From: Sinomonas susongensis
Lineage (GTDB): Bacteria > Actinomycetota > Actinomycetes > Actinomycetales > Micrococcaceae
DNA: 64,000 bases
Reading direction: 5' to 3'
Assembly: GCF_005877005.1 (NCBI RefSeq)
Contig: NZ_SSNH01000008.1
Location: 124,001-188,000, forward strand
Made by a program: the position numbers and the translations under genes. Shown here piece after piece: positions 1-64,000 of this stretch. The notes under the pieces are model-generated. The model ran no database searches and had not been told where the DNA came from. It worked only from the letters and a program-made list of their open reading frames with translations. Position 1 is the first letter of the stretch. Every line of letters starts with the position of its first letter.

Positions 1-246
1 ATCGGCGATGTGGAGACCCTCCTCGCCGACCTCGACAAGATCCGCGCGCGCGGATATGCGATCGACGAGCAGGAGCAGGAGATCGGCGTCCGGTGCTTCT
101 CCATGGCCGTCCCGAACGCGCCGACGCCCTCGGCGATCTCCGTCTCGGGCCCCGTCTCCCGGGTCGACGAGACCTTCGGGGAGCGCGCCGTGCCGGCGCT
201 CCGTGCCGCGGCGGAGCGCATCTCGGCCGAGCTCAACAGGGCGTAG
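1..246 (+). CDS. IclR-family transcriptional regulator, C-terminal fragment
   Basis: Only the last 81 codons are inside the window; the start lies upstream. The visible part matches the end of the IclR effector-binding domain: a RGYAIDEQEQEIGVRC segment followed by AISVSGPVSRV and a closing amphipathic helix. IclR proteins are dimeric DNA-binding repressors or activators of small catabolic operons that sense a metabolite through this domain. It lies directly upstream of the purine catabolism operon in the same orientation, so it is a natural candidate for that operon's regulator (inference). TTCC-N7-GGAA palindromes follow at 314-328 and again at 11045-11059. Confidence 0.85.
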   Translation: MGDVETLLADLDKIRARGYAIDEQEQEIGVRCFSMAVPNAPTPSAISVSGPVSRVDETFGERAVPALRAAAERISAELNRA

Positions 247-313
247 CCGCCACGGGCCGAACCGCTCCGGTCGGCCCGCGACCGGCTTCCGATGCCGAGA
301 AAGTGGGAATTCC

Positions 314-328
314 TTCCGAGTGGCGGAA
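314..328. promoter_or_regulatory. Palindromic operator candidate upstream of guaD
   Basis: TTCCG and CGGAA are perfect 5-bp arms around AGTGG, giving the form TTCC-N7-GGAA. A second looser pair (TTCC at 335-338, GGAA at 350-353) follows at once. IclR-family operators are often short palindromes of this type and an IclR gene ends at 246, so binding by that protein is plausible but not shown. Confidence 0.45.
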
Positions 329-412
329 GTCGAATTCCAAAAATATGTCGGAAACTATGGTGCGCATCACCATCTGCCGCTACCGTTGAAGGGTCACGGC
401 GGGCCGCCGGGC

Positions 413-549
413 GATCTGGGAGCAGATCCCCGAGGGCTATCTACCAGGCAACCTCAATTCAGAGCTTTCGAAGTCTGGTCAGGCCTGGACTGCACGGATA
501 TCCCGGCTACTCGGCGAGGCCAGACTTCCCCCAAGCGAGGGAGTCTCCC
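413..549 (+). promoter_or_regulatory. Structured 5' leader of guaD with a Shine-Dalgarno-masking alternative fold
   Basis: The 303-bp gap 247-549 holds no gene. Its last 140 nt can form hairpin GATCTG/CAGATC (413-418 with 423-428), stem GAGG/CCTC (432-435 with 452-455) and a long closing stem GAAGTCTGG/CCAGACTTC (470-478 with 520-528, extendable to 11 bp with one U-G pair). The 3' strand of that stem can pair instead with the Shine-Dalgarno region: GACT plus CCC at 523-530 (one bulged T) with GGGAGTC at 539-545. The Shine-Dalgarno sequence GAGGGAG (537-543) lies 6 nt before the ATG. The two folds exclude each other, as in a translational riboswitch. I could not match it to a known class. Confidence 0.45.
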
Positions 550-1053
550 ATGACCACCACCCCCAGCCGCACGTCCGCCCAAGCCGACAGACTCTTCCTG
601 AGCCGGGCAGTAGAGCTGGCTGCGCAGAATGTCCTCGACCACGGTGGCCCCTTCGGCGCCGTCGTCGTCACGGCAGACGGCCGGGCCTTCGACGGCGTCA
701 ACCGCGTCACCGCGAGCAACGACCCGACCGCCCACGCCGAAGTCACCGCCATCCGCACCGCCTGTAGGGAGCTCGGGACCTTCGACCTCACTGGCGCGAC
801 GCTGTATTCGAGCTGCGAGCCCTGCCCGATGTGCCTCGCGTCCGCGCTGTGGGCCCGGATCGCCTGCGTCCAGTTCGCAGCGGACCGGCACGATGCCGCG
901 AGCGCCGGCTTCGACGACGCCGTCTTCTACGACTACTTCGACACCCCTGTCGAAGAGCGGTCGATGCCCGTGCTGCACACCGAGCCCGAGGGAGTCAGCC
1001 GCATGGCCCCCTTCGAGCAGTGGGCGGCCTTCGCGCAGCGCGTCGAATACTGA
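550..1053 (+). CDS. guaD: Guanine deaminase (cytidine-deaminase fold)
   Basis: 167 aa. It should hydrolyse guanine to xanthine and ammonia in the cytoplasm. The zinc site is clear: HAE at residues 62-64 and PCPMC at 91-95. The long stretches SNDPTAHAEVTAIR and AGFDDAVFY, followed by PVEER, match the Bacillus subtilis GuaD type rather than tRNA adenosine deaminases, which have a different C-terminus. The ATG at 550 is chosen because GAGGGAG lies 6 nt upstream; an in-frame extension further upstream would run through the structured leader. It is first in an operon with a purine permease and xanthine dehydrogenase, so guanine taken up can go guanine to xanthine to urate. Confidence 0.9.
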   Translation: MTTTPSRTSAQADRLFLSRAVELAAQNVLDHGGPFGAVVVTADGRAFDGVNRVTASNDPTAHAEVTAIRTACRELGTFDLTGATLYSSCEPCPMCLASALWARIACVQFAADRHDAASAGFDDAVFYDYFDTPVEERSMPVLHTEPEGVSRMAPFEQWAAFAQRVEY

Positions 1054-1062
1054 GGCGCCGCC

Positions 1063-2610
1063 ATGAGCATCGGAACCAGCTCCGAGACAAGCACCGACGA
1101 GTTCGAGCCCGGGCCGGGCGCCCAGCGCACCGGGGCAACCGAGCTGACGACGGCGTCGCCCGCCACCCGAGCGAGCGGGGCGAAGGTATTCCTCGACCGG
1201 ATCTTCAGCATCACGCTGCGCGGCTCCACAGTCTCCCGCGAGATCCGCGGCGGCCTCGTCACCTTCTTCACGATGGCCTACATCGTGATCCTCAACCCGC
1301 TCATCCTGGGCGGCTTCAACGCCTCGAGCGCACCCCTGGACGTCACGGGCGCGTTCCTGCCCGCGGCGCAGGTCGGCGCCGTCACGGGCCTCACGGCCGG
1401 AGTGCTGACGATCCTGTTCGGCATCTTCGCCAACCTCCCGTTCGGCCTCGCGGCAGGGCTCGGCATCAACTCGTTCCTCGCCGTCGCCGTCGTCAAGGAC
1501 GTCTCGTGGCCAGAGGCCATGGGGCTCGTGGTGATCAACGGCGTCCTCATCGTCCTCTTCGGGGTGACCGGTGCCCGGACGGCGATCTTCAGGGCGGTCC
1601 CGCGCGAGCTCAAGGCCGCCATCACCGTCGGGATCGGCCTGTTCATCGCGTTCATCGGCTTCGTCGACTCGGGCTTCGTCCGAGGGACTCAGGCCGGACC
1701 ACCCGTGCAGCTGGGCGACAACGGTTCCATCACTACACTCCCGACCCTCGTGTTCGTGATCGGGCTGGTCCTCATGGGTATTCTCGTTGCGCGGAAGATC
1801 CAGGGCGGCCTCCTCATCGGCATTGTCGCGACGACGGCTCTCGCCATGCTCGTCGAGGCCATCTGGCACATCGGCCCGTCAGGGCCCAAGAACCCGGGCG
1901 GCTGGCACCTCAACACGCCCGTCCTCTCGGGCCGGCTCGTGTCGATCCCGGACCTCAGCCTCGTGGGCCACTTCGACCTCTTCGGTGCGTTCAGCCGGAT
2001 CGGCCTCCTCGCGGGCCTGACCCTCGTCTTCACGCTCGTGTTCACGAACTTCTTCGACGCGATGGGCACCATGACCGGGCTCGCGAAGGGCGCTGGTCTG
2101 GCCCAGAAGGACGGGACGTTCCCCCGACTCAAGGCCGCGTTCATCATCGAGGGCTTCGGGGCGGTTCTGGGCGGCGTGAACTCCGGCTCCTCGAACACGG
2201 TCTACGTCGACTCGGCGTCGGGAATCGGCGAGGGCGCCCGCACGGGTCTCGCCTCGGTCGTGACGGGCGCCCTGTTCCTGGGTTCGATGTTCCTCACGCC
2301 GCTCACGAGCGTCGTTCCGCTCGAGGTCGCCTCGTCGGCGCTCGTCGTCGTCGGCACGATGATGGCCGGCCAGATCCGCGAGATCGACTTCCGCAAGTTC
2401 TCGGTCGCGCTGCCCTCGTTCCTCACGATCGTGACGATGCCCCTCACCTACTCGATCGCGAACGGCATCGGCGCCGGATTCGTGACGTGGGTCCTCGTGC
2501 GCTCCGCGAGCGGCAAGGCGAGGAAGATCCACCCGCTCATGTGGGTGGTCGCGGCAGGCTTCGTCGTGTACTTCGTGCGCGGGCCCCTGGGCCACCTCAT
2601 CGGGGCGTAG
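1063..2610 (+). CDS. NCS2/AzgA-type purine permease
   Basis: 515 aa integral membrane protein of the AzgA-like branch of the nucleobase:cation symporter-2 superfamily, expected to take up adenine, guanine or hypoxanthine with protons. After a polar N-terminus of about 60 residues come many hydrophobic helices. Diagnostic stretches include GGLVTFFTMAYIVILNP, FANLPFGLAAGLGINSF and TNFFDAMGTMTGLAKGAGL. It starts 9 bp after guaD and is probably co-transcribed with it. Substrate choice within the family cannot be read from sequence alone; the neighbouring guanine deaminase and xanthine dehydrogenase favour guanine/hypoxanthine. Confidence 0.88.
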   Translation: MSIGTSSETSTDEFEPGPGAQRTGATELTTASPATRASGAKVFLDRIFSITLRGSTVSREIRGGLVTFFTMAYIVILNPLILGGFNASSAPLDVTGAFLPAAQVGAVTGLTAGVLTILFGIFANLPFGLAAGLGINSFLAVAVVKDVSWPEAMGLVVINGVLIVLFGVTGARTAIFRAVPRELKAAITVGIGLFIAFIGFVDSGFVRGTQAGPPVQLGDNGSITTLPTLVFVIGLVLMGILVARKIQGGLLIGIVATTALAMLVEAIWHIGPSGPKNPGGWHLNTPVLSGRLVSIPDLSLVGHFDLFGAFSRIGLLAGLTLVFTLVFTNFFDAMGTMTGLAKGAGLAQKDGTFPRLKAAFIIEGFGAVLGGVNSGSSNTVYVDSASGIGEGARTGLASVVTGALFLGSMFLTPLTSVVPLEVASSALVVVGTMMAGQIREIDFRKFSVALPSFLTIVTMPLTYSIANGIGAGFVTWVLVRSASGKARKIHPLMWVVAAGFVVYFVRGPLGHLIGA

Positions 2611-2737
2611 CCGGAGGACAACCCATCCAGACCGCGCCCGCGGGGCCTCGGAAGTGACGCTCCGACGCCCCGCGGGCGCACCATTGACTCAACCATGTGA
2701 CGCACCCATGGGAGCACCCACGGGAGAAGGGGGAGCC

Positions 2738-3964
2738 ATGATCGAGCTCCTGAACGCGCTGCCCCGCTGGCCGCAGGCTAGGAGCGGTGCGCGGTGCGCC
2801 GTCGCGACCGTCGTCTCCGCGAGCGGATCGGTTCCGCGCCCGGTCGGGACATCCATGCTTGTCGCCGCGCCTGACGGCCTCGGGCTTTCGCCGGCGGTCC
2901 TCGGCAGCCTCTCGGGCGGGTGTGTCGAGGGCGCGGTTGTGGCTGCCGCGCTCGACGCCCTCGGAGACGGCGTCGCACGGGTCGAACGCTTCGGGTACAG
3001 CGCCGACGACCCGTTCGCCGCGGGCCTCACGTGCGGCGGCGAGCTCGAGGTCCACCTCCAGCCCCTGCCGGCGGGTGCGCTGGCGGGGCTCGTGGCCACG
3101 CAGCCGTCCGCCGTCATCCGTCGCCTCGCGGCAGCCGGGCAGAGGGCAGACGACGACGCCGCCCGGCCCGTGGTCTTCGCCGCCGCTCCGAGGAGCCAGG
3201 CCGAACTGGCTGCGGGACTCCGCCCGCTGTTCTCCGGGGAGCCCGGGACGGCGATCCGGGCTGCGGCGCTCGTGGCGCCCGTCCTCGCGCAGGACGTGCC
3301 CGCCGTCGTGCCCCTTGAGCCGGAAGGCGGCTGCCTGACCGCTCCGGAGGCCGGGCCGGTCCGTCTCCTCGTCGAGGGCCGGCTGCCGGCCCCGCGGCTC
3401 CTCGTGGTCGGCGCCAACGACTTCGGCGCCGCCCTCGTGCCCGCAGCGAAGCTCCTCGGGTACCACGTGACCCTCGTCGACGCCCGCCCGGCGTTCGCGG
3501 GGCAGGAGCGGTTCGCGGCCGCCGACGAGGTTGCCGTGGCCTGGCCGCACGAGTACCTCGCGGGCGAGTCCCGCGCGGGCCGGCTCGACCCGCGCACCGT
3601 CCTGTGCGTCCTGAGCCACGACCCGAAGTTCGACATACCCCTCCTCGATGCCGCGCTCCGCCTCGACCTCGCATACGTCGGGGCCATGGGCTCGCGCCGA
3701 AGTCACGAACAGCGCATGGTGTCCCTCCTCGAGGCAGGGCACGGACCGCTGGACCTCGCACGGCTGCATTCGCCGATCGGTCTCGACCTCGGCGCCGTGA
3801 CGCCCAGCGAGGTGGCCGTCTCGATCCTCGCCGATCTGGTCGCGTCGCGGCACCCCGGCGCGAGCGCCGCACCCCTGACGGACCGCCGCGGACCGATCCA
3901 CGCGACGCCCGGTCGGGGGCGGCCTGCAGCCCACGCGCGGGAAGGCGAGGCACAGTGGACCTGA
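2738..3964 (+). CDS. xdhC: XdhC-family molybdenum cofactor chaperone
   Basis: 408 aa. XdhC proteins bind molybdenum cofactor, protect it during sulfuration and insert it into xanthine dehydrogenase. The N-terminal XdhC/CoxI domain is visible (VVSASGSVPRPVGTSM, GSLSGGCVEGAV, LTCGGELEV). The C-terminal Rossmann-type domain follows (LLVVGANDFGAALVPAAKLLGY, VGAMGSRRS, HSPIGLDLGAVTPSEVAVSILA). The start at 2738 is preferred over an in-frame 2654 because a GGGAGAAGGGGG purine run precedes it. The stop overlaps the next start by 10 bp, so translation is probably coupled to the dehydrogenase subunits. Confidence 0.9.
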   Translation: MIELLNALPRWPQARSGARCAVATVVSASGSVPRPVGTSMLVAAPDGLGLSPAVLGSLSGGCVEGAVVAAALDALGDGVARVERFGYSADDPFAAGLTCGGELEVHLQPLPAGALAGLVATQPSAVIRRLAAAGQRADDDAARPVVFAAAPRSQAELAAGLRPLFSGEPGTAIRAAALVAPVLAQDVPAVVPLEPEGGCLTAPEAGPVRLLVEGRLPAPRLLVVGANDFGAALVPAAKLLGYHVTLVDARPAFAGQERFAAADEVAVAWPHEYLAGESRAGRLDPRTVLCVLSHDPKFDIPLLDAALRLDLAYVGAMGSRRSHEQRMVSLLEAGHGPLDLARLHSPIGLDLGAVTPSEVAVSILADLVASRHPGASAAPLTDRRGPIHATPGRGRPAAHAREGEAQWT

Positions 3965-4836
3965 ACACCATCGAAGCCCTCGTCCCGACCGCGGATCCCG
4001 CGGAATGGCGCGAGGGTGACGCCTGGCTCGGAGGCGGTACGGTCCTCTTCTCGTACGGCAGCCAGACGCTGCGCCGCCTGCTGGACCTCACCTCCGCGGG
4101 CTGGGAGCCGATCGAGGAGGACGACGACGGCATCACCATCGCTGCGACGTGCACCATCGCGAGGCTGTGGCAGGCCGGGGACCCGTCCGGGGCGATGGTT
4201 GCCCGGTGGCCGGGCCTCGGCGTCGTCCGGACGTGCTGCGACGCGTTCGTCGCGTCGTTCAAGATCTGGAACCTCTCGACGGTCGGCGGCAACATCGCGA
4301 CCTCCCTCCCGGCCGGCCCGATGACGTCGCTGTGCGCCGGGCTCGACGGCGTCGCCACCCTGTGGGGCGCTGCGGGGGTGCGCGAGGTCGCGGTCGCGGA
4401 CCTCGTAACCGGAGACGGGCGGAACGCGCTCGTGCCCGGCGAACTCATCCGTTCCATCCGCCTGCCAGCGCACGCGCTGGAGTCCCGTACAGCGTTCCGG
4501 CGCCTCTCGCTCAGCAACCTCGGCCGCTCGGGGGTCCTGCTCATCGGCCGGCGCGACGTCGACGGCGCTTTCGTCCTGACGGTGACCGCCTCCACCAGGC
4601 GGCCGGTCCAGCTCCGGTTCGCGGCCGGGGCGCTCCCGGACGCCCGGAACCTCGCGGCTGCGCTCGACGACGCGATCCCCGCGGCCCTCTACCACGACGA
4701 CATCCACGGCCTGCCCGCGTGGCGCCGCGACATGACCTACCGGCTCGGCGAGGAGCTGCGGCTCGAGCTGCTCGGCGGAGAGCGCGCCGGGGGAGACCAC
4801 GGAGACCCCGCCCTCGACCACGGAGAAGGAGCCTGA
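3955..4836 (+). CDS. Xanthine dehydrogenase FAD-binding subunit
   Basis: 293 aa from a GTG start that overlaps the end of xdhC. It belongs to the CO-dehydrogenase flavoprotein/FAD_binding_5 family that passes electrons from the Fe-S clusters to FAD and then NAD. Seen are the N-terminal FAD loop region ([12 protein letters not shown]), the [15 protein letters not shown] motif that contacts FAD, and the C-terminal CO_deh_flav_C region ([16 protein letters not shown]). The length is normal for a stand-alone subunit. One base separates it from the fused Fe-S/Mo subunit. Confidence 0.88.
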
Positions 4837-4837
4837 C

Positions 4838-7693
4838 ATGGCCATCGAGATCAACGGGGAGCCCACCGATGCGGCCCCCCGCCCGGGCCAATGCCTGCGG
4901 ACGTTCCTCCGGGAACAGGGCGCGCTCGGCGTCAAGAAGGGCTGCGATGCCGGGGACTGCGGCGCGTGCACCGTCCACGTCGACGGCACCCCAGTCCACT
5001 CGTGCCTCTTCCCTGCCCAGCGGGCGGAGGGCCACTCGGTCACCACGGTCGAGGGTCTCGCCGCGACGTGCGGGGACAGCCCGGATGGACTCCACCCGAT
5101 GCAGCGCCAGTTCGTCGAGGCACAGGGCTTCCAATGCGGCTTCTGCACCGCGGGCATGGTGATGACGGCGGCGACGTTCGACGGCGCCCAGCTCGCCGAC
5201 CTGCCGAGAAGCCTCAAGGGGAACCTCTGCCGGTGCACCGGCTACGCGGCGGTCGAAGCCGCCGTCTCCGGCGCCGGCCAAGGCGGTCCGAGCGACGGGC
5301 GGATGGGCGAGGACGTCCCCGCTCCTGCCGGGCGGCGCATCGTCTCGGGTACGGAAAGGTACACCCTCGACGTCACGGACGACGAGGTGCCGGGCGGCCA
5401 GGCCGCGCTCCTGCACCTCAAGCTCGTGCGGGCGCCCCACGCCCACGCGCGCATCACCTCGATCGATGCCTCCGCCGCCCTCGCCATCCCGGGCGTAGTC
5501 GCCGTCTTCACGCCCGACGACGCGCCCGACCTCCTCTACTCAACCGCGCAGCACGAACTCGTCGAGGACGATCCGGACGACACCCGGCTCTTCGACACCG
5601 TCGTCCGGTACCACGGGCAGCGCGTGGCTGCGGTAGTCGCCGAAACCGTGGCCGCAGCGGAAGCGGGAGTGAGGGCGGTCGCAGTCGGCTACGAACCGCT
5701 GCCCGCAGCCCTGACTCCTGAAGCCGCCCTCGCCCCGGGGGCGCCCCTCGTGCACGGCGAGAAGGATGCCGGGACGGCGCGGATCGCGGATCCGGGACGG
5801 AACGTCGTGGCCGAACTGCATTCCGAGATCGGCGACGTGGAGGCCGGCCTCGCCGCCGCCGACTTCGTCTACGAGGACACGTTCCGGACTCAGCGGGTCC
5901 AGCATGTCGCCCTCGAGACGCACTGCTCGATCGCCTGGACCGACGGCGACGTGCTCGGCGGCGACGGCACGCTCGTCGTCCGGTCATCGACCCAGGTGCC
6001 CTTCCTCGCGCGCCGCTCGCTCGCGCGCGTCCTCGGGCTCGCACCCGATCGGATCCGCGTCGTGACTGGGCGGGTGGGCGGCGGATTCGGGGGCAAGCAG
6101 GAGGTCCTCACGGAGGACGTCGTGGCGCTTGCCGCGCTCCGCCTCGGCCAGCCGGTCCAGCTCGAGCTCACACGATCCGAGCAGTTCCGCGCCACCACCA
6201 CCCGTCACCCCTTCACGATCCGGCTCCGCGCAGGGGCCAAGCGGGACGGCACGCTCACGGCGCTCGCGGTCGACGTCGTCACGAACACGGGCGCTTACGG
6301 GAACCACGGGCCCGGCGTCATGTTCCACGGCTGCAACGAGTCGGTCAGCGTCTACCGGTGCGCGAACAAGAAGATCGACGCCCGTGCCGTCTACACGCAC
6401 ACAGTGCCCGCCGGCGCGTTTCGCGGCTACGGCCTGAGCCAGATGGTCTTCGCGGTCGAGTCCGCGGTGGACGAGCTCGCAGCCGGGATCGGCATGGACC
6501 CGCTCCAATTCCGGCGGCGCAACATGGTCCGTCGCGACGATCCGATGCTCGCATCGCACCCCGAGCCGGAGCCCGACGTCCTCTACGGCAGCTACGGCCT
6601 GGACCAGTGTGTTCGGCTTGTGGGGAAGGCGCTCAAACGCGGCAGGGAGCGGGAGCGGCTGTTCCGGGGGCGGCTCGGCACCGATGGGAAGCCCGCAGCC
6701 GGCGATCTCGGTCCCGAGTGGCTCGTGGGGGAGGGCACGGCGCTCTCCATGATCGACACCGTCCCGCCGCGCGGGCACTTCGCCCATTCCCGCATCGCCC
6801 TCATGCCCGACGGACGCTTCGGTCTCGACGTCGGGACGGCCGAATTCGGCAACGGCACGAGCACCGTGCACGCGCAGCTCGCCGCGACCGCGCTCTCGGC
6901 GGGAGCCGCGGACATCGTGCTGCGCAACGCGGACACGGGACTCACCGAGCACGACACGGGCGCCTTCGGCTCGACCGGAACTGTGGTCGCGGGGAAGGCC
7001 ACCCTCGCTGCGGCGGAGGGCCTCGCGGCGCGGATCCGTGCCTTCACGGCCGAGCTTGCCGCCGTCCCCGCCGAGGCCTGCACCTTGGCGAGGGGCGCCG
7101 TCGTCTGCTCGGGCAGGGAGATGCCGCTCGCGGAATTGGCGGCCGCTGCGGCCGAACGCGGCCTCCTCCTCTCCGCCGAGGGGCGTTGGGGCGGTACGCC
7201 CCGGTCGGTCGCGTTCAACGTGCACGGGTTCCGCGTCGCCGTCCACCGAGGGACGGGCGAGCTCCAGATCCTGCAGAGCGTCCAGGCGGCGGATGCGGGT
7301 GTCGTGGTCAATCCTCGGCAGTGCCGCGGGCAGGTCGAGGGCGGAATCGCCCAGGCGCTCGGGTCAGCACTGTGGGAAGAGGTGCGGATCGACGACGCCG
7401 GCGTTGTCACGACCGACATCCTGCGGCAGTACCACATTCCGACCTTCGCCGACGTTCCCCGCAGCGAGCTCTACTTCGCCGAGACCTCGGACGCGCTGGG
7501 GCCGCTCGGCGCCAAGTCGATGAGCGAGAGCCCTTTCAACCCCGTCACGCCGGCCCTCGCGAACGCGCTCAAGGCGGCTACGGGCCTCCGCTTCACCGAG
7601 CCTCCGTTCACTCGCGACAGGATCTATCTCGCCCTCAAGGCGGCAGGACTGGCCCTTCCCGCCCGGCCGGCTCCGGCGACCGCACGGGTGTGA
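4838..7693 (+). CDS. Xanthine dehydrogenase, fused 2Fe-2S and molybdopterin subunit
   Basis: 951 aa. Residues 1-140 are the small 2Fe-2S subunit: first cluster Cys36, Cys41, Cys44, Cys56; second cluster Cys100, Cys103, Cys131, Cys133. From about residue 155 the molybdopterin subunit begins ([14 protein letters not shown]), with [22 protein letters not shown] and a C-terminal [13 protein letters not shown] whose Glu corresponds to the catalytic glutamate of this family. Many homologues encode these parts as separate genes, so this is a fusion with the FAD subunit left separate. Expected reaction: hypoxanthine or xanthine to urate. Oxidation of another aromatic heterocycle cannot be excluded, but guaD and the purine permease upstream support a purine role. 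Confidence 0.88.
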
Positions 7694-7802
7694 CCCGGCG
7701 CTCACCGCCCGATTGTGGTTTCCCGATCGGTCTGGATCGCGGCGCGTTGTCCGTTGTTGTCGGGTGTCGGGCCCAGAACCGGGCCGGAAGGTCAATCGTC
7801 TC

Positions 7803-7832
7803 TTGACCCAAGTTGGAACAGCCGCATACCAT
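7803..7832 (+). promoter_or_regulatory. Promoter candidate for the 56-aa protein gene
   Basis: TTGACC (7803-7808) and TACCAT (7827-7832) are separated by 18 bp, a sigma-70-like arrangement. Transcription would begin around 7838-7842, inside the palindromic sequence described next. Confidence 0.4.
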
Positions 7833-7867
7833 TTCATATAACAGAAAAAAGTTTTCACATAGCGAAA
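7832..7867. promoter_or_regulatory. Two tandem imperfect palindromes, operator candidate
   Basis: TTTC-N8-GAAA (7832-7847) and TTTC-N7-GAAA (7853-7867) follow the -10 box directly. Their AT-rich centres stand out from the surrounding high-GC DNA. The second has the same N7 spacing as the TTCC-N7-GGAA boxes at 314 and 11045, so an IclR-type repressor is one possibility. Confidence 0.35.
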
Positions 7868-7891
7868 CTTACGTCCAGAAAGGGGAGGAAG

Positions 7892-8062
7892 ATGCCCACC
7901 AAGGAGACCGTCCAGCCCGCCGCCGAGCAGGAGGCGCCCGCCGTCGAGCGCTACATTCCCCGCGAGTGGACCACCGACCCCGATTTCTCCGTGAACTCCG
8001 ACCGGCACGACCTCAGGCGGAGCTGGCTCACGCGCCTGCTCGGTGCGGTCGCCTCGAGATGA
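7892..8062 (+). CDS. Small hypothetical protein (56 aa)
   Basis: 56 aa, not recognised. An excellent ribosome-binding site (AGGGGAGG) precedes the ATG, and an apparent promoter plus palindromes lie upstream, so the gene looks genuine. The protein is hydrophilic and proline/glutamate-rich at the N-terminus (PTKETVQPAAEQEAP), then VERYIPREW and a basic, amphipathic end (RRSWLTRLLGAVASR). There is no signal peptide and no membrane segment. It is a monocistronic unit ending at a strong hairpin shared with aceE on the other strand. No function is proposed. Confidence 0.6.
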   Translation: MPTKETVQPAAEQEAPAVERYIPREWTTDPDFSVNSDRHDLRRSWLTRLLGAVASR

Positions 8063-8130
8063 GCCCAGCGCCTCACCTGGGCCGTGATTGAACACGGAAG
8101 GGTGAAGGCAACACCAGACGGCGAATGCCA

Positions 8131-8170
8131 CAACAGTGCCCCGCAGGCAGAAGCCTGCGGGGCACTGTTG
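8131..8170. terminator. Bidirectional hairpin terminator between the 56-aa gene and aceE
   Basis: Perfect 18-bp arms (CAACAGTGCCCCGCAGGC at 8131-8148 and its complement at 8153-8170) around an AGAA loop, between two convergent genes. There is no T-tract on either side, as is common in high-GC actinobacteria. Confidence 0.8.
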
Positions 8171-8180
8171 TCGCGGCCTC

Positions 8181-10952
8181 TCAGTCCTCGCTGCTCGCCT
8201 CCGGCCCGGCGTTGACGTCCAGCAGGCGGTACTTCTCGATGGCCTGCTGCGGCGCCTCTGCCGGGACCTCGCCTCGGCGCGCGAGCTCCTGGAGCGCGCG
8301 GACGACGACGGACGTCGAGTCGATCTTGAAGAACCGCCGCGCCGCGGCGCGGGTGTCCGAGAACCCGAAGCCGTCAGCCCCGAGGACGGCGTAGTCGCCG
8401 GGCACGAACTGGCGGATCTGATCCGGGACGGCCTTCATGTAGTCGGACACGGCCACGACCGGCCCCCGGGTCCCAGAGAGCTGCTGGGTGACGAACGGGA
8501 CGGGCGCTTCGATCTCGGGATGGAGGAAGGCCTGTTCGTCGGCGGCGAGGCCGTCGCGCCGGAGCTCGGTCCACGAGGTCACACTCCACACGTCCGCGGC
8601 CACGCCCCAATCTTCGGCCAGGAGACGTCTCGCCTCGACCGCCCACGGCACCGCGACCCCCGACGCGAGCAGCTGCGTGCGGGGTGCGTCGTCCGGGAGG
8701 CGCTGGGCGGCGTCGTCCGCACTGCCCACGCCGTCGAGCGGCAGCCGGTACATCCCGCGCAGCAGCCCGTCGACGTCGAGCCCCTCGGGCTCAGCAGGCT
8801 GGACGATGGGCTCGTTGTAGACGGTGAGGTAGTACATGACGTTCGGGTCCGGATGGGTTCCGCCGTACATGCGCTCGAGGCCCGCCCTCACAATGTGCCC
8901 GATCTCGTATCCGTACGCCGGGTCGTAGGTGACGACCGCGGGGTTGGTCGAGGCAAGGAGCGGCGAGTGGCCGTCCGCGTGCTGGAGGCCTTCCCCGGTC
9001 AGGGTGGTCCGACCGGCCGTGGCGCCGATGATGAAGCCGCGCGCCATCTGGTCGGCGGCCGCCCAGAACGAGTCGCCCGTGCGCTGGAAGCCGAACATCG
9101 AGTAGAAGACGTAGACCGGGACGAGCGTCTCGCCGTGCGTCGCATACGAGGTCCCGGCGGCGGTGAATGCCGCGACCGCCCCGGCTTCGTTGATGCCGGG
9201 GTGGATGAGCTGCCCGCCTGGCGATTCCTTGTATGCGAGGACGAGGTCGCGGTCTACCGAGAGGTAGTTCTGGCCCTTCGGGTTGTAGATCTTGGCGGTC
9301 GGGAAGAACGCGTCCATGCCGAACGTGCGGCTCTCGTCCGGCACGATCGGGACCACCCGCCGTCCGAATTCCTTGTCCCGCATGAGGTCCTTGAGCAGGC
9401 GGACGAACGCCATGGTCGTCGCTGCCTGCTGCTTCCCGGAGCCGCGGCCGGCGACGGCGTACGCGGACGACGGCGGGAGGCTCACCTCGGCGTGCCGGCT
9501 GCGGCGCTCGGGGACCGGGCCGCCGAGTGAGCGGCGGCGGTCGAGGAGGTACTGGATCTCGGGCGCGTCGGGCCCCGGGTGGTAGTAGGGCGGGCGGTAG
9601 GGGTCGGCCTCGAGCTGCTCGTCCGTGATCGGGATGCGCAGGTGGTCGCGGAAGTCCTTGAGGTCCTGGAGGGTGAGCTTCTTCATCTGGTGGGTCGCGT
9701 TGCGGCCCTCGAAGTGGGAACCCAGCCCGTAGCCCTTGACGGTCTTCACGAGAACGACGGTCGGCTTGCCCTTGAACTCGGTGGCAGCCTTATAGGCGGC
9801 ATACACCTTGTGGTAGTCGTGGCCGCCGCGCTTGAGGTTCCAGATCTGCTCGTCGGTCAGGTCGGCGACCAGTTCCTTCGTCTCCGGCGTCTTGCCGAAG
9901 AAGTGCTCGCGCACGAACCCGCCGTCCTCGGCCTTGTACGTCTGGTAGTCGCCGTCGGGCGTCTCGTTCATGACGCGCACGAGGTGCCCCTCGCGGTCCT
10001 TGCCCAAGAGGGCGTCCCACTCGCGGCCCCAGATGACCTTGATGACGTTCCAGCCTGCTCCGTGGAAGAACGCCTCGAGCTCCTGGATGATCTTGCCGTT
10101 GCCGCGCACTGGGCCGTCGAGCCGCTGCAGGTTGCAGTTCACCACGAAGGTGAGGTTGTCGAGGTTTTCGTTGGCGGCGAGCTGGAGGAGGCCGCGGCTC
10201 TCCGGCTCGTCCATCTCGCCGTCTCCGAGGAACGCCCAGACGTGCTGGTCAGAGGTGTCCTTGATCCCGCGCAGCTGCAGGTACCGGTTCGACTGCGCCT
10301 GGTAGATCGCGTTCATGGGGCCGATGCCCATGGACACGGTGGGGAACTCCCAGAAGGAGGGCATGAGCCGGGGGTGCGGGTAGGAGGAGAGGGCGTGGCC
10401 CTCGTGGGACTTCTCCTGTCGGAAACCGTCGAGGTCCTGTTCGGTGAGGCGCCCCTCCATGAAGGCGCGGGCGTACATGCCCGGCGAGGCGTGGCCCTGG
10501 AAGAAGACCTGGTCCCCGCCTCCGGGGTGGTCCTTGCCACGGAAGAAGTGGTTGAAGCCGACCTCGTAGAGGGTGGCGGCTCCCGCGTACGTCGAGATGT
10601 GACCGCCGACGCCGATGCCGGGGCGCTGCGCCCGGTGGACGAGGACCGCGGCGTTCCAGCGCATCCACGCGCGGTACCGGCGCTCGACCTCCTCGTCCCC
10701 GGGGAATTCGGCCTCCTGATCGGCGGCGATCGTGTTGACGTAGTCCGTTGTGGTCACCATCGGGACGCCGACGCTCTGCGCCCCGGCCCGCTGGAGGATG
10801 TTCCGGACTACGAACTGTGCCCGCTCCGTACCCCGCTCCTGCACGAGCGAGTCGAAGGACTCGATCCACTCGGCGGTCTCCTCCGGATCGTGGTCGGGGA
10901 GCTGGGCGCCGAGACCGCCGAAAAGATGCTGGGTATGCTCTCCAGTCAACAC
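8181..10952 (-). CDS. aceE: Pyruvate dehydrogenase E1 component, homodimeric type
   Basis: 923 aa. It decarboxylates pyruvate with thiamine diphosphate and transfers the acetyl group to the lipoyl domain of E2 in the pyruvate dehydrogenase complex. The thiamine-binding segment [10 protein letters not shown] is followed by [20 protein letters not shown], and the full transketolase-like layout is present ([27 protein letters not shown], a central KTVKGYGLG, and a C-terminal VAVSDYMK region). The length is typical of single-chain AceE. A GTG start at 10952 is chosen because AAAGAGG lies about 6 nt upstream. The gene stands alone, without E2 or E3 beside it, as is usual in actinobacteria. Confidence 0.95.
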
Positions 10953-11044
10953 GTCGAACCTCTTTCCTGCGCGCGGGTTGCGCGCGCTCGTCCGGGGGAC
11001 TTCGTTATCCCCGCGAGGATGGCTTGGGCTGCATCGCTTCCTGA

Positions 11045-11060
11045 TTCCGTATAATGGAAA
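11045..11060. promoter_or_regulatory. Palindrome over a consensus -10 box between aceE and the SDR gene
   Basis: TTCC-GTATAAT-GGAA has the same TTCC-N7-GGAA form as the box at 314-328. Its centre contains a perfect TATAAT reading toward the SDR gene (11050-11055). A protein bound here would block that promoter, and it could affect the divergent aceE gene as well. No good -35 box is visible at standard spacing for either direction. Confidence 0.5.
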
Positions 11061-11153
11061 CGATTTATTGCAATGTGGATTAAGAGTGACGTGGCGGCGT
11101 GATGCGCGTCAAGCCCACGTCCTTCGAGGAGGCTGTATGAACCAGGAGACTCT

Positions 11154-11921
11154 ATGAACGGGAAGCCCCAGACCGCCGTCGTGACGGGAGCCGGGTCGGG
11201 CATCGGACGCGCTGTGGCACGGAAGCTCCTGAGGGAGGGGTGGAATGTTGCCCTCGCAGGGCGGCGGCGGGAACCGCTCGAGGAGACCGCCGGAGGCTTC
11301 GGCGAGTCCGCGCTTCCTGTGGTCGCCGACGTCACCGAGGCCGACGCCGTCGAACGCCTCTTCGCCCAGGTGACCCTCCGCTGGGGACGGGTCGACGTGC
11401 TCTTCAACAACGCGGGCATGTTCGGGCCGAGCGGCGACCCCGGCGAGATCTCTCCGGAGGACTGGAACGCGGTCGTTGCGGTGAACCTCACCGGCAGCTT
11501 CCTCTGCGCCGCGGCGGCCTTCCGGGCTATGAAGGCGCAGAGTCCGCAGGGCGGGCGCATCATCAACAACGGCTCGGTCTCGGCGCACAGCCCGCGCCCG
11601 AAATCCGTCGCCTACACCGCGACGAAGCACGCCATCACGGGCCTCACGAAGAGCATCGAGCTCGACGGACGGCCCTACGGCATCACATGCGGGCAGATCG
11701 ACATCGGCAACACCCGGACCGAGCTCATCGAGCAGCTCAACAGGGGGCCCGAAGCCGGGGAAGGCGCGTTGCAGGCCGACGGCTCCCGACGCGTCGAGCC
11801 GACCTTCGCCGTCGAGGAGGCCGCGAATGCCGTGTTCCTCATGGCATCCCTGCCCCCGTCCGCGACCGTCGGCTCACTGCTCATCACGGCGTCGGGCATG
11901 CCGCTCGTGGGGCGCGGCTAG
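11154..11921 (+). CDS. SDR-family NAD(P)-dependent oxidoreductase
   Basis: 255 aa classical short-chain dehydrogenase. Seen: the nucleotide-binding [12 protein letters not shown] near the N-terminus, the NNAG motif (LFNNAGMFG), Asn in the [10 protein letters not shown] segment, and the catalytic YTATKHA (Tyr-x3-Lys). The substrate cannot be inferred. ATGA of the start overlaps a seven-codon reading frame at 11137-11157 that has its own strong Shine-Dalgarno sequence, so translation may be coupled. It is divergent from aceE across a control region with an IclR-type palindrome, and it ends one base before the convergent sterol-carrier-like gene. Confidence 0.9.
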
Positions 11922-11922
11922 A

Positions 11923-12324
11923 TCACGCCAGCGGCAGGAGCCCGCTCAGGTCCGTGCGGGTTCCGGAGGCGCTGAGCCGCCCCGACCCGAGTGCTTCCGC
12001 CCAGCGCATCCTGCCGGTGGCGAGGGCAAGCCAGGTCTCGGCGTCCGACTCGACGACGTTCGGCGGCGTGCCGCGCGTGTGTCGGGGCCCCTCGACGCAC
12101 TGGGCGACGCCGAACGGTGGAACGCGAACCTCGACGGAGTTGCCCGGTGCCCGGGACGCGAGCTCCTCGAGGGTGTAGCGGACGGCAGTCGCGAGCAGCG
12201 GGCGGGGGAGTCCCGCTTCCACCTTGCCCGAGCCGGCTTCCGCGCCGTCCTCCGCTCGGGCGGCAAGCCAAGCGGCCACAGCCGCCCGCCCGTCGTCGGC
12301 CGCAATTCTCCGTCTTGGAGGCAT
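11923..12324 (-). CDS. Sterol carrier family protein (SCP2-like)
   Basis: 133 aa. The text PRPLLATAVRYTLEELASRAPGNSVEVRVPPFG (given here as family landmarks ATAVRYTLEEL and NSVEVRVPPFG), then GPRHTRGTPPNVVESDAETWL and LSGLLPL, is the pattern of the small actinobacterial sterol-carrier-family proteins often found beside purine biosynthesis genes. The exact role is unknown; the fold binds hydrophobic ligands in distant relatives. The ATG at 12324 follows GAGGAGAG. It faces the SDR gene and lies upstream of nothing obvious on its own strand; the 12325-12501 gap shows no promoter I would trust and no RNA gene. Confidence 0.8.
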   Translation of the reverse strand: MPPRRRIAADDGRAAVAAWLAARAEDGAEAGSGKVEAGLPRPLLATAVRYTLEELASRAPGNSVEVRVPPFGVAQCVEGPRHTRGTPPNVVESDAETWLALATGRMRWAEALGSGRLSASGTRTDLSGLLPLA

Positions 12325-12501
12325 TCGTTCTCTCCTCTTCCGTCTGGCGGCCCACGCGCTACGCCGTCCCGCCCACTTCTGGCCGCTCGCACTCCGTGTA
12401 TCGGTGCGACACGCCGCGGTCTGGACCGATCGGGAACAGACAACCGGGCGGGAAGGCGAGGGGCACGGGGTGGGGCACGCCCACCAGCCTAGGGGCGCCG
12501 C

Positions 12502-13518
12502 CTAGCCCAGCAGGGCCGAGACCGCCCGCCCGAGACGGATCCGCCCGACGGCACGGCCGCCTCCCATGACCGGTTCGACGACCGTCTCCAGGACTCGGGC
12601 CACATCGGGGATGTCGACGGCGTCTGCGGCGGCGAGCATCGTGAGCCCCACGAGGGTCGTCGCTCGGACGCTCCCGTCGAGGACCTTGACTGCGGCAGTG
12701 GCCCCCTGCGGGGTCGCGAGGACGAGAATCCCCTCGGCCCCGATCTTTGCAAGAACCCCGAGCTCCTCCATGACCACCGTGTTCTCGCGCCCGCGGCCTT
12801 GAACGGCCCACGGGTAGTCGAGCATCGAGGTGGCGATGGTGGCGGCGCGCGCGTCCCCTGTCGCGCCGCGCGCACCGGGCGCCTTCGAGAGGCGCGAGAA
12901 GGCGCGGGCGAGTCCTGTGAGGGAGACCGCCGCGACGGGCGCACCGCAGCCGTCGATGCCGAGATGGGCGATGCTCTCCTCGGTGTACTCCTCGATCGTC
13001 TCCCGGACGCGCTCCTGCAACGGGTGGTTCGGCTCGAGGTAGCTCTTCCGGTCCCATCCGTTCACGGTGCAGGCCCACAGGAACGCCGCATGCTTGCCCG
13101 AGCAGTTGTGCGCGAGGCGCCGCCGGCCGATCTCAGTGCGCACGAGCCACGCACGCGCCTCCTCGTCTTTGGGCCAGTCGGGCGGGCAGAGCAGATCGGC
13201 CTCGCGGAGGCCTGCCGCCTTGAGCATGCTCTCGACGACGTCCATGTGGTCGAGCGAGCCGACGTGCGAGGCACACGCGAGCGCGACCTGGGTGCCGCGG
13301 AGGGGAACGCCGCTCCGCATCGAGGCCAGCGCCTGGAACGGCTTGAGGGCGGAGCGCGCGAACACGGGGCTCGTGACGTCTCCCAGCGAGGTCACGACAG
13401 TACCGTCGCCGGCAATCACAACGGCGGAGCCGATGTGCCGGGACTCGACGAATCCGCTGCGTTCGATCACAGCGAGTTCGACGGCGTCTTCCGCCGTGAA
13501 GGTTGCATGGGAGGCCAT
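12502..13518 (-). CDS. L-asparaginase, Rhizobium-type (asparaginase II family)
   Basis: 338 aa. It belongs to the thermolabile asparaginase family unrelated to the E. coli AnsA/AnsB fold and converts asparagine to aspartate and ammonia. Landmarks are RSGFVESRHIGSAVV near the start, FARSALKPFQA (with the catalytic-type Ser-Lys pair), HNCSGKHAAFL and GIDGCGAPV. The start at 13518 is supported by TAGACT at 13525-13530, six bases upstream, which would make a leaderless message. It is divergent from purD across about 80 bp. Aspartate made here could feed the PurC step next door (inference). Confidence 0.9.
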   Translation of the reverse strand: MASHATFTAEDAVELAVIERSGFVESRHIGSAVVIAGDGTVVTSLGDVTSPVFARSALKPFQALASMRSGVPLRGTQVALACASHVGSLDHMDVVESMLKAAGLREADLLCPPDWPKDEEARAWLVRTEIGRRRLAHNCSGKHAAFLWACTVNGWDRKSYLEPNHPLQERVRETIEEYTEESIAHLGIDGCGAPVAAVSLTGLARAFSRLSKAPGARGATGDARAATIATSMLDYPWAVQGRGRENTVVMEELGVLAKIGAEGILVLATPQGATAAVKVLDGSVRATTLVGLTMLAAADAVDIPDVARVLETVVEPVMGGGRAVGRIRLGRAVSALLG

Positions 13519-13524
13519 GTGCGC

Positions 13525-13530
13525 AGTCTA
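13525..13530 (-). promoter_or_regulatory. -10 box of leaderless asparaginase gene
   Basis: TAGACT on the minus strand, six bases before the ATG at 13518; there is no Shine-Dalgarno sequence. Confidence 0.6.
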
Positions 13531-13588
13531 TGCGGCGTGGGAGTCCGTCATGCGCGGGCTCGCTGTGCAGCGACTTCGGGGCGCCGGA

Positions 13589-13594
13589 TACCCT
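13589..13594 (+). promoter_or_regulatory. -10 box of leaderless purD
   Basis: TACCCT six bases before the GTG at 13601, with no Shine-Dalgarno sequence between. Confidence 0.6.
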
Positions 13595-13600
13595 TGTCGG

Positions 13601-14899
13601 GTGAAGGTTCTCGTGATCGGCCCGGGCGGCCGCGAACACGCTCTTGTCCGTTCCCTCCTTGCCGATCCCACTGTGACCGAGGTGCACGCGGCCCCGGGCA
13701 ACGCGGGCATCGCCCAGGTCGTGCCGACCCACCGGATCGACGCCAACGATCCGGCTGCCGTGACCGAACTCGCGCAGAAGCTCGACGTCGACCTCGTCGT
13801 CGTCGGCCCGGAGGCGCCGCTCGCGGCGGGGGTCGCGGACGCGGTGCGAGCGGCGGGGATCGCCGTGTTCGGACCGGGCCGGGAGGCGGCTCAGCTCGAG
13901 GCGTCCAAGGCCTTCGCGAAGCAGGTCATGGCGGAGGCGGGTGTGCCGACGGCGATGGCGCGCGTCGCGACGACGCCGGAGGAGGCCGCTGACGCGCTCG
14001 ACGCGTTCGGCGCCCCGTTCGTGGTCAAGGACGACGGGCTCGCGGCCGGCAAGGGCGTCGTCGTGACCGAGGACCGCGAAGCCGCGCTCGCCCACGCCCA
14101 GGCGTGCTTCGACGCGGGCGGCTCCGTGGTCATCGAGGAGTTCCTCGACGGTCCCGAGGTCTCGCTGTTCGTCCTCAGCGACGGCCGCACCGTGGTCCCG
14201 CTCTCCCCGGCACAGGACTTCAAGCGCATCTTCGACGACGACGAGGGCCCCAACACCGGCGGCATGGGGGCCTACACGCCGCTCGACTGGGCGCCGGAGG
14301 GCCTCGTGGACGAGGTCGTGCGGCGCATCGCCCAGCCGACCATCGACGAGATGGCCAAGCGTGGCACCCCGTTCGTCGGCGTCCTCTACTGCGGCCTCGC
14401 GCTCACGTCCCGCGGCACCCGGGTCATCGAATTCAACGCCCGATTCGGCGACCCCGAGACGCAGGCAGTCCTGGCACGCCTCAAGACCCCGCTGGGCGGG
14501 CTCCTGCTCGCAGCGGCAAAGGGGCGGCTCGCCGAGGCGAGGGAGCTGCGCTGGTCGCCGGAGAGTGCTGTCGCGGTCGTCCTCGCCTCCGAGAACTATC
14601 CGGACAAGCCCCGCACCGGGGACCGCATCCGGGGCCTGAAGAAGGCTGCGGCGGTCGAGGGCGTGCACGTCCTGCATGCGGGCACGAAGGTCGACGACGC
14701 GGGCAACGTCACGAGCGCGGGCGGACGTGTCCTCGCGGTCGTCGCGCTCGGTGAGGATCTCCAGGAGGCACGGGAACGCGCCTACGAGGGCATGGGACTC
14801 ATCCGCCTCGACGGCGGCCAGTTCCGCAAGGACATCGCGGCGAAGGCCGCACGCGGCGAGATCAGGGTTCCGGAGCGGGCCGGGAAGGCAGGCGTGTGA
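13601..14899 (+). CDS. purD: Phosphoribosylamine-glycine ligase
   Basis: 432 aa ATP-grasp enzyme for step 2 of purine synthesis, joining phosphoribosylamine and glycine. The N-terminal KVLVIGPGGREHALVRSL, the VVGPEAPLAAGVADA segment, the ATP-grasp core (FVVKDDGLAAGKGV, EEFLDGPEVS, GPNTGGMGAY) and the FNARFGDPETQ motif are all present. The GTG at 13601 is the only start consistent with the family N-terminus and has a leaderless-type -10 box. The stop overlaps purC (TGATG). Confidence 0.96.
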   Translation: MKVLVIGPGGREHALVRSLLADPTVTEVHAAPGNAGIAQVVPTHRIDANDPAAVTELAQKLDVDLVVVGPEAPLAAGVADAVRAAGIAVFGPGREAAQLEASKAFAKQVMAEAGVPTAMARVATTPEEAADALDAFGAPFVVKDDGLAAGKGVVVTEDREAALAHAQACFDAGGSVVIEEFLDGPEVSLFVLSDGRTVVPLSPAQDFKRIFDDDEGPNTGGMGAYTPLDWAPEGLVDEVVRRIAQPTIDEMAKRGTPFVGVLYCGLALTSRGTRVIEFNARFGDPETQAVLARLKTPLGGLLLAAAKGRLAEARELRWSPESAVAVVLASENYPDKPRTGDRIRGLKKAAAVEGVHVLHAGTKVDDAGNVTSAGGRVLAVVALGEDLQEARERAYEGMGLIRLDGGQFRKDIAAKAARGEIRVPERAGKAGV

Positions 14900-15852
14900 T
14901 GACCGAGTTCGACGGGACGACCGGGGCGGGGACCAAGCGCGGCTACGACGCGGACGCCCCCCAGCTCGAGGGCTGGAAGCACATCTACTCGGGCAAGGTC
15001 CGCGACCTCTACGAGCCGGCCGAGGGCTCTGGCCTTTCACATCCTTCCGACGTGGTGCTCGTGGTCGCGAGCGACCGCATCAGTGCCTACGACTACGTCC
15101 TCTCGAGCGAGATCCCGGACAAGGGACGGGTGCTGACCCAGCTCAGCCTCTGGTGGTTCGAGCAGCTCAACGTGCCGAACCACGTGGTGGGATCGACGGC
15201 CGACGACGGCGTCCCCGCCGACGTGGTGGGCCGCGCCATGATCTGCCGGCGCCTCGAGATGTACCCGGTCGAGTGCATCGCCCGCGGCTACCTCACGGGA
15301 TCAGGCCTCGCGGAGTACCGCGAGCATGGCACCGTGTGCGAGATCCCGCTTCCGCCGGGCCTGGTGGACGGCTCGCGCCTTCCGGAGGCGGTCTTCACGC
15401 CTTCGGCGAAGGCAGAGATCGGTGAGCACGACGAGAACATCACGTACGAGGACGTCACCGGAATGGTGGGGGACGACGCCGCAGCTCGGCTCCGCGACCT
15501 CACCCTCGAGGTGTACCGCGAGGCGGAGCGGATCGCCCGCGGGCGCGGCATCATCCTCGCAGACACGAAGGTCGAGTTCGGCGTGGATCCCCTGACCGGC
15601 GACATCACACTCGGCGACGAGGTGCTGACGCCGGACTCGTCCCGGTTCTGGGACGCGTCGACGTGGGAGCCCGGGAAGGCTCAGCCGTCGTTCGACAAGC
15701 AGTTCGTCCGCGACTGGCTCACGTCGTCGGCCTCGGGCTGGGACCGGCACTCGGGCGAGGAGCCCCCGGCTCTGCCAGCCGACGTCGTCGAACGAACCCG
15801 CGAAAGGTACGTCGAGGCCTACGAAAGGCTCACGGGCCGCAGCTTCGCCTAG
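14899..15852 (+). CDS. purC: Phosphoribosylaminoimidazole-succinocarboxamide synthase
   Basis: 317 aa. SAICAR synthase condenses CAIR with aspartate using ATP. Landmarks: YSGKVRDLYEP, VASDRISAYDYVLSSEIPDKG, ECIARGYLTGSG, GIILADTKVEFG and the TPDSSRFW segment. The ATG at 14899 overlaps the purD stop; a GTG one codon earlier is possible. Its 3' end overlaps the convergent XRE-TPR gene by 4 bp, the two genes sharing CTAG as stop codons on opposite strands. Confidence 0.96.
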   Translation: MTEFDGTTGAGTKRGYDADAPQLEGWKHIYSGKVRDLYEPAEGSGLSHPSDVVLVVASDRISAYDYVLSSEIPDKGRVLTQLSLWWFEQLNVPNHVVGSTADDGVPADVVGRAMICRRLEMYPVECIARGYLTGSGLAEYREHGTVCEIPLPPGLVDGSRLPEAVFTPSAKAEIGEHDENITYEDVTGMVGDDAAARLRDLTLEVYREAERIARGRGIILADTKVEFGVDPLTGDITLGDEVLTPDSSRFWDASTWEPGKAQPSFDKQFVRDWLTSSASGWDRHSGEEPPALPADVVERTRERYVEAYERLTGRSFA

Positions 15853-17105
15853 TCCGGGTCCCCGGCCCTCTGCTGGGCCAGCCGGATCTCGAGGATGGCG
15901 TCCATGGTCTGCTGGACCTTCTCGGAGGCTCCCGCATAGCTGAACTGCTCGCGGGCGTCCTTGAGGAGCTCGAGCGCCTCGTCGTTGCGTCCGAGCGCCT
16001 TGAGCGCGCGGCCGTAGAGCAGGGCGACCTCGCCGGCGGTGTGGCGCCCCAGGACGTTCTTCTCGGAGTGGATTTCCTTGAGCCGCTCGATGGCCTCGGG
16101 GATCTGGCCGTTGAGGTAGAGCCACCGGGCACGGATGAACGCGACTTCCAGCTGTTCCGGCCGGGAGCCGCCCACGATCGAGAGGGCGAGCTCGGCGCGC
16201 TCGATCGCTGCGAGGGTCTCGGGTTCGACGATGCCGCCCGAGAGGCGGACGGCGGCGGACGCCTTGTTGAAACGGGCCCAGAGCTCGATGTCGTTGGCGG
16301 GGGAGAGGAGCTTGGCAGCCCGTTCGTGGTGCTTGACTCCTTCCTCGTAGTCGGCGCGCATGAACGCGACGTTGCCGATGACCCACTCGACCTCGCCCGA
16401 GAGCTGCCCCATCGACTCCTCGTCGACGAGTGTGCCGAGGATGCGGCAGTAGTCCCACGCCTCGTCGAGGCGGCCGCTTTCGGCGAGGGCCCCGATGAGG
16501 GCGCGGAGTGCGCCGATGTAGATCGTCGACCCGGCGGGGAGCTGCGCCCCCAGCCGTACTGCCTCCCGCGCGTGTTCGACGGCGGTGCCGAGCTGGCCGA
16601 GGCCGTGGCACACGGCCGCCAGCATCTGGTGCGCGCGCACCGCGAGGCCGTCCGACTCGGCGATGATGGGGTGTTCCAGGAGGTGCTGGACGATGCGCTG
16701 GCACTCGGCGAGTTGGCCCTGCTTCATGAGGCACTCGGCCTGCATGTAGGTCATGTTCCACCACGCGCTGTTGTTCCTCGCCTCGAGGGCGAACTGGGCC
16801 GCTGTCGCGGCGTGGCTCGCCGCCTGGGCGTAGTCGCGCATGTCCCAGGCCTGCCGGGCGTAGAGCCCGGCGAGGACGTATTCGGCGTCGTTCGCCGTGA
16901 CCGGCTGGCTCCACGCCTCGAGCGCCTTGGGCGCAAGCTCGAGCCGGCGGGCCAGCTCCTGGATGACCTCGGGGGTCGGCTCGCGGCGGCCGGTCTCAAG
17001 GAGGGAAATGTAGCTCGGGGAGTACAGGTCCTTTCCCAGTTCCGCCTGCGTGAGCCCACGCTCGAGACGCTCGGCCCGCAACTTCTCGCCGAATCCGCTC
17101 CCCAC
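15849..17105 (-). CDS. XRE-family regulator with C-terminal TPR domain (candidate peptide-pheromone receptor)
   Basis: 418 aa. Residues about 8-62 are a lambda-repressor-type HTH (LRAERLERGLTQAELG, then SYISLLETGRREPT). The remaining 350 residues are helical and TPR-like, with repeating pairs such as AEYVLAGLYARQAWDMRDYA, HAATAAQFALEARN and ALLYGRALKALGRNDEALELL. This layout matches Gram-positive cytoplasmic receptors of secreted peptides (Rgg, PlcR, PrgX group), where the TPR groove binds the peptide. GTG at 17105 is chosen because GAGGAGG lies 7 nt upstream. It is divergent from a secreted repeat-peptide gene with an inverted-repeat operator between them. The receptor role is an inference; TPR-containing XRE proteins with other ligands also exist in actinobacteria. 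Confidence 0.85.
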   Translation of the reverse strand: MGSGFGEKLRAERLERGLTQAELGKDLYSPSYISLLETGRREPTPEVIQELARRLELAPKALEAWSQPVTANDAEYVLAGLYARQAWDMRDYAQAASHAATAAQFALEARNNSAWWNMTYMQAECLMKQGQLAECQRIVQHLLEHPIIAESDGLAVRAHQMLAAVCHGLGQLGTAVEHAREAVRLGAQLPAGSTIYIGALRALIGALAESGRLDEAWDYCRILGTLVDEESMGQLSGEVEWVIGNVAFMRADYEEGVKHHERAAKLLSPANDIELWARFNKASAAVRLSGGIVEPETLAAIERAELALSIVGGSRPEQLEVAFIRARWLYLNGQIPEAIERLKEIHSEKNVLGRHTAGEVALLYGRALKALGRNDEALELLKDAREQFSYAGASEKVQQTMDAILEIRLAQQRAGDPD

Positions 17106-17165
17106 AACATCCTCCTCGACTGGCCCCCCACCCAGTGGCTGGGGGTAAGGCGATAGACTAGCGGC

Positions 17166-17205
17166 TTGACACCTGCTGTGGATGTTATTTTACTTGGGGT
17201 GTCAA
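17166..17205. promoter_or_regulatory. Promoter of the repeat-peptide gene flanked by an 8-bp inverted repeat
   Basis: TTGACACC (17166-17173) and GGTGTCAA (17198-17205) are perfect inverted arms whose centres are 32 bp apart, about three helical turns. The left arm contains a consensus -35 TTGACA; TTTACT at 17189-17194 is a -10 at 17-bp spacing. The region between is the only AT-rich DNA nearby. The divergent XRE-TPR protein is the obvious ligand for the arms (inference). Confidence 0.6.
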
Positions 17206-17258
17206 TCACGACAAAGCACGCTCTGCCCGATTGCACCCGCTACAACTAAGGACACGAC

Positions 17259-17555
17259 ATGCTCAAGAAGCTGACTGCGTCACTCGCCCTCCTCGGCGCG
17301 CTGGCAGTCGGAGGCGTCTCGGTTGCCCCGAGCGCCATCGGCAACTGGCCTGACCCCATGAAGACCACGGCGATCGGCAACTGGCCCGATCCCATGAAGG
17401 CTACCGCCATCGGCAACTGGCCTGACCCCATGAAGAGCACGGCGATCGGCAACTGGCCTGACCCGATGAAGGCTACCGCCATCGGCAACTGGCCCGACCC
17501 GATGAAGGCTACCGCCATCGGCAACTGGCCCGACCCCATGAAGTCGAAGATCTGA
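17259..17555 (+). CDS. Secreted repeat-peptide precursor, candidate multi-copy pheromone
   Basis: 98 aa. Residues 1-25 are a Sec signal peptide: MLKK, a hydrophobic core LTASLALLGALAVGG and a cleavage-type end SVAPS before Ala. The rest is six head-to-tail copies of AIGNWPDPMK, spaced by TT, AT or ST, and ending SKI. Each unit is 12 residues (36 bp). Third-codon positions vary between copies while the amino acids do not, which suggests selection on the peptide. Each copy ends in Lys, a possible processing point. The layout recalls multi-copy pheromone precursors such as yeast alpha-factor. The divergent XRE-TPR gene would be the receptor. A surface or metal-binding repeat protein is the alternative. 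No oligopeptide permease is in the window. Confidence 0.8.
   Translation: MLKKLTASLALLGALAVGGVSVAPSAIGNWPDPMKTTAIGNWPDPMKATAIGNWPDPMKSTAIGNWPDPMKATAIGNWPDPMKATAIGNWPDPMKSKI
17334..17543 (+). repeat. Six tandem 36-bp units inside the peptide precursor gene
   Basis: Units begin at 17334, 17370, 17406, 17442, 17478 and 17514; the last is 30 bp before the terminal codons. All encode AIGNWPDPMK. Differences are confined to Ala, Pro and Asp third positions and to the two linker codons. Confidence 0.97.
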
Positions 17556-17631
17556 GTCGACCTCAGCTGAGGGCCACAAGCCCTCGTCGATGATCCGCTG
17601 TTGTCTGGCGGGTCCAGAGAAGTGCCAGGAA

Positions 17632-17661
17632 AGCCCCGCCCGTCCCAGGACAGGCGGGGCT
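17632..17661 (+). terminator. Terminator of the repeat-peptide gene
   Basis: AGCCCCGCC (17632-17640) pairs with GGCGGGGCT (17653-17661), followed by ATTCCTGTG. A 12-bp palindrome CCTCAGCTGAGG lies nearer the stop codon at about 17562-17573. Confidence 0.7.
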
Positions 17662-17745
17662 ATTCCTGTGTCTGGGCCCCGCATTTTCGCCGTTGAGTCC
17701 CAGTATTTTTACTGCTCGGTTTGACATGTCCTGTCAACCCTCGGT

Positions 17746-18552
17746 TCAGGCGGGCCGTTCCTGCTGGGCTGGGCCGTCTCTTCGGGCGGGGACTTGGACG
17801 AACGGCTCGACGGTCAGAGTCTTCGTGTCGAGCACTACGGAATTGCCGAGGCGCCGCTGCATGTCGAGGACCTGGAGGACGGTGTCGCTTCCCGGAACGG
17901 GCACCGTGAGGCGCTGGTGCCAGTGGCCGGCGAACAGCTGAGCAGGCCGCGTGGCTTCGACAGCCGCCTGTACGAGCTCCCGCGTGCGATTCGCTTCCGC
18001 CTCTGTCTCGGGGCGGACCGGGAACGATGCGGGCAGTTCGACGCTCGCGGGCACCTCGTGGGCGAGCAGGACATCGAGCCGCCTGTCCCCGAGCCGGCGG
18101 ACATCCTCTGCCGTCGGCTCTTCCTCCGGCCACCAGTCCACGTGGTGGCGCCGTTGCCCCCGGTCCAGGGAGTAGGCCCCGCCGAGGGCGCCGAAGCGGC
18201 GGCCGCCGAGACGGAATCGAGTCCCTCTCGGCAGGTAGGTCAGGCCCATCATCCGGGCACGGCGGCGGCGTCGAGGCAGCTGGGCGAGGAACTCGTGGTT
18301 GTCGTTGTTCCCGTCGATGAACATGAACTTGATGTTCGCGTCGCGGACGGCATCCGAGAGCGAGCGGGTGAAGCCGTACGCCTTCCCGAGGGAATTCGTG
18401 CGGCTCGGGGGCTCCGGATAGTCGGAGGGCCAGAAGGCGCCGAGGTCTCCGAGGTGGATGACGTGCCGCAACCCCTGCTGGCGGGCCGCCTTGATCGTCT
18501 CGACCGCCCAGTGGGCGTCCCTGTGCCAGTCCCCGGCGATCAGAATCTTCAT
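17746..18552 (-). CDS. Metallophosphoesterase, calcineurin-like
   Basis: 268 aa. Metal-binding motifs are in the usual order: GDWHRD near the N-terminus, GDLGAFW, GNNDNHE, a histidine in LLAHEVP and GHWHQRL near the end. That makes it a phosphoesterase of unknown substrate; the W in GDWH and GHWH is unusual relative to the GDxH/GHxH family pattern but compatible with it. The ATG at 18552 follows AGGAGG. It is a single gene between the terminator of the peptide gene and tRNA-Pro, facing the peptide gene. Confidence 0.85.
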   Translation of the reverse strand: MKILIAGDWHRDAHWAVETIKAARQQGLRHVIHLGDLGAFWPSDYPEPPSRTNSLGKAYGFTRSLSDAVRDANIKFMFIDGNNDNHEFLAQLPRRRRRARMMGLTYLPRGTRFRLGGRRFGALGGAYSLDRGQRRHHVDWWPEEEPTAEDVRRLGDRRLDVLLAHEVPASVELPASFPVRPETEAEANRTRELVQAAVEATRPAQLFAGHWHQRLTVPVPGSDTVLQVLDMQRRLGNSVVLDTKTLTVEPFVQVPARRDGPAQQERPA

Positions 18553-18704
18553 GGTGCCCTCCTGACCCGTCGCCTTCGATTCTTCCACGGACAGGTGACC
18601 GAGGGCGGGGCGAGGTTCTCTATGTGGAAAAGCACGCGGGCGGGGAGCGGCTGGGGAGGACCGTTGGCAACCAGGGCGGCCGATCCAAGAAAGCCCATGC
18701 AGGA

Positions 18705-18742
18705 AACAGGAATGGCGCCGATTCCTCGGCGCCATTCCTGTT
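18705..18742 (-). terminator. Terminator downstream of tRNA-Pro
   Basis: Perfect 17-bp arms (18705-18721 and 18726-18742) around a TTCC loop, five bases past the CCA end of the tRNA. On the minus strand a short TTTCC run follows. Confidence 0.8.
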
Positions 18743-18746
18743 CTAT

Positions 18747-18823
<77 letters not shown>

Positions 18824-18922
18824 ATCCGCTGCCGAGTTTCCCCGATGCAACTCATACAGAGTACCCGATGCGGGTCCCTCAGGCGAAATCGGTTGGTCTC
18901 TCCAGGCCCAATCCGACGACGC

Positions 18923-20770
18923 TCACACCAGGGACTCCCGCCACGCGCCATGAAGCGCTGCAAAGCGCCCGCCACCGCGAATGAGCTCCTCCGGAGTGCC
19001 GTCCTCGATGATCCGTCCCGCGTCCATGACGAGTACCCGATCGGCGATCTCGACCGTCGAGAGGCGGTGGGCGATGATGATCGCCGTCCTGCCTCGCCGG
19101 GCCAGCAGGCTCGAGAGGCCCGCCTGCACGAGACGCTCGGAGGGGATGTCCAGGGAAGAAGTCGCCTCGTCGAGGATGAGCACGGCAGGAGCAGCGAGGA
19201 AGGCGCGGGCGAACGAGATGAGCTGGCGCTGGCCCGCCGAGACGCGGCCGCCGCGCTTGTTCACGTCCGTGTCGTAGCCGTCCGGGAGCGCAGAGATGAA
19301 CTCGTGGGCGCCCACCGCCTTGGCGGCGGCCTCGATTTCCTCGCGCGCCGCCGTCGGACGCCCCAAGGCGATGTTGTCTGCCACCGAGCCGCTGAAGAGG
19401 AACGCCTCCTGGGTGACCATGACGACGGCGCGGCGCAGGTCCGGCGTCGAAAGGCGCCGGAGGTCGACGCCGTCGAGCGTCAGCGCGCCGGCAGAGACGT
19501 CGTAGAACCTCGCCACGAGCTTTGCGAGCGTCGACTTTCCCGCGCCCGTGGCGCCGACGAGGGCGACGGTCTGGCCCGCAGGGATGTCGAGGCTGAACTC
19601 GGGAAGGACGAGCGGCCCGTCGCCGTAGCGGAACTCGACCCGGTCGAAACGGATGTGGCCGCGCGGGTCGGGGAGCGGCTCGGGGTCCTTCGGCGGGACG
19701 ACCGTCGGGACCTCCTCCAGCAGGCCGGACACCTTCTCGAGGGCAGCCTGTGCGCTCTGGAACGAGTTGTAGAACATCGCCATGTCTGCGATCGGCTGGT
19801 AGAAGCGCTTCACCGACAGCACGAGGGCGAGGAGCACGCCGACGGCGAGGCCGCCGTCCAGCACGCGAAGGCCTGCCACCAGGAGCACGACGGAGACCGT
19901 GATGTTGCCGATGAGGACGAGGCCCGGCTGCAGGATCCCATTGAGCTGGATCGAGCGCGCTGTGACCTTCCGGTAGTCCTCCGTGAGAGCCCCGAACTCC
20001 TCGTTGTTCTCGGGCTCCTTCCGGAACGCCTTCACAGCCCGGATTCCCGTCATCGACTCGACGAAATGGACGATGAGCCGCGCCGACGCGACGCGGGAGG
20101 CGCGGTAGGCGATCTGCGAGCGGATCTGGTACCAGCGGGCCAGGGCGAGCATCGGAACCGCGGCGGCGAGCATGATGACGCCGGACATCCAGTCGAGGAG
20201 GAACACCGTGCTGGCCGTGAACAGCATGAAGAGGACGCCTGAGGCGAGCGAGCTGACGCCGGAATCGAGGAGGTCGCGCAGCGCCTCGAGATCGGATGTC
20301 TGGCGGCTGATGATCCGCCCGGACGTGTAGTGCTCGTGGAAGTCGAGGCTGAGCCGCTGCGTATGCCGGAACACCCGGACACGCAGGTCGAGGAGCATCG
20401 TCTGGCTCAGCTTTGCGGTAGAGGTCACGTAGCCGGCCGTCAGGAGTGCCGTCGTGAGGGCGGCGGCGAGGTACATCGCGCCAGCGAGCCAGACGAGGAG
20501 CGAGCGCCCGTGGATGAGCGCGGGCAGGGCGCTGTCGATGCCGAACGCGATGATCGCCGGCCCGGCGGCCTTCGTCGCCTGCGAGACGACGACCATTCCG
20601 AGCGTCGCCCAGAAGCGCACCCGCACGGGGTGGATGAGGTCCTTCAGCAGGCGGAGCGAGCGCCGTCTGACGGCCCGCGAGTCCTCGCGGGTGAGGTCGA
20701 CGGAGTCTTCAGCGTGGTCCCTCGGCGCGCCGCCGCGCGGGGTGGCAACCGTGCGGGGGGCGGCGGTCAT
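18923..20770 (-). CDS. ABC exporter half-transporter, partner 1 (permease-ATPase fusion)
   Basis: 615 aa: about six transmembrane helices, then an ATPase domain with Walker [10 protein letters not shown], signature VSAGQRQL and Walker [11 protein letters not shown] with the catalytic Glu present. Together with the upstream gene it forms a heterodimeric type IV exporter (family includes LmrCD and TmrAB). The signature has VSAGQ in place of LSGGQ. In a heterodimer this signature faces the partner's ATP site, which also lacks its catalytic Glu, so one composite site looks degenerate. Start ATGA overlaps the stop of the partner gene. Substrate unknown. Confidence 0.9.
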
Positions 20771-22707
20771 CGGGCCTCCTCGAGATCGTCCATGCTGTCA
20801 TCTGCATCGAGCTCGGAATCGAGATCCCGGGGCTCGGTGTCGAGGCTCGCGATGACGTATCGGTAGTGCGGGTTCCTCGCGAGCAGCTCGGAGTGGGTTC
20901 CGACGTCGTCGATCACGCCGTCCCGGAGGAGGGCCACGCGGTCCGCGAGCGCCACCGTCGAGGGGCGGTGGGCGACGATGAGCGTCGTCGTCTCCGCCAG
21001 CACCTCGCGGAGCCGGGCCTCGACCCGCTCCTCGGTCGCGACGTCGAGGGCGGAGAGCGGGTCGTCGAGGACCAGGACCGACGGCTTCGCCGCGATGGCC
21101 CGCGCGAGCGCTATGCGCTGCCGCTGGCCGCCGGAGAGGCTCAGCCCCTCCTCGCCGATGCGGGTGTCGACGCCCTCGGGGAGCGAGTAGGCGAACTGCG
21201 CCTGCGCGACGTCGAGCGCCTCCTCGAGGATGGCGTCGGCGTCGGGGCCCTCGCGGACCGGGGCGCCGAGGAGCACGTTGTCCCGGATCGAGTTCGAGAA
21301 AAGGGTCGAATCCTCGAACGCGACCGAGACGAGGCTCCGGAGCTCCGCGAGCGGGAGGCGGCGCACGTCGACGCCGTCGATCTCGACGGCACCGCCGCTC
21401 ACCTCGTAGAGGCGGGGTACGAGCTGGAGGAGCGTGCTCTTGCCTGATCCCGTGACGCCCACGAGGGCCATCGTCTCGCCCGGGGCAAGCTCGAGGTTGA
21501 CTCCGCGCAGCACCGGGCGGCCGCAGCCGTCGCTTGCCAGTGCCGGGCCCGGCGTCTGAGGGGCCTTCGCACGGTCCGAGGGCACGCCGCCGGGCCTCGG
21601 CGGCTCGTAGGCGAAGAGCACGTCCCGGAAGGCGAGTGCGGCGCGCTGGGCGCCCGACGGCTGCGAGCTGACACGGGTCGGCTCGACGGGGTCGGTGATG
21701 GCGACAGGCTCATCCATGACCTCGTAGTGGCGGTCGATCGCGGTCTTGGCCGTGAGCGCCATGCCCACGAGCGCACCCGACATCTCAACCGGGTTCGCCA
21801 CGGCGGCGGCAGTGGCGAAGAATGCCGCGAGCGCCCCGACCGTGATCTGGCCCGTGGCCGCGAGCCAGAGTCCGACCATGAGCCCGGTGCCGAGGGCAAG
21901 CTCGGGAAGGAGTGTCACGACCATGCTGAACACCGCGAGGTGGCGGGCCTTCGTCACCTCAGTCTCCCGGAGCCCCTCGGCTTGGAGGGCGAAGTTCTCG
22001 AGGGCCTCGCGGCTGCGGCCGAAGGCCTTGAGCACGCGGATGCCGTGCACGGACTCCTCGACTGCGGTCGCGAGGTCGCCAGCCTGGTCCTGGCTCCGCC
22101 GGGACGCGGCGACGTACTGGCGGCGGAACCGGAAGCTGTAGATGCTGATCGGGACGGCGGCCGCGAGGAAGATCAGCGCGAGCTGCCACGAGATGGTGAA
22201 CAGCATGGAGATGCCGACGATCACCGTCGCGAACGAAATGACGAGGTAGATGGCCCCGAACGCAAGCCAGCGGCGCAGCAGGTTGAGGTCCGTCATGGCC
22301 CGCGAGAGCAGCTGGCCCGAGCCCCAGCCGTCGTGGAACGAGACGGGGAGCAGCTGCAGGTGGCGGTAGAGCTTGACGCGCAGCGACGCTTCGACGTTCG
22401 TGGCCGGGTCGAGCACGAAGAGTCGCCGCAGGAACGTCAGGACTGCCTCGAAGACGCCCATGACGAGCACGACGGCGGCCGCCAAGACGACCGCCGACGG
22501 GCCCGCACCCGGGCGGAGCAGCGCATCGATGACGGCGCGGAACACCTGGGGGACGAGCACTGCGAGGACAGAGGCCGAGAGCCCGACGCCGAGGCCCGCG
22601 ATGAGCCTCGGGACGATCGGGCGGGCCTCCGGGGCGAGCCGGGCAAGGCTGCTGCGGAAGGAAGTCTGATTCGTGGTGGGTGCCTTTGCGGGCATGCCGG
22701 CGCTCAC
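20767..22707 (-). CDS. ABC exporter half-transporter, partner 2 (permease-ATPase fusion)
   Basis: 646 aa with an N-terminal membrane domain and an ATPase domain carrying Walker [10 protein letters not shown], signature [10 protein letters not shown] and Walker [13 protein letters not shown]. The residue after Walker B is Asp, not Glu, so this subunit's own ATP site is probably the non-hydrolysing one; its normal signature serves the partner's active site. A loop of about 30 residues before Walker A is rich in Pro/Arg/Gly. Start choice is uncertain: GTG at 22707 or ATG at 22695, since GGAGGT is too near the first and rather far from the second. Confidence 0.9.
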
Positions 22708-22775
22708 ACCTCCGGCTAGAAGTAGTTAGCTGTGGCAACTACCCTACGCCATGTCGGGCGAGCGGGGGAGCGCGC

Positions 22776-23774
22776 TCAGGCCCGGGCTGTCAGTGTGAGC
22801 AGAACTGCTTCCGGACGGCAGGCGATGCGGATGGGCGCGAAACGGGACGTCCCGATCCCGCCGGACACGTTGAGCGACGCCCAATTGCCGGCATGCTCCC
22901 ACTTCGTGAGGCCCTTGGCGCGCCACGTGGGCAGATCGCAGTTCGAGACGAGCGCACCGTAGCCGGGCAGGCAGATCTGGCCGCCATGCGTGTGGCCGGC
23001 GAGGATCAGGTCGGCGCCCGTGTCGGTGAAGTAGTCGAGCACCCGCTGGTACGGCGCGTGGATCACCGCGACCTTCACGTGGGGCTCGCGGTCATGGCCG
23101 GACGAGCCGCGGGGCCAGTCGGCGTACTGCTCCCGCTTGAGGTGCGGATCGTCGACCCCGGAGAAGTCGAAGCGCACACCGTCGAAGACCACCGACTGGG
23201 ACCGATTCGTCAGGCTGATCCAGCCCGCCGCTCCGAAGCCGCCGAAGAGTCCCCGCCAGTCGAGCTCGACCCGGTCCGGCAGGGGGCGGCGGTTGGAGGG
23301 GCCCAGCAGGTACGACGCCGGGTTCCTCGCAATCGGAGCGTAGTAGTCGTTCGAGCCGGGCACGAAGACTCCAGGGAAGCGCAGAAGAGGACCCAATGCC
23401 TCGAGCAGCGGCGCGACGCCGTCGACGTGGCTCAGGTTGTCGCCCGTATTCACCACGAGATCCGGGTAGAGCTCGGCAAGGCCTGCGAGCCACGCCGCCT
23501 TCTTGGTCTGGCCGGGGACGAAGTGGATGTCGCTCAGGTGCAGGACGCGGATCGGGGAGGAGCCCTTGGGGAGCACCGGAACCGTCTCCTCGCGGAGACG
23601 GAACTGGTCCTTCTCCCACCAGCCGTACGCTGCGGCCGCGGCCCCTGCCGAGGCTGCCACGCCAGCGAGGAAGCCAGCCCGTCTGGCACCTGTCGCGAGG
23701 GCCGCCGTCGTACGCTGCGCCGCTCGGGCGAGGGGCGCCCCCGCCCCCGGGACGAGCCCTTCGGTCGCGGCCAT
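22776..23774 (-). CDS. Membrane-anchored metallophosphoesterase
   Basis: 332 aa. An N-terminal region of about 60 residues contains a hydrophobic Ala-rich segment (GFLAGVAASAGAAAAAYG), then the catalytic domain with LSDIHFVPGQ, NTGDN, GSNDYY, IHAP and GHTHGGQ. This is the YkuE/YaeI-type family of single-pass metallophosphoesterases. The start overlaps the stop of the penicillin-binding protein gene (TGATGG), so the two are probably one transcription unit and this enzyme may act at the cell envelope. Confidence 0.88.
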   Translation of the reverse strand: MAATEGLVPGAGAPLARAAQRTTAALATGARRAGFLAGVAASAGAAAAAYGWWEKDQFRLREETVPVLPKGSSPIRVLHLSDIHFVPGQTKKAAWLAGLAELYPDLVVNTGDNLSHVDGVAPLLEALGPLLRFPGVFVPGSNDYYAPIARNPASYLLGPSNRRPLPDRVELDWRGLFGGFGAAGWISLTNRSQSVVFDGVRFDFSGVDDPHLKREQYADWPRGSSGHDREPHVKVAVIHAPYQRVLDYFTDTGADLILAGHTHGGQICLPGYGALVSNCDLPTWRAKGLTKWEHAGNWASLNVSGGIGTSRFAPIRIACRPEAVLLTLTARA

Positions 23775-26116
23775 CAGCCCTTCTTGCTCGGGGTGGGCCG
23801 TGCGGGGACGGTCGGCTGCGGGAAGTTGGTCGGCAGCGGGAAGGCGGTCGGGAGCGGGACCGTCGGGTTCTGAACCGTCGTGCCGCCGGTCGTGTCCTGG
23901 TTCGAGGCGCCCTGGCTTGTCGTGTCCGTGCTCGGAGTCTGGAACTGCTGCGACGAAGTGCCCGTGATCAGGTTCTGCGGCGGCGCATCGAAGTCGCCGT
24001 GGTCGTAGAGGGGCGCGGCCTTCTGCATGTAGTACGCCCACTGCGGACCCGCGATGTAGGCGCCGTCGACGCTGGTGTAGAAGCGCCCGTTGATCGTGAC
24101 GTTCTGGCCGATATGGCCCTGAGGCTTGAAGGCGTCACCGAAGAACGAGGCCGTCGAGAGGCCCTTCGTGTAGCCGACGACCCAGGTCTGGCCGTTGTAC
24201 TGGTTCGTACCGGTCTTCGCGGCATCCGGGACGCCGAGCTTGATGGTCTGGCCGTTGGCGTCCTTGATGTTGTAGCCCGAACCCCTTGTCAACACGTCCT
24301 GGAGGACGTTCGTGACGGCCTTGGCAACATCCGGCTTGAGGGCGTTCGCCTGGCAGTTCTGGCTCTGCCCGCCGATCCTCTTGCCCTGGGAGTCGAGCAC
24401 GTCCGTGATGGACATGGGCTGGCACAGGGTGCCGTTGCTGGCGAACGTCGCGAACGCGTTGGCCATGGTCATCGGCGAGACGTTCGAGCCGCCGAGCAGG
24501 TTGCCCAGCGTCGACATGTCGAGCTTCTCGTTCTTTCCGCTGCCGAGGTGCATGCCGATCGCGTCGGAGGCCCGCTGGATGTCGCAGAAGTCGTTGAGCG
24601 CAGCCGCGGATGCGAAGGTCGCGGTGTTGATCGACTGGTAGATGCCCTCTCGCACAGACATCGGCCGGTACCAGTTCGGCTCGTCGTTCTGCAGGTCGTC
24701 CGATCCGCTCACCGTGGAGTCATAGAATCCCGTGACCTTCTGGCAGGTCGTCTTCCACGGGAAGTTGGCGGGGTACCGGCGCTGGGACGCGTCCACGATC
24801 TGGTTGGTCGGCTTGCCCTCGTTGAGCCACGCGGCCAGGGTGATCGGCTTCATCGTCGAGCCGGGCTGCATGCCTCCGATCCCTCCGAGGGGATTGCCGT
24901 TGGCGTCCCCGCTGTCCACGTTGAAGTTGTACGACGTGAGGAAGTCTGTGCCCTGGCCCGCGAGGATCCTCGTATTCTGAGCCATCGCAAGGACCTTCCC
25001 GGTGCCCGGCTGGACCGTCACGAGGGAGGACGACCACTTGTCGGGGTTGGCGCCCGCGGTCGCGTCGACCTGCTGCTGGGCCGGGCCCTGGAGGCGCGGG
25101 TCGAGCGTCGTCTTGATGGTGAGCCCACCGCGAGTGAGCTTCTGGTCCCGATCGTCCACGGTAGCGCCGAAGGCAGGATCGTTCTCGATCTGATGGACCA
25201 CGTAATCGCAGAAGTACTGCGCCTGGGACGCGTACGCACAGCCCTGCTTCGGCGGATTCAGCTTGAGCTGAATCGGCGTGTTGACGGCGTCGTCGTGCTG
25301 CTTCTGGTTGATGTACCCGTGCTGGAGCATCGCGTCGAGCACGAGGTCGCGGCGCTGCTTGGAGGCGTCCGGGTGCAGCGTCGGGTCATATCCCGAGGGG
25401 CTGTTGACCAGCCCCGCCAGGAGGGCTGCCTGCGGCAGCGAGAGGTCCTTGGCGTCTTCTGAGAAGAAGTACTGGCTGGCCGCCTGAATCCCGTAGGCGT
25501 TGCTGTTGAAGAACACGATGTTCAGGTAGCCCTGAAGGATCTGGTCCTTCGAGTACTGCTTCTCAAGCGCGATTGCGAGCTTCATCTCGCGCAGCTTGTC
25601 CCCCACGCCCTTCTGGCCGTTGAGCACGACCTGGGCCTGCTTGCCCTCCGAGACAAGGTTCTCGTTGATGACGTTGGTCACATACTGCTGCGTGAGCGTC
25701 GAGGCACCCTGCTTGTCGCCGCGGAAGTTCGAGACGAGCGCGCGCAGGATGCCCGTCATGTCGACGCCGCCGTGCTGGTAGAAGCGATAGTCCTCGATCG
25801 CCACGATCGCGTTCTTGATGTTCGGGGACATCTGGTCGAGGGGGACCTGAGTGCGGTTCTCGCTGAAAAGCGTGCCAATCTGCGAGCCGTCGGAGGCGAG
25901 GATCTTCGTCACCTGCCCTGGAGGGGTCACCGTGAGTTCGCTCGGCAGGCTGTTGAAGAACTGTACCGAGCCGTTTGCAGCGCTCCCCGTGACCGCCGCA
26001 GCGGGCACCATGAGGCCTGCCACGAGCACTCCGCAGATCGCGCTGACGCCAAGGAAAGCGAGGATCTTGCCGAGCGTTGTGGCAGTGTCGAAGAGCGGGT
26101 TCTTGCCAGACGCCAT
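23774..26116 (-). CDS. Class A penicillin-binding protein (transglycosylase/transpeptidase)
   Basis: 780 aa. A cytoplasmic start and one transmembrane segment (FLGVSAICGVLVAGLMV) precede the glycosyltransferase domain (IVAIEDYRFYQHGGVD, GASTLTQQYV, KLREMKLAIALEKQYSKDQILQGYLN). The transpeptidase domain has the SxxK motif in GSTMKPIT, SIN in YQSINTAT and KTG in AAKTGTNQYN. A Pro/Thr-rich tail ends in Lys. It polymerises and cross-links peptidoglycan. The ATG at 26116 is supported by TAGACT seven bases upstream. It is divergent from the DUF4177 gene across 37 bp. Confidence 0.94.
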   Translation of the reverse strand: MASGKNPLFDTATTLGKILAFLGVSAICGVLVAGLMVPAAAVTGSAANGSVQFFNSLPSELTVTPPGQVTKILASDGSQIGTLFSENRTQVPLDQMSPNIKNAIVAIEDYRFYQHGGVDMTGILRALVSNFRGDKQGASTLTQQYVTNVINENLVSEGKQAQVVLNGQKGVGDKLREMKLAIALEKQYSKDQILQGYLNIVFFNSNAYGIQAASQYFFSEDAKDLSLPQAALLAGLVNSPSGYDPTLHPDASKQRRDLVLDAMLQHGYINQKQHDDAVNTPIQLKLNPPKQGCAYASQAQYFCDYVVHQIENDPAFGATVDDRDQKLTRGGLTIKTTLDPRLQGPAQQQVDATAGANPDKWSSSLVTVQPGTGKVLAMAQNTRILAGQGTDFLTSYNFNVDSGDANGNPLGGIGGMQPGSTMKPITLAAWLNEGKPTNQIVDASQRRYPANFPWKTTCQKVTGFYDSTVSGSDDLQNDEPNWYRPMSVREGIYQSINTATFASAAALNDFCDIQRASDAIGMHLGSGKNEKLDMSTLGNLLGGSNVSPMTMANAFATFASNGTLCQPMSITDVLDSQGKRIGGQSQNCQANALKPDVAKAVTNVLQDVLTRGSGYNIKDANGQTIKLGVPDAAKTGTNQYNGQTWVVGYTKGLSTASFFGDAFKPQGHIGQNVTINGRFYTSVDGAYIAGPQWAYYMQKAAPLYDHGDFDAPPQNLITGTSSQQFQTPSTDTTSQGASNQDTTGGTTVQNPTVPLPTAFPLPTNFPQPTVPARPTPSKKG

Positions 26117-26123
26117 GTAGGGC

Positions 26124-26129
26124 AGTCTA
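26124..26129 (-). promoter_or_regulatory. -10 box of the leaderless penicillin-binding protein gene
   Basis: TAGACT on the minus strand, seven bases before the ATG at 26116. Only 11 bp separate it from the divergent -10 box at 26141. Confidence 0.6.
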
Positions 26130-26140
26130 CCGGGACCGAT

Positions 26141-26146
26141 TACTCT
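26141..26146 (+). promoter_or_regulatory. -10 box of the leaderless DUF4177-type gene
   Basis: TACTCT seven bases before the ATG at 26154, without a Shine-Dalgarno sequence. Confidence 0.6.
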
Positions 26147-26153
26147 GGACTTT

Positions 26154-26312
26154 ATGACCAGGTGGGAGTACGCGACCGTACCGCTGATCGTCCATGCGAC
26201 CAAGCAGATCCTCGACCAGTGGGGCGATGACGGCTGGGAGCTCGTGCAGGTTGTTCCTGGCCCCGGTGGGAACGGACTGGTGGCGTACATGAAGAGGGAG
26301 AAGCAGGCATGA
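26154..26312 (+). CDS. Small DUF4177-like protein
   Basis: 52 aa. The pattern TRWEYATVPL, then ILDQWGDDGWELVQVV and a closing basic tail fits the short DUF4177-type proteins (a W-E-Y strand and a G-x-x-G-W-E-L-V strand). Function unknown. Its TGA overlaps the ATG of ridA, and this pairing upstream of ridA and a NUDIX gene looks like a stable operon. Leaderless start at 26154. Confidence 0.8.
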   Translation: MTRWEYATVPLIVHATKQILDQWGDDGWELVQVVPGPGGNGLVAYMKREKQA

Positions 26313-26818
26313 GCGAGGCGCAGGCCAGCGCGGCTCAGGACGCAGGTCTCGGAGCGGCGAGCGCAGTCGAGCGGCGCCTCGCCGACCTCGGCCTCGTGCT
26401 CCCCGAGGTGGCCGCACCCGTGGCCGCGTATGTACCCGCCGCTGTGGCCGGGGGATTCGTCTACACGTCTGGCCAGCTTCCGTTCGTCAAGGGCGAACTG
26501 CCCGCGACGGGCAAGGTCGGTGCCGAGGTCGGCGCCGACGATGCAAAGCGCTTGGCAGAGCTTTGCGTCATCAACGCGCTCGCAGCGGTCAAGGCGCAGA
26601 TCGGCGACCTCGACCGCGTGACGCGCATCGTGAAGGTCGTGGGCTTCGTGGCCTCCGACCCGTCGTTCACCGGGCAGCCCGGCGTCGTCAACGGCGCCTC
26701 TGAACTGCTCGGCAAAGTGTTCGGAGACGCGGGCGCGCACGCCCGATCCGCCGTCGGCGTCGCGGTCCTGCCGCTTGACGCACCGGTCGAGGTGGAGTTG
26801 ATTGCAGAATTTGCATAG
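26309..26818 (+). CDS. RidA family protein
   Basis: 169 aa. RidA proteins hydrolyse reactive imine/enamine intermediates made by PLP enzymes. Family landmarks are GFVYTSGQLPF, ALAAVKAQIGDLDRVTRIVKVVGFVASDP and HARSAVGVAVLPLDAPVEVELIAEF; the Arg in ARSAVGV is the conserved substrate-carboxylate residue. The N-terminus is about 30 residues longer than E. coli RidA, as in the YjgH/Rv-type branch. Translationally coupled to the genes on both sides. Confidence 0.9.
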   Translation: MSEAQASAAQDAGLGAASAVERRLADLGLVLPEVAAPVAAYVPAAVAGGFVYTSGQLPFVKGELPATGKVGAEVGADDAKRLAELCVINALAAVKAQIGDLDRVTRIVKVVGFVASDPSFTGQPGVVNGASELLGKVFGDAGAHARSAVGVAVLPLDAPVEVELIAEFA

Positions 26819-27758
26819 CCGCCGTTTCATCGTCCCCAAGCGACTTCAGGGGGCGGCGCGCAGCTGGCTTGAGGAGGCGGACCGTCCGCCGCGGAACGCC
26901 CGGCTGGCTTCCTCGGTGGTCCTGGTCCGGGATTCGGCCGAGGGCACCGAGACATGGCTCGCCTATCGCCCTGGGGATTCGCCCCTGGGGGTCGTCGCCT
27001 TCCCCGGCGGCTCGGTTCAGAACGCCGACCACGACACGTTCGACTGGTTCGGCCCCTCGGTCGGCCAGTGGGCGGAGATGCTCGGGCTCGAGGAGTTCTC
27101 CAAGGCACGGGCCCACGTCGTCGGGGCCATCCGCGAGCTCTTCGAGGAGACCGGAGTGCTCCTCGCTGGGTCGGACGCGACGACCGTGGTGGAGGGCACC
27201 GGGACCGCTGACTGGATGCGGGCACGGGAGGCCGTCGCCAACGAGGAAATCAGCTTCGCAGACCTCATGGCGAAGCGGGGCCTCGGGCTGAGGACCGATC
27301 TCCTGCGGCCGCTCGTGCACTGGGTCTCGCCCGACTTCGCCCATCGCCGCTTCGATACCCGCTACTTCGCCGCTACGCTTCCGGTCGGCCAGACCCCGAT
27401 GCTGCTGCCCAGCCGAGGCGTCTGGGGCGACTGGGTGCTGCCTGCTCGGCTCCTCAAGGACCGCGACACGTCCGCCTTCGGGGACTCCATCGGCGAGGAC
27501 GAGACCAAGGGACTGCCCCTTGCCGAGCTCCTGGTCCCGGCGAGCGAGATCATCCTCGAGAAGATCATGAAGGCCAAGGGCTGCATCGCGTACCTCAACC
27601 TCAAGCGCTCCACGCACACCTATCAGGCGCAGCTCGAGCAGGAGGACGGGAAGCTATGGCTCCGCGTCGAGGCGCCGAGTACGGCCCCCGCAACGGCAGC
27701 ACTCTCCGCCATCCCCCACCCCACCCCCACCGTTTCGGGTACAGATAACCAGCCCTGA
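26802..27758 (+). CDS. NUDIX hydrolase with an interrupted Nudix box (NUDT19-like)
   Basis: 318 aa. AFPGGSV begins the Nudix box and IRELFEETGVLL ends it, but about 40 residues lie between instead of the usual dozen, the layout known from NUDT19-type acyl-CoA/CoA diphosphatases. Substrate remains a guess. TTG at 26802 is preferred (GGTGGAG 4 nt upstream); TTG at 26811 is possible. It overlaps ridA by 17 bp. The last codons (HPTPTVSGTDNQP) and the stop come from the first unit of the intergenic repeat array, so the natural C-terminus may have been replaced by repeat sequence. Confidence 0.82.
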   Translation: MQNLHSRRFIVPKRLQGAARSWLEEADRPPRNARLASSVVLVRDSAEGTETWLAYRPGDSPLGVVAFPGGSVQNADHDTFDWFGPSVGQWAEMLGLEEFSKARAHVVGAIRELFEETGVLLAGSDATTVVEGTGTADWMRAREAVANEEISFADLMAKRGLGLRTDLLRPLVHWVSPDFAHRRFDTRYFAATLPVGQTPMLLPSRGVWGDWVLPARLLKDRDTSAFGDSIGEDETKGLPLAELLVPASEIILEKIMKAKGCIAYLNLKRSTHTYQAQLEQEDGKLWLRVEAPSTAPATAALSAIPHPTPTVSGTDNQP

Positions 27759-28068
27759 GCGAGTCTCGGGTACGGCTACTCGTGCCACAGAGCGTTTCGG
27801 GTACAGCTAACCAGCCGCTGAGATATCTCGGGTACGGCTACTCGCGCCACAGAGCGTTTCGGGTACAGGTAACCAACGACGACGGCCGGCGCCTTCCGCT
27901 TGGAAGGCGCCGGCCGTTGAGTTTCCGCACCCGAGTTCGATCTAGAGCACGAGTTTCCGTACCCGAGATGCCCCAAGGGGGTGGGTTGGTGTACCCGAGA
28001 TGCCCCTAGGGGGTGGGTTTGGTGTACCCGAGATGCCCCCCAGGGGTGGGTTGGTGTACCCGAGACGG
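27732..28068. repeat. Intergenic array of CTCGGGTAC-type repeats in two orientations around a hairpin
   Basis: The 311-bp gap 27759-28069 and the end of the NUDIX gene hold ten copies of a unit centred on CGGGTAC. Left of the hairpin: GTTTCGGGTACAG-type at about 27733, 27794 and 27855, alternating with TCTCGGGTACGGCTACTCG at about 27764 and 27825. Right of it, inverted: GTTTCCGCACCCGAG and GTTTCCGTACCCGAG (from 27921 and 27953), then GTACCCGAGATGCCCC at 27991 and 28024 and a last GTACCCGAG near 28056. The right-hand units also share GGGGGTGGGTTGGT. No coding potential seen. Confidence 0.9.
27882..27917. terminator. Bidirectional terminator between NUDIX and Crp-family genes
   Basis: Perfect 16-bp arms (ACGGCCGGCGCCTTCC and its complement) around a GCTT loop, at the centre of the repeat array and between convergent genes. 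Confidence 0.8.
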
Positions 28069-28069
28069 G

Positions 28070-28747
28070 TCAGCGCGAGCGCTGGCGCAGGCGCGGCATA
28101 TCGAGGATGACGACGGCGCGCGCCTCGAGGCGGATCCAGCCGCGCTGCACGAACTCGGCGAGGGCCTTGTTCACGGTTTCGCGCGAGGCGCCGACGAGCT
28201 GCGCAAGCTCCTCCTGCGTGAGCTCGTGGGCCACGAGGACACCGTCAGTGGCGGGGCGTCCGAAGCGGTCGGCGAGGTCGAGGAGCGCCTTCGCGACGCG
28301 GCCGGGAACATCGCTGAACACGAGGTCGGAGAGCGAGTCGTTCGTGCGGCGGAGGCGACGGGCCAGAGCCTGGAGCAGCTGGGCCGACACCTCGGGACGG
28401 GCGCGGAGCAGGGCGACGAGCGCGTCGTTCTTGAGGCCCGCCAGGCGCGTCTCGGAAACGGCGGTCGCGGTCGCGGTGCGGGGCGCGGGATCGAAGAGGG
28501 CCATTTCGCCGAACAGCTCCCCGGGCCCGAGGATCGCGAGGAGCGACTCGCGCCCATCAGGAGAGGTGCGGCCGAGCTTGATCTTGCCGGAGACGATGAA
28601 GTACATCTGATCGCCCTGATCGCCCTCGCGGAACACCGAGGCACCGCGGGAAAGGTCGACCTCCGTGAGCTCATCGGTCAGAAGGCGGAAAGCCTCGTCG
28701 TCGAGAGTGGCGAAGAGCGGCGCGCGGCGAAGTACCTCGATATCCAA
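28070..28747 (-). CDS. Crp/Fnr-family transcriptional regulator (GlxR-like)
   Basis: 225 aa. N-terminal cyclic-nucleotide-binding domain (FREGDQGDQMYFIVSGKIKLGR, LGPGELFGEMALFDPAPRTATATAVSE, where the GEMAL...RTATA stretch is the cAMP-binding cassette) and a C-terminal winged HTH (LTQEELAQLVGASRETVNKALAEF). Size and motifs agree with the actinobacterial GlxR group, a global cAMP-responsive regulator binding TGTGA-N6-TCACA. A perfect site of this kind is at 34611-34626. TTG start at 28747 is used because AGGAG lies 7 nt upstream. Alone on its strand. Confidence 0.9.
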   Translation of the reverse strand: MDIEVLRRAPLFATLDDEAFRLLTDELTEVDLSRGASVFREGDQGDQMYFIVSGKIKLGRTSPDGRESLLAILGPGELFGEMALFDPAPRTATATAVSETRLAGLKNDALVALLRARPEVSAQLLQALARRLRRTNDSLSDLVFSDVPGRVAKALLDLADRFGRPATDGVLVAHELTQEELAQLVGASRETVNKALAEFVQRGWIRLEARAVVILDMPRLRQRSR

Positions 28748-28865
28748 TTCAGTCTCCTAGTCAATAGCCAGTGCTAGCGCTGAGCCTCATTCTTCCAGAC
28801 TTTGCAAGGCTTTGTGACGAACGCACCACCGCCGCGGCGCCCAGCTTGACCCCAGCGGCCGCCGA

Positions 28866-28871
28866 TAGACT
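28866..28871 (+). promoter_or_regulatory. -10 box of the leaderless marP-like gene
   Basis: TAGACT seven bases before the ATG at 28879, without a Shine-Dalgarno sequence. Confidence 0.6.
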
Positions 28872-28878
28872 GGGCACA

Positions 28879-30063
28879 ATGTTCGATACGGCCTTCCTAG
28901 ACCTCGTACTCGTGGTGGTCCTGATCGGCTACCTCGTGTACGGGGTACGGGCGGGATTCCTCGTAAGCCTCGGCGGCATCATCGGCTTCCTCGTGGGAGG
29001 CGCCGCGGCGTTCTTTGCCGTGCCTCTTGTGAGCCAATGGCTCTCCGACAGCTCGTGGCGCGCCGCCGCCGTCGTCGTCACCGCGATCCTGCTCATGGTC
29101 GCGGGCAACGCGGTGGGGACCACCCTGGGGCGGAAGGCCCGGCGTCAGATCCGGTGGAAGTCGTTCGGTGTGCTGGACCGCGTGCTCGGCGGGTTGGCGA
29201 ACGTCGCGGTTGCCGCGATTGTCATGTCGATGCTGGCCTTCACGGTTTCGAGCGTCGGCGTGCCGGTCCTCTCGCAGCAGCTCGCATCCTCACGCGTCAT
29301 CACCACGATCGACGGGCTGACCCCGGACCCATTGAAGGCCGAGGCCGCGCAGTTGCGCGCGTTCGTGCTCGGGGACACCCTCCCTCGGATCATCGAGGGG
29401 ATTGGCCCGCTCCAGCCCGTGCCGATCCCGCAGGAGAACACGGATTCGACGGCGCTGAGGACGGCGTCGACCTCGATCGTGCGGATCACCGGCACGGCGT
29501 ACCAATGCGGCCAGAACCAGACGGGGAGCGGTTTCGTGGTGGCCCCGAACCGGGTCGTCACGAACGCGCACGTCGTCGCCGGCGTGCAGGAGCCGGTCGT
29601 GGAGCTGCAGAGCGGGGGCGCCCGCACCGCCCGCGTCGTCTACTTCGACAGCGTCCACGACCTGGCCGTGCTGGCGGTGGACAACCTCTCGCTCCCGGCA
29701 CTGCACCTCATCGGCAACAGCCAGGCGGGCACGTCCGCGGCGTTCGGCGGCTATCCCCTCGGCGGCCCCTTCCAGATGCGGCCAGCCGCGATCCAGGGCA
29801 CGACGACGGTGCTCGCCCCGGATATCTACGGTGCCAACGCGGTGCCGAAGCTCGTGTACCAGATCGCCGGCGACGTCCAGCAGGGCAACTCGGGAGGCCC
29901 GCTCCTGACGCTCGACGGCTCGGTGACCGGCATCGTCTTCGCGAAGTCGGACAACACGTCGAACGTGGGCTACGCGATCACCATGAACGAGGTGAAACCG
30001 GTGGCCGACCAGGCGCCTTCACTCTCCCAGCCGGTCCAGCCGGGTCAGTGCACGCGCAAGTAG
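28879..30063 (+). CDS. MarP-type membrane serine protease (CvpA domain plus trypsin domain)
   Basis: 394 aa. Four N-terminal transmembrane helices form a colicin-V-production (CvpA) domain; then comes an extracytoplasmic trypsin-like domain with the triad in TNAHVV (His), DSVHDLAVL (Asp) and QGNSGGPLL (Ser). Mycobacterium tuberculosis MarP (Rv3671c) has the same layout and supports acid and oxidative stress resistance; a corresponding envelope-stress role here is inferred. Cys in YQCGQN and in the GQCTRK tail could form a disulfide. It is convergent with aroQ (10 bp apart). Confidence 0.9.
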   Translation: MFDTAFLDLVLVVVLIGYLVYGVRAGFLVSLGGIIGFLVGGAAAFFAVPLVSQWLSDSSWRAAAVVVTAILLMVAGNAVGTTLGRKARRQIRWKSFGVLDRVLGGLANVAVAAIVMSMLAFTVSSVGVPVLSQQLASSRVITTIDGLTPDPLKAEAAQLRAFVLGDTLPRIIEGIGPLQPVPIPQENTDSTALRTASTSIVRITGTAYQCGQNQTGSGFVVAPNRVVTNAHVVAGVQEPVVELQSGGARTARVVYFDSVHDLAVLAVDNLSLPALHLIGNSQAGTSAAFGGYPLGGPFQMRPAAIQGTTTVLAPDIYGANAVPKLVYQIAGDVQQGNSGGPLLTLDGSVTGIVFAKSDNTSNVGYAITMNEVKPVADQAPSLSQPVQPGQCTRK

Positions 30064-30073
30064 GCGAGTCGCC

Positions 30074-30553
30074 TCAGACGTTGCGGTCGCGGGTGAGCTC
30101 CGCGAGGTAGTCGATCGCGAAGCGGTAGCCGAGCGGGCCGGCCCCGGCGATCACGGCGCGGCAGACGTCGCTCAGGTAGGAGTGGTGCCGAAACGGCTCG
30201 CGTGCGTGGACGTTCGTGATGTGCACCTCGACCGCTGGCAGCTCCACGGCCGAGATCGCGTCCCGGATGGCCACGGAGGTATGCGTGTAGGCCCCCGCGT
30301 TGATGACGATTCCGAGAGACTTCTGCCGAGCCTCGTGGATGGCATCGACGAGTGCGCCCTCGTGATTCGACTGCACGAAGTCGCACTCGAGCCCGTGCGC
30401 GTCGGCGGCCCCGGCGCACAGCCGCTCGATGTCCCCGAGGGTGGCGGTCCCGTACTTCTCGGGCTCGCGGGTCCCAAGGAGGTTCAGGTTCGGTCCGTTG
30501 ACCACAAGGATGCTCGAGCGGGCGGGGGCAGGGGGGACAGTGGCCTCGGTCAT
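30074..30553 (-). CDS. aroQ: Type II 3-dehydroquinate dehydratase
   Basis: 159 aa. Shikimate pathway step 3. Characteristic [17 protein letters not shown] near the N-terminus (the Tyr is catalytic), then [32 protein letters not shown] and [20 protein letters not shown], with the catalytic His in this last segment. Standard length. ATG at 30553 with TAGGAT seven bases upstream suggests a leaderless message. The rest of the shikimate genes are not in the window. Confidence 0.94.
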
Positions 30554-30560
30554 GGTTCCG

Positions 30561-30566
30561 ATCCTA
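30561..30566 (-). promoter_or_regulatory. -10 box of leaderless aroQ
   Basis: TAGGAT on the minus strand, seven bases before the ATG at 30553. Confidence 0.55.
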
Positions 30567-30589
30567 AGCCGGACCAAGGTTTGAACGGA

Positions 30590-31357
30590 TCAGGATGCAA
30601 TGCGGACTGAAGGGATGCGCTCGCGGAGGTAGCCGAGGGCGTGGGCGGGGAGCCCGCGGTCCGTCACGAGGCAATCTGCCTCGTCGAAGCCGCAGATGCT
30701 GCCGATTCCCTGGACGCCCCACTTGCTGTGGTCCGCGACGACGACGAGGCGCCGTGACGACGCCGCGAACGCCTGGTTCGTCTCGGCCTCGAGCAGATTG
30801 GGGGTGGTGAAGCCAGCGCGCTCGTCCATTCCGTGAACCCCGAGGAAGAGCAGATCGAGATGCAGCCGGCGAATGGACGACGTCGCGAGCGGGCCCACGA
30901 GTGCGTCCGACGGCGTGCGCTCGCCGCCGGTGAGCAGAACGGTTGACCCCGACGACGACGTGTCGAACGCCTCCATGACGCGCACCGAGTTCGTCAGCAC
31001 GGTGATGTTCGGGCCCCCGGAGAGCGCTTGAGCGAGCATCCATGTCGTCGAGCCGGCCGTGATGCCCACGGCCATTCCCTCCGACACGAGGGTCACGGCC
31101 TCCCGTGCGATCGCCGTCTTCTCTTCGATGCGCTGGGTCGACTTGAGTGCGAATCCGGGCTCATGGGTGCCTACCTCGCCTTGGATCATGACGCCGCCGT
31201 GGACGCGCGTGAGCAGCCCCGAGTCGCTCATGGCGTCGATGTCCCTGCGGACCGTGACGGCAGAGACTCCGAGTCGATACGCCAGGTCGGCGACTTTGAC
31301 GACGCCTTCCTTCTGGACAGCGTCGAGGATGGCGGACTGTCTCGCGGCGGCAAGCAT
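30590..31357 (-). CDS. DeoR-family regulator of the galactoside locus
   Basis: 255 aa. N-terminal HTH (RQSAILDAVQKEGVVKVADLAYRLGVSAVTVRRDIDAM is the DeoR signature, with VSAVTVRRDI as its core) and a sugar-phosphate-sensing domain (ITAGSTTWMLA, LTNSVRVMEA, LVGPLATSSI). Members repress sugar operons until a phosphorylated sugar binds. It is the last gene, 2 bp behind the sugar permease, so it is likely autoregulated with the operon. CGAAA/TTTCG palindromes upstream of the binding-protein gene and of the beta-galactosidase gene are candidate targets. Confidence 0.9.
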   Translation of the reverse strand: MLAAARQSAILDAVQKEGVVKVADLAYRLGVSAVTVRRDIDAMSDSGLLTRVHGGVMIQGEVGTHEPGFALKSTQRIEEKTAIAREAVTLVSEGMAVGITAGSTTWMLAQALSGGPNITVLTNSVRVMEAFDTSSSGSTVLLTGGERTPSDALVGPLATSSIRRLHLDLLFLGVHGMDERAGFTTPNLLEAETNQAFAASSRRLVVVADHSKWGVQGIGSICGFDEADCLVTDRGLPAHALGYLRERIPSVRIAS

Positions 31358-31359
31358 GC

Positions 31360-32274
31360 CTACCCCTTGCTCGAGCCGAGCGTCAGGCCCGCGACGAACT
31401 GACGCTGGAGGACGAGGTAGATGACGAGGGTCGGAATGACGGTGATGGTGGCCCCGGCAGCGAGCAGGTTGTAGTTGCTGAGGAAGACGCCTTGCAGGTT
31501 GTTGATGGCGGTCGTGACGGGGAGGCGGTCACCGCTCTGTATAAAGAGGAGCGGCCAGAAGAAGTCGTTGTAGATGAAGATGACCTCCAGCGTTGCGAGG
31601 GCAGCGAAGGCGGGGCGGCACAACGGCATGATGACCGACCAGTACTGCCGCCAGATGCCGGCGCCGTCCACGAGGGCGGCTTCGGTCAGATCGGAGGAGA
31701 GGGCCTTCATGTAGTTGGAGAGGACGAACGTGCAGAAGCCGATCTGGAATGCCGTGTCCACGGCGATGACCGAAATGTACGTATTGAGGAGGGTGCCCGA
31801 GTCGCTGAACCAATAGGGGAGATTCAGGTGCTTGAACATCTGGAAGAGCGGGGCGGCGAGGACCTGTGGGGGCAGCAGGTTTCCCGCCGTGAACAGGATG
31901 AGCAGCGTGATGTTGAACTTCCAGTTCACCCGGCTCACTGCGAACGCCATGAGCGATGACAGGAACAGCGTGAGGACGACAGACGGGACGGTGATGAGGG
32001 CGGAGTTCATGAAGTACTTCGAGAAACCGCCCTGATTCCAGGCAGCGACGAAATTGTCGAAGTTGTACGGTCCCGCGATGCTGAAGTACCCGTATTGGTT
32101 GGTCGAGGCGATGGGCCTCAGAGCGGTGTAGACGGACCAGCCCAGCGGCAGGAGCCACATTATCGCCAGGACGATGAGGACGAGGTGGGTCGCGAAATGC
32201 CGCTTGGGCCGGGATCCGTCGCCCCCCGTGTCCGTGGGAGCCTCCTTGACGGGAGGCGCTGCGATGACAGTCAT
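31360..32274 (-). CDS. Sugar ABC transporter permease, MalG type
   Basis: 304 aa with about six transmembrane helices and the CUT1-family EAA loop (EAALVDGAGIWRQYWSVIMPL). It forms the membrane channel with the MalF-type protein encoded just upstream (4-bp overlap). With the solute-binding protein and glycosidases nearby it probably imports a galactoside. No ATPase gene is in the operon; a shared MsiK-type ATPase elsewhere is the usual solution in actinobacteria (inference). Confidence 0.92.
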   Translation of the reverse strand: MTVIAAPPVKEAPTDTGGDGSRPKRHFATHLVLIVLAIMWLLPLGWSVYTALRPIASTNQYGYFSIAGPYNFDNFVAAWNQGGFSKYFMNSALITVPSVVLTLFLSSLMAFAVSRVNWKFNITLLILFTAGNLLPPQVLAAPLFQMFKHLNLPYWFSDSGTLLNTYISVIAVDTAFQIGFCTFVLSNYMKALSSDLTEAALVDGAGIWRQYWSVIMPLCRPAFAALATLEVIFIYNDFFWPLLFIQSGDRLPVTTAINNLQGVFLSNYNLLAAGATITVIPTLVIYLVLQRQFVAGLTLGSSKG

Positions 32275-33179
32275 TGCTCTTTCGCCTCCTTCCCGAACGT
32301 TCGGGTCAGGTAGAAGATGATCGGCACGAGGGAGATGACGAGCAGGATGGTCGCGAGGGCGGAGCCGACCCCGATGACCTGCCCTTCGCCGACGAGGTTC
32401 TGGATGACGAGCGCCGAGATGAGTTCGAGGCCGTTCGTCCCACGGTTGATGACGTAGACGATGTCGAATGCCCGGAGGGATTCGATGATCGTGATGACGA
32501 CGATGACGATGTTGATCGGCCGCATGGCCGGGAAGACCACGCGGAAGAAGGTCTGGTACGCGTTTGCGCCGTCGATCGCCGCGGCCTCTTTGAGGGTGGG
32601 GTCGACCCCCTTGAGGCCCGCGAGGTAAAGGAGCATGACGTAGCCGGAATGACGCCAGGTCGCCGCGATGAGGGCGGCCCAGATGTTGACTTTGCTGTCG
32701 CCGAACCAGTCGACCGCCGCGGGCGTGCCTGCCGTTCCGAGGAGGAAGTTCAGGAGCCCGTGGTCGCGCTGGTAGAACAGCTGCCAGATGACGCCGACAA
32801 GGGCGAGCGAGAGCATGACGGGAGCGAAGAAGATGCTCTGGTAGATCCTGCTCCCGCGGATCCTCTGGTCAAGCAGCACGGCGAGCAGCAGGCCTAGAGG
32901 AGTCGCGACGACCCCGAGGAAGACGAGCCACAGGATGTTGTGCTGCACCGCGGGCCAGAATGGCGGGTAGTCCTGGGCCACGTATTGGTAGTTGGCCATT
33001 CCGGCCGGATGGATGTCGCTGAGATCGAGGCCATTCCAGCGGGTGAGGCTGAGGCCGATGGAGAAGAGGGTGGGCAGCCAGACGAAGATGAGTTCGATGA
33101 GCGTGGGAACAGCCACCATGGCTGTCAGGACGATCTTGTCTCGGGTCGAGAGGCGGCGAACCTTGCGGATTCTTGGCAT
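32271..33179 (-). CDS. Sugar ABC transporter permease, MalF type
   Basis: 302 aa, about six transmembrane helices after a basic N-terminus (MPRIRKVRRLSTRDK). The EAA loop is present (KEAAAIDGANAYQTFFRVVFP). It lies between the binding protein gene (79-bp gap) and the MalG-type permease (overlap), consistent with one CUT1-type importer for an oligosaccharide. Confidence 0.92.
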   Translation of the reverse strand: MPRIRKVRRLSTRDKIVLTAMVAVPTLIELIFVWLPTLFSIGLSLTRWNGLDLSDIHPAGMANYQYVAQDYPPFWPAVQHNILWLVFLGVVATPLGLLLAVLLDQRIRGSRIYQSIFFAPVMLSLALVGVIWQLFYQRDHGLLNFLLGTAGTPAAVDWFGDSKVNIWAALIAATWRHSGYVMLLYLAGLKGVDPTLKEAAAIDGANAYQTFFRVVFPAMRPINIVIVVITIIESLRAFDIVYVINRGTNGLELISALVIQNLVGEGQVIGVGSALATILLVISLVPIIFYLTRTFGKEAKEQ

Positions 33180-33258
33180 CGTGCTTCCTGCAGGGTTGGG
33201 TCGGCACGGGCGGGGATGGAATCCGCCCGCGCCGGCAGTCGCTTGGCTTCAGCCGCGG

Positions 33259-34581
33259 CTACTGGGCCGCGTAGAGGGAGGCAGCCTGGGACTCGAGGTT
33301 CTTGATGTCGACGGTCCCGTCCTTGATGAAGGACTGGAGCGCCGGGATCATCACATTGTTCGCCATGGCCGGGAGGGCATCCCGGTCGAAGAACTGGCTG
33401 ATGTGCTTGGCGTTCGCGATCGCGTCGGCGCACTTCTTGTTCAGCGGAGTGAATTTCGAGGTGTCGGCGCCCTTGGCCGTCGCGATGTTCGAATTGTCGA
33501 TCGAGTAGTAGACGTTCTGGGCATCGGGAGTGCCCACATATTGCAGGAAGTCCTTCGCGACCTGGTTCTGGCCGCCCTTCTTCGAAAGCAGGAGCCCGTC
33601 GATAGGCGCCTCGATCGCGTCCTGGCCCTCGACCGCGATGGCGGGGAAGGGGAAGAAGTCAATATCGTCGAGGACGGTCTTGTCCGTGAACTGCTGCGTG
33701 ACGAACGACCCCAGAAGGTACATGCCCGTCTTCTTCTGGCCGAGGAACTGGGCCGCATCCTGCCAGGTCTGGCCAAGCGCACCGGGATCCTGGTAGGGGA
33801 GGAGGGCCTTCCAGGTGTCGAACACGGCCTGCACCTTGGGCTGGTTCCATGATTCCTTGTGGGCACACAGGTCCACATGGAATTGATAGCCGTTGAGGCG
33901 CATGTTGATGTAGTCGAACGTTCCCATGGCCGGCCAGCCGTCCTTGTCGGCGAAGCCGATGGGGATGATCCCGTCGCCCTTCATCTTGGCCGCGAGGGAT
34001 TTGAGCTCGTCGAAGGTCGTGGGAACCGTGTAGCCCTTCTCGGCCCAGAAGCTCTTCCGGTAGAAGAAGCCCCACGGATAGTTGTAGTTCGGGACAAAGT
34101 ACATCTTGCCGTCGGGCCCGGTGGAGGCCTTCTTGAGGGCGTCCGAGTAGTTCGCCCCGATCTGCTGCCACACGTCGTCGATCGGTGCGAGGAGGCCTTT
34201 GCCCGCGTAGTACTGCATTCGGTAGCCGGCGAACCAGGTGAACGCGTCGTCGGGGCTGCCCTCTAGGTACGAGTTGATCTTGTTCTGGAAGTCGTTGTGG
34301 GAAACGGTGTTGACGGTGACCGTCGCGCTCTCCTTCTTCTGGAAGGCGTCCACGACGGCCTGATAGGCGCGCTTGGGAACGTCGTCCGAGGCCGACGATC
34401 CGAAGGTCATCGACTTGCCGGAGCCTCCGGCGGGCCCCGACCCTCCTGTGCAGCCCGAGAGGATCGGAACGCTCGCCAAACCCACGGCACCGACGCCGAG
34501 GGTTTTCAGGAGGGTTCGGCGGTCCATGGATGGGAGCGTCCGGGAGGGGGAGAAGGAGGAACGGCTGCTATGAGTGTCCAT
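33259..34581 (-). CDS. Sugar ABC transporter substrate-binding lipoprotein
   Basis: 440 aa extracellular solute-binding protein, family 1. The N-terminus has two arginines (DRRTLLKTLG) followed by a hydrophobic stretch and lipobox LSGC with Cys44, so it may be a Tat-exported lipoprotein. The mature part carries typical stretches (FTWFAGYRMQYY, WGFFYRKSFWAEKGY, and GTFDYINMRLNGYQF). ATG at 34581 is chosen for AGGAGA just upstream; a later Met at residue 19 would also leave a working signal. First gene of the importer operon, behind a control region with a GlxR/CRP-type site and palindromes. Confidence 0.92.
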   Translation of the reverse strand: MDTHSSRSSFSPSRTLPSMDRRTLLKTLGVGAVGLASVPILSGCTGGSGPAGGSGKSMTFGSSASDDVPKRAYQAVVDAFQKKESATVTVNTVSHNDFQNKINSYLEGSPDDAFTWFAGYRMQYYAGKGLLAPIDDVWQQIGANYSDALKKASTGPDGKMYFVPNYNYPWGFFYRKSFWAEKGYTVPTTFDELKSLAAKMKGDGIIPIGFADKDGWPAMGTFDYINMRLNGYQFHVDLCAHKESWNQPKVQAVFDTWKALLPYQDPGALGQTWQDAAQFLGQKKTGMYLLGSFVTQQFTDKTVLDDIDFFPFPAIAVEGQDAIEAPIDGLLLSKKGGQNQVAKDFLQYVGTPDAQNVYYSIDNSNIATAKGADTSKFTPLNKKCADAIANAKHISQFFDRDALPAMANNVMIPALQSFIKDGTVDIKNLESQAASLYAAQ

Positions 34582-34610
34582 GGTGTCTCCTGGAGTAGTG
34601 CGCGATCTCC

Positions 34611-34626
34611 TGTGATCTGCGTCACA
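34611..34626. promoter_or_regulatory. Perfect GlxR/CRP-type binding site
   Basis: TGTGATCTGCGTCACA matches TGTGA-N6-TCACA exactly, 30 bp before the binding-protein start codon. The GlxR-like regulator encoded at 28070-28747 is the expected ligand, which would give cAMP-linked control of galactoside import. Confidence 0.75.
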
Positions 34627-34639
34627 TCACCTATGGTAG

Positions 34640-34687
34640 TCGTTCAAAAACGATCGGAAAAGATCAGGAACGAAAGTATTTCGTTCC
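34640..34687. promoter_or_regulatory. DeoR-type operator candidates of the importer operon
   Basis: GGAACGAAA (34667-34675) and TTTCGTTCC (34679-34687) are perfect 9-bp arms around GTA. A second, TCGTT/AACGA with a 4-bp centre, lies at 34640-34653. The core CGAAA-N3-TTTCG recurs in similar form before the beta-galactosidase gene, suggesting one regulator, most likely the DeoR protein. Confidence 0.6.
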
Positions 34688-34735
34688 GTTGGTCCTCCTC
34701 CGCGCGGACTCCCCTTCCTCCTCCCGCTCTCGGTC

Positions 34736-36772
34736 TCAGCCTGCGACGCGCACGACGGCGACTCCCCCAGCGGGCACCCTCAGTTCGCCTTCCGTCGCAC
34801 TCCCCGAGACCAGCTCGACGCCGTCGACGGGCAAGCGGGCGTCCTCTGTGCCGTGGTTGATCGCGAATACCCACGACCCCTCCTCCGACGCTCGCGTGAC
34901 GACCTCGAGGTCAGGATGCTCGGCGGCATGCCGCGGCGGCTCGATTCCGGCGTCAGCCAGGACGCGGGGGAGGAGCCCTGCTAGCGCCTCGGCGTCCGGA
35001 GTGGTGCCGACGTAGTACGCGTGGCCCCGTCCGGCGGCGTTCCGCGTGACGGCAGGGGAGCCCGCCGTCGGGCCCGCCTCGTAGCGGGAGACGGCCTCCG
35101 CCGTCGTCGTCCGCCCGAGCTCGCTCCAGCGCTCGCCCGAACCCTCGGTGAGCGGCACGGTTTCGGCGGCGTGGAGCGGGAAGAACTCCTCGATTTCGAT
35201 GCCCAGGAGCTCTCTGAAGGCGCCCGGGTAGCCGCCGCCGTTCAGCGGATCCATGATGATGCGGTCGTGTTCGTCGACAATGCCCGAGAAGTACGTCAGA
35301 ACGAGAGTGCCACCGCCCTCGACGTAACGCCGGAGGTTCGCGGCGCCGTCGTCCGTGACGAGGTAGAGCATCGGCGCGACGACGAGCGGGTAGGCGGAGA
35401 GGTCGTCCGTGCTCTGGCGGACGTCGGTCGTGATTCCGGCGCGGAAGAGGGCATCGTGCCACTCCCGGAGCTCGCGTACAGGCTGGGCTTCCATGCTCGG
35501 ATGCGAATCCAGCTCTGCCGCCCACCGCGCATCCGTGTCGAACAGGAGCGCCGCGTCGGCCACGACCCTAGAGCCGGCCACTTCCGAGGCCTTCTCGAGG
35601 GCCGCCCCGAGCTCGACGACCTCGCGCCACACCTTCGTGTCCCGCCCGGCATGCGGAACCATGCCCGAGTGGAATTTCTCCGCTCCCGCCCTGGAAGCAC
35701 GCCACTGGAAGAAGAGGATTCCGTCCGCACCTCGGGCGAGGTGCTGGAACGAGTTCCGCAGCATCTGCCCGGGGCTCTTCGCGATGTTCCGGGGCTGCCA
35801 GTTCACCGCCGAGGTGGAGTGCTCCATCAGCAGCCAGGGCTTGGTCTGGGCCCAGCCGCGGGTGAGGTCCGCGACGAGTGCGAGGTCCTGATGATTCCGG
35901 GGATCTTCGGCGATGAGGTAATGGTCGTTCGAGACGATGTCCATGCGCGGCGCCCAGCGCCAGTAGTCGACGGGGCGAGCGAGGCCCATGTTCGTGCCCA
36001 TGAAATTCGTGGTGACCGGCTTGTCCGAGTGGGCCCGGATGATGTCGGCCTCTGCCTCGAAGCACTCGAGGAGCGAATCCGAGGAGAAGCGCGCGAAGTC
36101 GAGCTGCTGGCTGGGATTGACCCAGGTTCCGGAGCGCCGAGGAGGCATGATTTCCGACCAGTCGTAGTAATGCTGCGACCAGAAGGCGGTTCCCCAGGCC
36201 TCGTTCAGGGCGTCGATCGTGCCGTACCGGGCACGGAGCCATTCCCGGAAGCCGCGTTCCGCGTGCGGGCCGAAATCGGGCTGGTTGTGGCAGCCGTACT
36301 CGTTGTGGATGTGCCACATCGCCAGCGCCGGGTGCTGGGAATAGCGTTCCGCAATGGCGGTGGTGAGGGCAGCCGCGGCGCGACGGTAGTCCGGGGAGCA
36401 CGCCGCGAACGCCTGGCGAGAGCCATGGGTCTGGCGGACGCCGTTCTCGTCGACAGGAGCGGAGTCAGGGTACTTCACGGTGAACCACGGCGGGGGAGAG
36501 GCGCTCGCGTTGGCGAGGTCGACGGCGATCCCATTGGCATGAAGAAGATCCATGACCTCGTCCAGCCAGCCGAATTCGTACCGTCCTTCCTCGGGTTCGA
36601 GGAGGGCCCAGCTGAAGATGCCGACACTCACGAGGTTGACGCCGGCTTCTCGCATGAGTTCGACGTCGTGCTTCCACACCTCCCTGGACCACTGCTCAGG
36701 GTTGTAGTCCGCGCCGAACGCGATGCGGGGAGTTCCGTTGCCGAGGCGACGGGTGAGGTCGTTGAGGTCCAT
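34736..36772 (-). CDS. Beta-galactosidase, glycoside hydrolase family 42
   Basis: 678 aa. The GH42 catalytic acid is Glu158 in AMWHIHNEYG; the nucleophile is the Glu in LLMEHSTSAVNW. Other GH42 landmarks: FGADYNPEQW, SVGIFSWALLEPEEG, NFMGTNMGLARPVDYW and the trimerisation domain (YFSGIVDEHDR, GGGYPGAFRELLGIE). No signal peptide, so it cleaves imported galactosides inside the cell. ATG at 36772 agrees with the family N-terminus. It lies upstream of the importer operon in the same orientation, behind its own CGAAA/TTTCG palindrome. Confidence 0.94.
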   Translation of the reverse strand: MDLNDLTRRLGNGTPRIAFGADYNPEQWSREVWKHDVELMREAGVNLVSVGIFSWALLEPEEGRYEFGWLDEVMDLLHANGIAVDLANASASPPPWFTVKYPDSAPVDENGVRQTHGSRQAFAACSPDYRRAAAALTTAIAERYSQHPALAMWHIHNEYGCHNQPDFGPHAERGFREWLRARYGTIDALNEAWGTAFWSQHYYDWSEIMPPRRSGTWVNPSQQLDFARFSSDSLLECFEAEADIIRAHSDKPVTTNFMGTNMGLARPVDYWRWAPRMDIVSNDHYLIAEDPRNHQDLALVADLTRGWAQTKPWLLMEHSTSAVNWQPRNIAKSPGQMLRNSFQHLARGADGILFFQWRASRAGAEKFHSGMVPHAGRDTKVWREVVELGAALEKASEVAGSRVVADAALLFDTDARWAAELDSHPSMEAQPVRELREWHDALFRAGITTDVRQSTDDLSAYPLVVAPMLYLVTDDGAANLRRYVEGGGTLVLTYFSGIVDEHDRIIMDPLNGGGYPGAFRELLGIEIEEFFPLHAAETVPLTEGSGERWSELGRTTTAEAVSRYEAGPTAGSPAVTRNAAGRGHAYYVGTTPDAEALAGLLPRVLADAGIEPPRHAAEHPDLEVVTRASEEGSWVFAINHGTEDARLPVDGVELVSGSATEGELRVPAGGVAVVRVAG

Positions 36773-36880
36773 GGCGGTTCCTCTGCAGTGAGGTGACAGG
36801 TTTCCGGGGGCCGTCTCGAGACGGGATGGCCGTCGTCCCAGCCTAGGCATTCCTCACAAAAACGTACAGAAGATACCAAA

Positions 36881-36896
36881 ACCGAAATTTTTCGGT
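36881..36896. promoter_or_regulatory. Operator candidate upstream of the beta-galactosidase gene
   Basis: ACCGAAA and TTTCGGT are perfect 7-bp arms around TT. The core resembles the palindrome at 34667-34687. The surrounding 36850-36900 is AT-rich and probably contains the promoter. Confidence 0.5.
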
Positions 36897-36934
36897 CCTG
36901 CAGGCGCGGCTTGCTTCCGGCCCGCAGCGCGCGA

Positions 36935-37672
36935 CTAGCGCTCTCGGCTGACCCGATCAGCCCGCTTCAGCAGGACGAGCGCAAGAGTGATTCCTGCTGC
37001 AGCCCACAGGACGGAACCGCTCGCCGTGAAGGCGTTGACGTCTCGGAGCGCGGCGACCTGATAGGTCAGAGGTTTGGCTGAGGCGAGGTACCTGAGGAAG
37101 CCCGAAGTGCCGTCGATGGGATAGAAGAGGGGCGCCGTGAAGACGACAGGGAGGGACGTTACGGTCACCAGGAAATCGCGCGTCGCGTAGGACTGCACTT
37201 TGCCGCCCACGGCCGCGCCGACCCCGGTCCAGCCGATCATGAGCAGCAGGCCGAAGGCGCCGGAGACGGCCATGCGGGAAAGGCTGGGCGCGTCGGCGCC
37301 GAAGACGAGGAGCGCGCAGCCTGCGAGCAGAACGAATTGTCCGAGGAAGACCGCCCCGCCGTAGAGGACGATGCTGAGGAGGTATCCTCGTGCACTTCCT
37401 CCTTGGAGCGTGTAGATGGCAAAGACTCCCCACTTTCGGTCATTGGCCACATCGCTCATCGCTGAAGTCGAAGCCCGGAATGCCAACAGGCACGTAAGTC
37501 CGGTGAGGGCGAACCCGCCGTACCCGTCGGTCGATTCGCTCAGGTGTGAGCGCAGCCCAGCGGTGAGGAAGAGGAGATACGCGACGGGCTCGATGAATCG
37601 CCCGAGATACGAGGTCCGCCAGTTCCACAGGGACGCGAAGTGGTACTTCGTGAGGACGAGCGGGCGCATCAC
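36935..37672 (-). CDS. ABC-2-type transporter permease of the RiPP-like operon
   Basis: 245 aa with about six hydrophobic segments (YLGRFIEPVAYLLFLTAGL, ALTGLTCLLAFRAS, VFLGQFVLLAGCALLVFG, GLLLMIGWTGVGAAVGG, VVFTAPLFYPI, ASGSVLWAAAGITLALVLL). It is the membrane half of an ABC-2 exporter whose ATPase gene overlaps it by 4 bp. As last gene of an operon with a short peptide gene and modification enzymes, it most likely exports or gives immunity to the product (inference). Confidence 0.85.
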   Translation of the reverse strand: MMRPLVLTKYHFASLWNWRTSYLGRFIEPVAYLLFLTAGLRSHLSESTDGYGGFALTGLTCLLAFRASTSAMSDVANDRKWGVFAIYTLQGGSARGYLLSIVLYGGAVFLGQFVLLAGCALLVFGADAPSLSRMAVSGAFGLLLMIGWTGVGAAVGGKVQSYATRDFLVTVTSLPVVFTAPLFYPIDGTSGFLRYLASAKPLTYQVAALRDVNAFTASGSVLWAAAGITLALVLLKRADRVSRER

Positions 37673-38385
37673 GGGCTCTCCTGGCGAATATGCATATAGG
37701 CCTCCCAGAGGTCGTCGGTTCTTGCCTTTCCCGAAAGCAGAAACTCCTCGACCGGGAGGTCGGCGAGCACTTGCCCCTCAGCCAAGGCAATGACTCTGGT
37801 GCAGTGCTTGCTGAATCTCGAGGTTTCATGGGTGCTGATGATGGCGGATGCCCCGTCTGCGCGTCGAGCGGCGAGATGCCCGAACACCTTGGACATCCCT
37901 TCTGGGTCAAGGCCGGTCGTCGGCTCGTCCAGAATCATGAGCCGGGGGTCTCCCGCCATAGCGCGCCCTATCTGAGTCCTCCGCAATTCCCCGCCGGAGA
38001 GCGTCTCGGCGGTCCGCGCGAGGAGGCTCTCGAGCCCGAGGGATGCGGCTATCTCCTCGACGGCGCCTGCAGTCCTTCGTCGCCCCGGCTTGCGAAGCTC
38101 TACGCCGAGGGCGATGTTCTGCCGCACAGTGAGCGACCAGTCGACAATCTCCCGTTGGGGACACCAGCCGATGTCCTGGCGGGCGACATTCAGCTCGACT
38201 GATCCTCTTGTCGGGCGTGAGAGTCCGCCGAGGAGGTCGAAGAGAGTCGATTTGCCGGCTCCGTTGTGGCCGACGACGGCGATCACCTCTCCGGGTCCGA
38301 TCGCAAGGGAGACGTCGGCAACCGCCGGTGCGATCCCCTTCCGGTACTCCTTGGTGAGGCCTGTTGCGGTGATGAGCCAACTCAT
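37669..38385 (-). CDS. ABC transporter ATP-binding protein of the RiPP-like operon
   Basis: 238 aa. Walker A GHNGAGKST, signature LSGGELRR, Walker B LMILDEPTTGLD and a switch His in STHETSR define a stand-alone ABC ATPase of the drug/antibiotic ABC-2 group. It pairs with the overlapping permease gene and overlaps the upstream kinase-like gene by 4 bp. GC content rises back toward the genome level from here. Confidence 0.92.
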   Translation of the reverse strand: MSWLITATGLTKEYRKGIAPAVADVSLAIGPGEVIAVVGHNGAGKSTLFDLLGGLSRPTRGSVELNVARQDIGWCPQREIVDWSLTVRQNIALGVELRKPGRRRTAGAVEEIAASLGLESLLARTAETLSGGELRRTQIGRAMAGDPRLMILDEPTTGLDPEGMSKVFGHLAARRADGASAIISTHETSRFSKHCTRVIALAEGQVLADLPVEEFLLSGKARTDDLWEAYMHIRQESP

Positions 38386-39266
38386 AAGGTTTCCACGCCC
38401 TCGCTGATCGCTGCTGCGCGTTCGGCGGGCGACGTCTGAGTGCCGCAGTGGATTTCGAGAGCCGTTTCTGGCAGGCAGGTTTCAATAGCCTCATTCGAGG
38501 CCCGTGTAAACCATCCTAGATTGGGTCGACCGATCTCCATGATCTCGACCGTCGGGTTCTGCGAAGCCTTGAGGACGATCAGTTTACTGATAGGGCCACC
38601 CGCGGAATTGTGCCTTCCGAGTATTGCCTCCGGCCGAACAAGAGCGACTAGCCCAGTGTCGCGAGAGACCGTCAGCCTATAGTCAAGCGCGTCGAGAGTC
38701 GGAATGATTATGTCTAAGCTTCTGTGTCGGAAACCGATCGGGACTTGATATGTCAAGCAGGACTGCGTTCTGGTGTCCATAACGATTATGCTGTCTGAAA
38801 CAAGTTGCGCTCCATGCTCTTGGCACAAGGCGAGCACCAGTGAAGTTTTCCCTATGTAATGGGGGCCCACGATCGCTGCAATCCGACCGTCTGTGAGACG
38901 GACGGCGGCCCCGGAGTAGATCGCTAATCGTTCACGCAGGCGACTGGTGGCGAATGGGGGAAGCGGTGATGGAACCCCCGACCACTCTTGAAACGTGTGC
39001 CCGATAGAGAAAACAGACGCATGATGGTCCACGAGCTCTATAGACTTTTCCAGCCGGTCATTCGCAAGTGTGCTGGCGAAAAAGCCCCGCGATGGCCATC
39101 CGTTGCAGCGGAGCCGTAGGGATACATCGGGGGTACCGCATTCCGCGGATACGAAGCTCCCGTAGAAGAATTTCAAATCCTCTATGTCGCTTGGGTGGCA
39201 CAGGGCACGCACCTTAACACCCCAGAAATCCAAAAAGAATTCCGCCTCTCCGTGTTCACGTTCCAT
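38382..39266 (-). CDS. HPr-kinase-like P-loop protein 2 of the RiPP-like operon
   Basis: 294 aa. A variant N-terminal domain (FFLDFWGVKVRALCHPSD) is followed by an HprK-type P-loop (IAAIVGPHYIGKTSLVLALCQEHGAQLVSDSIIVMDTRT, P-loop core GPHYIGKTS). The Ser-Asp after the P-loop (LVSDSI) matches the second acidic motif of HPr kinase-like proteins. Such enzymes occur in some RiPP clusters and in lasso peptide clusters phosphorylate the peptide; phosphorylation here is inferred. Paralogue of the next gene upstream, with which it shares DFWG near the start. Lower GC than its surroundings. Confidence 0.8.
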   Translation of the reverse strand: MEREHGEAEFFLDFWGVKVRALCHPSDIEDLKFFYGSFVSAECGTPDVSLRLRCNGWPSRGFFASTLANDRLEKSIELVDHHASVFSIGHTFQEWSGVPSPLPPFATSRLRERLAIYSGAAVRLTDGRIAAIVGPHYIGKTSLVLALCQEHGAQLVSDSIIVMDTRTQSCLTYQVPIGFRHRSLDIIIPTLDALDYRLTVSRDTGLVALVRPEAILGRHNSAGGPISKLIVLKASQNPTVEIMEIGRPNLGWFTRASNEAIETCLPETALEIHCGTQTSPAERAAAISEGVETL

Positions 39267-40059
39267 TCGCCAACTCCTCGATTGCTTTCACGGCGCGGTC
39301 GAGGTCTCGATCTATATTCAGGCATAGATGGAGATGCCTACTCAACGTTCGTTTCGCCCTGAACGTCTCATTAGTGGGTACTAAGGTCACGGTCCACGTC
39401 CAATCTGACGACATGGGCCCCAAGCTGAGGCCAAGCGCTCGCGGGTGGACTGCGCGGGTTATGCCTGTAGGCGTTGCAAAGCGCGGTGCCTCGGGAAACG
39501 AGGATGTGGCTAGTCCCAATATTTCAGCAGAGTTGGCTCTTAGCCCGATTGGACGGGTGAAGCGTAGGATTCTATTTTCCTCTGAAACAGGAATGATGTC
39601 GTCGCTCATAAAGGCCCAAGAACGCCGCAATAGGGCGAGGAGCAAGGTTGATTTTCCAGCCGTCGAAGGGCCATGCAGTACCACTGCCCGCTGCGGGTCC
39701 GTGGGATGTACGGCTGCAGCGCCATGGATCGTCCGTACCCTACTTCTCAAAGGAAGCAGGGCAAGGGGTGGGATTGGCGTAGGGGCATTCATTGTATCGT
39801 CGCCTTCGATCGTCCATTCTCGCCCAGTCCCGTGTTCGATAAGGTGAATTTCACGTTCATCTGGTTCGCTTTGGAAGAAGGAACGTTCTCTGCTGCGAAA
39901 TTCCACGCTCACATCAGGAAATGCGACGGTCTGCGACAAGTGATCACCGAAGTAATACGCTATATGAGTAAAGTCCGCCTGGTTGTGGACTGCGACGCGG
40001 ACCGTGGCACCCCAGAAGTCGAGCCAGAGCATTTTCGGCCTACTTGCTTCTGGAGCCAT
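39256..40059 (-). CDS. HPr-kinase-like P-loop protein 1 of the RiPP-like operon
   Basis: 267 aa. It begins LWLDFWGATVRVAVHNQAD, close in form to its paralogue, and has P-loop GPSTAGKSTLLLALLRR, then AFMSDDIIPV (the SDD motif of HprK-like kinases) and FTRPIGLR. Two such paralogues side by side are unusual; they could act as a heterodimer or on two sites. The 3' end overlaps the start of paralogue 2 by 11 bp, its 5' end overlaps the methyltransferase by 20 bp. Start at 40059 has no good Shine-Dalgarno sequence, in line with translational coupling. Confidence 0.8.
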   Translation of the reverse strand: MAPEASRPKMLWLDFWGATVRVAVHNQADFTHIAYYFGDHLSQTVAFPDVSVEFRSRERSFFQSEPDEREIHLIEHGTGREWTIEGDDTMNAPTPIPPLALLPLRSRVRTIHGAAAVHPTDPQRAVVLHGPSTAGKSTLLLALLRRSWAFMSDDIIPVSEENRILRFTRPIGLRANSAEILGLATSSFPEAPRFATPTGITRAVHPRALGLSLGPMSSDWTWTVTLVPTNETFRAKRTLSRHLHLCLNIDRDLDRAVKAIEELANGT

Positions 40060-40804
40060 GGACCAGCAGGGTTGTTCCCGAGTGGACGGATGAGGTCATC
40101 GTCTGGATATCCCTGATTGACGAAGAAACGATCTGGGGAGCCATGTCGGAACGATAGGAAGAGAAGATCAAATCACAACGCCGTTCTGGCGGGAACGTCC
40201 GTGCTAGCAGATCATATAATGGAGACAACCATTCAAGTTTACGGTCGCGAACTTCGATTCGCTCGCTGTTGAGGTGACCGACCTGAGACAATATCAGTGG
40301 GAAGGTGGGGTCCAGGCGGGGGGTCGTCCTGAGAAACCAGTTTGCTTCGTAAATTTGTGCACCAAAGTCAAATCTGTACCCGAGATCGCAGATGAGTTGG
40401 TCAAGAAAAGAAGTGGCTGCCACGGCCTTGACTCGAAGGCCAGGGGTGTCGAGAAGCATCCAAGAGGTATCGACCAAAAATAGGGGATGGCCGTAGTTTA
40501 AGAAACAGGTGTGTCCTAGGACCAGGTTATCGATAGCAGTCTGGGCGACCTGGTCGGCCAATGCGCCGTAGATTTCCGCTGGATCTGTTCCCGAGAAATA
40601 AATTGTGGACAGGTCTTCAACTCGTCCGTGGCAAATCTCCCTGAGTTCTTTGTCGAATGCGGTGAGGTGAAGGACGACGGCCGCATTCCGCAGGATGGCA
40701 TCTGCTTCGACACTTCGTTGGTCGAATCCTCCGATGCCAAGGCCGAGCAGGTAAAGGTCGGCCTTGGCATCGGGGACCCGAAGATCATCGCGTACCTTCC
40801 GCAA
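40040..40804 (-). CDS. Tetrapyrrole-methylase-fold SAM methyltransferase, borosin-type candidate
   Basis: 254 aa. An N-terminal LYLLGLGIGGFD loop, NYGHPLF (YGHP replaces the SGDP-type motif of porphyrin methylases) and the later ATSFLDQLICDLGYRFD followed by GAQIYEANWFL resemble the alpha-N-methyltransferases of split borosin RiPPs, which have YGHPG and a GHQSFEAS-type segment. They methylate backbone amides of a short peptide. TTG start at 40804 has GGAGG four bases upstream. A 44-codon gene lies just upstream. GC is low: 26 of 60 bases at 40201-40260. A cofactor-pathway methylase is unlikely without other such genes nearby. Confidence 0.75.
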   Translation of the reverse strand: MRKVRDDLRVPDAKADLYLLGLGIGGFDQRSVEADAILRNAAVVLHLTAFDKELREICHGRVEDLSTIYFSGTDPAEIYGALADQVAQTAIDNLVLGHTCFLNYGHPLFLVDTSWMLLDTPGLRVKAVAATSFLDQLICDLGYRFDFGAQIYEANWFLRTTPRLDPTFPLILSQVGHLNSERIEVRDRKLEWLSPLYDLLARTFPPERRCDLIFSSYRSDMAPQIVSSSIRDIQTMTSSVHSGTTLLVHGSRSK

Positions 40805-40834
40805 TTTTCCTCCGGCAGCTAAGAGTGAGTATGG

Positions 40835-40969
40835 TCACATGAATTGGCGGTGACCTCCACTAGCTGTGAATGTCTCCTCGATCGTCGGGATGTAGGTGGG
40901 AATGACGGTGAGCTCTTCAGCGGACTCGAGGTCCGCCTCGACGGAGTCAACGCTCTGGATCTCAAGCAT
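40835..40969 (-). CDS. 44-residue RiPP precursor candidate
   Basis: 44 aa, too short for most gene callers. It opens MLEIQSVDSVEADLESAEE, an acidic leader-like half, and closes with LTVIPTYIPTIEETF and TASGGHRQFM. The hydrophobic stretch VIPTYIPTI is a plausible core for backbone N-methylation, with Thr and Tyr as possible phosphorylation sites. Shine-Dalgarno GAAAGGAC precedes the ATG and a promoter lies about 70-100 bp upstream. It is first in the operon, 30 bp ahead of the methyltransferase gene. There is no RRE/PqqD protein or dedicated protease nearby. Confidence 0.7.
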   Translation of the reverse strand: MLEIQSVDSVEADLESAEELTVIPTYIPTIEETFTASGGHRQFM

Positions 40970-41037
40970 GTCTGTCCTTTCGATGTGTGCCTATTCCGAC
41001 CTGGCGGCCGTTGAGGACCTGAGGTAAGCCCCCATTC

Positions 41038-41066
41038 AGTGAAGATTCAAAAAAGCTAACTGTCAA
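41038..41066 (-). promoter_or_regulatory. Promoter candidate of the RiPP-like operon
   Basis: On the minus strand TTGACA (41066-41061) and TTCACT (41043-41038) are 17 bp apart, with an AT-rich spacer containing a T run. The 250-bp gap 40970-41219 between this operon and the alpha-galactosidase gene holds nothing else I can identify. Confidence 0.5.
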
Positions 41067-41219
41067 CCCATCTGTGCGTCTGGAGCACCATGGCACGTCG
41101 TCTTGCCTTCTGAGTCCTGAGGATGCCTGACTCGCGAGCGGCCGGCAGCCCGGAAGGCCCGTCACATTCGAGCGTCGAGGAGCGGCACTGAAGTGACACC
41201 CGCTCCCGGGAAGCACAAG

Positions 41220-43412
41220 CTAATTTATGGCGCGCGTCCGCAGCAGGATCGCGTGCTCCGGGCGCAGGATCGGGAGCGGGATGCCGACCTCGGCCAGGAA
41301 GCGCCCGCTCGCCGTGGCGCCCGAGGAGAGCCAGACGGGAGGCGAGGTCTGGATGAACGTGTCGTTCCAGTCGCCGTCGTCCGGAGTCGGAAGGACGACG
41401 TCGACCCGGTAGGTGCGCTCGGGATTCAGCCCCGGGAGGCCGAGACGGCCGGGTGTCTCGGCAGCGAGCGTGCCGAGGGAGACGGCGGCGAAGAGGGCCT
41501 CGCCGCCGTCGTCCGAGACGACGCCATGGAGCGCGAGGTTCGGTTCGACGATGTCCGCGTTGACGCGCGTCCCGGAGTGCAGGAGCTGCCTGTGCCCCTT
41601 GTAGAGCGCGATGGCCCGTCGAAGGGTTTCGCGTTCGGCCTGGCTTGCCTTGCGGATGTCCCATTCGATGCCGAAGTGGCCGAACAGGGCCGTGATCGCC
41701 CGGAAGGAGATGTCGTGGACGCGGCCGGTCGTGTGCGAATGGGTTGGGCCGACGTGGGCGCCGACGAGCTCGGGCGGGAGGACGGCTTCAGTCCAGCGCT
41801 GGATCGTCTGGCGCTCGAGGGCGTCGTTGCAGTCCGAGGCCCACACCCGGTCAGTGCGCTGGAGGATCCCGAGGTCGACGCGCGCCCCGCCCGAGGAACA
41901 CGACTCGATCTCAACCGTCAGGTGCGCGGCCCTGAGCGCGTCGAACAGGCGGTACGCGGCGAGCGTCTGCTCGTGGACCGAGGGCCTGCCCGCATGGCCG
42001 TGCTCAGCGAGGTCCCTGTTCTGATCCCACTTGAGGTATGCGATGTCGTTCTCGCGGAGCAGGGTGTCGAGACGGTCGTAGATGTACTGCCACGCATCCG
42101 GATTCACGAGGTCCAGGACGTGCTGGTGCCGCCATTCCAGCGGGAGACGCCCGCCGTCTTTCGGTGACGGTGCGGACGGCCGGACGATCCATTCCGGGTG
42201 AGCGCGGGCGACGTCCGAGTCGAGGTTGACCATCTCGGGCTCGACCCACAGTCCGAACTCCATCCCGTGGGACGTCACGGCGTCGATGAGCGGCTTGAGC
42301 CCCTCGGGCCACACCGTCTCGTCGACGTACCAGTCGCCCAGCCCAGCCCCGTCGCTGCGGCGGCCCCGGAACCAGCCGTCGTCGAGCACGAAGCGTTCGA
42401 CGCCGAGCTCCGCCGCCGACTCCGCGAGCTCGAGGAGCGGCTCGAGACGATGATCGAAATAGACCGCCTCCCAAGTGTTGAGCACTATCGGGCGAGGCCG
42501 GTAGCCGGCCCGTCCCTCGGAAGTGACGTGCTGCGGCCGGGCGCGGAACCAGCGGTAGAACCTCTCCGTCACTCCGTCGAGGCCGCGATCGGAGTAGGCC
42601 GCGTAGAGCGTGGGCGTCGCGTACTTCTCGCCGGCGGCCAGGACGATCTCCCCGGAGCCGAGCAGCTCGGCCGCGCCCAGGCTTCGGCGCCCGTCGGCGA
42701 GCGAATCGAGGTACTGCTCGTGGTTTCCCGACCAGCCGAAGTGGATCGCCCACACACGGCCCGAACGGTTCGAGAAGCCTGCGGTGCCGGCCGCGACGAG
42801 GAGGGACGAATCGTGGCCCGTGCGGCCATGGCGACCCGAGCGCACCCACGTGCCCTGACCGATGTGATGGCGCTGCGGGTGGTTTTCGCGGCACCACCGT
42901 CCCGTGAGGTCGAGGAGCTCCGAGGCCTCGCCGGGGACGGGCACGACGGCGGCCAGCTCGTCCAAGCAGTATGGCCCGGCCCCGGTGTTGGCGAGCTCGT
43001 GCGTGATCTCGAGGAGGCCGCCCTCCCCGAGTACGAGCTCGCTCGTCACCTCCAGGCCGGCCTTCGCATCGGCGTGGACGATCCGCGCACCGCGCCCGCC
43101 GCGGATCGCCTCTGCCGCAGCGACCCGCAAGGCGGGGGAGAACGCCGAGCCGGGGTCCCCGTCGTCGGCCGCCGTCGGCGCCGGCCTATGCCCTCGCAGC
43201 GCGGGACGGCCGAGCCAGCCCGACGAAGCCTGGGGGAGGAGGCCGGCGACGACGGGCACGTCGAGCGCCGAGTGCGGGACCGGGTTGCGCAGGAGGCCGA
43301 GTTCGGGGAGGTCTTCGCCGAGGTCGGCACCCCAGTGCACGACCTCGGCTTCGCCGGAATCGAAGGCCAGCAGGACGCTGACACCCGCGGAACGGAGATG
43401 CAGGGGATCCAT
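41220..43412 (-). CDS. Alpha-galactosidase, glycoside hydrolase family 36
   Basis: 730 aa. GH36 landmarks: WEAVYFDH, VLDDGWFRGR, GLWVEPEMVN, IAYLKWDQNRD (Asp nucleophile) and IESCSSGGARVDLGILQRTDRVWASDCND (catalytic acid Asp in the SDCND end). It removes alpha-1,6-linked galactose from melibiose- or raffinose-type sugars in the cytoplasm; there is no signal peptide. It follows acs by 26 bp. It was probably once contiguous with the beta-galactosidase/importer genes at 30.6-36.8 kb, now separated from them by the RiPP-like operon. Confidence 0.93.
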   Translation of the reverse strand: MDPLHLRSAGVSVLLAFDSGEAEVVHWGADLGEDLPELGLLRNPVPHSALDVPVVAGLLPQASSGWLGRPALRGHRPAPTAADDGDPGSAFSPALRVAAAEAIRGGRGARIVHADAKAGLEVTSELVLGEGGLLEITHELANTGAGPYCLDELAAVVPVPGEASELLDLTGRWCRENHPQRHHIGQGTWVRSGRHGRTGHDSSLLVAAGTAGFSNRSGRVWAIHFGWSGNHEQYLDSLADGRRSLGAAELLGSGEIVLAAGEKYATPTLYAAYSDRGLDGVTERFYRWFRARPQHVTSEGRAGYRPRPIVLNTWEAVYFDHRLEPLLELAESAAELGVERFVLDDGWFRGRRSDGAGLGDWYVDETVWPEGLKPLIDAVTSHGMEFGLWVEPEMVNLDSDVARAHPEWIVRPSAPSPKDGGRLPLEWRHQHVLDLVNPDAWQYIYDRLDTLLRENDIAYLKWDQNRDLAEHGHAGRPSVHEQTLAAYRLFDALRAAHLTVEIESCSSGGARVDLGILQRTDRVWASDCNDALERQTIQRWTEAVLPPELVGAHVGPTHSHTTGRVHDISFRAITALFGHFGIEWDIRKASQAERETLRRAIALYKGHRQLLHSGTRVNADIVEPNLALHGVVSDDGGEALFAAVSLGTLAAETPGRLGLPGLNPERTYRVDVVLPTPDDGDWNDTFIQTSPPVWLSSGATASGRFLAEVGIPLPILRPEHAILLRTRAIN

Positions 43413-43438
43413 GGGCTGGCCTCCGATGTCGACGCGGG

Positions 43439-45406
43439 CTACTTCCGGAGGTCAGCGGCGATCTGCTGCATGACCGCCGGATCGGCGAGGGTGGTCGCGT
43501 CACCGGGGTCGCGGCCCTCGGCGACGTCCTTGAGGAGGCGCCGCATGATCTTCCCGGAGCGGGTCTTGGGAAGCTCCGGAACAACGAGGATGTGCTTGGG
43601 CTTCGCGATAGGCCCGATCTCCTTCCCGACATGCGTGCGCAGGACCGCTGACGGGTCCTCGCCCTCAGGGATTTCGACCTCGCTCCGGAGGATCACGAAC
43701 GCGACGACGGCCTGTCCCGTGGTCTCGTCCGTGGCACCGACAACGGCGGCCTCGGCGACCCATTCGTGGGAGACGAGGGCCGATTCGATCTCGGTGGTGG
43801 AGAGGCGGTGGCCGGAGACATTCATGACGTCGTCTACCCGGCCGAGGAGCCAGATGTCGCCGTCGTTGTCCTTCTTCGCTCCGTCGCCGGCGAAGTACAT
43901 GCCCTCGAACCGGGACCAGTAGGTTTCCTTGAACCGCTCAGGGTCGCCCCAGATGGTGCGGAGCATGGAGGGCCAGGGCTCGCGGACCACGAGGAAGCCG
44001 CCGTGCCCGTTGGGGACCGGCTTGCCGTTCTCGTCCACGACGTCCACAGCGATCCCGGGGAGGGGCACCTGCGCCGAGCCAGGCTTGGTCGAGGTGACCC
44101 CGGGCAGTGGGGCGACCATGATCGCGCCGGTCTCGGTCTGCCACCAGGTGTCCACGATGGGCGCCTTCCCGCCGCCGATGACCTCCCGGTACCACATCCA
44201 CGCTTCAGGGTTGATCGGTTCGCCGACCGAGCCGAGGACCCGGATGCTCGAGAGGTCGTACTTTCCGGGGATCTCCCGGCCCCACTTCATCATGGTCCGG
44301 ATGGCGGTGGGGGCCGTGTAGAGGATGGACACCTTGTACTTCTCGACGATCTCCCACCAGCGGCCTTGGTGCGGGGAGTCCGGAGTGCCCTCGTACATGA
44401 CCTGCGTCGCACCGTTCACGAGCGGCGCGTAGGCAACGTAGGAGTGGCCCGTGACCCAGCCGATGTCCGCCGTGCACCAGTAGACGTCAGTCTCAGGCTT
44501 GAGGTCGAACACCGCGGAGTGCGTGAACGCGGTCTGCGTCAGGTACCCGCCTGTCGTGTGGAGGATGCCCTTGGGCTTCCCCGTGGTGCCCGAGGTGTAG
44601 AGGATGTAGAGAGGGTGCTCGGACTCGTGCCCGACCGCCGTGTGCTCGCCCGAGGCCGCATCCATGAGCTCGCTCCAGTGCAGATCGCGGCCCTGGGTCC
44701 AGTCCACGTCCTGGCCGTTGCGCCGGACGACGACGACGTGCTCGACTGAGTGCCCGGGCGCGGCGAGGGCGTCGTCCACCGCGGGCTTGAGCGGGGACGG
44801 CTTGCCGCGACGATACGTTCCGTCAGCCGTCACGACCAGCTTGGCCTCGGCGTCGTCGATCCGGGAACGGAGCGCCTCGGCGGAGAACCCGCCGAAGACG
44901 ACCGAGTGGACCGCGCCGATGCGGGCGCAAGCGAGCATCGTGACGACCGCTTCGGGGATCATCGGCAGGTAGACCGCGACCCGATCGCCCTTGCGCACGC
45001 CGAGGGACTCGAAGGCGTTCGCGGCCTTCTTCACCCGCTCGGTCAGGTCCGCGTACGTGATCTTCTCGGTGTCACCCGGTTCGCCCTCGAAGTAGATCGC
45101 GACCCTGTCCCCGAGCCCGTTCTCCACGTGCCGGTCCAGGGCGTTGTACGCGGCGTTGACCTCCCCGCCCACGAACCACTTCGCAAAGGGCGCGTCCGAC
45201 CAGTCCAGCGTCTGGTCGAAGTCCTTCGACCACGTCAGGTGCTTCCGCGCCTGCTCGGCCCAGAACGCCACTCGATCCTCGGCCGCCGACGCGTAGACGT
45301 CCTCGTGCACGTTGGCCGCGGCCGCGAACTCGGGTGTGGGCGGGAAATGACGCTCCTCATGGAGGAGGTTCTCGAAAGCGTCCCCGTTGACGGTTTGCTG
45401 GGACAT
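43439..45406 (-). CDS. acs: Acetyl-coenzyme A synthetase
   Basis: 655 aa AMP-forming enzyme turning acetate, ATP and CoA into acetyl-CoA. Seen: [14 protein letters not shown] (ATP loop), [50 protein letters not shown] and the acetylatable Lys region [11 protein letters not shown]. Length is standard. ATG at 45406 follows GAAAGGACG. The 45407-45643 gap shows a TCACA half-site (45549-45553) that could belong to a degenerate GlxR site, but I would not call it. Confidence 0.96.
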
Positions 45407-47082
45407 GAACGTCCTTTCGGCTCGATCCATCGCGTGGGCCAGCCCGCGTCCTCGCGGCAGATCCAGGACCTTCTTGATCTGCGGACGGGACAGGTCGGCT
45501 GCCTCTTCCCACAGTAGACCTTGCGCGGCGCCCGTGGAGTTGCGCACGTCACATCCCGGGAGGGGAACCACGGCCTTGCGGGCTAGGTGGGGCACAGGCG
45601 TTATGGCTAGGCTGAACGGCAAGGACGACCGAAGGAGCAGCCCATGTCTGATTCCCGTCAGGGTCCCTCTCGCGTTGGTGGCGCGGTACCCGGACCCGAC
45701 AGCGTGCCCGCAGATCCGGGGGCCGGCAATTCCGCGCGCGGCGGCGATCCCGCCCGGAGCCTCGCACAGGACGGTGCTCCTGCGGCCGTAGTGGGCCCGT
45801 TCACCGCCCGCGACGTCGCAGTGTTCGTCGGTGTGTTCATCACGTTCGTCGGTTCCCTCCTGCCGCTCGTCCAGAGGGGAAGCACGCTGAACCTCTGGAA
45901 TGGGCAGAACGTCTACTTCATCGGCATCGGCATCCTGCTGCCCCTCGTGCTCGCGGGCCTGTTCGTGTGGCGCCGGCTCTCCCCTCAGACGGTGTTCCGT
46001 GTCGGCTCCCTCTCGCTCGACCAGTTCGCATCTGTCGTTTCGGCCTTCGCATGCACGTACTTCTTCGTCTTCGCGGTGACGGCGCTGACCCCGGGCGCGA
46101 TCGTCGGCTTCATCGGCGGCGCCATCCTGGTGGCCTCGACTGTCCTCGCGCGCGCCATTCCAGCGTTCGCGGTCGACTTCGCGGGACGGGCCGAGGTGCC
46201 GGCGCACGTCGTCGCCCGGGACGCCGTCGCCCCTACCCAGAAGCCGAGGGGCAACGAGCCGGGGTCCAAGAAGCCGATGGCGCTGAAGCCCTCCCGGCAG
46301 TCGAAGACGCAGCAGGGCGGCAGCTCCCGCTTCCCCGCCGCGGCCAAGGCGCAGAGCGAGGCGAGCGGCGCTCCGGCCCCACGGGCCGGAGCAACGGCAG
46401 TCGACGGCACCACTTCGTCCGTGAAGCCTCATGAAGGTCCCGCTGGGGTCTCCTCAGCGGGAGCCGCGGCGGCCGCCACGGGCGCGGCCGGCGCGGCTGC
46501 GGCCGGCGCGAGCGTCGCCGCCCTGGCCGCCGGAGCCAAGGCCGCGCAAGGGGACGAAGCGCGGGGTGCGGCCGGCCGAGAGGGCGAGCCGGCGACTTCG
46601 GCCGTGCCGAGCGCCGCGGGTGTGACACGCGAAGGCGGTGCGTCCTCGCCGTCGTCGGAAGCGCCCTCCTCCGAGACGGACGGGAAGTTCATCGGCCGCC
46701 ACGATTCGCAGGCCCCTTCGACGGCGGAGACGCCCATCGGCCCCGCCGCCGACGACGCCGTCGTGCTCGGGGGCGCCGATGGCGAGCCGTATGGCGCCCC
46801 CACCGCTGCGGCACGTGTCGAGCCGACGGTTGAACCCTCACCTGCGAGCGAGCCTGCCCCGACGCAGGCCTCGCCCGCCCTGGGACGGCCCGAACCTGAG
46901 CCAGAGGGCGGCCCTGCGACTCAGCTGGCCCCCGCCGTCGATCGCTCGGCCGGTTTCGAGGCGACTCGGAACTACGACGAGTCAGAGCCCGAGTACGAGG
47001 CGTTCTGGTTTGCTGTGAACCACGCGAGGGCGGCACTGGATCCCGAGAGCGGCCTTCCACTGTTCACCCTCGAGCCCGGCCA

Positions 47083-48047
<965 letters not shown>

Positions 48048-48051
<4 letters not shown>

Positions 48052-48722
48052 GCGCAAGGGCCGAGCTCGAGGCCCTCGCCGTCGGCATCCGTGAAGGGAG
48101 GCTCGACCCGTTCGACCGGCGCTGGCACCCCAGCGTGGACCATAAGGGGCGTGAGGCCGCCGTCCTCGTGCTGTTCGGCAAGCTCGACACAGTCCAGGCG
48201 ACGTCGGACAAGCCACTCGCACCCGCCGACTTGGACGTCCTGCTCCTCGAGCGGGCCCAGACCCTCGGTTCGCATCCCGGCCAGGTGGCCTTCCCCGGAG
48301 GAAGCCGGGACCCGCAGGACGCGAGCATCGTCGACTGCGCCCTGCGGGAGGCCGTCGAGGAGACAGGGCTGGATCCCAGCGGGGTCGACGTCCTGGGCGA
48401 GCTGCCACCCCTCGCGCTCGGGGTGAGCGGCTTTGTCGTGACGCCGGTGCTCGCCTGGTGGGCGTCGCCGTCGCCCGTCGACGTCGTCGACTTCGCCGAG
48501 TCGGCGCAGGTGTTCCGCACGCCGGTCCGGGACCTCCTGGATCCCGCCAACCGCGTCATGGGAGTGGTGCGCCGCCGGGGCGCGATCTTCTCGAGCCCGG
48601 CCTTCCTCGTCAACGGCGTGCTCGTCTGGGGCTTCACCGCCATGGTGCTCGATGCACTGCTCAACGGGCTGGGCTGGGCGGTCGAATGGGACCGCGAGCG
48701 CAAGCACTACATCGCGGTGTGA
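48048..48722 (+). CDS. NUDIX hydrolase, CoA pyrophosphatase (NudL) type
   Basis: 224 aa from a GTG that overlaps the nth stop. The UPF0035/CoA-pyrophosphatase signature [21 protein letters not shown] directly precedes the Nudix box [25 protein letters not shown], in which Asp replaces the first Glu of the consensus. Expected to split CoA into 3',5'-ADP and phosphopantetheine. The nth-nudL pairing is common in actinobacteria. Confidence 0.88.
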
Positions 48723-48756
48723 GCGCCTCGGGGTTTCGCGCTCCGGCCTGGCGCTG

Positions 48757-50430
48757 CTACTTCGCCTGGTCGTAGCTGTCGACGACGGCGATGCTCACCG
48801 GGAACTGCACGGGCGCGTCGCCGAAGAGGAGCCGCTTGGCGGCCGTCGCTGCCTCCTGCACGGCCTCGACGCAGGCAGCCGCGGCCTCCTCCTGGGCGTG
48901 GATCATGACCTCGTCGTGGAGGAAGTAGACGAGTTCGGCGCGCAGGCCGTGGCCGGCGAGGCGGCGCAACCGCAGACGCAGCTCGGCAAGCCAGCACTCG
49001 GCCCACTCGGCGGCTGTCCCCTGGACGACGAAGTTGCGCGTGAACCGCCCCCTGTCCCGCGACGCGGCGTCGGCCCGCCGCTGCTCCTCGGCGGACGTTG
49101 AACGCTGCAGCCGCTGCCAGCGTTCGGACGGCGGCGGCGAGCTCCTCCCAAGGTGGGTCGTCACCGTGAGCCCGCGTTCGCCGTCGCGGGCCGCCTGCTC
49201 GACGAAGGCGACAGCTCGTGGGTAAAGACGGGCAAGCTGGGGCATGAGTCGGCCGGACTCGCCCGTCGTCGCGCCGTAGATTGCTCCCAGGAGAGCTACC
49301 TTCGCCTTCGCCCGGTCGCCCCCGAACCCCGCGGCCGCGATCCCCGCGTACAGGTCCGCGTCCTGCGCCGCGGCCGCCATCGCGTCGTCCCGGGCGAGCG
49401 CCGCGAGGACCCGGGGTTCGAGCTGCGACGCGTCCGCCACGACGAGCTTGTGGCCGGGGAGCGCGCGGGCCGCCGAGCGGACCTGCTTGGGGATCTGGAG
49501 GGCGCCGCCGCCGCGCGATGCCCACCGCCCCGTGACGACGCCAGCCACGACGTACTCAGGCCGGAACCGACCGTCACGGACCCATGAGTCGAGCCACGCC
49601 CATCCATTCGCAGCGAAGAGCCGAGCCAGCTTCTTGTATTCGAGGAGCGGCGGGATTGCCGGGTGCCTGAATTCGCGGAGCTCCCATGCCCGGGTCGTCC
49701 TGGCCTCGATGCCGGCCCGGTGCAGGGCCCGCATGAGCTCTTGGGGCGAGTCCGGGTTGAGCTGGGGGGCTCCGAGGCGGTCTCGCAGTTCGCTCGCCTT
49801 CTCCTCCAGCCTCGCCGGGCGCTCGAAGCCGCGCGGTCGGGGTCCGAGTTGATCGGCGAGGAGCGCCTCGTGGGCCACGGCATCCCACGGCATCCCCGCG
49901 GCCTGCATTTCCGCTGCGATGAGTGCCCCGGCCGAATCCGCGGCACACAGGAGGCGCAATCGGCCCGGGTGGTCAGAGGCGGAGATGGCCCCAAGCTGTG
50001 CCACGAGCTCGGCCTCAAGCTCGTCGGCGCTCGGTCCCTGCACGGATTCTCCCTCGTCGAAGAGGGAGCCCTGGCCCTTGGGCGGACCGGCAGGGGGCAG
50101 GATCCCGCTCGGATCCGTCGCGCTGTCTGCATCCGGTAGGGAGCTTGTGAACGCCGCGGTGTACGCGGAGTGAGTGAGGACGGTCCCGCAGAGGGTCAGG
50201 TCGTGGCAGCGGAGCAACGGCACACCGGTGGCGAGCAGGCGCGGATACCAGTCGGCCGCCTTCCGCCACACCCAGCGCGGCTTGTGTGCCGATTCCCGAC
50301 GGGCAACAAGGGCCGGCAGCTCGGAGGGCACGACAGTTGTGTCCGGGCCGGTGCGCTGGCCCGAGGAGTCGAGGGGCCTGAGCAGGACCTGCCCGTCGGG
50401 GGAGGGCGCCAGGATCTCATACACCTCCAT
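48757..50430 (-). CDS. Pol I-like DNA polymerase with degenerate 3'-5' exonuclease domain
   Basis: 557 aa. The C-terminal half is a family A polymerase: motif A VVADASQLEPRVLAAL, motif B KVALLGAIYGATTGESGR and motif C YFLHDEVMIH. The N-terminal part corresponds to the exonuclease-like region; there is no 5' nuclease domain, and the length is far below that of PolA (about 900 aa). This is the accessory "bifunctional 3'-5' exonuclease/DNA polymerase" of actinobacteria; the job is unclear. An in-frame GTG at 50493 could add 21 residues, but no start has a good Shine-Dalgarno sequence. Divergent from the Tad locus. Confidence 0.85.
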   Translation of the reverse strand: MEVYEILAPSPDGQVLLRPLDSSGQRTGPDTTVVPSELPALVARRESAHKPRWVWRKAADWYPRLLATGVPLLRCHDLTLCGTVLTHSAYTAAFTSSLPDADSATDPSGILPPAGPPKGQGSLFDEGESVQGPSADELEAELVAQLGAISASDHPGRLRLLCAADSAGALIAAEMQAAGMPWDAVAHEALLADQLGPRPRGFERPARLEEKASELRDRLGAPQLNPDSPQELMRALHRAGIEARTTRAWELREFRHPAIPPLLEYKKLARLFAANGWAWLDSWVRDGRFRPEYVVAGVVTGRWASRGGGALQIPKQVRSAARALPGHKLVVADASQLEPRVLAALARDDAMAAAAQDADLYAGIAAAGFGGDRAKAKVALLGAIYGATTGESGRLMPQLARLYPRAVAFVEQAARDGERGLTVTTHLGRSSPPPSERWQRLQRSTSAEEQRRADAASRDRGRFTRNFVVQGTAAEWAECWLAELRLRLRRLAGHGLRAELVYFLHDEVMIHAQEEAAAACVEAVQEAATAAKRLLFGDAPVQFPVSIAVVDSYDQAK

Positions 50431-50545
50431 ATTCTCGCGTGGGATCGGGACCGTTGTTGTCCTCCACAGCAATGCCGGTGGAGTGTCCTCCACATGGTGC
50501 CGGTCGTTGCCTCAGCCGTGCGGTGGCGAGCAGCAGGCTTGAACC

Positions 50546-51697
50546 ATGGGCATGAGACAGGGAACAGACGACGCCGAGGCCGGCTGGCGTCCGCACGGGG
50601 AGGCGGTCTTGTGCGTCACCGGGGATCCCGTGCTCCTCGACGAGTGCGCCCGCGTCGCCGCCGTGGCTGGCGTCGCGCTCAGAACCGCGCCCACGCTCGG
50701 CGAGGCAATGAAAGGAGTGGACGACGACGTCCCGCTCCTTCTGGGGGCGGACGTTCGGGACGTTCCTCCCCGGAACCGGCCGGACATGATCCTCGTCGGA
50801 AGGGGCAATGACAGCGGACTACTGTGGCACAGGGCGGCGGAACTGGGAGTCGAACACGTCGCCGAACTGCCCGAGGCCGCAGGATGGCTCGTCGAATTCC
50901 TCGGCAGGCGGCTGTCCCAAGGTCGCGATGGCCTAGTCGTCAGCCTTGTGGGCGGGTGCGGCGGTGCCGGGGCGAGCACGACGGCGGTGCTCCTCGCCAT
51001 GGCGGCGAATGCGCGCGGCGAGTCCGTGCTTCTGGTCGACGGCGACCGCCTCGGGGGCGGGCTGGAACTGTGCCTGTCGAACGAGCACACCTCCGGGCTT
51101 GCCTGGCCCGATCTCGCAGCTGCGAGCGGCCGTATTCATCCACCCCAGCTGGAGGCTGCCCTGCCCCGGGTCCTCGGCGTTCCGTACGTGTCGTGGCCAG
51201 CCTCGGCGGGATACGCGAAGCCGGTCGCACCCGAGGCGATCGCCGGGGTGCTCGAGGCTGGGCGAAGCGCCTTCGAGCTCGTGGTGATTGACCTCGGAAG
51301 GAGCCGGGAAGGGATCGACGACTTCGGCTGGGCGAGCGATCGCTTCCTGCTCGTCGTTCCAGGCCGAATACGCGCTGCGGTCGCGGCGACGCAGCTCCTC
51401 CACGAGATACCGCCGGTGCCAACTGGGCTCGTAGTGCGGGGACGTCTGGGAGAGGGAGTGGACGCCGAGAGGCTCGCCGGGGCCGTCGGCTGCCCGCTCG
51501 CCGCCCATCTGCCGGAACTCCGGGCGGCAAACGCGGCCACCGAGGAGGGGCGCCTCCCCGAACTGTCCCGCCGCCGGGATGTGCGGCGGGCGGCTGGCTT
51601 GATCCTCGAAGGGCTGGTGGGCTCTCCGGGCAGGTCCTCGCCGAGAGCCGGAGCACCCATGCCTCGCCACGCCCGCCTCCCTCAGGCGGCCCGATGA
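50546..51697 (+). CDS. Septum-site-determining/TadZ-like ATPase of the Tad locus
   Basis: 383 aa. A receiver-like N-terminal domain (AVLCVTGDPVLLDECARVAAVAGV) is followed by a MinD/ParA-type ATPase with deviant Walker A SLVGGCGGAGASTTAVLLA, DGDRLGGGLELCL and VVIDLGRS. It matches the actinobacterial Ssd/CpaE-like protein that opens reduced Tad loci and probably places the pilus machinery at the cell envelope. Its stop overlaps tadA by 4 bp. A second ATG two codons downstream is also possible. Confidence 0.87.
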   Translation: MGMRQGTDDAEAGWRPHGEAVLCVTGDPVLLDECARVAAVAGVALRTAPTLGEAMKGVDDDVPLLLGADVRDVPPRNRPDMILVGRGNDSGLLWHRAAELGVEHVAELPEAAGWLVEFLGRRLSQGRDGLVVSLVGGCGGAGASTTAVLLAMAANARGESVLLVDGDRLGGGLELCLSNEHTSGLAWPDLAAASGRIHPPQLEAALPRVLGVPYVSWPASAGYAKPVAPEAIAGVLEAGRSAFELVVIDLGRSREGIDDFGWASDRFLLVVPGRIRAAVAATQLLHEIPPVPTGLVVRGRLGEGVDAERLAGAVGCPLAAHLPELRAANAATEEGRLPELSRRRDVRRAAGLILEGLVGSPGRSSPRAGAPMPRHARLPQAAR

Positions 51698-52941
51698 ACA
51701 CCCTTCCGCTCGTCGGCACTGCCCCGCTCGTCGGCACTGCCCCGCTCGTCGGCACTGCCCCGCTCGTCGGCGCGGCCCACCTCGTTGACGCTGAGCTTCT
51801 CGACGACGTGCGGGAGCGCGTCCTCGCGGTGCCCGGTCCCGTGACCCCGGCCCGTATCGCGGCGGCCGTCCACGAGAGCGGTCGTCTCTTGGGCACCGCG
51901 GGGACGCTCGCCGCCGTCGAATTGATCTCCGCAGAACTGAGCGGACTGGGACCCCTCCAGAAGCTCGTCAAGGATCCGCGCGTTACGGACATCCTCGTGA
52001 ACGGACCCGGCGAGGTTTGGCTCGACCGGGGAGACGGGCTTGAGCCTGCACCGGTCAGCTTCCCATCGGAGGAGGCCGTCCGTGCGCTCGCGGTCCGATT
52101 GGTGGCTTCGGGGGACCGACGGCTCGACGACAGTTCACCATGCGTGGACGTGCGGGTCGCAGGCGGGTACCGGGTCCATGCGGTGCTCCCGCCCATCTCG
52201 ACCGGGACTACGCTCCTGTCGGTCCGTATCCGCCGTCACCAGGCCTTCGATCTCACAGAGCTCGAGCACGCCGGAACGATCCTTCCGGAGCAGCGTTCCG
52301 TCCTCGAATCGATTGCGACAGGGCGAGTGAACTACCTCGTGAGCGGCGCCACGGGAAGCGGGAAGACGAGCCTGCTCAGCACCCTGCTGGGCCTAGCACC
52401 GTCCACCGAGCGGATCGTCCTCGTGGAAGATGCGTCCGAGTTGAATCCCGCTCATCCGCACGTGGTCGGGCTCGAGGCGCGTCACGGGAACGTGGAAGGG
52501 AGCGGGAAGGTCGACCTCGCCGAACTCGTCCGGCAGGCCCTGCGGATGCGCCCCGACCGACTCGTGGTCGGGGAGTGCCGTGGCGCTGAAGTACGGGAAC
52601 TCCTCGCCGCGCTCAACACGGGACACAGCGGTGCCGGTACCGTTCACGCGAATTCCGCAGAGGCCGTCGCCGCCCGACTCATCGCACTTGGAGCCCTCGC
52701 AGGACTTTCGCCAGAGGCGATGACTCTTCAGGCTGCGAATGCCGTCGGTGCCGTGCTGCACCTCGAGCGGAGGGGCGGTCCGAGGCGGCTGGCCACTGTC
52801 GCTGCATTGGCCGAGAAGGCTGGGAGACTCGTCGTAGCCCCTGCTCTGGTCCGGCTTCCGGGTTCCGACGCCGTGAGGAAAGGGCCCGGTTGGGACGCGC
52901 TCTCTGCCCGAATTTCAGAGGAGTCCGAGGCGACGGCATGA
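51694..52941 (+). CDS. tadA: TadA/CpaF-type secretion ATPase
   Basis: 415 aa. Type II/IV secretion ATPase powering Flp pilus assembly: RVTDILVNGPGEVWLDRG, Walker A GATGSGKTSLLS, LVEDASELNP, Walker B-like RPDRLVVGECRGAEVRELL and a His box GHSGAGTVHANSA. The first 27 residues are a low-complexity run of PLVGTA units coded by an 18-bp tandem repeat, absent from the family core and not needed for the fold. In frame overlap with both neighbours. Confidence 0.92.
   Translation: MNTLPLVGTAPLVGTAPLVGTAPLVGAAHLVDAELLDDVRERVLAVPGPVTPARIAAAVHESGRLLGTAGTLAAVELISAELSGLGPLQKLVKDPRVTDILVNGPGEVWLDRGDGLEPAPVSFPSEEAVRALAVRLVASGDRRLDDSSPCVDVRVAGGYRVHAVLPPISTGTTLLSVRIRRHQAFDLTELEHAGTILPEQRSVLESIATGRVNYLVSGATGSGKTSLLSTLLGLAPSTERIVLVEDASELNPAHPHVVGLEARHGNVEGSGKVDLAELVRQALRMRPDRLVVGECRGAEVRELLAALNTGHSGAGTVHANSAEAVAARLIALGALAGLSPEAMTLQAANAVGAVLHLERRGGPRRLATVAALAEKAGRLVVAPALVRLPGSDAVRKGPGWDALSARISEESEATA
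51706..51777 (+). repeat. Four tandem 18-bp units in the start of tadA
   Basis: CCGCTCGTCGGCACTGCC occurs at 51706, 51724 and 51742 without change and at 51760 with two substitutions. Unit length is a multiple of three, so copy number changes would lengthen the N-terminus without frameshift. Confidence 0.97.
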
Positions 52942-53867
52942 TCCTTCCGCTCTTGGTGTTCGCGCTCCTGTGCTCGGCCGCAGTTGTCCTCGTGCGGCGG
53001 CCATCAGTCCTCAACCGGGTCGGGCCCACCCGGCTCGTGCTTCCTTTCAGCCTCCGGGCTGGCACGAGATCTGCAGTGGATCTGCACGATGCGGCGCTCC
53101 TGGTGGGCGAGCTGGCCGCATTGCTGCGGGCGGGTCGATCGGCCGAGCAGATGTGGCGGCAAGCAGCCCTGAACGAGAGACGACGTCTCGGCGAAGCTCT
53201 GCGCGACGGCCCGATGGTTTGGCAGGAAAGCCCTTCGGCAGCAACGGCGAAGCGGCGCCGAGGCCCGGGACGCCCCGGGTTCCTCCACCCGTTGCGGGAT
53301 AGGGGCGTCGCAGGACAGCTTGCGGCTCGTGAAGACTTGGGAGCCGCATCGGTCTTGGACGCTGCCGCCCAGGCGTCTGCTCTCGGGTTCCCGGTGGGGC
53401 CCGCGATCCGCGACGCCTTGTCTGAGCCGCGGCACGGGCAGCATCCGATGGCATCCTCTGCGTGGGCGGTTGTGGGGTGGAGGAACGAAGGGCCGAACCG
53501 AAGGAAGCTACGAGAGCGGGAGGCGCTCGCCATGTGGAGTGATGTGGCGGCATGCGTCGAGGCTGCGGAATCGTCCGGCTGCCCTCTCGCCGCAGTCTTC
53601 GACCGACTGTCGGCTCATCTCGAGTCCGAAGCCGATGCCGCGGCGGCCCGGGCAACCGCTCTGGCCGGGCCGAAGGCCACCACGCGAATTCTCAGCGTAC
53701 TTCCCTTCGTCGGACTCTTGCTGGGGATATTCATTGGAGCGAACCCCCTGGAAACGCTCACCAGCACATTCGTCGGTTTCGCCTGCCTCATCGGTGGCGG
53801 CGTGCTCGCGCTCGCAGGGCGTCTGTGGTCCAATCGCCTGGTTGCCCAGACGGGAGCACTCCGATGA
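52938..53867 (+). CDS. tadB: TadB-like inner-membrane platform protein
   Basis: 309 aa. GspF/TadB-type: an N-terminal hydrophobic helix (ILPLLVFALLCSAAVVLV), a cytoplasmic helical domain (LVGELAALLRAGRSAEQMW, VAACVEAAESSGCPLAAVFDRLSAHLE) and C-terminal helices (ILSVLPFVGLLLGIFIG, FVGFACLIGGGVLALAGRLW). The ATG at 52938 overlaps the tadA stop (ATGA). Forms the membrane platform with TadC. Confidence 0.87.
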   Translation: MILPLLVFALLCSAAVVLVRRPSVLNRVGPTRLVLPFSLRAGTRSAVDLHDAALLVGELAALLRAGRSAEQMWRQAALNERRRLGEALRDGPMVWQESPSAATAKRRRGPGRPGFLHPLRDRGVAGQLAAREDLGAASVLDAAAQASALGFPVGPAIRDALSEPRHGQHPMASSAWAVVGWRNEGPNRRKLREREALAMWSDVAACVEAAESSGCPLAAVFDRLSAHLESEADAAAARATALAGPKATTRILSVLPFVGLLLGIFIGANPLETLTSTFVGFACLIGGGVLALAGRLWSNRLVAQTGALR

Positions 53868-54490
53868 GCGTCGGAGGCTGGGTCCCGTGGCACGCGCTCT
53901 TGTCTGCGGTCATCGGCGTCCAGCTGTTCGCCGGGTGCTGGATTCTGTCGAAGCCGAGGGGTTCGGGGTGGCCCGCGGTCGGCTTGCCCAGATCGGTCCC
54001 TGCAGACGATCGAGGCGGGGCCGCGGTCCGGCAGCCCGTTTGGCGTCGACGCCCGGAGGGATCTGAAGATGACCACCCGAAGACGGCCCTGACGCTCGAG
54101 CTCATCGCGGCGATGCTCGAATCAGGCTCGTCACTTCAGCGGGCTCTTCGGATCGTTGCCCAAGCCCTTGGGCCGGCGAATGGTCCCGCCGGACGGACTG
54201 CGACGGCTCTTGAGCTCGGCGTCCCATGGGATCAGGCGTGGAGATCGGCCCTCGGGGATCGCCAAGGGGCCGAACTTCGTCAGGCTTTGGACTTCGCAGC
54301 GGCCAGCGGTGCGCCCTCGGCGGAACTGATTTCTGCTCGTGCCCGTATGCTCCGGCGCCGAAGACATCAGGAGCTTGAACGGCGCGCGGCGGCTCTCGGG
54401 GTCAGGCTCGTCGTACCTCTCGGAGTCTGTTCGCTCCCCGCATTCCTCTGCCTCGGCGTGGTCCCGGTGCTTCTTTCAATGGGGCCGTGA
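53864..54490 (+). CDS. tadC: TadC-like inner-membrane platform protein
   Basis: 208 aa, shorter than the roughly 300-residue canonical TadC but typical for reduced actinobacterial loci. N-terminal helix (HALLSAVIGVQLFAGCWIL), T2SSF domain (ALTLELIAAMLESGSSLQRALRIVAQ, LDFAAASGAPSAELISARA) and a C-terminal helix (LVVPLGVCSLPAFLCLGVVPVLLS). Start overlaps tadB by 4 bp. Confidence 0.85.
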   Translation: MSVGGWVPWHALLSAVIGVQLFAGCWILSKPRGSGWPAVGLPRSVPADDRGGAAVRQPVWRRRPEGSEDDHPKTALTLELIAAMLESGSSLQRALRIVAQALGPANGPAGRTATALELGVPWDQAWRSALGDRQGAELRQALDFAAASGAPSAELISARARMLRRRRHQELERRAAALGVRLVVPLGVCSLPAFLCLGVVPVLLSMGP

Positions 54491-54569
54491 GTCATGAGCT
54501 CAACCGAGAAGCAAGAAACACCGGATCGCAAGGACCCGGTCCTCAACTGTGGCGCCAAACACTCAGCGG

Positions 54570-54633
54570 GACCAACTGCAAATCGAGCCAAAAACAAGTC
54601 GTTCCAAATGCAAGTCGGACCAAACAAAGGGGG
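54570..54633 (+). repeat. Four degenerate 16-bp tandem units running into the pilin gene Shine-Dalgarno
   Basis: Units at 54570, 54586, 54602 and 54618 follow the pattern NNCCAAANNCAAGTCG; the last ends in AAAGGGGG, the start of the ribosome-binding site. The 16-bp period cannot be coding in one frame. The stretch is AC/AA-rich in a GC-rich locus. Confidence 0.75.
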
Positions 54634-54637
54634 AAGC

Positions 54638-55057
54638 ATGGCGCAGGAGGACAGGGCAGAGAGCCAGCGGCTGCACGAGGGGCAACCGCTATTGGAGAGC
54701 CGAACAGGCCCGTTGGAGTCCCGAAGCGGACGTGCGGAGGTCGTGGAACTCTATCCCGGAGCGGCGGAACGACGTCCAATCCGGCAATCTCAGAGTCCAC
54801 GGGTGGCGGGCGGGCCGAGTGCTGCCCGTCGTCGCAGTCGACGATCGCGAGGAGTGGGACGCTTCCGGTTCGCGGTCCGAGTGGCACGACGGCGATTTCC
54901 AGCGGAAACGGCCGAAGCGGGAATGGCGACCGCAGAGTATGCCATCGCCACTCTGGCAGCGGTCGCCTTCGCAGGCCTCCTCGTTGTCATCATGCGGAGC
55001 GACGAGGTGCGAGGGTTCCTCCTCGCCATCGTCCGGACGGCCCTCGCCCTACCGTGA
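54638..55057 (+). CDS. Flp-type pilin candidate (DUF4244 family)
   Basis: 139 aa. The last 46 residues are a class III prepilin: basic stretch, then GMATAEYAIATLAAVAFAGLLVVI, where the prepilin peptidase would cut after Gly and the Glu at mature position 5 is conserved, as in Flp. The preceding 90 residues are polar and Arg-rich, much longer than a normal prepilin leader. The ATG at 54638 is preferred over an in-frame 54494 because GGGGGAAGC precedes it and tandem non-coding repeats fill the space between. No prepilin peptidase gene is in the window. Confidence 0.8.
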   Translation: MAQEDRAESQRLHEGQPLLESRTGPLESRSGRAEVVELYPGAAERRPIRQSQSPRVAGGPSAARRRSRRSRGVGRFRFAVRVARRRFPAETAEAGMATAEYAIATLAAVAFAGLLVVIMRSDEVRGFLLAIVRTALALP

Positions 55058-55069
55058 AAGCCTCCGCGC

Positions 55070-55471
55070 ATGGTTACCGGCACTGAGGCGGCAGAACGCG
55101 CGGCAGACCCGAAACGGCGGGTTCGCACTTGCGGATCAGGGGGAGCGGTCACCGCGGAGCTCGCCGTGGGGATCCTCGTCGTCGTTGGCCTTCTCGGGGT
55201 GCTCCTGACGGCGCTCAGCGCAGGGATCTCCCAGCTCAAGGTGGAGGAGGCCGTACGAGGCGCCGCGAGGGAGCTTGCTCGCGGAGAGTCGCGTGAGATC
55301 GCTGATTCCGTCGCCCGCAGGATCGCGGGAGATGGCATTGCGCTCACTGTCGACGTGGAAGGATCGAGGGCCAACGTCACCGCGCGCCTTCCGGTTTCCG
55401 GACCCCTCGCGGCTGCAGGAGGCCTTGTCGCCCAAGCGTCGGCGTCCGTCCGTCTTGAGACCGCACCGTGA
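55070..55471 (+). CDS. TadE-like minor pilin
   Basis: 133 aa. A basic/polar N-terminus, then GGAVTAELAVGILVVVGLLGVLLTALSAG, the TadE-type segment with Glu after the cleavage site, and a short extracytoplasmic domain (QLKVEEAVRGAARELARGE, DGIALTVDVEGSRANVTARLPV). Likely a minor pilin of the Tad apparatus. Its end overlaps the next gene by 4 bp. Confidence 0.85.
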   Translation: MVTGTEAAERAADPKRRVRTCGSGGAVTAELAVGILVVVGLLGVLLTALSAGISQLKVEEAVRGAARELARGESREIADSVARRIAGDGIALTVDVEGSRANVTARLPVSGPLAAAGGLVAQASASVRLETAP

Positions 55472-55956
55472 CTCGCGGATGCTCGAGCGAGCGGCCAAGG
55501 ATGACGGCGGGAGGCAGCATCGCGGCTTCCGGGGCCGGGGGACCGGCTTCGGAGACGGAGGCACCATCTCGGGAGGCAGGAGCACCGACTTGGTCAGCAC
55601 CGACCTGGTGCAAGCGGAGCGAGCGCGGAGCGGGGACGATCTTGGCTCTGGCCCTCGCCCTTGCCGCGGTGTCGGCCTGTTCGGCCGCCGTACTGGTCTC
55701 CCAGGGGATCGTCGCCGGGGAACGCACGGCGCGGGCGGCTGACCTGACGGCCTTGGCCGCGGCGGATGCGGAGCGAGGCCTCAGTGGCGGGGGGACGTGC
55801 GTCTCGGCAGAAGAGGTGGCGATGCTCAACGCGGCGCGTGTGATCTCGTGCGAGATCGAAGTGCCCGGTTCGATCGTCCGTGTGGTGGTGCGAGGTGAAA
55901 AAGCTGTCGCAGGCGTCCATGCCGAGGGCCGGGCACGGGCGGGCCAGCCACCATGA
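55468..55956 (+). CDS. TadE-like protein of the helicase/secretion neighbourhood (Rv3654c-like)
   Basis: 162 aa from a GTG start. After an unusually long variable N-terminus comes RGAGTILALALALAAVSACSAAVLV and then a pseudopilin-like part (ADLTALAAADAERG, CVSAEEVAMLNAARVISCEI, VVVRGEKAVAGVHAEGRARAG) with two Cys that may pair. This is the secreted TadE-like protein next to the DEAH helicase, a neighbourhood conserved across actinobacteria. It ends 11 bp before the convergent helicase gene. Confidence 0.85.
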   Translation: MTRGCSSERPRMTAGGSIAASGAGGPASETEAPSREAGAPTWSAPTWCKRSERGAGTILALALALAAVSACSAAVLVSQGIVAGERTARAADLTALAAADAERGLSGGGTCVSAEEVAMLNAARVISCEIEVPGSIVRVVVRGEKAVAGVHAEGRARAGQPP

Positions 55957-55967
55957 GCCTCAGCCGA

Positions 55968-58352
55968 TCACCAAGGAGCAGGTCCCGCACCGAGTTCTGC
56001 CCTCTCAGCTTCGCGGAGGAACGCGCCGAGAAGGAGGATCGCTCCTGCCTTGTCGAGGGGATTGTTCTTGTTGCCGCACTTCGGGCTCTGGACGCAGGAC
56101 GGGCAGCCGGAAGGGCATTCACAGGCTTCGATCGCCGCCTTCGTCGCTGAAAGCCACTCGCGGGCCCGTTCAAATCCCCGTTCCGCAAACCCAGCCCCGC
56201 CCGGGTGGCCGTCGTACACGAAGATCGTCGGCTCTTCTGTGTCGGCATGCAGCGCGGTCGAGACGCCTCCGACGTCCCACCGGTCGCTCGAAGCAACGAG
56301 GGGGAGGAGCCCGATCGCCGCGTGCTCGGCTGCGTGCAGCGCGCCCGGAAATTGAGCTTCGATGAGCCCGGCCGCGAAGAGATTTCGGTTGTCCACCGTG
56401 AACCACACGGCTTTGGTGAAGAGGTCCCGCGCTCCCAAGTCCAGCGGCTCCTCGCCGAGGACCTCATTCGAGACAAGCGCCTTGCGCTGGAAGGAGACAA
56501 CCTGAGTCGTGACCTTGACCTCGCCGAAATGGACGCCCACCGGCCCCCAGGCCTCGCTCCGATCCTCCTTCAGAACCTCGATCTGGGTGATGTCCCGGGC
56601 CGTCGTGTAGTAGTCCGGATTGACGCGTCGCACCACCACGCAGTGCTCGGCCTCGTTGAGCTCTTCCACCAGGTAGCTCGCGCCCTGGTGCACATAGATC
56701 GCGCCCTGATGCGCCTGATAGTGCGTCTGGGGCGAATCCATCGAGCCGAGCACTTGGCCCGTCTCGGATTCGATGATCTGGACGGGCCCCCCGCCGTCTG
56801 CCCTCAGGCTCACCATGCCGGCTGCGCTTTCCGGGTGGGTCCAGAACCAGCCCGAGGGACGGCGCCGCAGCAGCCCTTGGCGTTCGAGCTGGCCGAGGAT
56901 GCCTTCGGCCGCGGGGCCGAAGAGCGCGAGGTCGGCGAGCGTCAACGGTCTCTCGGCCGCAGCGGCGCAGAGGTGCGGTCCCAGGACGTAAGGGTTGGAG
57001 GGATCGAAGACCGTTGCCTCGACGGGGACGTCGAAGATCGCCTCTGGATGGTTGACGAGATACGTGTCGAGCGGGTCGTCGCTAGCCACGAACGCCGCGA
57101 GCGCGTCCTGGCCGGCGCGTCCAGCGCGGCCGATCTGTTGGAAGAGCGATGCGCGGGTGCCAGGCCATCCCGCGACGAGAACAGCGTCGAGACCCGAGAT
57201 GTCGATGCCCAGTTCGAGTGCCGAGGTGCTCGCGATTCCGAGCAGTTCTCCGGTTCTCAGGCGGCGTTCCAGTTCGCGTCGTTCCTCCGGCAGGTACCCG
57301 GACCGGTAGGCTGCGACCCGTCCGGGAAGGCTGGGGTCGACCTCGTCGAGAAGCCGCTGCGTGATCGAGGAGATGGCTTCGGCTCCGCGTCTGGACTTGA
57401 TGAACGCAATGGTGCGCACTCGGGAGGACACGAGGTTGGCGAGCAGGTCGGAGGCCTCCGCCACTGCCGTGCGCCGCTGCGGGGCGCCGTTCTCGCCCCG
57501 GGCCTCGGTGAGCGCCGGCTCCCAGAAGGCGACTTCGGTCGCCCCGTGGGGAGAGCCGTCTTGCGTCACAGCGGCGACGGGTGCCCCGATGAGCCTCGCC
57601 ACCGACGTCTCGGGCTCTGCGGTCGTCGCCGAAGCTGCGATGAAGACGGGCTCAGCGCCGTAGTAGGCGCAGACCCGCCGAAGCCTGCGCAGCAGGTTGG
57701 CGACGTGAGAACCGAAGACGCCCCGGTAGCTGTGGGCCTCGTCGATCACGACGAACCGCAGGCGCCGGAAGAACGCGGACCACCAGGCGTGGTTGGGCAG
57801 CACGCCGTAGTGCAGCATGTCCGGGTTCGCGAGCACGACATTCGCGTGGTCACGGATCCAGCGGCGGGCTGACTGTTCCGTGTCGCCGTCGTACGTCTCC
57901 GCTCTCACGGTCGGCAGCCGCAAGGCACGGATCGAGGCGAGCTGGTCAGCCGCGAGGGCCTTCGTCGGCGAAAGATAGAGGACGGCAGCGCCGTCGTCGT
58001 GCACGCGTCCCGGTTCGGCGAGCACTCGCAGCTCCGAGCGGTGGACGGCATTGAGCGCCGGGAGCTGGTAGGCCAAGGACTTTCCCGAGGCGGTTCCAGT
58101 GGCCACGACGACATGTCGCCCTGCCTGCGCGTGTTCGGCCGCTTCAACCTGATGCGTGTATGGCTCCGCGACTCCGAGCCGACTGTAGGCGTGGACGAGA
58201 TCGGGATGCACCCAGTCAGGCCAGGGTGCGGTCCGGGCCTCTCGTGCAGGAAGACGTCGGACGTGGCGGAGCTGCTCGGGCTGAGGGCTTCTCCCGAGGA
58301 GCGGTATCAGGGAATCGTGCTGCGCCACCCCTGCATTCTGCCAGCGTCGCAT
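55968..58352 (-). CDS. DEAD/DEAH-box helicase with C-terminal DUF1998/zinc-binding region
   Basis: 794 aa. Motif I GTASGKSLAYQLP, motif Ib/II with the DEAH box (VVIDEAHSYRGVFGSH), SAT-type motif III (FIAASATTAEPE) and motif VI QQIGRAGRAGQ identify a superfamily 2 helicase. The C-terminus has Cys-rich CECPSGCPSCVQSPKCG, typical of the DUF1998 zinc-binding end. Homologue of M. tuberculosis Rv3649, found next to Tad genes in many actinobacteria for unknown reason. ATG at 58352 is used; GTG at 58328 (AQHDSLIPLLG) is an alternative. Confidence 0.9.
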   Translation of the reverse strand: MRRWQNAGVAQHDSLIPLLGRSPQPEQLRHVRRLPAREARTAPWPDWVHPDLVHAYSRLGVAEPYTHQVEAAEHAQAGRHVVVATGTASGKSLAYQLPALNAVHRSELRVLAEPGRVHDDGAAVLYLSPTKALAADQLASIRALRLPTVRAETYDGDTEQSARRWIRDHANVVLANPDMLHYGVLPNHAWWSAFFRRLRFVVIDEAHSYRGVFGSHVANLLRRLRRVCAYYGAEPVFIAASATTAEPETSVARLIGAPVAAVTQDGSPHGATEVAFWEPALTEARGENGAPQRRTAVAEASDLLANLVSSRVRTIAFIKSRRGAEAISSITQRLLDEVDPSLPGRVAAYRSGYLPEERRELERRLRTGELLGIASTSALELGIDISGLDAVLVAGWPGTRASLFQQIGRAGRAGQDALAAFVASDDPLDTYLVNHPEAIFDVPVEATVFDPSNPYVLGPHLCAAAAERPLTLADLALFGPAAEGILGQLERQGLLRRRPSGWFWTHPESAAGMVSLRADGGGPVQIIESETGQVLGSMDSPQTHYQAHQGAIYVHQGASYLVEELNEAEHCVVVRRVNPDYYTTARDITQIEVLKEDRSEAWGPVGVHFGEVKVTTQVVSFQRKALVSNEVLGEEPLDLGARDLFTKAVWFTVDNRNLFAAGLIEAQFPGALHAAEHAAIGLLPLVASSDRWDVGGVSTALHADTEEPTIFVYDGHPGGAGFAERGFERAREWLSATKAAIEACECPSGCPSCVQSPKCGNKNNPLDKAGAILLLGAFLREAERAELGAGPAPW

Positions 58353-58401
58353 GCCCGCGGCTTACCTCGGGCCGCCGGAGAGGAGCAGTGGAGAAGCGAA
58401 G

Positions 58402-59088
58402 TCAGTCGTTGAGGGACGGGCCGTCGGGGTTGCTCGGGTTCTTGAGCATGAGGACGCCGGAGACGTCACTCCAGCCGAGGTGATGGTAGAGGTGCTGGCC
58501 GTCGATCGAGGCGATGAGCAGTCCCTGGTCGGCACCGTGCCCGCTCACGGCCGCTGTGAGCGCGCGCATGACGAAAGACCCGAGTCCGCGGCGGCGGTAG
58601 TCCGGTTCCGTGACGATGCGGTCGAAGACTGCGAAGCCATCTGCAACGGCGACGTGTCCGCTCGCGGCCGTCTCGCCGTCGTCCGTCACCACAGTGACCG
58701 TTGCGGATCTGTCCTCGATATCGGTTTTTAGCCTGAGCTCGTCGTCGTTGAGCCAGGGCGCCTCGACGTCCTTGCCCTCGAAGTCCATGACCATGAGCTC
58801 CTGGTCCGCGCCGAGCACGGCGAGGCCGTGCTGCTCTGCAAGGGTGCGGAAGCGCAGGTGGTTGTCCGTGAGGACCGTCAAGATGCGGTCCCGGCTCGCG
58901 GACATGAATTCGACGAGGCGCCGGAATTCCTCATCCGACGGTTCGGCGGCGAATGCTGCCCAGTCGCCGGTGCGGTCGGTCAGCTGCGCTGCAGGGAAAC
59001 CGCCGAGAGACTGCGTCGGATAGCGGCGTGACGAGGCCCAGCCCTCCACCCACGTGACCAGAAGATCTTTGAGCTCTGCCTCTGCCAT
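58402..59088 (-). CDS. GNAT-family acetyltransferase
   Basis: 228 aa. The C-terminal half is a GNAT domain (HVAVADGFAVFDRIVTEPDYRRRGLGSFVMRALTAAV, with the acetyl-CoA loop RRRGLG). The N-terminal 100 residues (LLVTWVEGWASSRRYPTQSLGGFPA, FMSASRDRILTVLTDNH) are specific to a group of actinobacterial proteins of unknown substrate. ATG at 59088 is preferred over 59094 because TATCGT lies seven bases before it, giving a leaderless start. Confidence 0.85.
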   Translation of the reverse strand: MAEAELKDLLVTWVEGWASSRRYPTQSLGGFPAAQLTDRTGDWAAFAAEPSDEEFRRLVEFMSASRDRILTVLTDNHLRFRTLAEQHGLAVLGADQELMVMDFEGKDVEAPWLNDDELRLKTDIEDRSATVTVVTDDGETAASGHVAVADGFAVFDRIVTEPDYRRRGLGSFVMRALTAAVSGHGADQGLLIASIDGQHLYHHLGWSDVSGVLMLKNPSNPDGPSLND

Positions 59089-59095
59089 AGGCATG

Positions 59096-59101
59096 ACGAT
59101 A
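59096..59101 (-). promoter_or_regulatory. -10 box of the leaderless GNAT gene
   Basis: TATCGT on the minus strand, seven bases before the ATG at 59088. Confidence 0.5.
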
Positions 59102-59191
59102 CCGGCGCCACGAGTTCCTGATAAGGCTCGTGACACAACTGTCACTCCTCGGCAACCCCGCGGTCACCGGCATCCCTCTCGTAGGTCTCGG

Positions 59192-59197
59192 TACCCT
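59192..59197 (+). promoter_or_regulatory. -10 box of leaderless trhO
   Basis: TACCCT seven bases before the GTG at 59205, with no Shine-Dalgarno sequence; identical to the purD box. Confidence 0.55.
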
Positions 59198-59204
59198 AGA
59201 ATGC

Positions 59205-60110
59205 GTGGCTTTGAACCGAATCGTCCTCTTCTACTGCTTCACCCCACTCCCTGACCCCGAGGCCGTGCGGCTGTGGCAGCGGACGCTGTGCGAGGGGCTG
59301 GGGCTGCGCGGACGGATCATCGTCTCGTCCCATGGAATCAACGCCACGGTGGGCGGTGAACTCGGCGCCGTCAAACGGTACGTGCGCGTGACAAAGGAGT
59401 ACCCCGGCTTCCACGGAATCGACGTCAAATGGTCCGAAGGCGGCGCGGAGGATTTCCCGCGCCTCAGCGTCAAGGTCCGCCCCGAGCTCGTCTCGTTCGG
59501 CGCTCCCGACGAGCTTCGGGTCGACGCCGACGGCGTGGTCGGCGGCGGAACGCGACTCACCCCGCAAGGACTCCACGAGCTCGTCGACTCCCAGCGGGCC
59601 GAGGGGCAGGACGTGGTGTTCTTCGACGGGCGGAACTCCTTCGAGGCCCAGATCGGCCGGTTCAAGGGAGCAGTCGTGCCCGAGATCGAAACGACCCGCG
59701 ACTTCATCCGCGAACTCGATTCAGGCGTGTACGACGACCTCAAGGACAAGCCGGTCGTCACCTACTGCACGGGCGGTGTGCGCTGCGAGGTCCTTTCGGC
59801 CCTCATGCGCCGCCGCGGCTTCAAGGAGGTCTACCAGCTCGACGGCGGCATCGTCCGCTACGGAGAGGCCTTCCAGGACGCCGGCCTCTGGGAGGGCTCT
59901 CTCTACGTCTTCGACCGCAGAATGCACGTGGAATTCAGCGAGCACGCAGTCGAGATAGGAGAATGCGCTCGCTGCGCCGCGCCGACGAGCGAATATCACA
60001 ACTGTGAGAATCCGGCATGCCGCCAACTCACGCTGTTCTGCCCTGACTGCGCGGGCGACGGAGAACCGCTTCGCTGCCCGAGCGGCTGTGCTTCCGAAGT
60101 CAGCGTTTGA
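59205..60110 (+). CDS. trhO: tRNA uridine 5-hydroxylase, rhodanese-domain (TrhO/YceA)
   Basis: 301 aa. N-terminal UPF0176 domain ([37 protein letters not shown]) followed by a rhodanese domain with active-site loop CTGGVRCE, then a Cys-rich tail ([31 protein letters not shown]) that probably binds zinc. TrhO makes 5-hydroxyuridine at position 34 of some tRNAs using oxygen. GTG at 59205 is chosen from the family N-terminus and the leaderless promoter. Its 3' end overlaps the convergent lipoprotein gene by 11 bp. Confidence 0.92.
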
Positions 60111-60660
60111 CGACGCGGTAGACGTAGGCAGCGGCGCTGCCCGCTACTGCGGACGAGGTGACGTCGGCGACCGAATCCTGTGGCGCCACGAAAGTCCGAA
60201 CCCACACCTGCCCGCAGGCGTAGTCGGCGTCGACCACTGCCATGCCACCGAGCTCGAGGGAGAGGTGCGCAGCCGGGCCGCCGCGGCACTCGTATTCGAG
60301 CGTGATCGTCCCGGCGGGAACGGCGCTGCTCGACACGACCGGCTCGCCTTCGAGGACGATGCCGTAGCCGAAGCCGAAAGAGAGGCCCTTCTGGTCGGGC
60401 AGGGCGGCCTCGGCCCACGACGCGACCATGTCCGGGGTCCAATCACGCAGCGGCGGATCGGTCGCAGCCGGTGCGGGCAGCGGTCGGAGGGTCTGGGCAG
60501 GCGGGGCTGACGACGGCGTGGAGCGCTCGCCGAGGGGCGGCAGGCCGTCGTCGTACGAGTAGGCACAGGCGGAGAGGCCAGCCGCGGCCGCAACCAGTGC
60601 AGCCACTGTCCAAGCGGTGCGCGGGCCTCGGCGCTTCATGCTCGGACCCAGGAGCGGCAT
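60100..60660 (-). CDS. Predicted lipoprotein, function unknown
   Basis: 186 aa. Start at 60660 with AGGAGG upstream; basic N-terminus, hydrophobic core ([14 protein letters not shown]) and lipobox LSAC. The mature part begins with a Pro/Ser-rich linker and then a compact domain ([60 protein letters not shown]), with two Cys likely paired outside the cell. No family recognised. Confidence 0.8.
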
Positions 60661-60826
60661 GGTCCACCTCCTCGTCCTCTTCCGATCATGCGCTCGCCCG
60701 CTCCCCGGCGCCAGAGGCGAAATGTGGCGCCCGTTGGCTGTCCACAACGGGGAGGTTTTGGGGCGAAGGCAGTCGAGAACTCGTTGTAGCGTGGACAAAC
60801 ACCCGTCTTTCAGTGAAGGAGTCTCC

Positions 60827-61675
60827 GTGGGCGAGCGCGGTGCAGTCAGCAATGTGACCCTCAACAACGGCGTCGAGATCCCGCAGTTGGGGTTCGGCGT
60901 GTTCCAGGTGCCTGCGGCCGAGACCCAGGCGGCCGTTGAAGCGGCGCTCGAGGTCGGCTACCGGCACATCGACACGGCCGCCGCGTACCAGAACGAGGCG
61001 GGGGTCGGCGCGGCCCTCCGCGCGACCGGCATCGCCCGCGAGGATGTGTTCGTCACGACCAAGCTCCGCAACGGAGAACAAGGCAAACCGCGCGAAGCCT
61101 TCGACGCGAGCCGACGGGCCCTCGGACTGGATGTGATCGACCTCTACCTCATCCACTGGCCCGTTCCCTCTCAAGACCTCTACGTGGCCGCGTGGAAGGA
61201 ACTCGAGGAGATCTACAGCCGCGGAGAGGCGAGGTCCATCGGTGTCTCGAACTTCCTCCCGGATCATCTGGACCGCCTGCTCGGCGAAACGGACATCGTG
61301 CCGGCTGTGAACCAGATTGAGCTCCACCCCACCTTCCAGCAGCCTGCGACCGCCCAGCGGACGCGTGATGCGGGGGTCGCGGTCGAGGCCTACAGCCCGC
61401 TCGGCCAGGGCAGGGATCTCGAAGCGGAACCCGTGGCCAAGGCCGCTCGCGCCCACGATGCGACTCCCGCCCAAGTCGTGCTCGCGTGGCATCTCGCCCA
61501 CGGCACGATCGTGATTCCCAAGACCACCAGTGCGGACCGCATGCGCGAGAACCTCGCCGCCGCGGGTCTCGAGCTCACGCAGGAGGAGATCTCGGTCATC
61601 GACGCCCTCGACTCCGGTTCGCGCATCGGAGCTGATCCCGCCACCGCGGCGTTCAGCCAGATGCCGCAGGCCTGA
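60827..61675 (+). CDS. Aldo/keto reductase
   Basis: 282 aa. The AKR catalytic tetrad is in DTAAAYQNE (Asp, Tyr), TTKLRN (Lys) and LIHWPVP (His). NADPH-site segments AYSPLGQG and IPKTTSADRMRENL agree with the AKR5-type 2,5-diketo-D-gluconate reductase group; the natural substrate is unknown. GTG at 60827 is chosen for AAGGAG upstream; another start 12-27 bases later is possible. Followed by the methyltransferase gene after 2 bp. Confidence 0.92.
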   Translation: MGERGAVSNVTLNNGVEIPQLGFGVFQVPAAETQAAVEAALEVGYRHIDTAAAYQNEAGVGAALRATGIAREDVFVTTKLRNGEQGKPREAFDASRRALGLDVIDLYLIHWPVPSQDLYVAAWKELEEIYSRGEARSIGVSNFLPDHLDRLLGETDIVPAVNQIELHPTFQQPATAQRTRDAGVAVEAYSPLGQGRDLEAEPVAKAARAHDATPAQVVLAWHLAHGTIVIPKTTSADRMRENLAAAGLELTQEEISVIDALDSGSRIGADPATAAFSQMPQA

Positions 61676-61677
61676 GC

Positions 61678-63294
61678 GTGGGTGCCCGGCCCATCGACGT
61701 GCCCCATTCGGGAAATCTTGTCCTCCTTCGGCGTCTCGCCGCAGATCTCGCTGGTCTGGGCTACACCGTCGATGGTGTTGCGGACCTCCTCGGGCCGGCA
61801 GCTCATGCCGCGCTCGCGCGAGACCAGATCGTTCCTGCTCTCGTCGCGCTCGAACGGCAGAGCCAGAACGGCGCGGCCGCGCGCAGGGGCGCCCTGGCCA
61901 CCGTGGTGCGGTTCTTCCTCCTCGGTCAAAGCGCTGGGGCAGAGGAACTCGAAGGAGCCTTCCCCACCCTCCGGGCCGAGGGTCTCCTCGAGCTCGGACT
62001 CGCGGAGGAGGCGGTGGAGGAGCCCCGAGAGCAAGCTGCCCCCGCGCTGCGTGCCAGCGTCGACCTGCGTCCCTACGCCTGGGACGAAGGCGGGGGAGAA
62101 TTCCATCTGTGGGTGGCTTCCGACCTCGCAGCGCACCAGCGGACGGGCGTCCTCCGGAAGGACCACGTGCTGGGCATCGGCCAAGCCTCCGCCACCCTCA
62201 TCCAGTCCACTGCGCGGCGCCCCGTGGAGAGGGCCCTGGACCTCGGGACTGGGTGCGGAATCCAGACGTTCCACCTCTTGCGGCACGCACGTCACGTCGT
62301 CGCCACCGATGTGTCTGAGCGGGCGCTGGCCTTCACGCGCTTCAACCTCCTGCTCAATGCCGAGACTCTCGCGATTGACCCTGAATGCCTGGACGAGCGC
62401 GTTGAGCTTCGGCTCGGATCGCTGCTCGAGCCGGTTGCGGGAGACCGCTTCGACATGGTCGTCTCCAACCCGCCCTTCGTGATCACGCCGCGTCTGCAGG
62501 GTGAGACCGCGGAGGACAGGTTCACCTACCGTGACGCGGGGCTGGCGGGGGACCAGCTGGTAGCGGACCTGGTCTCGGGCCTTGCAGACGTCCTTCTGGA
62601 GGGCGGAACCGCCCAGATGCTGGGCAATTGGGAGGTCGGCGAGGGCGCCGCGTGGCACGACCGGGTGCGTTCGTGGGTTCCGGCCGGCCTCGATGCGTGG
62701 GTGGTCCAGCGCGAGCTCGTGGGTCCCGAGCAGTACGCCGAGACGTGGCTCCAGGACGCGTCGGAGCAGCGGGACCTTGCCTCCTACACGCGCTCGTACG
62801 CGGCCTACCTCGATGACTTCTCGTCGAGGAACGTCTCAGGAATCGGATTCGGCATGCTGTGGTTCCGCCGTCCGAGCGCCGCTCAGGCGCGCCTCGACCG
62901 CTATGAAGAGCTGGGCCATCCTCTCGAGCAGCCGATCGGCCCCCATTGGCAGGCGACCGTCGAGCGCGCAGACTGGCTCGAGGGCCTCGGGCCGGAGGGA
63001 TTCTCTGCCGCCCATCTCGTGGTGGCGGACGACGTCACGGAGGAGCGTCACCAGAGGCCGGGGGCCGAACATCCCGGGGTCATCCTCCTGCGGCAGGGAG
63101 CGGGCTTCCGCCGAACGTCACTGCTGAGCACCGAGCAGGCGGGTTTTGTCTCGGCCTGCGACGGCGACCTCAGCGTCGGGCAGATTGCGGGAGCGCTCGG
63201 CGCGCTGCTGGAGCGCGACGACGAGGAATTTCGGCGCGACCTCATGCTTCAGGTGAGGGAGTTGACCTTGGACGGGTTCCTTGTGAAGGCATAG
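61678..63294 (+). CDS. Class I SAM-dependent methyltransferase (N5-glutamine/small-molecule type)
   Basis: 538 aa, GTG start. N-terminal helical domain of about 170 residues, then the methyltransferase fold with motif I ALDLGTGCGIQTFHLL, ATDVSERAL and NPPF (VVSNPPFVI), the motif of N6-adenine and N5-glutamine methyltransferases. A C-terminal extension of about 200 residues ends in an HTH-like segment (LSVGQIAGALGALLERDDEEFRRDLMLQVRELTLDGFL). Long two-extension versions are known in actinobacteria without defined substrate. Confidence 0.88.
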   Translation: MGARPIDVPHSGNLVLLRRLAADLAGLGYTVDGVADLLGPAAHAALARDQIVPALVALERQSQNGAAARRGALATVVRFFLLGQSAGAEELEGAFPTLRAEGLLELGLAEEAVEEPREQAAPALRASVDLRPYAWDEGGGEFHLWVASDLAAHQRTGVLRKDHVLGIGQASATLIQSTARRPVERALDLGTGCGIQTFHLLRHARHVVATDVSERALAFTRFNLLLNAETLAIDPECLDERVELRLGSLLEPVAGDRFDMVVSNPPFVITPRLQGETAEDRFTYRDAGLAGDQLVADLVSGLADVLLEGGTAQMLGNWEVGEGAAWHDRVRSWVPAGLDAWVVQRELVGPEQYAETWLQDASEQRDLASYTRSYAAYLDDFSSRNVSGIGFGMLWFRRPSAAQARLDRYEELGHPLEQPIGPHWQATVERADWLEGLGPEGFSAAHLVVADDVTEERHQRPGAEHPGVILLRQGAGFRRTSLLSTEQAGFVSACDGDLSVGQIAGALGALLERDDEEFRRDLMLQVRELTLDGFLVKA

Positions 63295-63295
63295 T

Positions 63296-63326
63296 TTGAC
63301 ATCCTTGGAGAGATGTGGCGTAAATA
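63296..63326 (+). promoter_or_regulatory. Promoter candidate of the winged-helix gene
   Basis: TTGACA (63296-63301) and TAAATA (63321-63326) with 19-bp spacing; AT-rich against the surroundings. Confidence 0.4.
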
Positions 63327-63355
63327 ACAGCCACGACCCACGAAGTAAGAAGCAG

Positions 63356-64000
63356 ATGAGCGAGAAGAAGCGCAGTCCACGCACCGAGAACCCCGTACGG
63401 ATCACGGACCCCAAGGCGATCCGGGCGCTGGCCCACGGAGCACGGCTGGCGGCCATCAATGAGCTCTACTCGAGCCAGAAGAGCTGGACGGCGACCGAAC
63501 TCGCTGCGTTCACGGGGCTCACACCGAGCGCGATGAGCTATCACCTGAGGGCGCTCAAGAAGTGGGGCATCGTCGTGGACGCGCCGAACGACGGCGACGG
63601 CCGGGAGCGGCGCTGGAAGGCGGCTGGCACCGACCTCAACCTCGACACGGCGACAACCGGCCAGACGCCGGGGCTCGCCATCGTCGATATGGAGCTCGAT
63701 GCCCTGCGCAAGCGCATCGCGAGCCACGCCAAGCATCGCGACGCGGCACGCCGCCGCGGGGAACCGGACGAGTCGCCGGTCATGATGGTTTCGGGCAACG
63801 TGCTCAAGCTGAGCCTCGAGCAGCGCGCGGAGTTCAAGCGGCGCATGTCCGAGCTCCTCGACGAGTTCGACCAGGCTTCTGTCGAGGACCAGGAGGAGAT
63901 CGACGCGACCCCGCCGGGCACCGAGCGCATGTACGTGCTGTGGTCAATGCTTCCGGAGGTGCGGGAGCCGGTCGATGTGCCGGCAACGAGCAGGCCGCCT
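63356..64000 (+). CDS. Winged-helix (ArsR-like) regulator, 3' end outside the window
   Basis: 215 codons are present with no stop; the gene runs out of the window. The N-terminal domain is a winged HTH: VRITDPKAIRALAHGARLAAINELY, then WTATELAAFTGLTPSAMSYHLRALKKWGIV, the recognition helix of ArsR-type proteins. A linker and a helical, charged part (LSLEQRAEFKRRMSELLDEFDQ) follow. There are no obvious metal-binding Cys. The partial C-terminus is proline-rich. Target unknown. Confidence 0.85.
   Translation, partial: MSEKKRSPRTENPVRITDPKAIRALAHGARLAAINELYSSQKSWTATELAAFTGLTPSAMSYHLRALKKWGIVVDAPNDGDGRERRWKAAGTDLNLDTATTGQTPGLAIVDMELDALRKRIASHAKHRDAARRRGEPDESPVMMVSGNVLKLSLEQRAEFKRRMSELLDEFDQASVEDQEEIDATPPGTERMYVLWSMLPEVREPVDVPATSRPP

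Follow-up and report, generated by a model that had tools for sequence, protein, structure and literature searches.

A six-copy secreted peptide precursor divergent from an XRE-TPR regulator in Sinomonas susongensis: a probable RRNPP-like signalling pair in Actinomycetes

What is the role of a small secreted protein made almost wholly of identical peptide copies, encoded back to back with an HTH-TPR regulator? Both genes lie in the window, that is, the whole stretch of 64,000 nucleotides analysed here (contig NZ_SSNH01000008.1 of the soil bacterium Sinomonas susongensis, positions 124,001 to 188,000). A preliminary description proposed a peptide-signalling pair. Judged from sequence comparison, the best reading is that the two genes quite probably form an RRNPP-like secreted-peptide signalling pair in Actinomycetes.

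The gene pair and its repeat array

The locus comprises the following features:
15849..17105, minus strand: XRE-family HTH and TPR regulator of 418 aa, putative cytoplasmic peptide receptor (GTG start; Pfam; structure model)
17166..17205, no strand: 40-bp dyad TTGACA-N28-TGTCAA, putative operator/promoter element (pattern scan)
17259..17555, plus strand: 98-aa precursor, signal sequence and six AIGNWPDPMK copies (ORF call, ATG start)
17259..17327, plus strand: putative Sec-type signal sequence MLKKLTASLALLGALAVGGVSVA (by sequence; end estimated)
17334..17363, plus strand: peptide copy 1 (sequence)
17370..17399, plus strand: peptide copy 2 (sequence)
17406..17435, plus strand: peptide copy 3 (sequence)
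17442..17471, plus strand: peptide copy 4 (sequence)
17478..17507, plus strand: peptide copy 5 (sequence)
17514..17543, plus strand: peptide copy 6 (sequence)
17632..17661, plus strand: G+C-rich inverted repeat 3' of the precursor gene, possible terminator (by eye; none called there by a terminator scan)

The divergent arrangement of an XRE-TPR regulator and a six-copy AIGNWPDPMK protein with a Sec signal, as given in the preliminary description, was borne out by the ORFs, Pfam and direct reading. The precursor reads MLKKLTASLALLGALAVGGVSVAPS, then the six AIGNWPDPMK copies, separated by the two-residue linkers TT, AT, ST, AT and AT in that order, and SKI at the C-terminus; its start resembles those of the orthologue precursors listed. 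Comparison of all pairs of the six copies gave 30 codon differences and no non-synonymous one, in agreement with the earlier observation that the copies differ in codons and not in amino acids. The array was assigned TRF scores of 322 and 358 (two periods), the latter the highest of 14 TRF rows. A DNA pattern encoding GNWPDPM was found at six sites in the 3.77-Mb genome, every one in the window array, and the reversed-pattern control at none. A chance origin of the repeat is ruled out by these scores, the genome-wide count and the synonymous-only differences; an antisense artefact is ruled out too, the plus-strand frame being kept despite codon drift in the orthologue precursors. A domain search with the precursor returned no match above the curated cut-off, the best weak matches being YadA_head (E 0.013) and, over the signal sequence, AimP_fam (E 0.066).

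The regulator matches HTH_3 (7e-12) and TPR_12 (4e-11) in Pfam, and its structure model (pLDDT 88.2) consists of an HTH followed by TPR-type helix pairs, eight by our own division. Pfam and model thus both display the architecture that defines RRNPPA receptors, an N-terminal HTH (lost in Rap) and 5-9 TPRs. PlcR was matched in a profile search (E 4e-8), with designed PPR and other TPR-like proteins scoring higher; a further comparison placed consensus TPRs and LGN above PlcR and Rap, and the structural matches include Rap and NprR, with the top places going to non-RRNPP TPR proteins. The fold and profile matches are not specific to RRNPP. Eighteen large or charged residues are conserved in 19-20 of 20 HTH-type and HTH-less sequences; nine of the 18 lie on A helices (TPRs 5-7), a patch that is only suggestive of a peptide-binding site.

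Close orthologue loci and the intergenic dyad

The close orthologue set consists of the window and the best 80 of 121 matches (81 loci). A divergent precursor lies beside the receptor in all 81. Core-like segments, defined by three or fewer changes from GNWPDP (an earlier exact-string count was blind to amino-acid change), number 230 in these precursors: 220 are exact, three carry one change and seven carry two, the ten variants being GIWPDP (three, at locus L050), GNWADQ (six) and GNSPDS (one). The codons are free to vary, Asp in the 220 exact segments being encoded by 110 GAC and 110 GAT, and the linkers are variable around the constrained core. In the window and the best 80 of 121, each precursor has 1-6 GNWPDP copies (two in 39/81, the window's six being at the high end), and the protein ends at the motif's seventh residue in 69/81. 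Exact core, codon drift and protein end at the motif together indicate that constraint falls on a short peptide at the C-terminus. The GNWPDP site is absent in two of 56 genomes (G346 and G391), whose receptors have divergent precursors with GNWPNPM (twice) and GNWPYPV; the receptor of G384 likewise has one with GNWPNPM twice.

A convergent purC adjoins the pair in 78/80 loci, the other two being stretches of about 4.3 kb that end at the contig end. Such synteny means that linkage alone could hold the pair together, in which case the array would be repeats spread by slippage, with no peptide function, and the pair merely linked by descent beside purC; the constraint on the core speaks against this reading, which is barely credible.

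Precursors lacking a Sec signal occur at loci L147 and L212, and second GNWPDPM genes lacking one at L159, L160 and L210. These leaderless genes favour a role of the TPR protein as an intracellular chaperone, antitoxin-like partner or secretion aid for the precursor or peptide, with no cell-cell signalling. This role is nevertheless highly improbable, given the Sec-like signals (by composition rules) in all 81 precursors beside close orthologues (window and best 80 of 121) and a conserved dyad that, in the window's receptor class, fits a transcription factor.

The dyad, as TTGACA-N28-(T/C)GTCAA, was found between both genes in 81/81 loci (window and best 80 of 121 orthologues), with identical spacing in the 80 orthologue loci. 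An extended form of the dyad matched once in the window vs no match in 100 shuffles. Among more distant HTH-type receptor-peptide pairs, 6/14 have the dyad and 8/14 do not; it was found in none of 30 HTH-type loci lacking a peptide gene and in none of 13 HTH-less loci. The genome has one exact copy, that in the window, and two one-mismatch places; the full pattern with up to three mismatches occurs at one place. With a single exact dyad in the genome, there is no visible regulon apart from the pair itself.

More distant receptors and HTH-less paralogues

Receptors at a greater distance have different cores beside them (GIWPNS, GNWPDAV and GDWPHS), each with Trp-Pro (W-P), and W-P micro-ORFs adjoin receptors outside Micrococcaceae too, both of which also speak against linkage by descent alone. 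Single-copy micro-precursors also exist, some only 46-52 aa long with the core at the extreme C-terminus.

HTH-less TPR paralogues form one clade (support 100/99) related to the HTH class. A domain search for an HTH in five of these relatives gave no match, and the structure model of one is TPR only. Divergent W-P precursors were found by script beside 12/13 HTH-less TPR proteins; at the 13th locus a second receptor lies in tandem, and it is from this one that the precursor diverges. Because HTH-less paralogues keep their precursors, it is the TPR domain that appears linked to the peptide, rather than DNA-binding to the promoter. Both receptor classes are present together in six genomes.

These findings bear on the possibility that the secreted repeat protein is itself an effector (antimicrobial, cell-wall or metal-binding) and the XRE-TPR protein no more than a regulator of it that responds to another cue. 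Divergent regulator-target pairs are frequent, Sec-signal repeat proteins can be surface or antimicrobial factors, and copy number varies from 1 to 6, all in keeping with an effector. An effector is unlikely, however, in view of the tiny single-copy precursors, of a core constrained between variable linkers, and of pairing kept with HTH-less TPR proteins, which are hardly DNA-binding regulators of the gene.

Among 46 other full-length homologues, hand-picked, 30 have no recognisable W-P peptide gene beside them by script and inspection (L117-L123, L131, L133-L140, L142, L146, L148, L149, L152-L154, L156-L158, L203, L205, L207 and L208), two of them in the window's own genome. Regular occurrence of XRE-TPR homologues without a peptide gene had been named beforehand as counting against signalling; it was encountered in part, in these 30/46. 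The signalling proposal is favoured by the 81/81 loci, the constrained core and the HTH-less pairing, and weakened by the unpaired homologues. Secreted ORFs in divergent orientation that end in variants of GPGPxCC (L208 and L209; f18) or in PPTCC (L226) were seen as well and were not counted.

A strict precursor scan, whose rules were fixed post hoc after the cores were known, called 103/140 divergent regions vs 1/1373 control stretches (close orthologues 78/81, other full-length homologues 13/46, HTH-less 12/13). A loose scan gave 81/81, 15/46 and 12/13 in the same order against a background of 76/1373, its match at L148 appearing spurious by eye. A degenerate 15-base motif search matched 381 of 395 genomes with similar control counts, and is too unspecific for evidential use. 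Phage or plasmid origin was rejected: 50,697 phage records searched at E 1e-5 gave no match, and the 20 matching plasmid records (19 Streptomyces, one Embleya) are all below 60% identity, with no W-P precursor seen beside the homologue in the four of these plasmid records inspected.

Proposed mechanism and comparison with known systems

The gene pair, the receptor architecture and the conservation of pair, peptide and dyad were observed. In the proposed signalling cycle, the precursor would be exported by Sec and cut by signal peptidase, and extracellular proteases would release peptides of eight to ten residues centred on (A)IGNWPDPM. An oligopeptide permease (the genome encodes seven PF00496 binding proteins, candidate components) would take the peptide back up, and the concave groove of the TPR domain would bind it. 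A receptor dimer would occupy the intergenic 40-bp dyad TTGACA-N28-TGTCAA; the peptide may alter this binding, in either direction, so that the pair would be at least self-regulating, and the receptor may have a wider regulon.

A broader reading, on balance favoured, is an actinomycete peptide quorum-sensing superfamily of Sec-exported W-P micro-precursors divergent from TPR receptors. Its cores would be GNWPDPM, GIWPNS, GDWPHS, GWWPN, NWWPD, GSWPTS, LNWPKCC and LDWPWI; its two classes, DNA-binding PlcR-like and HTH-less Rap-like, would be parallel channels in one cell, and some leaderless copies would be internal versions of the same signal. The principle may reach further still, as suggested by candidate pairs in other families of actinomycetes. 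If true, cytoplasmic TPR receptors of Arthrobacter and its relatives read a plain ribosomal peptide language, the many predicted receptor-ligand pairs are accessible via cheap synthetic peptides, and varied cores with HTH present or absent provide a natural series on TPR peptide reading and the evolution of specificity. It would also add to the picture of Actinomycetota signalling typically by enzyme-made small molecules, oligopeptides being the Firmicutes way (PMC10075063, available, like the other papers cited, in part); passages of an older review on Actinobacteria name cyclic or modified peptides and butyrolactones (PMC4748050).

How does the pair compare with known systems? The yeast alpha-factor precursor, to which the preliminary description likened this one, is secreted with tandem copies of one peptide, sensed by a surface receptor. 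The tandem copies in a secreted precursor are shared; the organism differs, and the precursors here have 1-6 copies, some being single-copy. Rgg-SHP and ComR-ComS are HTH-TPR regulators that sense short re-imported peptides. Rgg-SHP differs in that SHP propeptides use PptAB, and duplicated propeptide copies were not found for Rgg and ComR, according to the available portion of PMC9765709.

The yeast comparison is not needed, since multi-copy propeptides are on record for Firmicutes (excerpts of PMC9765709 and PMC11343458), with up to six identical copies beside TPR receptors (PMC9765709). The claim of an undescribed system holds insofar as no description of the pair or motif was recognised in searches covering open-access PMC articles only, and is tempered by these known propeptides.

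The Rap-Phr hallmark, a TPR protein without DNA-binding HTH and with a paired propeptide, is found in the HTH-less paralogues outside the window and not in the window protein. Repeated copies are another likeness, pheromone copies being duplicated in Phr (PMC11343458, in part); unlike in Rap-Phr, the gene order is divergent, and the sequence relation seen with the HTH-less clade concerns the TPR alone.

Unlike RRNPPA systems, which are described from Firmicutes and their mobile elements, the pair occurs in Sinomonas and other Actinomycetes. Its precursor is divergent in the window and orthologue loci, unlike the propeptide immediately downstream in Bacillales (PMC9765709, in part), and its W-P core is common to the precursors, unlike in the PlcR, NprR and AimR systems, to which sequence similarity is low. 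The dyad is comparable with the AimR site, a pair of inverted 6-bp boxes separated by 25 bp in the accessible text of PMC6458997. Multi-copy propeptides occur in the RRNPPA systems too (PMC9765709, in part). As in PlcR-PapR, NprR-NprX and AimR-AimP, an HTH and TPR receptor lies beside a small Sec-signal propeptide gene with KK in the n-region of its product, and the RRNPPA feature of a small exported propeptide gene adjoining the receptor was found in 81/81 loci (window and best 80 of 121), export being judged by composition rules.

The gene pair and its constrained peptide

The pair and its neighbours in the window (host genome, 3.77 Mb) are as follows.

14896-15852 (+): purC (named by eye), converging on the receptor gene
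15849-17105 (-): receptor, 418 aa, XRE-type HTH (HTH_3, 7e-12, residues 9-57) and TPR (TPR_12, 4e-11)
17166-17205: 40-bp dyad, TTGACA-N28-TGTCAA, between the receptor and precursor genes
17259-17555 (+): precursor, 98 aa, MLKKLTASLALLGALAVGGVSVAPS and then AIGNWPDPMK six times, the copies joined by two-residue linkers
18747-18823 (-): tRNA-Pro (CGG), about 1.2 kb past the precursor gene

The open reading frames and domain matches bear out the preliminary description of an XRE-TPR regulator divergent from a six-copy AIGNWPDPMK precursor. Its statement that the copies vary in codons, not in amino acids, also holds, all 30 codon differences (summed over all pairs of copies) being synonymous. Elsewhere, the window carries two adjoining DNA repeat arrays (31/62-bp and 32-bp; 27731-28065) and an 18-bp tandem repeat, CCGCTCGTCGGCACTGCC, in 3.7 perfect copies (51706-51785).

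A genome-contig scan yielded 121 receptor relatives, the best 80 of which were retained (75-97% identity; recorded as Sinomonas, Arthrobacter, Paenarthrobacter and Pseudarthrobacter); the window's receptor and its Sinomonas gamaensis counterpart share 97% identity. A divergent signal-sequence ORF with GNWPDP was found beside all of these best 80 (81/81 with the window), and purC is convergent in 78 of the 80 loci, the remaining two spanning only ~4.3 kb. GNWPDP occurs once in 5 precursors, twice in 39, three times in 16, four times in 17, five times in 3 and six times in 1; on these sequences, the many-copy precursor is just one state among several. Core-like segments (up to three changes from GNWPDP, counted past residue 18) number 230 in the 81 precursors: 220 exact, 3 GIWPDP (all in one locus, L050), 6 GNWADQ (six Arthrobacter loci, each with one additional upstream segment) and 1 GNSPDS. 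Codons of the exact cores vary (Asp GAC 110, GAT 110; four codons each for Gly and Pro), and position 7 is Met in 207, Ala in 8 and Val in 5. Position 7 is also the last residue of 69 of the 81 precursors (59 GNWPDPM, 5 with Val, 4 with Ala, one GIWPDPM), and linkers between cores are variable. This core constancy with free codons, largely fixed ends and variable linkers argues that a short peptide, its C-terminus mostly defined, is the constrained unit.

The motif was present in 54 of 56 genomes searched; in the other two (G346 and G391), the divergent precursors instead carry GNWPNPM and GNWPYPV. At least three of the 56 genomes hold clustered GNWPDP sites. In loci L159 (2025-2402, -), L160 and L210 (genomes G009, G243 and G227), a second gene distant from the receptor was observed; it encodes IGNWPDPM two to four times (with IGWWPDLM as one variant in L160) and has an AGGAGA-type ribosome-binding site and no Sec signal (MSTHAPLS..., MSVNTQLF..., MSIHTQHF...). 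Such leaderless genes could be an internal source or a rival of the signal.

Other receptors and their cores

Receptor matches at E 0.001 or better were obtained in 251 of 395 genomes of the family; a search of the order matched 220 of 297, many in the HTH only. Among further loci chosen by hand from both searches, 59 match the window protein (E 1e-10); the match starts in or near the HTH in 46 and only past it in 13. A divergent Sec-signal precursor with its own Trp-Pro (W-P) core was found in 14 of the 46.

Cores in these 14 HTH-type pairs (L, locus), with presence of the intergenic dyad
L124: VGNWPDP; dyad
L125, L126: FVGNWPDAV; no dyad
L127: VGIWPNS; dyad
L128: PGNWPDS; dyad
L129: TGNWPNVV; dyad
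L130: PGIWPDS; dyad
L132: VWIWPDS; dyad
L141, L143, L145: GDWPH, six to eight copies, a few of them reading GNWPH, TTG start; no dyad
L144: VGEWPHS; no dyad
L204: VGGSWPTS (GGSWPT three times), another family of the order; no dyad
L206: MSDTWPA, another family of the order; no dyad

Short ORFs that lack a leader are present in L147 (ending GDWPHAA) and L212 (ending VGDWPD). The preliminary description had held that homologues regularly lacking a peptide gene would speak against the system. Here the outcome is divided: pairing is complete among close orthologues (81/81), whereas beside 30 of the 46 other full-length homologues no W-P peptide gene was recognised on inspection. Two of these 30 are paralogues in the window's own genome, L158 (129-1352, -, contig C36), downstream of a FliG-like gene, and L157 (2509-3780, +, contig C6), adjoining an AraC-like regulator (names by eye). 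Both fall in a 17-row set of the tree (99/98) whose eight peptide-bearing members all have GNWPDP, and so may respond to that same peptide.

The 13 HTH-less paralogues (339-384 aa, starts set by script) begin where the TPR part begins and form a single clade (100/99); no HTH match was found in the five scanned, and one was predicted as a helical solenoid (pLDDT 94.6). Divergent signal-sequence precursors stand beside 12 of the 13, with GWWPN, GWWPH, GYWPF, NNWPG, NWWPN, NWWPH, NWWPD, GWWPNS, GDWPN or GNWPH at or near their ends. In L155, two tandem HTH-less receptors (178-1173, 1793-2776) flank one precursor gene (1347-1527), which ends RIGNWPD and is divergent from the second. Six genomes (G009, G063, G086, G106, G123, G137) contain both classes, an HTH receptor beside GNWPDP sites plus an HTH-less receptor whose peptide has a different core. 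HTH-less receptors could hardly control the peptide gene via DNA binding; since pairing persists in them, the link would most simply be between TPR domain and peptide.

A strict precursor definition, fixed post hoc with the cores already known, was applied to the 600 bp divergent from each receptor: a length of 38-130 aa, K/R close to the start, an uncharged stretch of 12 residues rich in hydrophobic ones, and a W-P core that is repeated or lies close to the end. It matched 78/81 orthologue, 13/46 other full-length and 12/13 HTH-less loci, against 1 of 1373 other stretches of the same loci (the L155 precursor itself) and 0 of 416 tiles of the remaining window. A looser definition gave 81/81, 15/46 and 12/13 versus 76/1373.

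Sampling across the class gave matches at 1e-12 or better in 40 of 296 genomes, ten of which, including the window's own, matched across >300 positions. Two of six loci fetched from outside the order show a divergent micro-ORF with a signal sequence and a W-P end: MMRFKG...ALNWPKCC in L229 and MKTIATAV...TLDWPWI in L232 (receptor match partial). By eye, the other four have none; these two are a lead to possible kin of the Micrococcaceae peptides. Receptor-like genes from other families, in L208, L209 (f18) and L226 (f27), have divergent secreted micro-ORFs ending GPGPACCTT, GPGPMCCAG or PPTCC, without W-P, which are maybe a further peptide type; L209 does not match the window protein at E 1e-10.

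The dyad, proposed signalling and known systems

Dyad spacing is identical in the window and all 80 orthologue loci. TTGACA is invariant in 81/81, as are the central ATTTTAC and TGT, and the other half is TGTCAA in 80 and CGTCAA in one. Six of the 14 distant HTH-type pairs carry the dyad; none of the 30 peptide-less HTH-type loci and none of the 13 HTH-less loci does. The window's genome has a single exact copy. A promoter scan called a single sigma-70-like site, which lies on the strand of the receptor gene, and no terminator. The RRNPP member AimR binds inverted boxes of 6 bp that lie 25 bp apart, with a distance of 28 bp also tolerated (PMC6458997); the resemblance to N28 is a parallel, not a test.

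The observed genes, pairing, peptide constraint and dyad quite probably constitute RRNPP-like peptide signalling. The precursor would be exported via Sec and proteolysed into the peptide, which would be re-imported (the genome has seven candidate binding proteins) and bind the receptor, switching it. Self-regulation would be the likeliest first output, because the dyad stands between the divergent genes.

RRNPPA is described for Firmicutes, Actinomycetota being said typically to use small molecules (PMC10075063). Firmicutes propeptides with several copies, as many as six identical ones, are known, as are receptors without a peptide gene (PMC9765709). The examined parts of a review of actinobacterial quorum sensing cover butyrolactones and peptides that are cyclic or modified, name TPR proteins in a table, and contain no such receptor-peptide pair (PMC4748050). 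Set against RRNPPA as portrayed in these sources, the present system, of which no description was found in the open-access papers searched, would be RRNPP-like signalling in another phylum, with its own W-P signature and two receptor classes.
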